DNA of 34,498 nt, from contig CP070685.1 of the NCBI GenBank assembly GCA_020352895.1, positions 2,281,771-2,316,268 on the forward strand, in the 5' to 3' direction. The DNA is from Phycisphaerales bacterium (lineage in GTDB: Bacteria > Planctomycetota > Phycisphaerae > UBA1845 > G020352895). The notes under the pieces were generated by a model that saw only the letters and a program-made list of their open reading frames with translations, searched no databases and was not told the origin of the DNA. Below are positions 1-34,498 of this stretch, piece after piece (the first letter of the stretch is position 1; every line of letters begins with the position of its first letter). Made by a program: the position numbers and the translations under genes.

Positions 1-1
1 G

Positions 2-433
2 AACGTCCTGGTGAAGGTCTCCGACATCGAGAAGGGCGACCCGGCGGCGTTTCTATCCCGGGTGGAGTCGCTGGACCTGTTCGCGCCCCGGAGCGAGTCC
101 CGCGTGCAGATCAATCGCAACACCCGGACCATCGCCATCTCGGGCGACGTGGAGATTCTGCCCACGGTGATTTCCTACAGGGACCTGACCATCGACACGG
201 GGCGCATGCAACCGGGGCAGCCTCCTGCCGGGGAGCGGCCCGCGGGCGCCGGCCCGTCGCCCGAGCAGAGCCACTGGATTGCGCTGGATCCATTGCGACG
301 CGGCAAGACCAGGCTGGCGGATCTGGTCCAGAGTCTCGATCAACTGCAAGTGCCCGCGGAAGACCAGATCAACATCATCATCGAGCTGCACAGGCTCGGC
401 AAACTGCTGGGCAAGTTGCAGGTGGAGGAGTAG
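2..433 (+). CDS. flgI: Flagellar P-ring protein FlgI, C-terminal part (5' truncated by window)
   Basis: This is the last ~143 residues of FlgI, the periplasmic protein that forms the P-ring bushing around the flagellar rod in the peptidoglycan layer. The reading frame is open to the left edge of the window, so the gene starts outside it; the first in-window GTG (11) is probably internal. Visible family signatures are the segment around INRNTRTIAISGDVEILPTV (a beta-rich block matching the VVINERTGTIV-type region of FlgI) and the C-terminal LADLVQSLDQLQVPAEDQIN helix followed by the short terminal strand. A Pro/Gly-rich linker lies between the two, as in other FlgI proteins, though it is longer here. 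It is the first of a run of flagellar genes and is followed 31 nt later by the rod-binding gene. The family call is firm; the N-terminus and signal peptide cannot be seen. Confidence 0.9.
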   Translation, partial: NVLVKVSDIEKGDPAAFLSRVESLDLFAPRSESRVQINRNTRTIAISGDVEILPTVISYRDLTIDTGRMQPGQPPAGERPAGAGPSPEQSHWIALDPLRRGKTRLADLVQSLDQLQVPAEDQINIIIELHRLGKLLGKLQVEE

Positions 434-464
434 GCGCGCTGGCCGAAGGCGCGTGGAGCGTGAC

Positions 465-815
465 ATGAAGAGCATCGCCGACATCGCGACGAGCCTGCCC
501 GGCCCGGTGAACGTGGCCGACCGGCTCAAGCCGTCCGCTTCGCGGAGCTCGGATGATGTGCTGACGCGCAAGGCCCGCGAGTTCGTCGGTCTGACTTTCT
601 TCGCCCCGCTGCTCAAGCAGGCTTCCGATCCGGTGCTGAAAGGCAAGTATCTGCATGGAGGTCGTGGCGAGCAGGTGTTCCGCGGGCAGCTCAACGAGCT
701 GCTGGCCATGCGCATCGGCCAGTCCAGCCGCCTGGGCATCGCCGAGGCCCTGGTCAGACAACTGAACCGGGACAGCAGTGCGCAGGCGGCGGGCGGATTG
801 GACCTGGAAGCCTGA
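465..815 (+). CDS. flgJ: FlgJ-like flagellar rod-binding protein (no muramidase domain)
   Basis: A 116-residue protein matching only the N-terminal rod-binding/rod-capping half of FlgJ, which helps assemble the rod in the periplasm. The recognisable parts are KAREFVGLTFFAPLLKQA and the C-terminal stretch QLNELLAMRIGQSSRLGIAE followed by ALVRQL, equivalent to the FlgJ rod-binding block (F...ML...A......G.LGIAD.LV.QL). The glucosaminidase domain of enterobacterial FlgJ is absent, which is normal in many phyla where it is a separate gene. The frame is open further upstream to 279, but that overlaps flgI; the ATG at 465 gives a family-typical length and a clean 31-nt gap after flgI, so it was chosen. 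There is no strong Shine-Dalgarno sequence. It is probably co-transcribed with flgI and flgN. Confidence 0.8.
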   Translation: MKSIADIATSLPGPVNVADRLKPSASRSSDDVLTRKAREFVGLTFFAPLLKQASDPVLKGKYLHGGRGEQVFRGQLNELLAMRIGQSSRLGIAEALVRQLNRDSSAQAAGGLDLEA

Positions 816-820
816 CCCAT

Positions 821-1351
821 ATGAGTGCGGAGATGAATCGAGTACTCGACAAGCGGTTGAAGGAGCTGGCCACGCTGCTGACCAACATGCGCCGGCTCCA
901 CGAGCGGTTGCACGAAACCGTCCGCGGCAAGCTCGAGGCCATCCGCCGAGCCGACACGGAGGCGATCCACAGGGCGGGTCGCGAGGAGGGCCAGCTGGCC
1001 GAGAGCATCAAGGATCAGGAGGGGCTTCGTCGGTTGCTGATGGACAAGGTGGGGGGCGAGCTCGGCGTGCCCGCGGCCAAGGCCCGCAAGCTGACCATCG
1101 GTGAATTGGCCGCCTGCGTGACCGAGCCGGCCCGTTCTCAGTTGACCGTGCTGGGGGCCGACATCCGCAAGCTGGCCTCGGAGATCGCCCGCGTCAATCG
1201 CATCAACGCGCTGGTGTCTCACGAGATGCTCAAGCATTTTCGAAACGTGTACGAGACGATGACCCAGGGGGCAACGCCGCGGAACGTGTACGGCTGCACG
1301 GGACGTCCGCAGCGCGGCGCGCCCGTGGCCTTGATCGATACGACGGGTTAA
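821..1351 (+). CDS. flgN: FlgN-type flagellar export chaperone
   Basis: A 176-residue, mostly alpha-helical protein placed directly before flgK, where FlgN usually lies. FlgN is a cytoplasmic chaperone that holds the junction proteins FlgK and FlgL and delivers them to the flagellar type III export gate. The sequence shows the family pattern: a long N-terminal helix with LKELATLLTNMRRLHERLHE, a charged middle helix (RRADTEAIHRAGREEGQLAE), and a C-terminal helix around RVNRINALVSHEMLKHF, resembling the N..N..LL......L binding helix of FlgN. Primary sequence conservation in this family is low, so the call rests on helical pattern plus position. It starts 5 nt after the flgJ-like gene and stops 2 nt before flgK, so translation is probably coupled. 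A second in-frame ATG at 833 is a possible alternative start. Confidence 0.82.
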   Translation: MSAEMNRVLDKRLKELATLLTNMRRLHERLHETVRGKLEAIRRADTEAIHRAGREEGQLAESIKDQEGLRRLLMDKVGGELGVPAAKARKLTIGELAACVTEPARSQLTVLGADIRKLASEIARVNRINALVSHEMLKHFRNVYETMTQGATPRNVYGCTGRPQRGAPVALIDTTG

Positions 1352-1353
1352 AC

Positions 1354-3060
1354 ATGGGCCTTGTCAACAACGCACTGTTCATCGGTCGCAGCGCTCTGAC
1401 CGCGTACCAGAGCGCGTTGCAGGTGGTGGGCAACAACATCACCAACGCCAGCAATCCCAACTACGTGCGCCAGAATCCGGTTCTTGCCCGGGTGCAGGGG
1501 GTCGGGACGCCGATGGACTGGATGCCGGGCAACGGGGTGCAGATGGCGCAGCTCCAGCGTCACATCGACGAGGCCCTGGAGGCGCGGTTGCGCAACGCTT
1601 TCGGCGACCGCCAGTCGGCGGCCACGGAGCAGCGCGGGCTGGAACGGCTGGAAGCGATCGCCAACGAACTGTCCGACACCGATTTGTCCAGTTACCTGAA
1701 CGCGTTCTTCGGCGCGTTCTCGGCGCTGCAGAGCGATGCGACCAACTCGTCCAAGCGCACCACGGTGGTCAAGACGGCCGAGGCCCTGCTCCAGGCGATC
1801 AAGCGGCAGCGCGGCGAAGCCCTGAGTCTGCGCGACGAGGCCAACGAGCGGATGAGATTCCTGACGGAGCGGGCCGACGAGATTCTGACTCAGGTGGCCG
1901 AGCTGAACGTGCGGGTGGCCGAGGCCGAGTCCGGGGGGAAGGGCACGGCCAACGCCCTGCGCGACGAGCGCGATGCTTTGCTCCGCGAGCTGAGCGGCTA
2001 CATCACCATCACGGTGCGCGAGCAGGAGGGCGGTGCGGTCAACGTGTACATCGGCAACGAGGCCGTGGTCCAGTTCGGCACGTCGCGCGGCCTGGTGGCC
2101 ACGTCCGACTTCGAGGACGGGGTGCTGAACGTCAACGTGCGCTTCGCGGACAACAACCGGATTGTGACGCTGACCGGCGGAGAGCTGGAGGGCCTGGCTC
2201 TTACGCGTGACGTGCACGCGGACGGCCATTTGTCCAGGCTGGACGCGCTGTCCGAGGCACTCATTCGCGAAGTGAACGTGGCCCACTCGAGCGGGCGGGG
2301 GCTGGTGGGCATGGAGCAGGTGACCGGCACGTATGCGGTGACGGATCCGGCCCTGTCGCTGGCCGATACCACCAGCGGCCTGCCCTTCGCTGCGGCAAAC
2401 GGCTCATTCCAGATCATCACCACGGACGTCGACGGCAACACGCACACCACGGATGTTTTCGTCAGGATCGGCGTGGGCGGCGTGCCCGACACGACGCTGA
2501 ACGACTTGCAGGCGGCCATCGACGCCATCGCCGGCGTGAGCGCCAGCATCACTTTTGACGGCAAACTGAGCATCACGGCCGCGGACGGTTACAGCTTCAC
2601 GTTCGCCAACGACAGCTCGCGGGTGCTGGCCGCCCTGGGCATCAATACGTTCTTCACCGGCCGCCAGGCCAATGACATTGCCGTCAACGACATGGTGGTC
2701 AGCAACATCGATCTGATTGCCGCCTCGTTGGACGGTTCGGCCGGAGACGGCACCAACGCCCAGCGGATCGCCGACGTGTTCACCAGGCCGTCGTCCGCGC
2801 TGAGCAACGTGTCCATCGAGGAGTACTACAACCGGATGGTCAGCGACATGGCCGTGACCACCGCGGCGGCCATTTCCGGGACGCAGGCTTCGGAGGTCAT
2901 CGTCGATTCGCTGGTGGCCCAGCGCGAGGCCATCAGCGGCGTCAGTCTCGACGAGGAGGCCCTGCAACTGATCAAGTTCGAGCGCGCTTTTCAGGGCGCT
3001 TCGCGCTACCTGACCGTGGTGGACGCCATGATTCAGGAGGTTCTGAACCTGGCGCGCTAG
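1354..3060 (+). CDS. flgK: Flagellar hook-associated protein 1 (FlgK)
   Basis: FlgK (HAP1) forms the first ring of the junction between hook and filament and is secreted by the flagellar export apparatus. The 568-residue product has the diagnostic ends: an N-terminal D0 helix with ALTAYQSALQVVGNNITNAS followed by NPNYVRQ, and a C-terminal D0 segment with SLDEEALQLIKFERAFQGAS then RYLTVVDAMIQEVLNL. The D1 region contains the usual LNAFFGAFSALQSDATNSS block. The middle (about residues 310-440) is a beta-rich variable domain with a flagellin-IN-like element (TLNDLQAAIDAIAGVSASIT). The length is ordinary for FlgK. It starts 2 nt after flgN, consistent with a chaperone-substrate operon, and is followed 31 nt later by flgL. 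Confidence 0.96.
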   Translation: MGLVNNALFIGRSALTAYQSALQVVGNNITNASNPNYVRQNPVLARVQGVGTPMDWMPGNGVQMAQLQRHIDEALEARLRNAFGDRQSAATEQRGLERLEAIANELSDTDLSSYLNAFFGAFSALQSDATNSSKRTTVVKTAEALLQAIKRQRGEALSLRDEANERMRFLTERADEILTQVAELNVRVAEAESGGKGTANALRDERDALLRELSGYITITVREQEGGAVNVYIGNEAVVQFGTSRGLVATSDFEDGVLNVNVRFADNNRIVTLTGGELEGLALTRDVHADGHLSRLDALSEALIREVNVAHSSGRGLVGMEQVTGTYAVTDPALSLADTTSGLPFAAANGSFQIITTDVDGNTHTTDVFVRIGVGGVPDTTLNDLQAAIDAIAGVSASITFDGKLSITAADGYSFTFANDSSRVLAALGINTFFTGRQANDIAVNDMVVSNIDLIAASLDGSAGDGTNAQRIADVFTRPSSALSNVSIEEYYNRMVSDMAVTTAAAISGTQASEVIVDSLVAQREAISGVSLDEEALQLIKFERAFQGASRYLTVVDAMIQEVLNLAR

Positions 3061-3091
3061 CCGCGCTGTGGACTGGTGAACGGGATTCGTC

Positions 3092-5020
3092 ATGGCCATC
3101 GAACCACCCAACCTGGGACGAGTCAGCTTCAACCTGCGAGCCTTCTCGCTGCTGGCCTCGATGACTCAGACCAACCGTGACCTGTTCCGGACGCAGGAGC
3201 AGTTGGCCACGGGGTTACGGTTGCTCGCGCCCAGTGACGACCCGCCCGACGGAACCGCCGCCAGCCTGCTGAGCCAGGCACTCGAGCGCCAGGGGCAACT
3301 TCTGGACAACATCGGCTATGCCGACAACTTCGTCTCGGCCACCGACATGGCCATGAGCGAGATCTCCAGCTTGTTGACCGAGGCCAAGAGCCTGGCCCTG
3401 GCCAACATCGATTCGGTCGTCAGCCAGTCGGAGCGCGACTCGGCGGCGGTGGCCATCGACAGCATCATTCGCCAGCTTGTTACGGTGGGCAACCGTCAGT
3501 ACCTGGACGTGGAGATGTTCGCGGGGCGTCAGGTCCTCACCGTGCCGTTCGCCGAAGTGTACGGCGGGATCATGTACAGCGGTGACACGGGCAGCCTCGA
3601 CGTCCGCATCGACGCCCTCCAGGAGGTGGCCTTCAATCTCACCGGCGACGATCTGTACGGAGCACTATCCAGCGAGGTCACGGGCGTGGTCGACCTGAGC
3701 CCCGGGCTGACCGGCAACACGCGGCTGGCGGACATGAACGGTGCGTTGGGTCTCGGGGTTCGGCCGGGCACGGTGCGCATCACCGAATCGGCCGGCCCCA
3801 ACTCCTGGGACGTGGATCTGTCCACCGCTCACACCATCCAGGATGTCATCGACATGGTCGGCGCCGCGACCGGCGGCGTGGTCACCCTGGCCATCAACGG
3901 CAGCGCCCTGGACGTCAACGGCCCGGGCAACGTGACTGTCACCGATCTGAACAACGGCACGATGGCCCTGGATCTGGGCATCGAACAATCCGTTCCCGGC
4001 CCCGCTTATACGGGCCAGGACACCGATCCCAAACTGACGCTGACGACCACCATCGCTTCGCTGAATGGCGGGGCCGGGCTGGTGCTGGGCTCGCTGCAGA
4101 TCACCAACGGAACACTCAGCGCTACGGTCGACCTCAGCAGCGCCGTCACCATCGAGGACGTGCTTAACGCCCTGAACAGTGCCGACGTGGCCATCTGCGC
4201 TCGGATCAATGACGCCGCCGACGGCATCGACGTGGTGAACCGGCTTTCCGGCAGCGAGCTTCGCATCGGCGAGGATGGCGGCGACACGACCACGCTGCTG
4301 GGTATCCGCTCCCTGGACTCTGGCACGCCGCTGAGCGCCCTGAACGGCGGGCGTGGCGTGGACATCGCCGAGGGCAAGCCCGACCTGCGCATCGTTCATT
4401 CCAACGGCACGGAGTACCTGGTGAACCTCGACGGGGCCCGGACGCTCCAGGATGTCATCGACGCGATCAACGCCGTGACCGGTCCGGACATCACCGCGAG
4501 TCTGGCACTCAACGGCAACGGCATCCGTCTGGTGGAGGCTGTCTCCGGCGGCGGCCAGCTCGAGGTGACGCGGCCGGACCTGGACGATTCGCCGTCGTTC
4601 GCCGCGGACGACCTGGGCTTCGGCGATCAGGTAACGGTCATCGGTTCCGGCGAGATCGTCAGCGCCGACGTGAATGGGGTACAGCCTCGGGGCGTCTTCA
4701 CCGTGCTGCTGCAACTGCGTGAGGCGCTGCGGGCCGGGGACACCGCGGGGATCAGCGAGGCGGCCAACGCCCTGGACGCGGCTCTCGAACAGGTCAACAA
4801 CAGCCGAGGCCTTGTCGGCAGCACGTCTCAGGGCCTTCAGCGCCAGCTCGACCACACAGAGGAGAAGGTTCTGGAGACACGGACTCGGTTGAGTGAACTG
4901 GTGGACCTCGATTACGCCGAGGCCATCACCCAGTTCACGCAGATACAGACGGCGTATCAGGCGGCTTTGGCGACGGGCTCGCGTTTGTTGAGCCTTTCGT
5001 TTCTGGACTTCTTGAGGTAG
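3092..5020 (+). CDS. flgL: Flagellar hook-associated protein 3 (FlgL), enlarged by IN-like repeats
   Basis: FlgL (HAP3) is the second junction protein, contacting the flagellin filament. The 642-residue product is about twice the length of enterobacterial FlgL (~317). The flagellin-like N-terminal D0/D1 is clear (RDLFRTQEQLATGLRLLAPS DD, residues ~30-50; DNIGYADNFVSATDMAMSEI, ~72-91), as is the C-terminal helix LDYAEAITQFTQIQTAYQAA ending in SRLLSLSFLDFLR. The extra mass lies at about residues 205-520, where three ~95-110-residue units can be aligned. Each begins with an L-x-x-(L/M)-N-G-(G/A)-x-G segment (near 215, 324 and 417), then a VDLS-like strand, then a T(I/L)(Q/E)DV(I/L)(D/N) helix (near 248, 353 and 451), the flagellin-IN signature. 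The ATG at 3092 was chosen because the D0 helix follows it directly. The same module recurs in FliD. Confidence 0.92.
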   Translation: MAIEPPNLGRVSFNLRAFSLLASMTQTNRDLFRTQEQLATGLRLLAPSDDPPDGTAASLLSQALERQGQLLDNIGYADNFVSATDMAMSEISSLLTEAKSLALANIDSVVSQSERDSAAVAIDSIIRQLVTVGNRQYLDVEMFAGRQVLTVPFAEVYGGIMYSGDTGSLDVRIDALQEVAFNLTGDDLYGALSSEVTGVVDLSPGLTGNTRLADMNGALGLGVRPGTVRITESAGPNSWDVDLSTAHTIQDVIDMVGAATGGVVTLAINGSALDVNGPGNVTVTDLNNGTMALDLGIEQSVPGPAYTGQDTDPKLTLTTTIASLNGGAGLVLGSLQITNGTLSATVDLSSAVTIEDVLNALNSADVAICARINDAADGIDVVNRLSGSELRIGEDGGDTTTLLGIRSLDSGTPLSALNGGRGVDIAEGKPDLRIVHSNGTEYLVNLDGARTLQDVIDAINAVTGPDITASLALNGNGIRLVEAVSGGGQLEVTRPDLDDSPSFAADDLGFGDQVTVIGSGEIVSADVNGVQPRGVFTVLLQLREALRAGDTAGISEAANALDAALEQVNNSRGLVGSTSQGLQRQLDHTEEKVLETRTRLSELVDLDYAEAITQFTQIQTAYQAALATGSRLLSLSFLDFLR

Positions 5021-5236
5021 GCGCGATGCGGCACGTACCGGCGACAACCTGGAACGGCACCACGGATGTGTCGCCCGCGCATGGGGACAGGATCATGACA
5101 ATCGAGCGCGGCCCACGGAAACAACTCGGGGGTCGCGATGGGAAGCGGCCCGGCCGAATCACGGCGGTCTCGCGAGCGCGTGCGTCGGGCACGATGCAGG
5201 AGTTCTAAGGACTGAGCTTCAGGAGGAGCGGTCATT

Positions 5237-5695
5237 ATGATCATTCAGACGTCACGCTTTGGAAGTTTGGAGATTGACGGCGAGCGGTTGATCCGTTTCC
5301 CCAAAGGGATTCTGGGCTTTCCCCACAGCAAGGAATACGCTCTGATCCAGACTGGGGAACAAAGCGCCTTTTACTGGCTGCAGGCGGTGGATCGTCCGGA
5401 GCTGGCCTTTGTGGTCTGCGATCCTCGCTTGTTCATCCCGGACTATCACATTCCCATCAAGGCGGAGGACCTGGCCGAGATGGGCCTGGGCGACGTACAG
5501 GAAGCGCAAGTGTTTGTCATCGCCAACCGCGTGGGTGACCAGTTGACCGCCAACCTTCAGGGGCCGCTGGTCATCAACGTGCCCACGCGCGTCGGCTACC
5601 AACTGGTGCTGTCCGATCGGCGCTTTGGCACGCGGCATCCGTTGATGAAGCTGCCGCGGAGCGAGGAGAGGGCGGTGGTCAGCAAGACGGCGTGA
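5237..5695 (+). CDS. fliW: Flagellar assembly factor FliW (CsrA antagonist)
   Basis: FliW is a small cytoplasmic beta-barrel protein. In the well-studied Bacillus and Campylobacter systems it binds either flagellin or CsrA; when flagellin is exported, free FliW titrates CsrA and relieves repression of flagellin mRNA. The 152-residue product has the family pattern: N-terminal SRFGSLEIDGERLIRFPKGI with LGFP next, FYWLQAVDRPELAFVVCDP in the core, a central VIANRVGDQLTANLQGPLVI, and a C-terminal NVPTRVGYQLVL strand. The length is normal. The start at 5237 is fixed by a strong AGGAGGAG at 5221-5228. A 216-nt gap separates it from flgL, and csrA follows after 187 nt, so the classic fliW-csrA pair is present immediately upstream of the flagellins. 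Confidence 0.95.
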   Translation: MIIQTSRFGSLEIDGERLIRFPKGILGFPHSKEYALIQTGEQSAFYWLQAVDRPELAFVVCDPRLFIPDYHIPIKAEDLAEMGLGDVQEAQVFVIANRVGDQLTANLQGPLVINVPTRVGYQLVLSDRRFGTRHPLMKLPRSEERAVVSKTA

Positions 5696-5774
5696 CGGCT
5701 CGAGGGGAGCCATCAGCGTGGCGCCGGCCGGCCTGCGGAAGACGGTTGCCGGTACGGAAGGGGCCCGCGGACGG

Positions 5775-5780
5775 TATAAT
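5775..5780 (+). promoter_or_regulatory. Perfect TATAAT, possible -10 element upstream of csrA
   Basis: A perfect TATAAT hexamer lies about 100 nt upstream of the csrA start in the GC-rich fliW-csrA gap. The best -35-like box, TTGCCG at 5746-5751, is 23 nt away, which is too far for a normal sigma-70 spacing, and no better one is visible at 16-18 nt. It may be a promoter giving csrA transcription independent of fliW, but only the -10 half is convincing. Confidence 0.35.
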
Positions 5781-5882
5781 GTCCGCTTCGGGCTGGGCGA
5801 GACAAACAGCCGGGCGGCTTTCCGCCCGCGGGCGGGGTGAACCGTCCCGCGGCGGAGGGCAGGACCGCGGAAGGAGCCGAGG

Positions 5883-6176
5883 ATGCTGGTGCTGTCCAGA
5901 CAACGTGATGAAACCATCATGATCGGCGATGACATCGAGATCACGGTTGTGGACATACGCGGTGACAAAGTTCGCCTGGGCATCAACGCGCCCAAGTCCG
6001 TGCAGGTGCACCGTAAGGAAGTTTACCTGGCCATCAAGCGTGAGAACGAACAGGCGGCTCGGGTGCGTCCCGAAGACGTGGCAGGTGCCGATTCGGGCGT
6101 GAGACCCGCGCCGCCGCCCGCTGACCGTGGCCGCCCGAAGGACGCCGGCCGCAAGCCGGAATCGGGCGAAGCGTAA
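5883..6176 (+). CDS. csrA: Carbon storage / translational regulator CsrA with C-terminal extension
   Basis: CsrA is an RNA-binding dimer that blocks translation by binding GGA motifs over Shine-Dalgarno sites. Residues 1-60 are a textbook Csr[21 protein letters not shown], then [19 protein letters not shown] and LAIKRENE, retaining the N-terminal L-x-L-x-R and the V.VHR.E(V/I)Y segments that form the RNA-binding face. The total length of 97 residues exceeds the usual 60-75: residues ~62-97 form a Pro/Arg/Gly-rich, probably disordered tail ([20 protein letters not shown]). The start is supported by GGAAGGAG just upstream (5870-5877). It follows fliW and precedes three flagellin genes, strongly suggesting that flagellin mRNA is the local target. 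The role of the tail is unknown. Confidence 0.95.
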
Positions 6177-6443
6177 TCAGGACGAGGTATGTAACCGAGA
6201 CCACCATCAGGAGGTGCGACCCTGAATCCGGTTCCCCGCCGGGGAGCCACAGCCCGAAACATCCGGCGGCTCGTGTGCCGCGGGCTCCGCCCCGGCCTGA
6301 ACGACACGGGCAACCAACGGATTCGGTTGCCCAACAGGCCGACTCGGAGCGGTCAGTTTCGGACCTGCGCATGTGAAGAGGCGCAACCGGGATCCGGATG
6401 ACCGCCGGGCGCCAGAATGGGATTCAGTCAAGGAGGACGCTCA
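6177..6443 (+). promoter_or_regulatory. csrA-flagellin 1 intergenic / flagellin leader with hairpin and GGA motifs
   Basis: A 267-nt non-coding stretch. An 8-bp hairpin (6230-6237 with 6241-6248, one G-T wobble, loop GCC) lacks a T-run and so is more likely a leader structure than an intrinsic terminator. A perfect SD-like AGGAGGTG at 6209-6216 has no start codon at the right distance. GGA motifs recur at CGGGATCCGGAT (about 6389-6400) and in the real SD AAGGAGGA (6430-6437) before the ATG at 6444. CsrA recognises GGA in loops and over SD sites, so this leader is a plausible CsrA target; that is an inference from motif and gene context. Confidence 0.45.
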
Positions 6444-7880
6444 ATGTCCCGAATCAACAGCAACGTTCCCTCATTCGTCGCTCAAACCAACCTGCGGCAG
6501 GCCAACAAGTCCCTCCAGCTCAACCTGGAACGGCTGGCCACCGGACTGAAGATCAACCGCGGCAAGGATGATCCGGCGGGCCTGATCGTCTCTGAGAATC
6601 TGCGCTCAGAGATCGCCAGCATTGATCGGGCCATCGACAACACGCAGCGGGCCATCAACATCATCTCCACGACTGAAGGAGCTCTGAACGAGGTGGCCGC
6701 GCTGCTGACGGATATCCAGGGGCTGATCCTTCAGGCCGCCAACACCGGGGCCATGTCCGAGGCCGAGATCCGGGCCAATCAGGTGCAGATCGACTCGGCC
6801 ATCGAGTCGATCACCCGCATCGCCAACTCGACGACCTTCGCCGGCAGGAGGCTGCTGGACGGCTCTCTGGCCTACGTGACCAGCGGCCTGGACAAGACCA
6901 CGATCGGCGCGATGACCATCACGGGTGCCTCGTTCGGGATCCGCAACTCCATCCCGGTCCAAGCGGAAGTGACCCGGACAGCCGAGAAGGCGCAGCTTTT
7001 CTTCACCGGCGCCGCCCTGGCTTCGGCCACCACGATCGAGGTTCAGGGCAGGGACGGAGTGACTTCACTGTCGCTGCCTGCCGGAAACAGTCAGCAGGAC
7101 ATTGCCCTGGCCATCAACGCCAACACCGACGCCACCGGCGTGGAGGCGGTAATCAGCGGCAGCGTGCTGGTCCTACAAAGCTCCGCTTACGGGTCGGAGA
7201 GCTTCGTGCGTGTGGAGGTTCTTACGGGTGGAGCCTTCGGTACGTACAAGGATGTCGGCGGCACACTGAGCGCGGAATACGACGAGGGCGTGGACATCGA
7301 GGCGACGATCAACGGGGCCATGGCCGTGGGTCGCGGCCTGTCTGTCACGCTGAATACGGCGGCCCTGGACCTGAGCATCGACTTCGACGAGTCCGCGACG
7401 CTCAGCGCCACGACCAGCTTCGAGATTCTGGACGGCGGGGCGTTGTTCCAACTCGGGCCTGAGGTGATTGCCAACCAGCAGGTCAACATCGGCGTCCAGT
7501 CGGTGGCCGCCTCGCGCCTGGGCAACGGCGTGGTCGGTTACCTCTCGCAGATCACCACGGGGGAGCCGTATGCGCTGCCCGGCAGCAACAGCGCCGTGAA
7601 AAAACAGGCCGCCGACATCGTGGACGAGGCCATCCGGCAGGTGGCCGTCCTCCGCGGACGTTTGGGCGCGTTCGAGCGGAGCACGCTGGAGACCAATATC
7701 AATCAGTTGGAGATCACGCTGGAGAACCTCACGGCCAGCGAGTCGTCCATACGCGACACGGATTTTGCCGAGGAGACATCCAAGCTGACGCGGAACCAGA
7801 TTCTGGTGAACGCGTCCACCAGCGTTCTGGCTCTGGCCAACGCCCAGCCGCAACAGGTTCTGGCTCTGCTGGGCGGATAG
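6444..7880 (+). CDS. fliC: Flagellin (paralogue 1)
   Basis: A filament subunit of 478 residues, the first of three adjacent flagellin genes. The conserved N-terminal D0/D1 (RINSNVPSFVAQTNLRQANK; LERLATGLKINRGKDDPAGL; DNTQRAINIISTTEGALNEV) and C-terminal D1/D0 (LRGRLGAFERSTLETNINQL; ASESSIRDTDFAEETSKLTR; NQILVNASTSVLALANAQPQ then QVLALLGG) are complete. The central region (about 175-390) is beta-rich, with a flagellin-IN-like stretch SQQDIALAINANTDATGVEA and a DIEATINGAMAVGRGLSVTL block repeated in the other two paralogues. The frame extends upstream to 6417, but the ATG at 6444 has an ideal AAGGAGGA SD seven nt upstream and gives the standard flagellin N-terminus. It differs from paralogues 2 and 3 in having SNVPSFV where they have TNIPSLV. 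Confidence 0.96.
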   Translation: MSRINSNVPSFVAQTNLRQANKSLQLNLERLATGLKINRGKDDPAGLIVSENLRSEIASIDRAIDNTQRAINIISTTEGALNEVAALLTDIQGLILQAANTGAMSEAEIRANQVQIDSAIESITRIANSTTFAGRRLLDGSLAYVTSGLDKTTIGAMTITGASFGIRNSIPVQAEVTRTAEKAQLFFTGAALASATTIEVQGRDGVTSLSLPAGNSQQDIALAINANTDATGVEAVISGSVLVLQSSAYGSESFVRVEVLTGGAFGTYKDVGGTLSAEYDEGVDIEATINGAMAVGRGLSVTLNTAALDLSIDFDESATLSATTSFEILDGGALFQLGPEVIANQQVNIGVQSVAASRLGNGVVGYLSQITTGEPYALPGSNSAVKKQAADIVDEAIRQVAVLRGRLGAFERSTLETNINQLEITLENLTASESSIRDTDFAEETSKLTRNQILVNASTSVLALANAQPQQVLALLGG

Positions 7881-7891
7881 CTCGACCGAGA

Positions 7892-7915
7892 GCGCGGGCC
7901 GTTCTCCGGCCGCGC
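7892..7915 (+). terminator. GC-rich hairpin after flagellin 1
   Basis: Twelve nt after the flagellin 1 stop, a 9-bp stem with one bulged G (GCGCGG.CCG pairing with CGGCCGCGC) closes a 5-nt loop. There is no T-tract behind it, so it could slow polymerase or protect the 3' end rather than act as a full intrinsic terminator. It is a candidate only. Confidence 0.4.
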
Positions 7916-8003
7916 CCATGGCGGGGGGCGTGATTCTCGGTCGTCACACGCGCTGCGCTCGCTACGGTCGGCACACACGCTTCTTATGGACCAGACGGGT
8001 CAA

Positions 8004-8033
8004 GGCGGCATGCAGTGCGGCCGGAGTTTTTTT
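8004..8033 (+). terminator. Candidate Rho-independent terminator downstream of flagellin 1
   Basis: A short stem GGCGGCA / TGCGGCC (one internal G-G mismatch, loop TGCAG) is followed by GGAG and then seven consecutive T residues. The mismatch and the 4-nt gap before the T-run make it weaker than the terminators after flagellins 2 and 3, but it lies at the expected place about 125 nt after the flagellin 1 stop. Confidence 0.4.
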
Positions 8034-8186
8034 CTCGGCTCGACCGAGAATCGGCCTGCTGGACTTGTCCGGTAATAGATACCCTTCTTCAAGCCAATCA
8101 TGGTCTGCGATTCTTATGGGACAAGGCCGCGTTCTGATAACCTCCTTCAGCAACCACATCGCCTCGGATCACGTCTGGGTTTGAAT

Positions 8187-8214
8187 TAAAGGGACCTTTT
8201 GCGAGTGACGATGC
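8187..8214 (+). promoter_or_regulatory. Candidate sigma-28 (FliA-type) promoter for flagellin 2
   Basis: TAAAGGGA begins at 8187 and GACGATGC ends at 8214, separated by 12 nt. The enterobacterial sigma-28 consensus is TAAAGTTT-N11-GCCGATAA, so the -35 matches 5 of 8 and the -10 matches 5 of 8, with a spacer one nt longer than ideal. It lies about 290 nt upstream of the flagellin 2 start. The match is moderate, and the sigma factor itself is not in the window. Confidence 0.35.
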
Positions 8215-8507
8215 GTGCTCTGCTTCAGGGACGCGAGGCAGTGGGCGTCGGATGAGAGGACGCTCTCGTCCGTGCAAGGATGGCAACGGAAATCGCCCAG
8301 GCACCGGGATCATTGAGGGGGACCGAATCGGGTTGACCCGACCGTCCGGACGACCCGGTCCAAGCTGACAGTTCACAGTTTTAGAGCCCGCGGTGGATAG
8401 AACCGCTGCACCATCCTGCCCCAGGGGAATCGGGCCAAGACCTGTAGGGGGTCGCGAGAACCGCCTGAATTCCACCGAAGCGCGGATGCGTTTGGAGGCC
8501 CGATCTC

Positions 8508-9947
8508 ATGAGTACCATCAACACCAACATCCCTTCGCTGGTGGCTGCCCGGATCCTGAACAACAACAATGACAGACTGGGCCTGTCACTGGAGCGCCTG
8601 AGTACGGGTTACCGCATCAACACCGGCAAGGACGACCCGGCCGGGTTGATCGCTTCGGAGGTGATGCGCTCCGAGCAGATAGCCATCCTCGCGGCCATCG
8701 ACAACTCGCTGGCCGCCGATAAGATCGTGGCCGTCGCAGAGGGCGCTCTCAACGAGGTCAATGCCCTGCTGCTGGAGCTCGAGGCCCTGGTGGACAAGTC
8801 CACCAACAGCGCGGCCCTGAGCGACGATGAAGTCCGTGCCAACCAGCTGCAGATGGACTCGATCCTCGACAGCATCGATCGAATCGCGAACAACACGTCG
8901 TTCAAAGGCAAGAAGATGCTGAACGGCACCATGGGCTACGTGACCCAGGGCGTGGGCACGGAGATCGCGGGCATGAACGTGACGCGAGCGCGTCTGGCCG
9001 AAGGGCAGCAGCGTACCGTCACCATCCAGGTGGCGAGCGCCGCAGAGACGGGCCAGTTGTTCTACTCCAGCGGTGCGGCCACCATCGCCAACTCCGTGAC
9101 CATCCGGGTCAGCGGCGAGTTCGGCGCCGATACGGTCAGCGTGCTGAGTGGGGCCACGCTGCAGTCCCTGGCCACGGCCGTCAATCAGACCAGGGAGCTG
9201 ACCGGCGTTTCGGCCACGGTGACGGGCGCCGGGGCCAGCAGCCAACTGGTGTTCTCCAGCACCGCCTATGGCAGCGATGCCTTCGTCACGGTTGAGGCGA
9301 TCAACGGCACCTTCGACACCACCAACCCGGAAGGCACCACCATCGGCACGGACTACGGCCTGGACGTGACGGCGACCATCAACGGGCTTGCCGCCAACAC
9401 CGAAGGTCTTGAGGCGTCCATTCGTACCTCCACGCTGAGTCTGGACGTGATCTTGTCGGAGAGCTTCGGGACCCTGGCCGGGAGCGACACCACGAGCTTC
9501 ACCATTACCGGCGGTGGAGCGAACTTCTCGCTGAGCCCGACTGTGGGCGTGGCCGGTATGGAGAGCATCGGCATCAAGGACGTTTCGAGCGCCTCGCTGG
9601 GCAACGGGTCCGTGGGCTTTCTGTCCTCGCTGCGCAGTGGTGCGGCGAACGACCTGAACTCCGGGAACCTGGCCACGGCCCAGCGGATTGTGCGCCAGGC
9701 GTCCAAGGATGTCAGCACGTTGCGGGGCAGACTGGGCGCGTTTCAGAAGGACACCCTGCAGCCGAACATCAGCTCGCTGCAGATTACGTATGAGAACACG
9801 CAGGCCGCCGAAAGCGCCATCCGGGATACCGATTTCGCCTATCAGACGAGCGAGCTGACCCGGGCCCAGATTCTGGTGCAGGCCTCGACGGCCACGCTGC
9901 AGATTGCCAACGCGGCTCCGGCCGCAGTGCTATCGCTCCTCGGATAG
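8508..9947 (+). CDS. fliC: Flagellin (paralogue 2)
   Basis: A second filament subunit of 479 residues. N-terminal D0/D1 reads STINTNIPSLVAARILNNNN, LSLERLSTGYRINTGKDDPA, and LVDKSTNSAALSDDEVRANQ; C-terminal D1/D0 contains LRGRLGAFQKDTLQPNISSL, AAESAIRDTDFAYQTSELTR and AQILVQASTATLQIANAAPA ending in VLSLLG. The central domain (about 175-380) is homologous to that of the flanking paralogues, including GLDVTATINGLAANTEGLEA and a TTSFTITGGGANFSLSPTVG block. The SD is GGAGG at 8494-8498, overlapping GGA triplets that could bind CsrA. It is separated from its neighbours by a 627-nt leader region and by a strong terminator downstream, so it appears to be its own transcription unit. Which of the three is the main filament protein cannot be told from sequence. 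Confidence 0.96.
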   Translation: MSTINTNIPSLVAARILNNNNDRLGLSLERLSTGYRINTGKDDPAGLIASEVMRSEQIAILAAIDNSLAADKIVAVAEGALNEVNALLLELEALVDKSTNSAALSDDEVRANQLQMDSILDSIDRIANNTSFKGKKMLNGTMGYVTQGVGTEIAGMNVTRARLAEGQQRTVTIQVASAAETGQLFYSSGAATIANSVTIRVSGEFGADTVSVLSGATLQSLATAVNQTRELTGVSATVTGAGASSQLVFSSTAYGSDAFVTVEAINGTFDTTNPEGTTIGTDYGLDVTATINGLAANTEGLEASIRTSTLSLDVILSESFGTLAGSDTTSFTITGGGANFSLSPTVGVAGMESIGIKDVSSASLGNGSVGFLSSLRSGAANDLNSGNLATAQRIVRQASKDVSTLRGRLGAFQKDTLQPNISSLQITYENTQAAESAIRDTDFAYQTSELTRAQILVQASTATLQIANAAPAAVLSLLG

Positions 9948-9976
9948 GTCCGACCGGCGAGCAGCGAGCGACGATA

Positions 9977-10024
9977 ATATGGGACGCCGGCGCCTGAACT
10001 GCAGGCCCGGCGTCCTATATTTTT
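9977..10024 (+). terminator. Strong Rho-independent terminator after flagellin 2
   Basis: A long hairpin begins 29 nt after the flagellin 2 stop. The left arm (9977-9996) pairs with the right arm (10002-10020) over about 19 base pairs including one G-T wobble, with a single bulged C and a 5-nt loop (AACTG). The last arm runs into five T residues (10020-10024). The symmetry of both arms (ATAT at the base, GGACGCCGG in the core) may also let it work on the opposite strand. Confidence 0.9.
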
Positions 10025-10039
10025 ACAAGGTACGGACTA

Positions 10040-10047
10040 GCCGATAA
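10040..10047 (+). promoter_or_regulatory. Perfect sigma-28-type -10 element (GCCGATAA) upstream of flagellin 3
   Basis: GCCGATAA is identical to the FliA/sigma-28 -10 consensus, and it sits just 15 nt after the flagellin 2 terminator and about 400 nt before flagellin 3, where a flagellin promoter is expected. The upstream -35 is weak: only TTTACAA (10022-10028) lies near the right distance, against the expected TAAA. It would produce a long ~400-nt leader. Confidence 0.5.
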
Positions 10048-10374
10048 TTACCTAAAGCCTGTCACGCGCATGGTCGAAATCCCCGCTTGCCAGGGCATGA
10101 ATGCATGACTCTGGTCGGCGGTGTCTGTGTGTCAGGCAGCGCCGAGAGAAGAGGGGCCGGCCGGGTTACCGGTCGGCAGCAAGAGAACAGCAATGGCTTA
10201 CCGTGGCCACACGACGTTGAACAAGGACTCGCGGACGCGTCGCGACGCGATGCGTACCCGCCCGAACGAAGCCCTTCAGGGGCCTGAGTCCGGCGACGTC
10301 GGCAGGAGGCGCGCTGCAATCTCGTGAACGCAGGCTGCCGCGGGTCGCTGATATTCGTGCAGCGGCCCCGTCCT

Positions 10375-10447
10375 GAGGCGGAACGGATCTTCGCCTCGTC
10401 ACACCGCGACACCGAGCTTCGTCTCATCGCGGTTCCGTCAGGGAGGA
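10375..10447 (+). promoter_or_regulatory. Flagellin 3 leader: GGA-loop hairpin plus GGA-containing SD (candidate CsrA sites)
   Basis: A perfect 6-bp stem (GAGGCG 10375-10380 with CGCCTC 10392-10397) presents an 11-nt loop GAACGGATCTT containing ACGGAT at 10383-10388. Fifty-odd nt later the Shine-Dalgarno GGGAGGA (10441-10447) precedes the ATG at 10452. A GGA in a hairpin loop plus a second GGA over the SD is the layout CsrA uses to repress flagellin mRNA in Bacillus. The rest of the 9948-10451 interval, apart from the terminator and the GCCGATAA box, shows nothing else recognisable. Function is inferred, not shown. Confidence 0.4.
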
Positions 10448-10451
10448 TAAC

Positions 10452-11867
10452 ATGACTCGCATCAACACGAATATCCCTTCCCTCGTAGCCCAACACCGGA
10501 TGGGAGCCACGCAGAAGGACCTCAACCTGCGTCTGGAACGGTTGAGCACCGGCCTTCGCATCAACACGGGAAAGGATGATCCCGCCGGGCTCATCGCCTC
10601 GGAGACGCTTCGGAGCGAGATCCGGGGGATCGGTCAGGCCGTCGACAACTCGCAGCGCGTGATCAACGTGCTGGCCACCGCCGAGGGGGCCATCAACGAG
10701 GTATCCGCGCTTCTGATCGAGATTCGAGGGCTGATCAACAAGAGTGCCAACCGCGGGGCTCTGTCCGAAGATGAGATCCGCGCCAACCAGTTGCAGATCG
10801 ATTCGCTGCTGGAAAGCATCGATCGCATCGCGGGCGGGACCCAGTTCAACACCAAGAAGCTCATCGACGGCAGCCTCGGATACCTGACCTCGGGGATCGA
10901 CAACGCGGCGATTGCCGGGACCATGATTTTCGGGGCTCGTGTGCCCCAGGGCTCCAACCTGGCCGTCCGTGTGGATGTGACCGCCAGCGCGGAGAAGGGC
11001 ACGCTACTGTTTAACGGGGCTACCCTCACGCAGGACATCACCATCGAGTTGACGGGCAACAAGGGCGCCCAGGTCTTCAACTTCGCCTCGGGCACGACCG
11101 TGGCCACGCTGGCTACGGAGATCAACAAGAACACTGCGTTCACCGGTGTGGTGGCCGTGGCCAGCGCCGGCGGGGTGGCACTTCAGAGCGCCGAGTACGG
11201 CAGCGCGCAGTTCGTCCGGGTTAAAGCCCTGGAAGGCGATTTCATTGCCAGTTACGGTCAGGACATTGAGGACACGGGAGAGGACGTCACCGCAACGATC
11301 AACGGGCAGAGCGCCTTCGGCCAAGGCCTTCTGACCGGGTTAAGAGCCAACGGCCTCGATGTGGAAGTCGAGCTGACCGAGGCCAGGGCCACGGCCCTCG
11401 GGGCCAGCACGTTTTACATCAACGGGGGCGGTGCCATTTTCCAGATCGGCCCCGATATCAGCAGCAACGGCCAGATTCACGTGGGCATTCCAAGCCTGCG
11501 GACCTCCAACCTGGGCACGGCCCAGTTGGGTCTGTTGAACACGATTGCCCAGGGTCAGGCCAACGACCTGATCGGCGTGGGCGAGACCGGGGAGAGCGCC
11601 GAGCGGATCATCAACAAGGCGATCAACCAGGTGGCCATCATTCGCGGGCGGCTGGGCGGTCTGCAGAAGAACCAGATCGAGACGAACATCAACAGCCAGC
11701 AGATCGCCCTGGAGAACGTCACGGCCGCCGAGTCCAGCATCCGCGACGCCGACATGGCCGTGGAGATCAGCTCCCTGACGCGGGCTCAGATCCTGGTGCA
11801 GACGGGCCTGGCGACGTTGGGCCTGGCCAATCAGGCGCCCACGGCCGTGCTGAGCCTGCTGGGTTAG
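10452..11867 (+). CDS. fliC: Flagellin (paralogue 3)
   Basis: A third filament subunit of 471 residues. N-terminus TRINTNIPSLVAQHRMGATQ, LRLERLSTGLRINTGKDDPA, NSQRVINVLATAEGAINEVS; C-terminus IIRGRLGGLQKNQIETNINS, AAESSIRDADMAVEISSLTR and AQILVQTGLATLGLANQAPT ending in VLSLLG. The central domain again carries the paralogue block DVTATINGQSAFGQGL and a TFYINGGGAIFQIGPD strand. The start is set by GGGAGG at 10441-10446, six nt before the ATG. It follows a 504-nt gap holding a terminator and a perfect sigma-28-type -10, and is closed by a strong terminator at 11907-11938, so it is probably transcribed alone. Its closeness to paralogue 2 suggests local duplication. Confidence 0.96.
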   Translation: MTRINTNIPSLVAQHRMGATQKDLNLRLERLSTGLRINTGKDDPAGLIASETLRSEIRGIGQAVDNSQRVINVLATAEGAINEVSALLIEIRGLINKSANRGALSEDEIRANQLQIDSLLESIDRIAGGTQFNTKKLIDGSLGYLTSGIDNAAIAGTMIFGARVPQGSNLAVRVDVTASAEKGTLLFNGATLTQDITIELTGNKGAQVFNFASGTTVATLATEINKNTAFTGVVAVASAGGVALQSAEYGSAQFVRVKALEGDFIASYGQDIEDTGEDVTATINGQSAFGQGLLTGLRANGLDVEVELTEARATALGASTFYINGGGAIFQIGPDISSNGQIHVGIPSLRTSNLGTAQLGLLNTIAQGQANDLIGVGETGESAERIINKAINQVAIIRGRLGGLQKNQIETNINSQQIALENVTAAESSIRDADMAVEISSLTRAQILVQTGLATLGLANQAPTAVLSLLG

Positions 11868-11873
11868 CCGAAA

Positions 11874-11889
11874 GGGCCCTCAGGGGCCC
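11874..11889 (+). repeat. GGGCCC-TCAG-GGGCCC hairpin after flagellin 3
   Basis: A perfect 6-bp GC stem with a 4-nt loop, six nt after the flagellin 3 stop and just ahead of the main terminator. It has no T-run of its own and may be an accessory 3' end structure. Confidence 0.5.
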
Positions 11890-11906
11890 AACCGCATAAC
11901 CACTGA

Positions 11907-11938
11907 CGGGACCGCCTTTCGGGGCGGTCCCGCTTTTT
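11907..11938 (+). terminator. Strong Rho-independent terminator after flagellin 3
   Basis: A perfect 10-bp stem, CGGGACCGCC (11907-11916) with GGCGGTCCCG (11923-11932), a 6-nt loop, then C and five T residues (11934-11938). It lies 40 nt after the flagellin 3 stop. The mobile element's left terminus begins only 7 nt beyond it. Confidence 0.92.
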
Positions 11939-11944
11939 CTAGCA

Positions 11945-11964
11945 AAAGGGGACATTCTACTTTT
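11945..11964 (-). repeat. Left 20-bp terminal inverted repeat of the RAYT element
   Basis: Exact reverse complement of 12685-12704. It contains GTAG on the - strand and overlaps the last codon and stop of the transposase gene. The identity stops at both edges, so 20 bp is the full extent. Confidence 0.9.
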
Positions 11965-12646
11965 CGCGTGACTTCGCATGGGCTGCCGGTCGCTTACGCG
12001 GCCTACCACGGGGGCGCATGGTGGATTCGAGGCCGAGCCTGGTGGCCACGAGCTTCTGCCAGCGCGGGCTGCCCCAGGGCGTGCCGCGGTTGACACTGTT
12101 CCGCAGAGCCTCCTCTTCCGCCGGGGTCATCGCACGGTTCACCAGTGCCATCCATCGCGGGCCGCGGTCCACCGGCCCGGCGTGCAGGAACGCGGGTCGA
12201 CGACGCCGGCCCCACCACCGCGCGCTCGACCACGCCCAGCCTTCTGCTCGCGCGGTCAGGCCGGCTCGCAACGCGTTGCGCTCCACATAGCGCAGCACGG
12301 TTAAGAGGTGATCATCCTGCTGGATCGGAAAGGCCTTGAAACGTCCCTGCCAGACGTGGCCGCTGCCGTGGTAGTGGCCGTGGTAGCGCCGCACGTGGGC
12401 GGTCAGCAGCCACTGCATGAAGCGACTCAGGTCGCCGTCCTTGCGCGGCCACAGAACCAGGTGGAAGTGATTCGGCATCAGGCAGTAGGCCAGCACGCGG
12501 ACTGCGACTCGCTCGGCCGCTTCGCCGAGCATGACCACGAACGCGTCGTAATCCTGTGGCTTGTGGAAGACTTCGGTCCGCCCGTTTCCGCGGTTGATGA
12601 CGTGGTAGCAGACGCCGCCGGCCGATGCTCGCGCCGTCCTGGGCAT
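11957..12646 (-). CDS. REP-associated tyrosine transposase (RAYT, IS200-like Y1 family)
   Basis: A 229-residue single-strand DNA transposase of the Y1 HUH class, which cuts with a tyrosine and moves or spreads short palindromic or REP sequences. The N-terminus MPRTARASAGGVCYHVINRG matches the R....G..YHV..RGN opening of the family. The metal-binding HUH-type motif is MPNHFHLVLWP (His60 and His62), followed by the RRYHGHYHGSGHVWQGRFKA block. The catalytic tyrosine is most likely Tyr120 in LRYVERNALRAGL, the standard family motif. The C-terminal ~80 residues end in a basic tail (RPRGRPRKRPAAHAKSREK). All catalytic motifs are intact and the frame is unbroken, so it could be active. It is the only - strand gene in the flagellar cluster. 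Confidence 0.92.
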   Translation of the reverse strand: MPRTARASAGGVCYHVINRGNGRTEVFHKPQDYDAFVVMLGEAAERVAVRVLAYCLMPNHFHLVLWPRKDGDLSRFMQWLLTAHVRRYHGHYHGSGHVWQGRFKAFPIQQDDHLLTVLRYVERNALRAGLTARAEGWAWSSARWWGRRRRPAFLHAGPVDRGPRWMALVNRAMTPAEEEALRNSVNRGTPWGSPRWQKLVATRLGLESTMRPRGRPRKRPAAHAKSREK

Positions 12647-12684
12647 GGCCGATTCCTACCCCCTCAACCCCGCCTCGTCAAGGA

Positions 12685-12704
12685 AAAAGTAGAATGTCCC
12701 CTTT
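12685..12704 (+). repeat. Right 20-bp terminal inverted repeat of the RAYT element
   Basis: AAAAGTAGAATGTCCCCTTT, the exact inverted partner of 11945-11964, located 38 nt upstream of the transposase start codon. It contains GTAG. Its outer edge merges with the tandem repeat at 12701-12764. Confidence 0.9.
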
Positions 12705-12764
12705 CTTCCCTTTCTTCCTGTGTCCCCTTTCTTCCTGCCCCTTTCTTCCTGCCCTTTCTTCCTG
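12701..12764 (+). repeat. Short tandem repeat, five copies of CTTTCTTCC(TG)
   Basis: Copies start at 12701, 12710, 12727, 12741 and 12754, so the unit length varies from 9 to 17 nt. The copy at 12721 also repeats TGTCCCCTTTCTTCC, i.e. the outer part of the RAYT right end (12696-12709). The array therefore looks like stuttered copies of the element's tip rather than an unrelated microsatellite. Confidence 0.85.
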
Positions 12765-13110
12765 CGGGCCGGGCTGATCCGTGGGAATGTGTAATCTGCT
12801 TAAAGCATGGCTTCACGCGTGCTCACGGTGTTTGTCCATCAGATCCTGGCCGCGCGCCAGCCGCCGGCCGGTGGTGTCACGCCAGCTCGACCTTCCGCGC
12901 ACAGAACAGACGAGCCCTGGCGCCGGCTACTCGTTCAACGTGGCGGTTCGCAGGCAGGGTCATCACGGGCACAACCGCAGAACGAGAGACGAGGCCACTT
13001 GTTATAGGACGATAAACCCCAGCGGGGGCTTCAGGCGCGGGCTTACAGGTGCCGATATTAGTAAGCGCTGTCTGTATGCGCTGAAACAACGCGGCCCGAG
13101 GAGGTGACGC
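12765..13110 (+). promoter_or_regulatory. fliD leader with sigma-28-like -10 (GACGATAA, 13008-13015)
   Basis: A 346-nt non-coding stretch between the repeat array and fliD. GACGATAA at 13008-13015 matches the sigma-28 -10 consensus at 7 of 8 positions, about 95 nt before fliD; no matching -35 is visible. A GAGGAGG SD at 13099-13105 precedes the GTG start. Open frames across this stretch have no recognisable protein features. Confidence 0.35.
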
Positions 13111-16100
13111 GTGGGCACTATCAGTTCGGGCATCGGCCTGATTTCCGGTCTGAACATCCAGGACCTGGTGAACCAGCTTATCGCCATTGATGCTCGGCCG
13201 CGCACGCTGGTGCAGCAGCAGCTCGCCAGCATTCAGGCGATCCGAACGGCGTACATGGAGCTCAACGCCCGGCTGCTGGCCCTCAAGAACGCCGTCGGGC
13301 CGCTGAGCGAGACGGATACGTTCCGCGCATTTCGGGCCACCAGCAGCGACGAGACGGTGGTCAGCGCATCGGTCGACCGGACGGCCAGCGCCGGCTCGTT
13401 CGGCTTCGTGGTCAAGTCGTTGATGGCCAACCATCAGCTCGTGTCAAGGGGGATGGCCGATGCCTCCGCCACGGGGCTGGGGAGCGGCACCGTTACGGTG
13501 GAGGTGGGCAACGGCCGGCTGAACAAACCTACGAGTCTGGATTTCTTAAATGGGCAGGAAGGTGTGCGACGCGGCCGGATACGCATCACGGACCGCTCGG
13601 GGGCGTCGGCGGTGGTGGACCTGCGTACCGCCCTGACCGTCAATGATGTGCTTGAGGCCATTCATGATGCCGAGGGCATCAGCGTAAGCGGCTCAGTCCG
13701 CGGGGACGCCTTGGTCTTGACCGACCAGAGTGGTGGGGCCGGGCTGTTCATGGTGGAGGAACTTGACGGCGGGAGCACCGCGGGCGACCTCGGCATTCTG
13801 GCTGCGGTCGCGAGCGAGACCATCCAGGGTCGTGACCTGGTGAGTCTGTCCGACCACACGTTGCTGACCCAACTGAACGACGGCAACGGCGTGGGCCGGG
13901 CACGGGGTTTGGATGACCTGATCATTTACGTCGGGCAGGATGCTCATCAGTTTGGGGTCAACCTCGACGCCACCATGCGGGGCGATGCGGCCGACCCGAC
14001 AAGCGGAACGCGGCTGGCTCAGCTCAACCACGGCGGCGGGGTGGATCTGGGCGTGATTCGTATCACGGACCGGGCGGGGAACTCGGCCGAGATCGATCTG
14101 AGCACGATCGACCGCGGGCTGGACGCCGGGGGGCTGAACCAGACCACGGTGCAGGATGTCGTTAACAGGATTAACGAAGCGCTGGAGGCCGAGGGCGTCA
14201 ACGTGCGCGTGGGCCAGCCTAGCGGCAACTTCGCGCATCTGACTCTTACCGACTCCACCGATGTGGACACGGTGCCCGAGGACCTCCGCAGCAACCTGAT
14301 CGTCGAGGACGTGTCCGGCTCGGCCGCGGCCGATCTCGGCATCGTGGCCGACGAGGACGACGACACCGTCGACGGCACCGACGTGTTCAAGATGGACACG
14401 CTCGGTGACGTGGTGCGGGCCATCAACTACGCCGACGGCAACGGGGCGGGGGCCCTTCACGTGACGGCGACGATCGACGGCAAGGGGCTGCGGCTGCAAG
14501 CCGCCGACGTGGTCCGCGTCGAGGCGGGCAGCGAGCGTTCCACCGCGGCCGGCGATCTGGGTCTGCTTGGCATCGAGGGGCAGGATGTGCAATCGCGCGA
14601 CCTGGTGGCCGGGCTGAACACGGTGCTGCTGCGTTCGCTCAACGGCGGCGCCGGCGTCGCCGGCCAGTTGAGCATCGTCGGACGCGACGGGGTGGGCAGC
14701 GTCAGCGTCGACGTCGAGCAGGTGCAGACGGTTCAGGAGCTTATTGACCTGATCAACGAGAACGCGGGGACCACCGGGCTGAGCGCCCGCGTCAACGCGG
14801 CGGCCAATGGGATCGAGATCGTGGACGCCAGCGGCGGGGCCGGGTTTCTGGAGATTTCGGGCGACGCGGCCGAGGCCCTGGGCCTGGCCGGGAGCCATGA
14901 GGCTGACACCGCCACGGCCAACGCACAACTTCAGTATATCTCTGCTCACACCGAACTGAGCGCCCTCAACTACGGCAAGGGCATCGCCCGGGGCCAGTTC
15001 CGCGTCACCAACAGCAAGGGCATCTCCGCGACGGTGGACCTGAGCCAGGGCAACGAGGTTACGCTTCAGGACGTGATCGACGAGATTAACTCGCGCCCGG
15101 GCCTTCAGGTGCTGGCCCGCGTGAACGACCAGGGCGACGGGCTGATTCTGATGGACCAGGCGGGCGGCGAAGGGCGACTCAAAGTCGAGGAGCTGGGTTC
15201 GACGACGGCCCAGGATCTGAACATTCTCGGCGAGGCCGAAGAAGGCGAGGACTTCATCGACGGCTCCCATGAGTACCGCGTCGAGGTGACCATGGGAGAT
15301 ACGCTCAACAGCCTGGCCGCCAAGATCCGTGACGCCAGCTACGGGAGGGTGAGCGCCACGGTCATCAACGACGGCTCGGAGGTCAAGCCGTACCGATTGA
15401 CTCTGGCCTCCAAAATCGGCGGGACCGACGGCATCCTCAGCTTCGACACTCACCAGATCGGACTGGAGACGAGCACTCTGGTGGAGGCCCGCGATGCGGT
15501 GCTCATGCTCGGCGGCGAATCGGCGGCCAACAGCGTGCTGATCACCTCGGGGAGCAACACGGTCTCGGACGTGGTTACCGGAGTGACCATCAATCTGCTC
15601 AGCCCCAGTGACGATGCCGTGACAGTCACGGTGGAGAAGGACGTCGATGCCGTCGTGTCCGATGTCAAGACCTTCGTCCAGACCTACAACGACGTCGTCG
15701 ACCGGATTGCCCAGCAGACGTCCTTCAATGCCGAGACGGAGCAGCGTGGCATCCTGCTGGGCGAGCCCACCGTTTCCACGGTGCAGAGCCGGCTGAGCAA
15801 TCTGATCCTTTCTCCGTTGTCGGGGGCGGCGGGGGGATTCGAGTACGCCTACGCGGTCGGGCTGAGCCTGGGCGCCGGCGGGCGGCTGACTTTCGATGAG
15901 GAGGCGTTCCGCGAGGCCGTTGATGAGAGCCCGGAGCGCGTCGAGCAGTTGTTCACCACGGAGGAGACGGGTCTGGCGGCCCGCCTGGAAGGGGCCCTGG
16001 ACGAGTTGACGGACAGCTTTGACGGGTTGCTCACGCGGCGCGACGAAACGCTGGGTCAGCGCGAGGAACTCCTGAGCGACCGGATCGACGATCTCACGGT

Positions 16101-16248
16101 CCGCCTGGAGGCCCGGCGGGCCCTGCTGACGGCTCAGTTCCAGGCCATGGAGCGCTCGCTGGCCGCCCTCCAGTCCCAGCAGAACGCACTTATCGGGCTC
16201 AACTCTCTGATGACCATTGCGGGTACGGGCCTGTCGTCCGGCCAGTAA
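13111..16248 (+). CDS. fliD: Flagellar cap protein FliD (HAP2), greatly enlarged
   Basis: FliD caps the filament tip and folds incoming flagellin subunits. The N-terminal signature is clear (ISSGIGLISGLNIQDLVNQL then IAIDARPRTLVQQQLASIQA), as are the FliD_N end near FGFVVKSLMANHQLVS and the FliD_C part (VVSDVKTFVQTYNDVVDRIA, EEAFREAVDESPERVEQLFT) with a terminal coiled coil ending LAALQSQQNALIGLNSLMTI. The length of 1045 residues is about twice the usual 450-500. Most of the excess (about 140-700) is a series of flagellin-IN-like units, each with an LN-x-G-x-G turn (near 146, 255, 305, 510 and 619) and a (T/V)(L/V)(Q/N/G)(D/E)(V/L) helix (near 176, 346, 430, 541 and 651). The start is GTG, fixed by GAGGAGG six nt upstream and by the family N-terminus. 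Confidence 0.94.
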   Translation: MGTISSGIGLISGLNIQDLVNQLIAIDARPRTLVQQQLASIQAIRTAYMELNARLLALKNAVGPLSETDTFRAFRATSSDETVVSASVDRTASAGSFGFVVKSLMANHQLVSRGMADASATGLGSGTVTVEVGNGRLNKPTSLDFLNGQEGVRRGRIRITDRSGASAVVDLRTALTVNDVLEAIHDAEGISVSGSVRGDALVLTDQSGGAGLFMVEELDGGSTAGDLGILAAVASETIQGRDLVSLSDHTLLTQLNDGNGVGRARGLDDLIIYVGQDAHQFGVNLDATMRGDAADPTSGTRLAQLNHGGGVDLGVIRITDRAGNSAEIDLSTIDRGLDAGGLNQTTVQDVVNRINEALEAEGVNVRVGQPSGNFAHLTLTDSTDVDTVPEDLRSNLIVEDVSGSAAADLGIVADEDDDTVDGTDVFKMDTLGDVVRAINYADGNGAGALHVTATIDGKGLRLQAADVVRVEAGSERSTAAGDLGLLGIEGQDVQSRDLVAGLNTVLLRSLNGGAGVAGQLSIVGRDGVGSVSVDVEQVQTVQELIDLINENAGTTGLSARVNAAANGIEIVDASGGAGFLEISGDAAEALGLAGSHEADTATANAQLQYISAHTELSALNYGKGIARGQFRVTNSKGISATVDLSQGNEVTLQDVIDEINSRPGLQVLARVNDQGDGLILMDQAGGEGRLKVEELGSTTAQDLNILGEAEEGEDFIDGSHEYRVEVTMGDTLNSLAAKIRDASYGRVSATVINDGSEVKPYRLTLASKIGGTDGILSFDTHQIGLETSTLVEARDAVLMLGGESAANSVLITSGSNTVSDVVTGVTINLLSPSDDAVTVTVEKDVDAVVSDVKTFVQTYNDVVDRIAQQTSFNAETEQRGILLGEPTVSTVQSRLSNLILSPLSGAAGGFEYAYAVGLSLGAGGRLTFDEEAFREAVDESPERVEQLFTTEETGLAARLEGALDELTDSFDGLLTRRDETLGQREELLSDRIDDLTVRLEARRALLTAQFQAMERSLAALQSQQNALIGLNSLMTIAGTGLSSGQ

Positions 16249-16312
16249 AAACGCCCTTCGGCCTGGTGATTTCGATGAACCGGCCCGGTGCCCACGCCGA
16301 TAGATCGCACAG

Positions 16313-16822
16313 ATGACGGATGCCTTCAATAATCCATATTTACGGGACGCCGTCCTGACCGCCCCGCCGGAGCAGCTCCAGATGATGCTGTACGACGGGG
16401 CCATCCGCTTTGCCGCGCAGGGGCGGGACGCGATTGAAGCGGAGGACCATCAGAAGGCCTATGATGCCCTGACTCGGGCCCAGAAGATCGTGCTCGAGTT
16501 GATCAACGGGCTGCGCGAGGAAGTGGATCCACCCCTGGTCAAGCAGGTTTCCAGCATCTACATGTTCATTTATCGCAAGCTGGTAGAGGCCAACGTCAAC
16601 AAGGACGCGGCGGTTCTGGATGACGCCTTGAAGTTGCTTCGATACCAGCGTGACACGTGGAGCCTGCTCTTGGAGAAGCTGCGTGCGGAGCAGGCCCAGT
16701 CCTCTTCGCCGCCGCCCGCGGCCACAGTTCAAAGTCCCTTGCCGGCTGCGTCGGGCGCTCGGCCCCCGCGTACGCCCCCGACAGCTGAAACGGGTTATCG
16801 GCCGATCAGCGTCGAGGGCTGA
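16313..16822 (+). CDS. fliS: Flagellin export chaperone FliS
   Basis: FliS is a four-helix cytoplasmic chaperone that binds the C-terminal D0 of flagellin and prevents premature polymerisation. The family signature is present: NNPYLRDAVLTAPPEQLQMM with LYDGAIRF, then AYDALTRAQKIVLELINGLR and SIYMFIYRKLVEANVNKDAA followed by LRYQRDTWSLLLEKL. Residues 1-125 correspond to a full FliS; residues ~126-169 add a Pro/Ala/Ser-rich, probably disordered tail. It follows fliD by 64 nt, the usual fliD-fliS order. There is no good SD before the ATG at 16313, so translation may be coupled or weak. It is the last recognisable flagellar gene of the cluster. Confidence 0.94.
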   Translation: MTDAFNNPYLRDAVLTAPPEQLQMMLYDGAIRFAAQGRDAIEAEDHQKAYDALTRAQKIVLELINGLREEVDPPLVKQVSSIYMFIYRKLVEANVNKDAAVLDDALKLLRYQRDTWSLLLEKLRAEQAQSSSPPPAATVQSPLPAASGARPPRTPPTAETGYRPISVEG

Positions 16823-17105
16823 TGCGCCCGCATCCGCGTCAGCGTTACGCTCCCACTGTGACAATGCTGATAAGCCCTTGTCTCGGGGAACGACGCGCCT
16901 TGACCGAACCGCATGTGCCCGGGTACACAGACCGGGTGCGTGCCACCGGGGCGGTCCTCGGTCCGAAGTCGGTCCGATCGCCGCGGCCGGATGGCTTGAT
17001 GAACCGCGCCGGCAGAGCAGCGTATAGGCTGATGGGACGGTCGGAGGTTTCGAACCACCAGCGCGTGCAGGGTCGACGGGCCTTCAGAGACCGAGAGCGA
17101 TTCAT

Positions 17106-18233
17106 ATGAGATGCCTAAGGAGCCGCGTTCCGGCGGTCGCTGCAGTTACTTGTGCCTTCGCGCTGAGCGTGTTGCTGCCATGGGACGGGGGCTCGGCCGG
17201 CCTCGCTTCGGCCTTCGGCCAGACGCCGCCCGGCGTGCAAATCACCGCCGACGAGCTGGCCCAGCGCATCGCTAGAGCGGAGGAGAACCTGGCCCAGGGG
17301 AGAGTGGCCAAGGGACAGGCACGTGCCACCTACCTGGAGCTGGCTCGCCGCGATTTTGCCTTCGTCAGTTCGACCAACCCGGCCGACGGCGAGGCCATGT
17401 TCGGTCTCGCTGAGGTCGCGCGCGAACTCGGCAACATGAAGGATGCCGAGACGCAGTACCGCAGGTACATCGACATGCCCGACGGTCGCACGGACTATCG
17501 AGCCTACGCGGGGCTGGGGCAGGTCTATCTTCACTCCAAGTACTACCGGCTGGCCCTGCCGCGGTTCAAGCGTGCCGTTCAGTTGAACGCGGCCAGCGCC
17601 ACGGCTTACGATGGCCTGGCCCAGAGTTTCCTGGGGCTGGAGAAGACGAACGAGGCTTACGCGGCGATCATGCGGGCCCGAGAGCTCGACGCCAACAATG
17701 AGCAGATTCTGAACACGTTCGTTCACACCTGCCTGGGCACGGTTGCAGAGGACGGAAGAATCGAGAAGCCCGAGTGGCTGGTGGAAGCTCTGCGGGCCTG
17801 CCACGAGGGGATCGGCATTCTCGACGCCAAGTGGGCCAAGACTCCTGAGGACGTGGAACTTCTGCAACGGAAAGCCGAGTTCCTGGATCTGATCATCACC
17901 ATCACGCAGAATCAGTTGCGGGTCGGTGCGGAGCTCGACGCGGAGAAGATCATCAGGTTGGTGCGTACGCGGCGTGAGAAGCAGCAGGTCGACCAGATGC
18001 TATTGGACCATGAGTCTCTCTTCTTTCTGATCTACGCCTTGCAGATGCTGCCCGAAGACATTTCCCTGCACATGATGGCTGCGGAACTCCAGATACAGTT
18101 GAGCATGATTGACCAGGCCAGAGAGACGCTGGACGCGATTCTGAAACTCCAGCCCGAGAACCAGCAGGCACGGGCCATGCTCAATGAACTCGATGCCCAA
18201 CCCGCGGCCCCGTCCGGACTTCCTGCTGAGTGA
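17106..18233 (+). CDS. Secreted tetratricopeptide-repeat protein
   Basis: A 375-residue protein with an N-terminal signal peptide (VPAVAAVTCAFALSVLLP, with a likely cleavage after ASAFGQ). It is followed by helical TPR-like repeats, the clearest at about residues 75-205 (GEAMFGLAEVARELGNMKDA, YAGLGQVYLHSKYYRLALPR, TAYDGLAQSFLGLEKTNEAY) and one near the C-terminus (ISLHMMAAELQIQLSMIDQA). TPRs act as protein-protein scaffolds, so it probably works in the periplasm or at the cell surface. It lies 283 nt after fliS with no shared spacing, and nothing ties it functionally to the flagellum apart from position. The 16823-17105 gap holds no recognisable feature. The specific role is unknown. Confidence 0.8.
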   Translation: MRCLRSRVPAVAAVTCAFALSVLLPWDGGSAGLASAFGQTPPGVQITADELAQRIARAEENLAQGRVAKGQARATYLELARRDFAFVSSTNPADGEAMFGLAEVARELGNMKDAETQYRRYIDMPDGRTDYRAYAGLGQVYLHSKYYRLALPRFKRAVQLNAASATAYDGLAQSFLGLEKTNEAYAAIMRARELDANNEQILNTFVHTCLGTVAEDGRIEKPEWLVEALRACHEGIGILDAKWAKTPEDVELLQRKAEFLDLIITITQNQLRVGAELDAEKIIRLVRTRREKQQVDQMLLDHESLFFLIYALQMLPEDISLHMMAAELQIQLSMIDQARETLDAILKLQPENQQARAMLNELDAQPAAPSGLPAE

Positions 18234-18275
18234 GTTGACGGTTTCCGCCCCCACCGCTATGGTAATCGCGCGGGC

Positions 18276-18359
18276 GCCCGGGTGGCGGAATTGGCAGACG
18301 CGCATGGTTGAGGGCCATGTGCCCGCAAGGGCGTGCTGGTTCGACTCCAGTCCCGGGCA
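18276..18359 (+). tRNA. tRNA-Leu (anticodon GAG)
   Basis: A complete class II tRNA of 84 nt. The acceptor stem GCCCGGG (18276-18282) pairs with CCCGGGC (18352-18358), with discriminator A at 18359. The D-arm GGCGGAATTGGCAGACGC is typical of tRNA-Leu. The anticodon stem CATGG/CCATG encloses the loop TTGAGGG, giving anticodon GAG (reads CTC/CTT). The long variable arm TGCCCGCAAGGGCGT and the T-arm CTGGTTCGACTCCAG complete it. The 3' CCA is not encoded (GCATTATCC follows). Confidence 0.97.
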
Positions 18360-18398
18360 TTATCCACAGGCGTATGCAAAGGCCGAGTAGACGTGCCG

Positions 18399-20381
18399 AT
18401 GACACACCCCGAGCACCCGCCGCGAGACCGCGCCTGGTTCGGCACCGCCGTGGGGCGGTGCGGGCTGCAATTGATGGTGCTGGCCGTTGCTCTGACCGGC
18501 TGCAACCAGCCGGATTCCTGGCAGGGGTTCGGCCAAGGGCGATCCCGTCGGTCGTTGCCTACGGTCACTGATCGCCTTCGCGATGCGTATCCTGACCTGG
18601 CCTCGAACCGCTTCCTGGTGCTGGCCGATTTTGAACGACCCGAGCACGGGCAGATCTTTACCATGCTCACGCCTCAAGGGGGCGGGTACTTCCACACGAG
18701 CACGCGACGGAGCCGGCCCGAGACCGGAGCTGGTTCTCTGGAGGTACATTTCGGGGCGGCCAGGGATGTGTTGATCGCCCGTGACGACCCTTCCGGGGAC
18801 TGGACATTGCCGGCCGACTGGCGGCCGTACAGCCTGCTGCTGATGAGTATCTACCATCCCGAGGGCATGGGGACCGTGACGCTCGAGGTTCTGGGTCGTA
18901 ACGCCAGAGTGGGCTATCACCGTCCCGGCATTGTGCTGAGCCCCGGCTGGAACACGGTCCGGGTGGATCTGGCGGACGTGGCCCGGTGGGTGAACCTGGA
19001 TCAGGTGAGTGAGATTCGCTGGCGACCCACGCAGTTCACCGAGCCCACCACGTGGTACCTCGACGACATGATCCTGGCAGACAACCGCGTGGAGGTGCTT
19101 GGGAGCCCCGACGGGCCGGCGGGCGATATGTTCGTCGTTCACGAGGGGCAGCGAATCCGCGTGGGCGTCTCCGGACGTTTCGAGCTTGTTTTTGCCGGCG
19201 GCGAGATCGTGGGCTGGTACGATCTTCGGCGCGATCCCGCCAGGGATCGCAACTGCGTCAATTGGCCGAGCGCCGCGGACGCGACGCTGGGCCCGATGCC
19301 CATCGTGCTCCGCGCTGCGGGGGCAGGGCCGGGCGACTTTCCTGGCGAGCAGGCTCCCTCGAGTGGGCTGGATCTCGACGGGGACCGGGGCTGGTCGCCG
19401 TTGGGGCGGTATATCAGCTCCAGGCAGCGGCTGGTGGAGGCCAACGCCCTGCGCGTGGTAGTCGCTTGCGAGCGAGCCATGAGCGGAGGCCGGAGCAACC
19501 ACCCCGAAAGCCCGAAAGGAGCAGCGGATGACCGGGCCGACTCAGCCGGCGGCGACGGTGCTTCGACCCGGTCGCTGATCACGACGCAATATACCGTCAC
19601 ACCTATGGGTCGGGTGTTTGTGCACATCACGTGCCCGAGCACGTTAGGAGACTGGCGGGCCGAAGAGTTGGCCGTCGCCTTTACGACCAGCCTGGAAGGG
19701 GGATTCGAGCCGCTGTGTCATTCGGCGCCGCTGGCGGCCGCCGAGCCGGAATCCGCGCCGGTCAGCTTCGTGTTGTTCGCTCGCGGGCGGGGCCGCCCTG
19801 GCTCCAGCGACCTGCTGTGTGTCGCGCACGACCCGGGAGACCTGCCCGATGCGGTGGTTCTGGAGAGTGATGACGAGTACCGTGTGGCTGCGATGCTCCG
19901 GGCGAGCCGTCTCCGTCGGCCCGTTCAGGAGTGGGCCCTGGCCATGGTAGTCTGGCCCGACGACATCGACGACGTGGAAGAAGCCGCACTTCTGGCTGCC
20001 GACTACTGCTACCCGCCGCACGCGCGGATGGACGTAGGAACGCTGGTGCGGACCGATCCAGGCGACCTGGACAACGACGGCTTCAACGAAGGCGAGGGCT
20101 GCTTTGTGATCGAGCCGGCCGGAACTCGGGCCCGCGTTCGTCTGGAGGTTGGCGAGCATCCTTGCTGGCATCCGATGTTTAAGCTGCGTGAGACGGCCGG
20201 GCGCAACGCGTGGGCCTACGCCGACGGTGAGATTCTCAAAACCTCGGCTCGTTCCGCGGATGGGTCTATTCTGTTCCGCCTGGACCGTATCGTGGACCGT
20301 CCCGTGGAGATCGAGGTGATGTTGCAGGCGGATTCTGCTCCGGCGGACGGCGGGGCGGCTGCGGCGGCTCCCGGCGCTTGA
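18399..20381 (+). CDS. Large hypothetical lipoprotein with carbohydrate-binding-like N-terminal domain
   Basis: A 660-residue protein with a lipoprotein signal: hydrophobic LMVLAVALTGC gives a lipobox (L-T-G-C) with the modified Cys at about residue 35. After it, roughly residues 65-240 look like a beta-sandwich of the type found in carbohydrate-binding modules (FLVLADFERPEHGQIFTMLT, WRPYSLLLMSIYHPEGMGTV, WYLDDMILADNR), inferred from pattern only. The rest is unrecognised; one DPGDLDNDGFNEGEGC segment is Asp/Asn-rich and might bind calcium. The frame extends upstream to 18333, but that overlaps the tRNA, so the ATG at 18399 (or GTG 18393) is preferred. It is followed by rph with almost no gap. 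Confidence 0.72.
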   Translation: MTHPEHPPRDRAWFGTAVGRCGLQLMVLAVALTGCNQPDSWQGFGQGRSRRSLPTVTDRLRDAYPDLASNRFLVLADFERPEHGQIFTMLTPQGGGYFHTSTRRSRPETGAGSLEVHFGAARDVLIARDDPSGDWTLPADWRPYSLLLMSIYHPEGMGTVTLEVLGRNARVGYHRPGIVLSPGWNTVRVDLADVARWVNLDQVSEIRWRPTQFTEPTTWYLDDMILADNRVEVLGSPDGPAGDMFVVHEGQRIRVGVSGRFELVFAGGEIVGWYDLRRDPARDRNCVNWPSAADATLGPMPIVLRAAGAGPGDFPGEQAPSSGLDLDGDRGWSPLGRYISSRQRLVEANALRVVVACERAMSGGRSNHPESPKGAADDRADSAGGDGASTRSLITTQYTVTPMGRVFVHITCPSTLGDWRAEELAVAFTTSLEGGFEPLCHSAPLAAAEPESAPVSFVLFARGRGRPGSSDLLCVAHDPGDLPDAVVLESDDEYRVAAMLRASRLRRPVQEWALAMVVWPDDIDDVEEAALLAADYCYPPHARMDVGTLVRTDPGDLDNDGFNEGEGCFVIEPAGTRARVRLEVGEHPCWHPMFKLRETAGRNAWAYADGEILKTSARSADGSILFRLDRIVDRPVEIEVMLQADSAPADGGAAAAAPGA

Positions 20382-20430
20382 CGTGCCGGTCCGCGGCAGC
20401 ATTCGCCGGCCCGAAGAATGCGAGACCATT

Positions 20431-21159
20431 GTGCCGCGAAGTAACGGGAGAGGTAACCGGGAGCTGCGACCCTGCTGCATCGAGCGTGCCTACACCAAGT
20501 TCGTTCCGGGCTCGGTGTTGATGAGCCTTGGAGACACGCGTGTGCTCTGCACGGCCTGTTTCGAGGCAGGGGTCCCGGGTTGGCGCCAAGGCAGCGGTCT
20601 GGGCTGGGTGACGGCGGAGTACGACATGCTGCCCACGGCTGGCGGGGCGCGCAAACCGCGCAGCCGCAACCGTGTGGACGGGCGCTCTCAGGAGATTCAG
20701 CGACTCATCGGAAGGTGCCTGCGGGCCGTGACCGACATGAGCGGGCTGGGGGAGAATTCGATCCTGCTCGATTGTGACGTCATTCAGGCGGACGGAGGGA
20801 CGCGCACGGCGGCGATCACAGGGGCATACGTAGCCCTGTGTGACGCGGTGCGCCACGGGCTTCAACACGGGCTCATCGCCGCATCGCCGGTTACCGAATC
20901 GGTGGCGGCCGTAAGCGTCGGCCGAGTCGGCGGCAAGCTGCTGCTCGACCTGGATTACCAAGAGGATGCGGCCGCGGACGTGGACGTCAACGTGGTCATG
21001 ACCGGCGGCGGCCGGCTAGTCGAAATCCAGGGTACGGCGGAGCGTGGCAGCTTCACCCGGGCCGAACTGGGTCGTATGGTGACCCTCGCCGCTTCGGGCA
21101 TCCGCCAACTCCACGAGGCGCAGGAGAGGGCCCTTCGCCGCCGGATGACGAAGGGGTAG
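20431..21159 (+). CDS. rph: Ribonuclease PH
   Basis: RNase PH is a phosphate-dependent 3'-5' exoribonuclease that trims tRNA precursors and acts as a hexamer in the cytoplasm. The product (242 residues) shows the hallmark blocks NRELRPCCIERAYTKFVPGS then VLMSLGDTRVLCTA, GWVTAEYDMLP, SRNRVDGRSQEIQRLIGRCL with RAVTDM, LDCDVIQADGGTRTAAITGA followed by YVAL, and the C-terminal TGGGRLVEIQGTAERGSFTR. The frame is open from a GTG at 20383, two nt after the lipoprotein stop, but the GTG at 20431 gives a length and N-terminus (MPRSNGRGNRELRP) like other RNase PH proteins, so it is preferred; neither has a convincing SD. Adjacent genes overlap or nearly overlap, implying one operon ending in rdgB. Confidence 0.93.
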   Translation: MPRSNGRGNRELRPCCIERAYTKFVPGSVLMSLGDTRVLCTACFEAGVPGWRQGSGLGWVTAEYDMLPTAGGARKPRSRNRVDGRSQEIQRLIGRCLRAVTDMSGLGENSILLDCDVIQADGGTRTAAITGAYVALCDAVRHGLQHGLIAASPVTESVAAVSVGRVGGKLLLDLDYQEDAAADVDVNVVMTGGGRLVEIQGTAERGSFTRAELGRMVTLAASGIRQLHEAQERALRRRMTKG

Positions 21160-21169
21160 AATCCTGTCC

Positions 21170-22012
21170 ATGTCGTTCCAGCGGGACAGACAGGCACTTT
21201 TGTGTACCGGGCTTCTGTCGCTGGCCGGCCTGCCCATTCTGTCGGCCGGTTGCCAGGAGACCAGCGAGGGCCGATGGGAATTCAAGTCCTGGGAGTCCTC
21301 AGAGCAGTCCGAGGGCGAGGCGTGGACGATTCTGTGCCTGGAAACCTACGGGCCCGAGGGCCGCGAACCCACGGAGCTGCTGGCCGACGCCCTTCGGAAG
21401 GCCCAGGGGCTGGAGCCCGATTCCGTTCGTCTGGTCCATGATGGCGAGAGCCATCGTTTGTATTACGGCACCTACTACCGCCACCGCGACGCAGACACCG
21501 GCGAGTATCGAATCCCTCCCGAGTTGCGGCGCGACATGAGTTATATCCGCCAGTTGGCCACCGGCCAGACGTATCCATTCCTTCATTGTCTGCCGGTACC
21601 GCGGGATTCCGGTCCGCTCGGTCCGCCTGAATGGGATCTGCGGCGGGCCCCGGGCGATTTTACGTTGCTGGTGGCGGTTTACTCCGACATGCCCGAGCGA
21701 CGCGAGGCCGCCATCGAGCACGTCCGGCTGTTGCGTGAGGAGGGCGAGGAGGCGTACTACTACCACCATCTGTCCAAGAGCCACGTGTGCGTGGGATCAT
21801 TCGTCGATTCGTCGGCCGACCCTTTCGGTGGTGCGGTGCCGCGCATCGACGATCCGGCCTGCCGGGCAGCCCGGCGCAAACATCCGCATTTCATTTACAA
21901 CGGGCAGTACATCTCCAACGTGAATCGGGACTCGTCCGGGAACATCGTCTCCAAGACCCGGCAGCCGACCCGATTGGTGCGCATACCCAGGGATGAAGAC
22001 AGGGGGCTGTAG
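21170..22012 (+). CDS. Small lipoprotein with SPOR-like C-terminal region
   Basis: A 280-residue protein with a lipoprotein signal peptide (LLCTGLLSLAGLPILSAGC; lipobox S-A-G-C, modified Cys at about residue 28). The body includes two beta-alpha-beta-like stretches: WTILCLETYGPEGREPTELL at about 51-70 and FTLLVAVYSDMPERREAAIE followed by HVRLLREEGEEAYYYHHLSK and VCVGSF at about 164-213. The latter resembles SPOR domains, which bind denuded septal peptidoglycan, in pattern and length. It could be a divergent SPOR lipoprotein, but the match is by eye only. It sits 10 nt after rph and 8 nt before rdgB, inside what looks like one operon. Confidence 0.68.
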   Translation: MSFQRDRQALLCTGLLSLAGLPILSAGCQETSEGRWEFKSWESSEQSEGEAWTILCLETYGPEGREPTELLADALRKAQGLEPDSVRLVHDGESHRLYYGTYYRHRDADTGEYRIPPELRRDMSYIRQLATGQTYPFLHCLPVPRDSGPLGPPEWDLRRAPGDFTLLVAVYSDMPERREAAIEHVRLLREEGEEAYYYHHLSKSHVCVGSFVDSSADPFGGAVPRIDDPACRAARRKHPHFIYNGQYISNVNRDSSGNIVSKTRQPTRLVRIPRDEDRGL

Positions 22013-22020
22013 TCCGAGTG

Positions 22021-22641
22021 ATGTCTTGCGGGTTCTCACGCATCGAGGGACGGGTCATCGTCATTGCCACGCGTAATGCCGGCAAGATCCGCGAGATTCG
22101 CCAGATTCTGGCGCATCTGCCCGCAAGATGGAAGACACTGGACGAGTTTCCGGAGTTGCCCGACTGCGAAGAGACCGGAATGACGTTCGCAGACAATGCC
22201 CGAGCCAAGGCCTTGTACTACTCCGAGGCAACGGGGCATCTGGCCCTGGCCGACGATTCGGGGCTGGAGGTGGACGTGCTCGAAGGGCGTCCCGGCGTTC
22301 GCTCGGCTCGGTACGCCGGTGCCGGCAAGGACGACGCGGCCAACAACGCTCGTTTGATCGGCGAGCTGGCAGGCATCCCCGCCGAACAGCGCACGGCCCG
22401 GTTCCGGTGTGCCGCTGCTCTGGCCGAGAAGGGGCGGGTGTTGGCTGAGGGAGACGGATCGGTTGAGGGGCGTATCATCGACGAACCTCGCGGGCACAAC
22501 GGCTTCGGCTACGACCCCCATTTCCTGTTACCGGAGCGGGGCGTGACTACGGCCGAGCTGGACACGGCGGAGAAGTCGCGCATCAGTCATCGGGGCCGGG
22601 CGTTGCGGGCTCTGGCCGCCAAGCTTGAAGAGCTCGGCTGA
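22021..22641 (+). CDS. rdgB: XTP/dITP diphosphatase (non-canonical purine NTP pyrophosphatase, RdgB/HAM1)
   Basis: RdgB hydrolyses ITP, dITP and XTP to monophosphates and keeps deaminated purines out of nucleic acids. The 206-residue product carries all family motifs: VIVIATRNAGKIREIRQIL near the start, LALADDSGLEVDVLEGRPGV followed by RSARYAG, RCAAALAEKGRVLAEGDGSV, the GFGYDPHFLLPERGVTTAEL block, and the terminal KSRISHRGRALRAL. The start is ATG 22021 (a GTG at 22018 is in frame directly before it), with AGGGGG at about 21999-22004 as a distant SD. It closes a packed run beginning with the 18399 lipoprotein; rph-rdgB pairing is common in other bacteria. Confidence 0.95.
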   Translation: MSCGFSRIEGRVIVIATRNAGKIREIRQILAHLPARWKTLDEFPELPDCEETGMTFADNARAKALYYSEATGHLALADDSGLEVDVLEGRPGVRSARYAGAGKDDAANNARLIGELAGIPAEQRTARFRCAAALAEKGRVLAEGDGSVEGRIIDEPRGHNGFGYDPHFLLPERGVTTAELDTAEKSRISHRGRALRALAAKLEELG

Positions 22642-22696
22642 GACTTTCGGACGATGTCGGTTCGCCGAACGAGCCGTGACGGGCTGCGGGCTGTCG

Positions 22697-22724
22697 TTGT
22701 GTGCGAACGACAGCGGGTTATAAT
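22697..22724 (+). promoter_or_regulatory. Candidate sigma-70 promoter for arginine decarboxylase
   Basis: TTGTGT (22697-22702) and a perfect TATAAT (22719-22724), with a 16-nt spacer, lie about 58 nt before the arginine decarboxylase start. The -35 matches the consensus at only 3 positions (TTG), but the -10 is perfect and very unusual in this GC-rich DNA. Confidence 0.5.
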
Positions 22725-22781
22725 CCGGCCGTTTCGGTCAGGGAGGACCTGGGCAGGTTATGACAGAGGGGACGCCGGCTC

Positions 22782-23330
22782 ATGCCCGACACTCCCACCC
22801 AGATGTTCTTTACCAAGGGCGTTGGCAAGCACAAGAACAGCCTCGAATCGTTCGAAGCTGCCCTGCGCGCGGCCGGGATCGCCCACGTGAATCTGGTTCG
22901 GGTCAGTAGCATCCTGCCGCCGGGATGCAGGATCATCTCTCGCAGCACAGGGCTGAGGCAGCTATCCCCGGGGCAGATCGTGCACGTGGTGCTGGCCGAG
23001 TCCCGCACCAACGAGCCGAACCGCCTGTGCAGCGCGGGCATCGGCCTGGCCATCCCGGCCGACGCCGGGAGACACGGCTACATCTCCGAACATCATGGTT
23101 ATGGACTCAAGGTGCGCACGCTCGCTGATATGGTGGAGGACATGGCCGCCAGCATGCTGGCCACGACCCTGGGGCTGGAGTTGGACCCGGACACCGCCTA
23201 CGACGAGCGCCAGGAGACCTACCGCACGAGCGGCCTGATTGTCCGCACGCGGGCCGCGGTTCAGACCTGCGAGGGGGACAAGAATGGTCTGTGGACCACG
23301 GTCGTGGCGGCCGCGGTGTTCCTGCCCTGA
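22782..23330 (+). CDS. pdaD: Pyruvoyl-dependent arginine decarboxylase
   Basis: This enzyme converts arginine to agmatine and CO2, using a pyruvoyl group made by self-cleavage rather than PLP. The 182-residue product matches the family throughout: MFFTKGVGKHKNSLESFEAA, GIAHVNLVRVSSILPPGCRI, GQIVHVVLAESRTNEPNRLC with GIGLAIP, and the HHGYGLKVRTLADMVEDMAA and C-terminal WTTVVAAAVFLP blocks. Self-cleavage is expected between Ser42 and Ser43 in VSSILPP, giving a small beta chain and a pyruvoyl-capped alpha chain. It has its own likely promoter upstream and ends 62 nt before the convergent regulator gene. With the agmatinase gene ~1 kb away it forms the arginine-agmatine-putrescine route. Confidence 0.95.
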   Translation: MPDTPTQMFFTKGVGKHKNSLESFEAALRAAGIAHVNLVRVSSILPPGCRIISRSTGLRQLSPGQIVHVVLAESRTNEPNRLCSAGIGLAIPADAGRHGYISEHHGYGLKVRTLADMVEDMAASMLATTLGLELDPDTAYDERQETYRTSGLIVRTRAAVQTCEGDKNGLWTTVVAAAVFLP

Positions 23331-23392
23331 ATGTCTTCAGCGGATACGACGCGGTTGGTCGTTCGTCACCAGACGGGGTGGAGCTGGAACGG

Positions 23393-24094
23393 TCACAGAC
23401 GGAGGTGGTCCGTCTCCGCTTCTCCGTCTCCTTTCGGTTCCATGGGGACCGACAGACAGCAGTAATCCGCCCCCTTGGCCCGGCACTGTTCCAACTTGAC
23501 CGGTCTGCCCATGAGCTTCTCGTACATCCTTCGATCGGATTCGCAGAACGCGGGGTGCCATGCGGAGAGTTCGTGAGTCAGGCAGTTGTACTGTAGGAGC
23601 TTGTACCTGTTGTTCTCTCGCCTCAACTGGGTGATCTGGCCGCGTTTGTCCAGCTCTTCAGCGACACGGGTCAGCTTTTCTTCAAGAGGCAGGTCCCCGG
23701 CGATCTCGACGAGCTCACGGTAGGTTTCCGTCCGTCGACGATCGACCAGCTTCCTGACCAGTTGGTCGCCGCCGATTTCCTGGGCGGCCACCAACAGGCC
23801 GAGGGCCAGCTCCTTGTATCCCTTGGGGAATGCGTCCTCGCTTTCCGGGCTCAATACGTATTCATGGCCGGGCCGGCCCAGCTTCTGTCTGCGGACACGG
23901 GCGCTGACCAAGGAGGCTTTTTCCAGGACCGAGGTGTGCTGCCTGACGCCCGAAACGGACATGCGTAAGGCCTTGCCCAGTTCCTGAGCCGTCATGGGGC
24001 CGTGACGCCGAAGGAGGTAAAGGATCTTCTCGCGCGTAGTCAGTTTGTCATTCGTCACGGCGCTGCGGTCTCCACCGAGCCTCAGACCCACCAT
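23393..24094 (-). CDS. SufR/DeoR-like winged-helix regulator with C-terminal Cys cluster
   Basis: A 233-residue regulator. The N-terminal winged helix reads TTREKILYLLRRHGPMTAQE, LGKALRMSVSGVRQHTSVLE, then VRRQKLGRPGHEYVLSPE, the pattern of SufR and related DeoR/ArsR-type repressors. The middle is helical (YKELALGLLVAAQEIGGDQL, EEKLTRVAEELDKRGQ). The C-terminus holds Cys171, Cys184, Cys204, Cys212 and Cys213 around QYNCLTHELSAWHPAFC and LMGRPVKLEQCRAKGADYCC. The Cys171-x12-Cys184 spacing fits SufR-type iron-sulfur ligands, so a redox- or Fe-S-sensing role is plausible but not proven. ATG 24094 was taken; GTG 24058 has a better placed GGAG and is a fair alternative. The frame also runs to 24376, through sequence that looks non-coding. 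It is divergent from the agmatinase gene and convergent with the decarboxylase gene. Confidence 0.85.
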   Translation of the reverse strand: MVGLRLGGDRSAVTNDKLTTREKILYLLRRHGPMTAQELGKALRMSVSGVRQHTSVLEKASLVSARVRRQKLGRPGHEYVLSPESEDAFPKGYKELALGLLVAAQEIGGDQLVRKLVDRRRTETYRELVEIAGDLPLEEKLTRVAEELDKRGQITQLRRENNRYKLLQYNCLTHELSAWHPAFCESDRRMYEKLMGRPVKLEQCRAKGADYCCLSVPMEPKGDGEAETDHLRL

Positions 24095-24206
24095 AGGGTA
24101 TTCTAGTACACCCGGCGGCGAAAGCGGAGAGTTGTGAGAATCCGCCCTTCGCGGCCCCGCCGTCGCGGGCCGGCCGCTGTGGTCGTGCGGGGGGGGTCGC
24201 CTCCCG

Positions 24207-24236
24207 TTGACGATGCATCCCCTGTAGGTATACAGG
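24207..24236 (+). promoter_or_regulatory. Promoter with palindromic operator candidate upstream of agmatinase
   Basis: TTGACG (24207-24212) and TATACA (24229-24234), spaced by 16 nt, form a good sigma-70-type promoter (5 of 6 and 4 of 6 matches). A perfect inverted repeat CCTGTA-GGTA-TACAGG (24221-24236) covers the -10, the position of a classical repressor operator. It lies in the 199-nt gap between the divergent regulator and agmatinase genes, so the neighbouring regulator is the obvious candidate to bind it. No second copy was found by eye at the decarboxylase promoter. Confidence 0.6.
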
Positions 24237-24293
24237 TTCCGGCCCGTCGTGTCAGGGGCTGAGCCCACCGGCGGTCCGAAGGAGGCGTTTATC

Positions 24294-25166
24294 GTGACCG
24301 TTGAGCATGAGTGCTTTCTGGCCCTTGACCCGCGGCGGAGCCGGTACGACCGGTCCCGGTTCGCGGTGATCCCCATACCCTATGACGCGACCAGCAGCTA
24401 CTTGGGCGGTGCGCGTCACGGGCCGCGTGCGATCATCGAGGCCAGCGCCCATTTGGAGGACTTCGACGAGGAACTGGAGGGGGAGTTCACGGAGGCCGGG
24501 ATTGCAACGCTTCCGCCGGTTACGGCCGACGCCCGCGGCCCGGAACACATGGTCGAGCGCATCGCCGGGTGCGCGCGTCGTGTGGTCCGCGAGGGCAAGT
24601 TTCCGCTGGGCCTTGGTGGTGAGCACGGCATCACCGCCGGTTTGGTGCGGGCGGTACACAGCCGTCACAGGAAGCTGTCCGTGCTCCAGATCGATGCCCA
24701 CGCGGACCTTCGCGATACGTACCAGGGGTCGCGTTTCTCCCACGCGACGGTGATGCGTCGGGTGCACGAGATGGGGGTCCGGATCGTCGGGGTGGGTCTG
24801 CGCATTTGGTCGAAGGGCGAGGCCGCGTTCATGCGCCGGAACCGGATCGAGCCGGTCACGGCGCGACAGTGCTTCGAGTCCGAGGGCTGGCTTGATGCGG
24901 TCCTCGACCGTCTGGACGAGAAGGTCTACGTGACCGTGGATATCGACGGTATCGACCCGGCGTATGCCCCGGGGACCGGCACGCCCGTGCCCGGGGGCCT
25001 GGACTGGTATCAGGTCACGTCGCTGCTGCGGGCCGTGGCGGCCGAAAAGACTCTGGTCGGGGCTGACATCACGGAGGTCCATCCGCTTGCCGGGCAGGCG
25101 GCCACCGAGTTCCTCGCCGCTCGCCTGGCTTACAAGATCATCTGCTACGCCCAGCATGCCGAGTGA
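24294..25166 (+). CDS. speB: Agmatinase (ureohydrolase family)
   Basis: Agmatinase hydrolyses agmatine to putrescine and urea at a binuclear manganese site. The 290-residue product has all ligand motifs: GLGGEHGITAGLVRA (His111), QIDAHADLRD (Asp134, His136, Asp138) and TVDIDGIDPAYAPGTGTPVP (Asp216, Asp218), plus the N-terminal PYDATSSYLGGARHGPRAII block and the terminal VGADITEVHPLAGQAATEFL. The frame is open from 24249, but the GTG at 24294 has a near-perfect AAGGAGG eight nt upstream and was chosen. Substrate assignment (agmatine rather than arginine or guanidinobutyrate) rests mainly on the nearby arginine decarboxylase gene. Its promoter and operator candidate lie 58-87 nt upstream. Confidence 0.94.
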   Translation: MTVEHECFLALDPRRSRYDRSRFAVIPIPYDATSSYLGGARHGPRAIIEASAHLEDFDEELEGEFTEAGIATLPPVTADARGPEHMVERIAGCARRVVREGKFPLGLGGEHGITAGLVRAVHSRHRKLSVLQIDAHADLRDTYQGSRFSHATVMRRVHEMGVRIVGVGLRIWSKGEAAFMRRNRIEPVTARQCFESEGWLDAVLDRLDEKVYVTVDIDGIDPAYAPGTGTPVPGGLDWYQVTSLLRAVAAEKTLVGADITEVHPLAGQAATEFLAARLAYKIICYAQHAE

Positions 25167-25318
25167 TGACGCGCCGCACCACCGGAGCTCTTGCCCTTCG
25201 CAGCGCGAGGATAGCCCTTCGGTGCGGGCCGGTTGTGCCCGCCCGCCGGGCCCTGATACACTTGCGCCGTTGCTGCGTTCTCCCTGGGGGCCAGGGGGCC
25301 CTGGGAAGGTGAACCCGA

Positions 25319-26209
25319 GTGCCGGCCGGAGCCGCCGAGCCGGCCATGGCCCTGAAGATCTTGGATGCACTCATGCCCTTGGGGGTCCTTGAGAGAATCG
25401 TCTTGCCGACGGCGGCCTGGACGCAGTTCCCGTCTGCGGGGCCCGACGAGATGCCGGGTCTGGTTCTCATCGTCACCCTCGCGTTTGCCGCCGTCGTGCT
25501 GCTTCAGGGAAGTCTTTACCGCCGGCGACGGGAGCGGGCCTGGCCCGATCACCTGGAGTACTTGCAGGCGGGTTTCAAGCCCTGGTGGCCGCTGCGCCCG
25601 CTGGGAGTCTTGGTCGGCCTTGTCGTGCTTGGGGTTGGGATCGGAGGGATGGACCGATGGACGACCGTGGTCAGCGCCGTTGCGCTGGGGGCATCACTGC
25701 TCGTTCTGGCCCATCGGCGCTGGAGCGAGCCGCTGGCCTACCTGGGATTGGCCCTCATCACTCTGATGGTATGCGCCGCCCTGGCCACGATCGCGGGCTT
25801 CTTCACGGAGCTCGGCTGGGCACGGCCGCTGTTGTGGAGTTGCGTTCTCAGCGGCATGGCCGTGATGACTTTCATGTGGCTCTGGCTGCCCCCGTTCTGG
25901 TCTCAGCAGTTGTATGAGGGTCAGGCCTGGACCACCACCGGCCGGCTTATTGTCCCGGCCCGACGAGTAGGTTATGTCGTGGCCGTGATCGGCCTGATCG
26001 TCGCGGTCCGTATGGCCGTGTGGCCCAGATGGCCGTCTGCCGGAGCGGAGGACGGCATGGAGTCCGGCGGTTGGCTCGGAGGCGGGGCCATCGTCGTGCT
26101 CTTGCTGGCACTCGTGAATCGCGCCAAGGCCGCGCGGAGCATCGGCCTGGGCGTTCTGGCGACGCTGGCGGTCATGACGGGGGGCATTTATTGCTGGCTT
26201 CGCGTGTAG
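25319..26209 (+). CDS. Multi-pass membrane protein of unknown function
   Basis: A 296-residue protein with about seven or eight hydrophobic segments, including PGLVLIVTLAFAAVVLLQGS, LGVLVGLVVLGVGIGG, VVSAVALGASLLVLAH, LAYLGLALITLMVCAALATI, VGYVVAVIGLIVAVRMAVWP, WLGGGAIVVLLLALVNRA and IGLGVLATLAVMTGGIYCWL. I do not recognise a family. The basic loops (YRRRRERAW, HRRWSEP, NRAKAARS) may mark cytoplasmic sides. The start is GTG 25319, supported by GGGAAGG about nine nt upstream; ATG 25346 is in frame and possible. It follows agmatinase after 152 nt and precedes dtd by 52 nt on the same strand. A link to polyamine transport could be imagined from position but has no sequence support. Confidence 0.72.
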   Translation: MPAGAAEPAMALKILDALMPLGVLERIVLPTAAWTQFPSAGPDEMPGLVLIVTLAFAAVVLLQGSLYRRRRERAWPDHLEYLQAGFKPWWPLRPLGVLVGLVVLGVGIGGMDRWTTVVSAVALGASLLVLAHRRWSEPLAYLGLALITLMVCAALATIAGFFTELGWARPLLWSCVLSGMAVMTFMWLWLPPFWSQQLYEGQAWTTTGRLIVPARRVGYVVAVIGLIVAVRMAVWPRWPSAGAEDGMESGGWLGGGAIVVLLLALVNRAKAARSIGLGVLATLAVMTGGIYCWLRV

Positions 26210-26261
26210 GGTCGTCGGCCTGTGCCTGGAGACGGGCGAGTCATCCCGGAGTGAACCGGTC

Positions 26262-26711
26262 ATGAGGGCGGTCGTACAGCGGGTATCCGGGGCCTCGGTG
26301 GAGGTGCGGGGCGAGACCGTCGGCCGAGTCGACGCTGGGCTGCTGGTCTATCTGGGGGTTGCTCGGGAGGATCAGGAGGCAGACGCCCGGTTCCTGGCCG
26401 AGAAGGTTGCCGGGCTGCGTGTGTTTGACGACCAGAGGGGGGTGATGAATCTGCCGCTGGAACAGGTGGGTGGGGGGGTGCTGGTGGTCAGCGCCTTCAC
26501 CACGCAGGGAGACGCCCGCCGGGGGCGCCGTCCCAGCTATGCGGGTGCCGCGCCGCCCGAGGCGGCCGAGCTGCTGTACGATGTGTTCTGCGGGGAGTTG
26601 GCCCGCAAGGGGCTTGAGGTAGTGCGGGGTCGGTTCCGGAGCGAGATGCAGGTGTCCTCGATCAATGACGGCCCGGTTTGTATTCTGCTGGATTCCAAGA
26701 AGGTGTTCTGA
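26262..26711 (+). CDS. dtd: D-aminoacyl-tRNA deacylase
   Basis: DTD removes D-amino acids (and glycine from tRNA-Ala) wrongly attached to tRNA. It is a cytoplasmic dimer acting as translation quality control. The 149-residue product starts with the signature MRAVVQRVSGASVEVRGE and continues with GLLVYLGVAREDQEADARFL, KVAGLRVFDDQRGVMNLPLE and the catalytic-pocket block VVSAFTTQGDARRGRRPSYA. The C-terminal NDGPVCILLDSKK keeps the conserved Gly-Pro that forms the chirality-checking cis-proline motif, although the usual GPVT reads GPVC here. Likewise SQFTL is SAFTT. The length is standard. It starts 52 nt after the membrane protein gene and may be in the same operon. Confidence 0.93.
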   Translation: MRAVVQRVSGASVEVRGETVGRVDAGLLVYLGVAREDQEADARFLAEKVAGLRVFDDQRGVMNLPLEQVGGGVLVVSAFTTQGDARRGRRPSYAGAAPPEAAELLYDVFCGELARKGLEVVRGRFRSEMQVSSINDGPVCILLDSKKVF

Positions 26712-26750
26712 AGGCGGCGCTGTATCGGCGACGCGGAGCGTAGGTGAACC

Positions 26751-28496
26751 ATGCACGGCAGAGTGACTGCTTGTACCGCCATGATAGTGTGGGCCGTCCT
26801 GGCTGTGGGCGAGGCTCGGTCTGAACTGACCAGTGACGAATTGCTCCTGATCTATAACGCCAACAGTACGGACTCAAAGGAACTGGCGGAGTACTATGCC
26901 GAGCGGCGCGCCGTGCCTCGTCAGAACCTAATCGGCCTGGACCTGCCTTTGACCGAGGATATCAGTCGAGTCGATTATGACGAGAAGATCGTGTGGCCGT
27001 TGCGGCGCTATCTTTGGGACAAGGACCTGGCCGCGAAGGTGCGTTGCCTGGTCACGTTCTACGACGTGCCGCTCCGCGTGGGGCCCCGCGTGCTCACCGA
27101 GGCGGAGCAGGCGCGCGTTTCCTGGATGAAGGTGAAGCACAGGAGATATCTGGCCGAGCTGCACGGGGCGATCAACGGTCTGCACGCCCTGGTCGAAGGC
27201 ATCGATCCTGAGCAGAAGGCCCACGTCGAGCGTGAGCAGGATGCCGAGGACGAGCTGCGCATGGCGTTCTACTACTACCGCAAGCACCTGGCCACGCGCG
27301 TGGCCTATATGAAGGACGAGAAGGAGGCCGATGCGATTCGCGTGAAGTTCATGCCGCTGGCCGTCGTCATGGACGGTCTGGACGGCGCCGAAGGGCATCT
27401 CAACGTGACGCCGGAGCTGCTCAGCAAGGCCGCTACCGATCGTCTGGCTGAGCTGCGTGAGGCCGCCTCCGGCTCGGGCGAGCGTGCCCCGATCCCTCCG
27501 GCCGAGAACTGCATGAGCGACGACTATCCTGAGGCCATAAGGGAGCTGGCCAAATGGAAAGGATTGGCGGCGGCCTATGGTCGCCTGGACCGCGACTTGA
27601 AGACCATGGACTTCCGGCGGAGCGACGCCGCGGTGGACAGCGAGTTGGCCCTGCTTTGGTGGCGTCCATACAAACTGATCTACCAGATCGCCAACTGGCT
27701 GAGCTGTCGGGCCAATCTCAACGCCACGGATCAGAACGAGATGGTGCGCAAAGTGCTCGGCGAGGTGACGCTGATGCACTGCCGACTGGACGGCCCTTCG
27801 CCTCAGGTGGTTCGACGCATGATCGACGACGCCATCGAGGTGGAGCAGCGAGGCTTGAGTGGCACCGTATACGTCGATCTCGATCCGACCCGCAACACGA
27901 GAGAGCTCACCTGGCAGGTACGGGCTCTCCAATGGTTCATCGAGTTGGTGGGCACGAAGACCGCATTTCAGGTTGTGGTGGACGACACGCCTGAACTGTT
28001 CCGGCCGGGCGGCTGTCCGAATACGGCCATGTATTGCGGCTGGTATAGCCTGATGGAGTATGTGAACGCCTTCGAGTTTGTGCCTGGTGCCGTGGCGTAT
28101 CACATCGCCAGCGGGGAGGCGATTTCCCTGAGAGACCCTACGGCCACGTATTGGTGCAAGGAGATTCTCAACGACGGTGCGGCCGCCACGCTGGGGGCCG
28201 TGATGGAGCCGTTTCTACGGGGCATCCCGCGTCCCGACGAGTTCTTCGGCCTTTTGATGACCGGGGAGTTCACGCTGGCCGAGACCTTCGCCCTGGCCAA
28301 TCCGTGGGTTTCCTGGAGGGTGATCGTGTTGGGTGATCCTCTCTACAACCCGTTCAAGACCTGTCCCCAAGTGGTCGTTGAGGACGTTTTGACTCCTTCG
28401 ATGCTTCCGCTGGACTACAGTGCCGAGCGGTTCCGCGCGCTGCCCAAGGGACCGGAGGACCTCGTTCCGCGGGGGACGAGGCCGGTGCCCCAGTAG
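26751..28496 (+). CDS. TIGR03790-family secreted protein with a helical insertion
   Basis: TIGR03790 is an uncharacterised family found in planctomycetes, verrucomicrobia and some others. The 581-residue product has a signal peptide (MIVWAVLAVGEARS) and the family landmarks: ELLLIYNANSTDSKELAEYY with AERRAVPRQNLIGLDLP, VRCLVTFYDVPLRVGP, AAVDSELALLWWRPYK, and the C-terminal MEPFLRGIPRPDEFFGLLMT with WRVIVLGDPLYNPF. Between the second and third landmarks (about residues 115-290) lies a long, charged, mainly helical stretch that appears to be an insertion and explains the large size. The predicted N-terminus is set by ATG 26751, 39 nt after dtd; the SD is weak. It ends 13 nt before the convergent ABC-F gene. 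Function is unknown. Confidence 0.86.
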   Translation: MHGRVTACTAMIVWAVLAVGEARSELTSDELLLIYNANSTDSKELAEYYAERRAVPRQNLIGLDLPLTEDISRVDYDEKIVWPLRRYLWDKDLAAKVRCLVTFYDVPLRVGPRVLTEAEQARVSWMKVKHRRYLAELHGAINGLHALVEGIDPEQKAHVEREQDAEDELRMAFYYYRKHLATRVAYMKDEKEADAIRVKFMPLAVVMDGLDGAEGHLNVTPELLSKAATDRLAELREAASGSGERAPIPPAENCMSDDYPEAIRELAKWKGLAAAYGRLDRDLKTMDFRRSDAAVDSELALLWWRPYKLIYQIANWLSCRANLNATDQNEMVRKVLGEVTLMHCRLDGPSPQVVRRMIDDAIEVEQRGLSGTVYVDLDPTRNTRELTWQVRALQWFIELVGTKTAFQVVVDDTPELFRPGGCPNTAMYCGWYSLMEYVNAFEFVPGAVAYHIASGEAISLRDPTATYWCKEILNDGAAATLGAVMEPFLRGIPRPDEFFGLLMTGEFTLAETFALANPWVSWRVIVLGDPLYNPFKTCPQVVVEDVLTPSMLPLDYSAERFRALPKGPEDLVPRGTRPVPQ

Positions 28497-28509
28497 GCCC
28501 GGGATCGCC

Positions 28510-30438
28510 TCAGCCCATCTGCTCGACGCGCTCCAGCCACACCGCGGTGACGGCCTCGACGTCTGCTCGCACGGCGTCGTACTCTTCGCGGAGCTTCGCG
28601 GCCCGCTGGTGATCCTGATACAGGTCGGGACTGGCGAAGGCCTCTTCGATCTCGTCCACCCGCCGCTGCTTCTGTTCGATCAGCTCCTCGATTTGCCTGA
28701 GGGACATGGAGGCGTACGGGTCGGCTGGCGCCTTGCCGGCAGCGGGGCGTTTGCGTGGCGGCTTGCGGACCGGCCCCCGAGTTGGCTGCGCGGCCTCTTT
28801 GGCGGCCGCGGCCTGCCGGGCTTCGGCCTCCCGCCTCGCCGCGTAGAAGGAGTAGTTCCCGGGGTAGTCCTCGTACCGACCGCGCTCCAGGACGATCAGC
28901 CGCTTAACCACGCGATCGAGGAAATAGCGGTCGTGGCTGACCACCAGCACACCGCCGTCGAACTCGGTGAGGGCCCTTTCCAGGGCCTCGCGACCGGGAA
29001 TGTCCAGATGGTTGGTCGGCTCGTCGAGAATGAGCACGTGCGGCCGAGCCCAGACCTGCCGGGCCAGCATGACACGGCTCTGCTCTCCGCCGGAGAGACT
29101 CCCGACTTTCTTGAACACGTCGTCGCCGAAGAAGAGAAAGCCCGCCAGGAAATTACGCACGCGCTGCTCGTCGTCGGCGCTGCGCTGGGGCATGATCTCG
29201 TCGATGACCGTGTTGTCCAGGTTGAGCGTGGTCTGTTCCTGGTCGTAGTAGCCGACCCGCAGGCTCTCGTAGAGCCGGACGACGCCCTGGTCGGGAGTGA
29301 CCTGCCCCAGGGCCATCTTCAGCAGGGTGGTCTTGCCCACGCCGTTGTCGCCCAGGATGCCGACCTTTTCGCCGCGCCGCATCTCGAAGTCGAAGCCTTC
29401 GAAAAGAACCACGTCGCCGAATCGCTTGTGAACGTTCTCGCAGCGCAGGACCATGTCGCCGCCGCGTGAGGCTGACTTGAAGTCGAGGGCCAGGTCGGGA
29501 GCCGAACCGGTCGGCTTGTCCAGCAGTCCTCCCTCGCGTTCCATGCGCTCCAGGCGGGTGCGCCGGCCCTTGGCCGTGCTGCCGCGCTTGGTGGCGATGA
29601 TGCTCTCGATGAAGCGCTTCTCTTTGGCGACGTGGGCCTGCTGCTTGTCGTAGGCTCGTTGGGCCGTCAGGCGTGCCAGGCTCCTGGCTTGCGTATACTC
29701 GGCGTAGCCGCAGCCCCAGACGGTCAGTTGTCGGTTCTCCACCTCGATGATCTTGCTGACCACTCGGCTCAGCAGATATCGGTCGTGCGACACGATGATG
29801 GCACACCCTTTGTAGTCCAGCAGCCACTTCTCCAGCCAGCTCGACGCGGGGATGTCGAGATGGTTGGTCGGCTCGTCCAGCAGCAGCAGGTCGGCCTCGT
29901 TGCGCAGCAGTCTGGCCAGGGCCAGACGGCACTTCTGCCCGCCGGAAAGCGTCGAGACCGGCGTGGCGTAATCCGCCGGCCGAAAGCCGAGGCCGCCCAG
30001 GACTTCTCCGATCTGGACCTCGTAGTCGTATCCTCCCGCGGTCTCGAAGCGGGCCTGCAGTCGGTCGTACTGGTCCATCAGCCTCCGCTGCTCGTCGGGG
30101 TCGGCGTGTTGGGCGATGCGCTCGGAGAGTTCGGCGAGATGGGCCTCCATCGTGGTAACCTCATCCAGAGCGCCGCGGGCCTCGGCGAGCAGCGTCTGCG
30201 TGCTGTCCAGTTGGGGCTGCTGTGGCAGGTAGCCGATGCGCAGGCCGCGGGAGCGCGACACCTCGCCGATGTCTGGCTTGATCTGGCCGATCATCAGACG
30301 GAACACGGTGGTCTTGCCTGCGCCGTTCGCGCCGACCAGCCCGACCTTCTCGCCCGGGTGCACCACGAGGTTGACCCTGTCGAGCACGGTCAGTGGCCCG
30401 AACGCCTTGGTCAGGTTCTCAAGCGTCAGCAGTGCCAT
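28510..30438 (-). CDS. ABC-F family ATPase (ribosome-associated, Uup/YheS-like)
   Basis: ABC-F proteins have two ATPase domains and no membrane part; most act on the ribosome to rescue stalled elongation or give resistance. The 642-residue product has Walker A GLVGANGAGKTT (about 34-45), signature LSGGQKCRLALARLL and Walker B DLLLLDEPTNHLDIP in domain 1. The inter-domain linker (KQQAHVAKEKRFIESIIATK, GSTAKGRRTRLERMER) is followed by GILGDNGVGKTTLLKMALGQ, LSGGEQSRVMLARQVW and LILDEPTNHLDIPGREALER in domain 2. The C-terminus carries a basic linker and a coiled coil (RRVDEIEEAFASPDLYQDHQ, EEYDAVRADVEAVTAV), as in Uup-type members. ATG 30438 gives the family N-terminus (MALLTLENLTKAFG); the frame runs on to 30507. 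The subfamily is uncertain; the overall class is not. Confidence 0.94.
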   Translation of the reverse strand: MALLTLENLTKAFGPLTVLDRVNLVVHPGEKVGLVGANGAGKTTVFRLMIGQIKPDIGEVSRSRGLRIGYLPQQPQLDSTQTLLAEARGALDEVTTMEAHLAELSERIAQHADPDEQRRLMDQYDRLQARFETAGGYDYEVQIGEVLGGLGFRPADYATPVSTLSGGQKCRLALARLLRNEADLLLLDEPTNHLDIPASSWLEKWLLDYKGCAIIVSHDRYLLSRVVSKIIEVENRQLTVWGCGYAEYTQARSLARLTAQRAYDKQQAHVAKEKRFIESIIATKRGSTAKGRRTRLERMEREGGLLDKPTGSAPDLALDFKSASRGGDMVLRCENVHKRFGDVVLFEGFDFEMRRGEKVGILGDNGVGKTTLLKMALGQVTPDQGVVRLYESLRVGYYDQEQTTLNLDNTVIDEIMPQRSADDEQRVRNFLAGFLFFGDDVFKKVGSLSGGEQSRVMLARQVWARPHVLILDEPTNHLDIPGREALERALTEFDGGVLVVSHDRYFLDRVVKRLIVLERGRYEDYPGNYSFYAARREAEARQAAAAKEAAQPTRGPVRKPPRKRPAAGKAPADPYASMSLRQIEELIEQKQRRVDEIEEAFASPDLYQDHQRAAKLREEYDAVRADVEAVTAVWLERVEQMG

Positions 30439-30511
30439 GAGCCCTGTGCAACCTGCCGTCTGTTCGCCCTTCGCACGCGATGCGTACCTCTGGGCAACTC
30501 GCACCATCCGA

Positions 30512-30541
30512 TTAATAGCATAGCTCGCCTTTCCGTGGCAA
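30512..30541 (-). promoter_or_regulatory. Candidate promoter of the ABC-F gene
   Basis: On the - strand, TTGCCA (30541-30536) and TATTAA (30517-30512) are spaced by 18 nt, with the -10 about 75 nt before the ATG at 30438. Matches to the sigma-70 consensus are 5 of 6 and 4 of 6. It lies in a locally AT-richer spot of otherwise GC-rich DNA. Confidence 0.4.
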
Positions 30542-30897
30542 CCAAAGGAGCCGGGAGGGACAAAGCCACGAAGCCACGCAGCGACGGAGGCTGGAGGCAG
30601 CAGACGCCAGGGGGGTCGGGGCTAAGGATTGGCGGGCTGAGCCTTGCCAGTGTGCGTGAGTTGCGAAGGCATGTCTCGGGCATCTTTGCGCGAGCAAGAG
30701 AAGCCGACGGTCCATAGCGGAGATGACAAGAGCGGGACATGGCAACAGCGCGTTTTCTCTGCTCAGTATGCGGTGAATAGGAAGGGGGATGCTGGGAGGC
30801 ATACACTGCGTCGGGCGGCGATGCCTCGCGAAACGGAACCGGCCGTGTTTGTTTACCATGCGCGTTCGGCCCGGTACCCGCTTCGCCTTTGGCGGGC
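30542..30897. other. Intergenic region between ABC-F and PEP-CTERM genes
   Basis: About 356 nt without a convincing gene. It contains a short imperfect direct repeat, AAAGCCACG-AAGCCACG-CAGCGACGG, at about 30564-30590. A weak stem (GCCCGC with GCGGG, roughly 30878-30897) just beyond the PEP-CTERM stop has no T-run. Open frames crossing it lack SD sites and recognisable domains. Confidence 0.4.
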
Positions 30898-31683
30898 TTA
30901 TCTCCGGCGAAGCAGAACCAGACCCGCTGCCAGCAGGATCAACGACGCCGGCTCGGGCAGGACGGCGAAGGTGAACGAGTCGCCGTAGATATCCTCCGGG
31001 GCGAAGGCTTCATACCAATTCATCCCCTGATCCTGGCTCAGGTCGACATCGGGACGAATGACATTGGCAAAACCGGGGAGCAGTTCGACGCTGTAGATCC
31101 CCGGCGTAACAGGGTAATTGAACAGGCCTTCCGCAAGAAGCCAGGCCCCGCCGGCTGGCCGTTGGCCGATACCCATGCCGGCCAGAGCCTGGGGTTGCAA
31201 ACCCGGGCTGTCTGAATCAACGTCCGCAGTCCACCAAAGCGGGAGCACCCCTCCTACGTCGAGCAAGTCATCCCCATCGGGGAGCCCTACAAAGAGAGCG
31301 AAATCGGCTTCGAACCCGTATCCGCCAACAAAACCTACTTCTGGGCCATAGCGGTCCACGTACCGTGGCATTTGCACGATCGCGGGGCCATAGAGCCCGG
31401 TCTCGCCGGTGAAGGCAGCCTGAGAAACGGGGGCAGCGATGCCCGTATCGGTGTACAAGTCCCAGCTCACGCCCCAAAGCCCCTGAGAATCGTAGCCGTC
31501 CGCTTCCGCGTCAACGATCTCGACGGAGACGAAGTAGGGGATTTGTCCCCCGACGCCGGGGGGAAAGGGTCCGGTTGACTCCGGGTGCAGTCTAACGTGG
31601 AGCTCGTCGGCCAGGAGGGGCGAGCTGACGCTCCACAGCGCCGTGAGAACGAGGCACACCAAAGAGTAACGAACCCTGAACAC
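30898..31683 (-). CDS. Secreted PEP-CTERM sorting-domain protein
   Basis: A 261-residue exported protein with an N-terminal signal peptide (YSLVCLVLTALWSVSSPLLA then DELHV) and a C-terminal PEP-CTERM tripartite tail: the PEP motif (LPEPASLILLAAGLVLLRRR), one membrane segment and a terminal Arg cluster. Such tails are recognised by exosortase and link proteins to surface or matrix polysaccharide. The body is an Asp/Gly-rich, probably beta-rich domain (PYFVSVEIVDAEADGYDSQG, YGFEADFALFVGLPDGDDLL, TPGIYSVELLPGFANVI), with no family recognised. The open frame begins at a TTG (31710), but the GTG at 31683 has GGAGGGG six nt upstream and gives a clean signal peptide, so it is preferred. A strong promoter lies upstream. 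No exosortase gene is in the window. Confidence 0.88.
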   Translation of the reverse strand: MFRVRYSLVCLVLTALWSVSSPLLADELHVRLHPESTGPFPPGVGGQIPYFVSVEIVDAEADGYDSQGLWGVSWDLYTDTGIAAPVSQAAFTGETGLYGPAIVQMPRYVDRYGPEVGFVGGYGFEADFALFVGLPDGDDLLDVGGVLPLWWTADVDSDSPGLQPQALAGMGIGQRPAGGAWLLAEGLFNYPVTPGIYSVELLPGFANVIRPDVDLSQDQGMNWYEAFAPEDIYGDSFTFAVLPEPASLILLAAGLVLLRRR

Positions 31684-31736
31684 GAGCCACCCCTCCACCA
31701 ATTGCAGCAAAGACGTGGAGATACAGGAGCTGCACT

Positions 31737-31765
31737 AGAATATCACGCGCCCGACATGCTGTCAA
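31737..31765 (-). promoter_or_regulatory. Promoter of the PEP-CTERM gene
   Basis: On the - strand a perfect TTGACA (31765-31760) and TATTCT (31742-31737) are separated by exactly 17 nt, about 55 nt before the GTG start at 31683. This is the best sigma-70-type match in the window. Confidence 0.7.
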
Positions 31766-31916
31766 GCGGAGTTGGCGCACACGCCTGAGGATTCAGCACT
31801 ACTTCAGGAGCCGTCGTCGCCTACCGGTATTCTTCGACGGTTGACAACGATGTCCTGAAACGCGCAACTACTTCTGTATCACCTGCCTTCATGATCACAT
31901 CAAAGGAGAAGTCGGC

Positions 31917-33749
31917 ATGAGAGTCACAATGCGTTGCGCACGACCAATGCCAGGCAGCGCGTCAGTAGTGGCGCTCGTTGCCTGGCTCTGTTGGGTGGCT
32001 GGTGCTCAAGGTGTGACAGTTGACCCGGGTCCCTTCGAGCGGGTGGACACTTTCGCCACCGGCGGAACAAGCAGAGAGCCAGACGTTGCGGTTATGTGGG
32101 GCGCGTCCTTCCCGGCTTGTCGGCGACCGGAGGCGGCAAACGCGCTGTGGATGACCCCCTCTGGCAGCGCGCTGAAGAATCCGTACGCCGGCTCGTGGAC
32201 CTCCGCTTACACGGCCGGTGACGCCGACCAAACCGTCGCGTGGAATGCCACCTTCGGGGTATTCTATGGCGTGCGTATTGCTGAGTCTCTCACCAACGAC
32301 CTCGTGGTCTTTCGTGTTGATCCTGCGGTCGGGCCGGAGATGCAGAACCCCATGGTAGTCGTCGAGAACTCGGATGCAGACCGAACGGATATTGCGTCCG
32401 GCACCGCGCGAGGATTCGGCGAAGATCCGCAAGACCCGCTCTATACCGCCGCGGGCGAGAACCTCGTATACCTCATTTATGGACCGCTTGGAGTGTCGGG
32501 CGAAACTAGCATGAGATTCACCCGGGCCCGAAACGGCGGTGCGCAACCGGAGGACTGGCTCAGCGAATCACTCGTGGTCACGCCCGGCATCGTGAGCGCG
32601 GTGCCGCGATTGGCAGTTGATGGAGACGGTATTCTGCACGTTGCCCATACCGATTGGAATGGCGCCGTCGGACATTCATATAGCGTGAGCGACGGTACTC
32701 AATGGACCACTGATGATACAGGCGCGACACGCAACGACAGTGCTATCAACCACAACGGTCGGGTCGATGGCAGCTTCAATGTGTATGTTACGACTATGAT
32801 TGCCGTTGACCGTCGCGCGGGCATGTCCGGCGTCTATGTGACATATCATGATGCGGATGACGAACATCCGACCGATCTTGATGTGTTCCTCGTGCCCGGT
32901 GAACGGGACCCGGCAACCGGCGAGGTCGCCTGGGGGCCCAAGGTCAACCTCTCCGACGCCTTCGAAGAGCCGGGCGGTATCCAGGTCGACCAGTTCTTCC
33001 CCATGCTGTACGTGGGCGACCGCGGGTATCTGCACCTGGTTTGGACGGAGGCCGACGATCCGGACCCACAGAATGAAAGCATCAACCCGGTGGTTCGGAT
33101 CGTCCATGTTTACTGGAGCAGGCCCACGGTCAATCCCTACTGTCCCGGAGGCGTGGCCCGAGGGCGAACGGTGATCAACGACGAGTTGGAAACGGGCTCC
33201 GGGACTTTCGAGCAGACTCAGATCGGAGAATACATGGGGCTCGACGGACGGGGGAATCACATCCTGGCCGTGTTTCCGAGCACGCGAAACAACGGGTGGC
33301 TCAATCGACGCATCTATTCGTGCGATATCTTCTTCAGCACCGGGGACCTGGATGGCGACGGCAGCGTGGACCTTAATGATTTTGCCACATTCTCTTTGTG
33401 CTTCAACTCACAAAGCTGCGATTGCGCCACCAGCGACCTGAACGACGACGATCTTGTCGATCTCAACGACTTTGCGACTTTCGCGGTAGAGTTCACCGGA
33501 TCGTTGGGGTGCCCGACCGGCGGCGGGGATCAACAGGGCAGCCCTGCCGGCGGCGACGGAGACACGTGGCCCCTTGATCTGGCGGGGCTGGCATCCCTGG
33601 CTGAATGGAGCCGTACAGTCCTGCCAGAACAAAGCTGGCATGACTTAGCGGCGGCCTGCCTGGAAGTGGCTGCCGAAGAGGCTGACTCTCCACGCGGAGT
33701 GCTACACGCCACGTTCGCGGAGCTACTGTTGGATGATCCGCCCCAGTAA
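31917..33749 (+). CDS. Secreted protein with C-terminal dockerin-like repeat pair
   Basis: A 610-residue exported protein. The signal peptide is MPGSASVVALVAWLCWVAGA followed by QG. Residues ~35-475 look like a beta-propeller or sialidase-like fold, with recurring strands and Asp-box-like turns (RLAVDGDGILHVAHTDWNGA, MLYVGDRGYLHLVWTEADDP), inferred by pattern. Residues ~478-527 carry two calcium-binding EF-hand-type repeats, GDLDGDGSVDLNDFATFSLC and SDLNDDDLVDLNDFATFAVE, as in type I dockerins and the many planctomycete secreted proteins with this tail. The last ~80 residues are a Gly-rich linker and a helical end that I do not recognise. The start is fixed by AAAGGAGA about ten nt upstream. 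It is divergent from the PEP-CTERM gene. Ligand and partner are unknown. Confidence 0.85.
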   Translation: MRVTMRCARPMPGSASVVALVAWLCWVAGAQGVTVDPGPFERVDTFATGGTSREPDVAVMWGASFPACRRPEAANALWMTPSGSALKNPYAGSWTSAYTAGDADQTVAWNATFGVFYGVRIAESLTNDLVVFRVDPAVGPEMQNPMVVVENSDADRTDIASGTARGFGEDPQDPLYTAAGENLVYLIYGPLGVSGETSMRFTRARNGGAQPEDWLSESLVVTPGIVSAVPRLAVDGDGILHVAHTDWNGAVGHSYSVSDGTQWTTDDTGATRNDSAINHNGRVDGSFNVYVTTMIAVDRRAGMSGVYVTYHDADDEHPTDLDVFLVPGERDPATGEVAWGPKVNLSDAFEEPGGIQVDQFFPMLYVGDRGYLHLVWTEADDPDPQNESINPVVRIVHVYWSRPTVNPYCPGGVARGRTVINDELETGSGTFEQTQIGEYMGLDGRGNHILAVFPSTRNNGWLNRRIYSCDIFFSTGDLDGDGSVDLNDFATFSLCFNSQSCDCATSDLNDDDLVDLNDFATFAVEFTGSLGCPTGGGDQQGSPAGGDGDTWPLDLAGLASLAEWSRTVLPEQSWHDLAAACLEVAAEEADSPRGVLHATFAELLLDDPPQ

Positions 33750-33982
33750 GGCCGGCAGGTCAAGGTGACGTCCCCTGTGTACGAGTTGGGCGAGGACGCC
33801 ACTGCGGGAAGTGAACGCGCCCGACCGTACGAGCCTGGCAGAACGTTGCAGGTCGCTGGCCGATTGCCAGCTGTCGGAATCAGCGGACGAGGCCCTGTGC
33901 GAGTTTGCGGACCTCATCGACCCATAGCCCTGAGGTGCGCAGCGGGGAATCTGGTGTACACGGTCAGTAGTAGGAGCGCGGT

Positions 33983-34498
33983 TCAAGGACCTGGGTCTGC
34001 CGGCTGCGCATCGGACTCATCGATCAGGGCCTGGACGTCGGCGGGGTACAGGTCTTCTTCGAACGTGCGCATCTCCAGGTGGTTCTGCCTGGCGGTGAAT
34101 CGGCCCTTGAGCAGTGTGCCGTCCGCGCAGGCCATCTCGAATCGGCCGATCCGCAGCTTGCCTCCGTCGAAGGGCGAGCCTGTGATCTGAATCGTGCCGG
34201 CGGCCAGTCGGGTCAGTCCGGCCAGCGGGCCCTGCCGCTGGAGATAGAAGCCGCACACAGCGCCCTGCCGGGCATCGTCGGGCCGCGGCACGGAGCTCGC
34301 TTCTTCGCCCGGCCTGCTGTGGAAGTAGTATCTTCCTTTCTCCGGGGGCGTCCGCAGGTACAAGAAGTACTGACGGTGTCCGTCCTGGGCGCCAGGGTGG
34401 GCGAAGGCCAGGAGGATCCGCTCGACCTCCGGGGAGGATTCGAAGCAGGCCCAGTTGCCCCGCAGGGTTAGCCGGTCAAAGGGCGGCGGCTGCCCCGA
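33983..34498 (-). CDS. Unrecognised protein, C-terminal part (5' end beyond window)
   Basis: The last ~171 residues of a - strand gene; the frame stays open to the window's right edge, so the start is not visible. The readable sequence (LTLRGNWACFESSPEVERIL, YFLYLRTPPEKGRYYFHSRP, GTIQITGSPFDGGKLRIGRF, KGRFTARQNHLEMRTFEEDL) suggests alternating beta strands, ending in an acidic tail (LIDESDAQPADPGP). I do not recognise a family. A lone TTG at 34363 is in frame but has no convincing SD and lies inside similar-looking coding sequence, so it is probably internal. The 233-nt gap to the dockerin-tailed gene shows no feature. Confidence 0.6.
   Translation of the reverse strand, partial: SGQPPPFDRLTLRGNWACFESSPEVERILLAFAHPGAQDGHRQYFLYLRTPPEKGRYYFHSRPGEEASSVPRPDDARQGAVCGFYLQRQGPLAGLTRLAAGTIQITGSPFDGGKLRIGRFEMACADGTLLKGRFTARQNHLEMRTFEEDLYPADVQALIDESDAQPADPGP

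Follow-up and report, generated by a model that had tools for sequence, protein, structure and literature searches.

The window, the whole 34,498-nt stretch of DNA analysed here, belongs to a genome of one contig (G000, 3.6 Mb, estimated completeness about 67%). It contains a transposase gene, tnpA, between two inverted repeats (TIRs) and, outside the right-hand repeat, a short array of truncated repeat tips. The neighbours of this element are a flagellin gene on one side and a fliD-like gene on the other, several flagellin-like genes occur in the window, and the element lies directly behind an apparent intrinsic terminator of the flagellin gene (11905-11945). The features of the locus are listed below.

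11936-11944: predicted left outer boundary of the element, about 10 nt outside the GGGG at 11948-11951, placed from the family-wide boundary
11945-11964, minus strand: TIR at the 3′ end of tnpA, with the TAG stop codon of tnpA inside (repeat search)
11957-12646, minus strand: tnpA, Y1/HUH tyrosine transposase of the TIRYT (TnpAREP-like) kind, 229 aa, HUH motif N59-H60-F-H62, catalytic Y120
12653-12681, minus strand: putative tnpA promoter, TTGACG at 12676-12681, 17-nt spacer, TAGGAA at 12653-12658, 6 nt to the ATG
12685-12704, plus strand: TIR at the 5′ end of tnpA, upstream of the promoter (repeat search)
12709-12720, minus strand: truncated tip unit 1, CAGGAAGAAA plus tip GG, adjoining the full TIR, boundary ambiguous by 1-2 nt
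12721-12737, minus strand: truncated tip unit 2, CAGGAAGAAA plus tip GGGGACA (read from the sequence)
12738-12751, minus strand: truncated tip unit 3, CAGGAAGAAA plus tip GGGG (read from the sequence)
12752-12764, minus strand: truncated tip unit 4, the outermost, CAGGAAGAAA plus tip GGG (read from the sequence)
After G at 12765: predicted cut directly outside tip unit 4, placed from the family-wide start position

The initial annotation had described an exact 20-bp inverted repeat whose left copy includes the stop codon of the gene. Indeed, AAAAGTAGAATGTCCCCTTT has exactly two occurrences in the window, on opposite strands at 11945-11964(-) and 12685-12704(+), and the TAG of tnpA falls within the former. 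The arms match at 20/20 bp (chance expectation with up to 3 mismatches, 0.00) and, when extended, form arms of 28 nt that are 89% complementary. The stop codon is likewise located within the 3′ TIR in 103/159 related elements. The same annotation saw no obvious internal hairpin, which is fair for the window copy, since it can form no more than a weak stem, AAAAG/CTTTT, around an 11-nt loop, although other repeat types of the family form strong hairpins. In the window (12653-12681) and in the 159 related elements the tnpA promoter adjoins the 5′ TIR, and only 6-9 nt separate the end of its -10 box from the ATG. TTGAC at most 50 nt from the ATG was present in 69 of the 159 elements compared with 7 in shuffles, mostly 35-38 nt upstream. 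The short distance from the -10 box to the ATG suggests that the tnpA mRNA may be leaderless. An Rfam search of the element region found no family.

The tnpA product matched Pfam Y1_Tnp (1.8e-15), and N59, H60, H62 and Y120 were invariant across 23 relatives. A profile built from these relatives retrieved the TnpAREP structure 4er8 first (4e-10), and 4er8 was also the best PDB match when the predicted structure (pLDDT 92.9) was submitted to Foldseek, followed by ISDra2 and IS608. With regard to the C-terminal HTH-like domain of TnpAY1 subclass 2.1, a Pfam HTH scan of 13 members returned nothing at E ≤ 1; the predicted model is helical at C-terminal residues 165-210. A tnpA relative was present in 48 of the 61 genomes searched (the own genome and 60 of the same order), and a search of a plasmid collection yielded distant relatives only. 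The own genome also contains a second, more distant Y1_Tnp-like ORF, a 205-codon open frame without the window TIR (L008/L012, C1:1075268-1075456).

The window gene is flanked by TIRs that are not GTAG REPs, the arrangement by which a TIRYT is recognised, and the locus is almost certainly a TIRYT/TIRtron, that is, a Y1 (HUH) transposase gene between inverted repeats. The view of a RAYT-like transposase whose inverted ends are not REPs and yet act as a family of repeats was sound, but such ends are not a distinct new RAYT end type. TIR-flanked Y1 transposases (TIRYT/TIRtrons), with GGGGWSAS in some TIRs, were described in 2013 (Di Nocera et al. 2013, PMC3733652), and TIRYTs were assigned mostly to TnpAY1 subclass 2.1, which lacks REP-like structures (Quentin et al. 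2018, PMC6006769). The window element is a further example of this known type. It shares with TIRtrons a Y1 gene with closely placed TIRs on either side that carry a GGGG-W motif, a comparable protein size (229 aa; median 238) and repeats elsewhere in the genome, which occur as singles, dimers and clusters in TIRtrons and here as a gene-less inverted pair and a solo copy. Its HuH motif, NHFH, fits the subclass 2.1 pattern NHVH or NH[YF]H. It differs in that the window motif GGGGACAT fits 7/8 positions of GGGGWSAS and misses the last S, a motif that TIRtrons do not strictly need, and in that the Y motif is YVERNA (Y-VER-NA) rather than the class-2 Y---NP, while several close relatives have NP. 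As part of the TIRtron reading, the transposase is predicted to recognise its flanking repeats.

REPtrons, the RAYT/TnpAREP systems with GTAG REPs found in E. coli and Stenotrophomonas, share with the window family the enzyme superfamily, the closest solved structure (4er8) and inverted flanking repeats, and the gene-less inverted pairs found here resemble REPINs/BIMEs. The ends had been called GTAG-bearing; however, close relatives have GAGC, GACT, CAGT and others at the GTAG position, so the GTAG is no evidence of a REP-type guide. We rejected GTAG as a guide 5′ of a hairpin because it is not conserved. The match to NCBIfam REP_Tyr_transpos (71.4 bits) is under the equivalog cut-off of 80. 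What is conserved is instead GG(G/T)G-W-C-A, and only some repeat types of the window family form a stable hairpin. The IS200/IS605 elements (IS608, ISDra2) have the same Y1 HUH catalytic core and fold, but they have no TIRs; the subterminal hairpins that they use are specific to one strand, and guide sequences select the cleavage sites (PMC2817692, PMC8266576). The ends of the window family are symmetrical and inverted, and the cut site is apparently set by distance.

A genome-wide search for solo and paired copies found five copies of the 15-mer core of the repeat, AAGTAGAATGTCCCC, in the own genome: two form the window pair, two make up a gene-less inverted pair, and one is a solo. The gene-less pair is REPIN/MITE-like and measures 107 bp end to end (L009:950-1075, C1:2758350-2758470). 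Among the 61 genomes (own and 60 of the same order) the core was present in 16, compared with 0 for the reversed control, in gene-flanking ends, close inverted pairs and solos, and the tnpA genes of relatives are flanked by other TIRs at equivalent places. The core of the 20-mer is thus not peculiar to this locus, nor do relatives have the gene without flanks, as the initial annotation had allowed for. Closer inverted pairs, 4-30 nt apart, occur in G047, G031, G043, G055 and G024. Gene-less pairs and solos are presumably mobilised in trans. In genome G005, the sequence common to nine solo copies (L044, L059, L071-L076) is an imperfect palindrome of no more than about 24 nt, (G)AAAAAGGGGACATTCTACTTTTC, as though single TIRs may also spread like REPs. 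In another genome, G129, one tnpA copy is truncated and a separate TIRYT element sits at that end (L199/L225), i.e. the elements are nested or recombined. Across the family, the conserved TIR features are an A-run, GG(G/T)G, W-C-A and a T-run, with the consensus GG(G/T)G-W-C-A-(G). The hairpin signal was modest (mean best stem 3.91, compared with 3.34 with the inner arms swapped; reached in 2/2000 shuffles), being strong in repeat types L210, L172 and L099 and weak in the window type, and we therefore rejected a conserved hairpin in every TIR.

Beyond the right end of the window element, the array spans 12709-12764 and reads, on the minus strand, CAGGAAGAAAGGG, CAGGAAGAAAGGGG, CAGGAAGAAAGGGGACA, CAGGAAGAAAGG and GAAGAAAGGGGACATTCTAC..., that is, four truncated units outside the full repeat, each with a constant outer word followed by a tip of differing length. 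The five CTTTCTTCC copies and the second TGTCCCCTTTCTTCC previously reported at the right tip are all present. The left end of the element carries no tip array.

Near-tandem copies across the outer boundary of the TIR were counted with a scan whose thresholds were symmetric for the outer and inner boundary. In a first set of 198 TIR ends from 101 loci, 32 ends had such a copy, compared with 0/198 inner boundaries and 7/2949 G-run starts outside elements. A second and independent set, 51 loci drawn mainly from a different order within the phylum and analysed by a rule fixed before use, gave 13/92 outer ends, 0/92 inner ends and 2/649 control sites. When the sets were pooled, arrays were found at 45/290 ends (about 15%) versus 0/290 inner boundaries and about 0.3% of control sites, in counts where same-lineage elements are not fully independent. 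The tip array noted in the window is real and non-random, and stutter is specific to the outer side in both locus sets. Most of the genomes are metagenome assemblies, and single-contig genomes carry arrays as well. At 17 ends at least three units were present, again with a constant outer word and differing tips (2 of these 17 are low-complexity), and all array units were head-to-tail. Among type-A copies (gene-flanking, paired and solo together) an array was present in only 5/65. A longer stutter was observed upstream of the gene in L017/L087 (genome G043 C184), where the TIR and the promoter region are repeated over tens of bp, as if the copied tract may sometimes run well past the TIR.

Related loci showed the same stutter pattern with other outer words, and this variation by locus argues for separate array events. 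Variable outer words would also be seen if the element had chosen its target beside pre-existing short tandem repeats, the array then being host DNA. However, each unit includes part of the element's own repeat, from GG to beyond the full TIR, and the window word AGGAAGAAAGGGG is absent from the rest of its own genome; an origin as host DNA, which is very improbable, was rejected on these two grounds.

The two sides of the repeated unit behaved differently. Over the pooled set of 45 cases, the number of nt preceding the first G (outer part, L) was 9.5 ± 2.3, mostly 6-13, whereas the TIR part, R, was 1-40 nt; the period correlated with R at 0.96 and with L at 0.10, and random placement of the same periods yielded L this narrow in 0/20,000 trials. 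The start of each unit lies in element-specific sequence, roughly 10 nt from the G-run on its outer side, and the end falls at differing points inside the repeat. Of the 45 junctions, 19 had no overlap, 10 had 1-4 extra nt and 16 had 1-3 shared nt, indicating from the 29/45 junctions without shared nt that microhomology is not required.

These measurements bear on how the array arose. The initial annotation had suggested repeated slippage or repeated insertion at the tip; free slippage or full re-insertion is at odds with a start that is near-constant, about 10 nt out, when only the reach into the repeat differs. In replication slippage, a polymerase stalled in the repeat by a hairpin, a TIR-TIR cruciform or a bound protein would restart upstream, with no transposase cut. 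The repeats are able to pair, with strong hairpins in some types, truncated tips often finish in G-runs, which are easy slippage sites, and 1-3 nt are common to both sides at 16/45 junctions. We nevertheless consider slippage unlikely, since it should shift start and end alike, and in the observed units only the end varies, the start staying near -10. Moreover, 29/45 junctions have no shared nt, the inner side of the same repeats shows no stutter, and the unit start coincides with a G preference and with host junctions, as described below.

At position -11, G was present in 147/290 ends (51% versus 27% background, p = 3e-17), and -10 was enriched too. The preference was also seen at ends without arrays, where the frequency of G was 0.50 at -11 and 0.42 at -10. 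Apart from G, no sequence motif was visible at the unit starts of the 45 cases. The two ends of the same element are alike out to -8 and not farther, and the similarity between type-A copies within one genome drops at about -6. In related genomes sharing one flank, host/element junctions were located at -12, -11, -11, -9, -9 or -6, and -5 from the G-run. In the empty-site comparison proposed in the initial annotation, host junctions were mostly 9-12 nt out, but no complete empty site was found and every comparison aligned on one side only. The empty-site search covered L201 and 12 other elements in one genus and gave one-sided homology only. The one-sided alignments indicate that deletions or rearrangements accompany these loci. 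Rather than at the repeat tip, the mobile DNA seems to stop about 10 nt outside each GGGG, at a site that appears to be measured by distance and to favour G weakly at -11.

A fixed boundary and truncated ends would likewise be predicted by abortive transposition, in which end fragments released by the transposase integrate again and again at the boundary of the element itself, or the end is copied anew when the gap left by excision is partly repaired, and whole repeats do occur within some arrays (L166 3′, L024 5′, L271). This explanation requires one orientation and one junction every time, as all units are head-to-tail, and solo truncated tips elsewhere were not noticed, although the search for them was not systematic. 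We regard it as quite improbable.

We infer from the measured footprint, namely the observed anatomy, a family of repeats, units that start at a fixed point and end at a variable one, a preference for G and host junctions close by, that the arrays probably result from a nick, extension of its 3′-OH and resealing, with this transposase as the presumed agent. The transposase would nick the strand that runs into the element, about 10 nt outside the GGGG, and would keep the inner 5′ end on its tyrosine. A polymerase would then extend the outer 3′-OH inward, a variable 1-40 nt into the repeat, and the enzyme would join the extended 3′ end to the held 5′ end, so that each round would add one tandem unit, fixed where it starts and variable where it ends. 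A fixed start combined with a variable end is the expected product of nicking, variable inward extension and rejoining. In vitro, TnpAREP produces a 5′-phosphotyrosine and a free 3′-OH and then performs strand transfer (PMC8266576). Nunvar et al. 2010 hypothesised that the 3′-OH of a RAYT nick might prime synthesis into the rayt gene (PMC2817692). That model has in common with ours a nick beside the repeat, a 3′-OH that primes into the gene and religation by the enzyme, but it was a hypothesis for REPs/BIMEs, and the arrays are a fitting sequence footprint in another family. Against nicking, extension and resealing stand the one of six host junctions at -5, an L that is not perfectly constant, and the restriction of arrays to about 15% of ends. 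The lower array rate among type-A copies (5/65) and the drop in their similarity near -6, the one-sided empty-site alignments and the large share of metagenome assemblies also count against it.

The same nicks can be given a wider role. TIRYTs might use a replicative route unlike that of IS200/IS605, in which opposite-strand nicks at both ends, each about 10 nt outside the GGGG, would prime inward strand-displacement synthesis, the arrays being aborted and resealed rounds. We put this forward as a speculative and rather unlikely extension of the nick-and-reseal origin.

In the literature searched, which omitted most subscription journals, we found no earlier description of arrays with a fixed start and a variable end; neither tip arrays nor a boundary near -10 were found in the Di Nocera 2013 and Quentin 2018 papers. 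To our knowledge, cleavage by RAYT/TIRYT enzymes has been demonstrated for no more than a few of the REP type, and only in vitro. The arrays are a recurring scar on TIRtrons that puts the probable cut site about 10 nt away from the repeat, on its outer side, and they hint that the cut starts DNA copying. That a nick primes synthesis has been a hypothesis since 2010, and the arrays provide a common natural footprint that fits nicking, extension and resealing. They predict a distance-based cut site with G and supply exact substrates for a bench test. They also provide a sequence signature for locating the boundaries of elements, and possibly active copies, in genomes.
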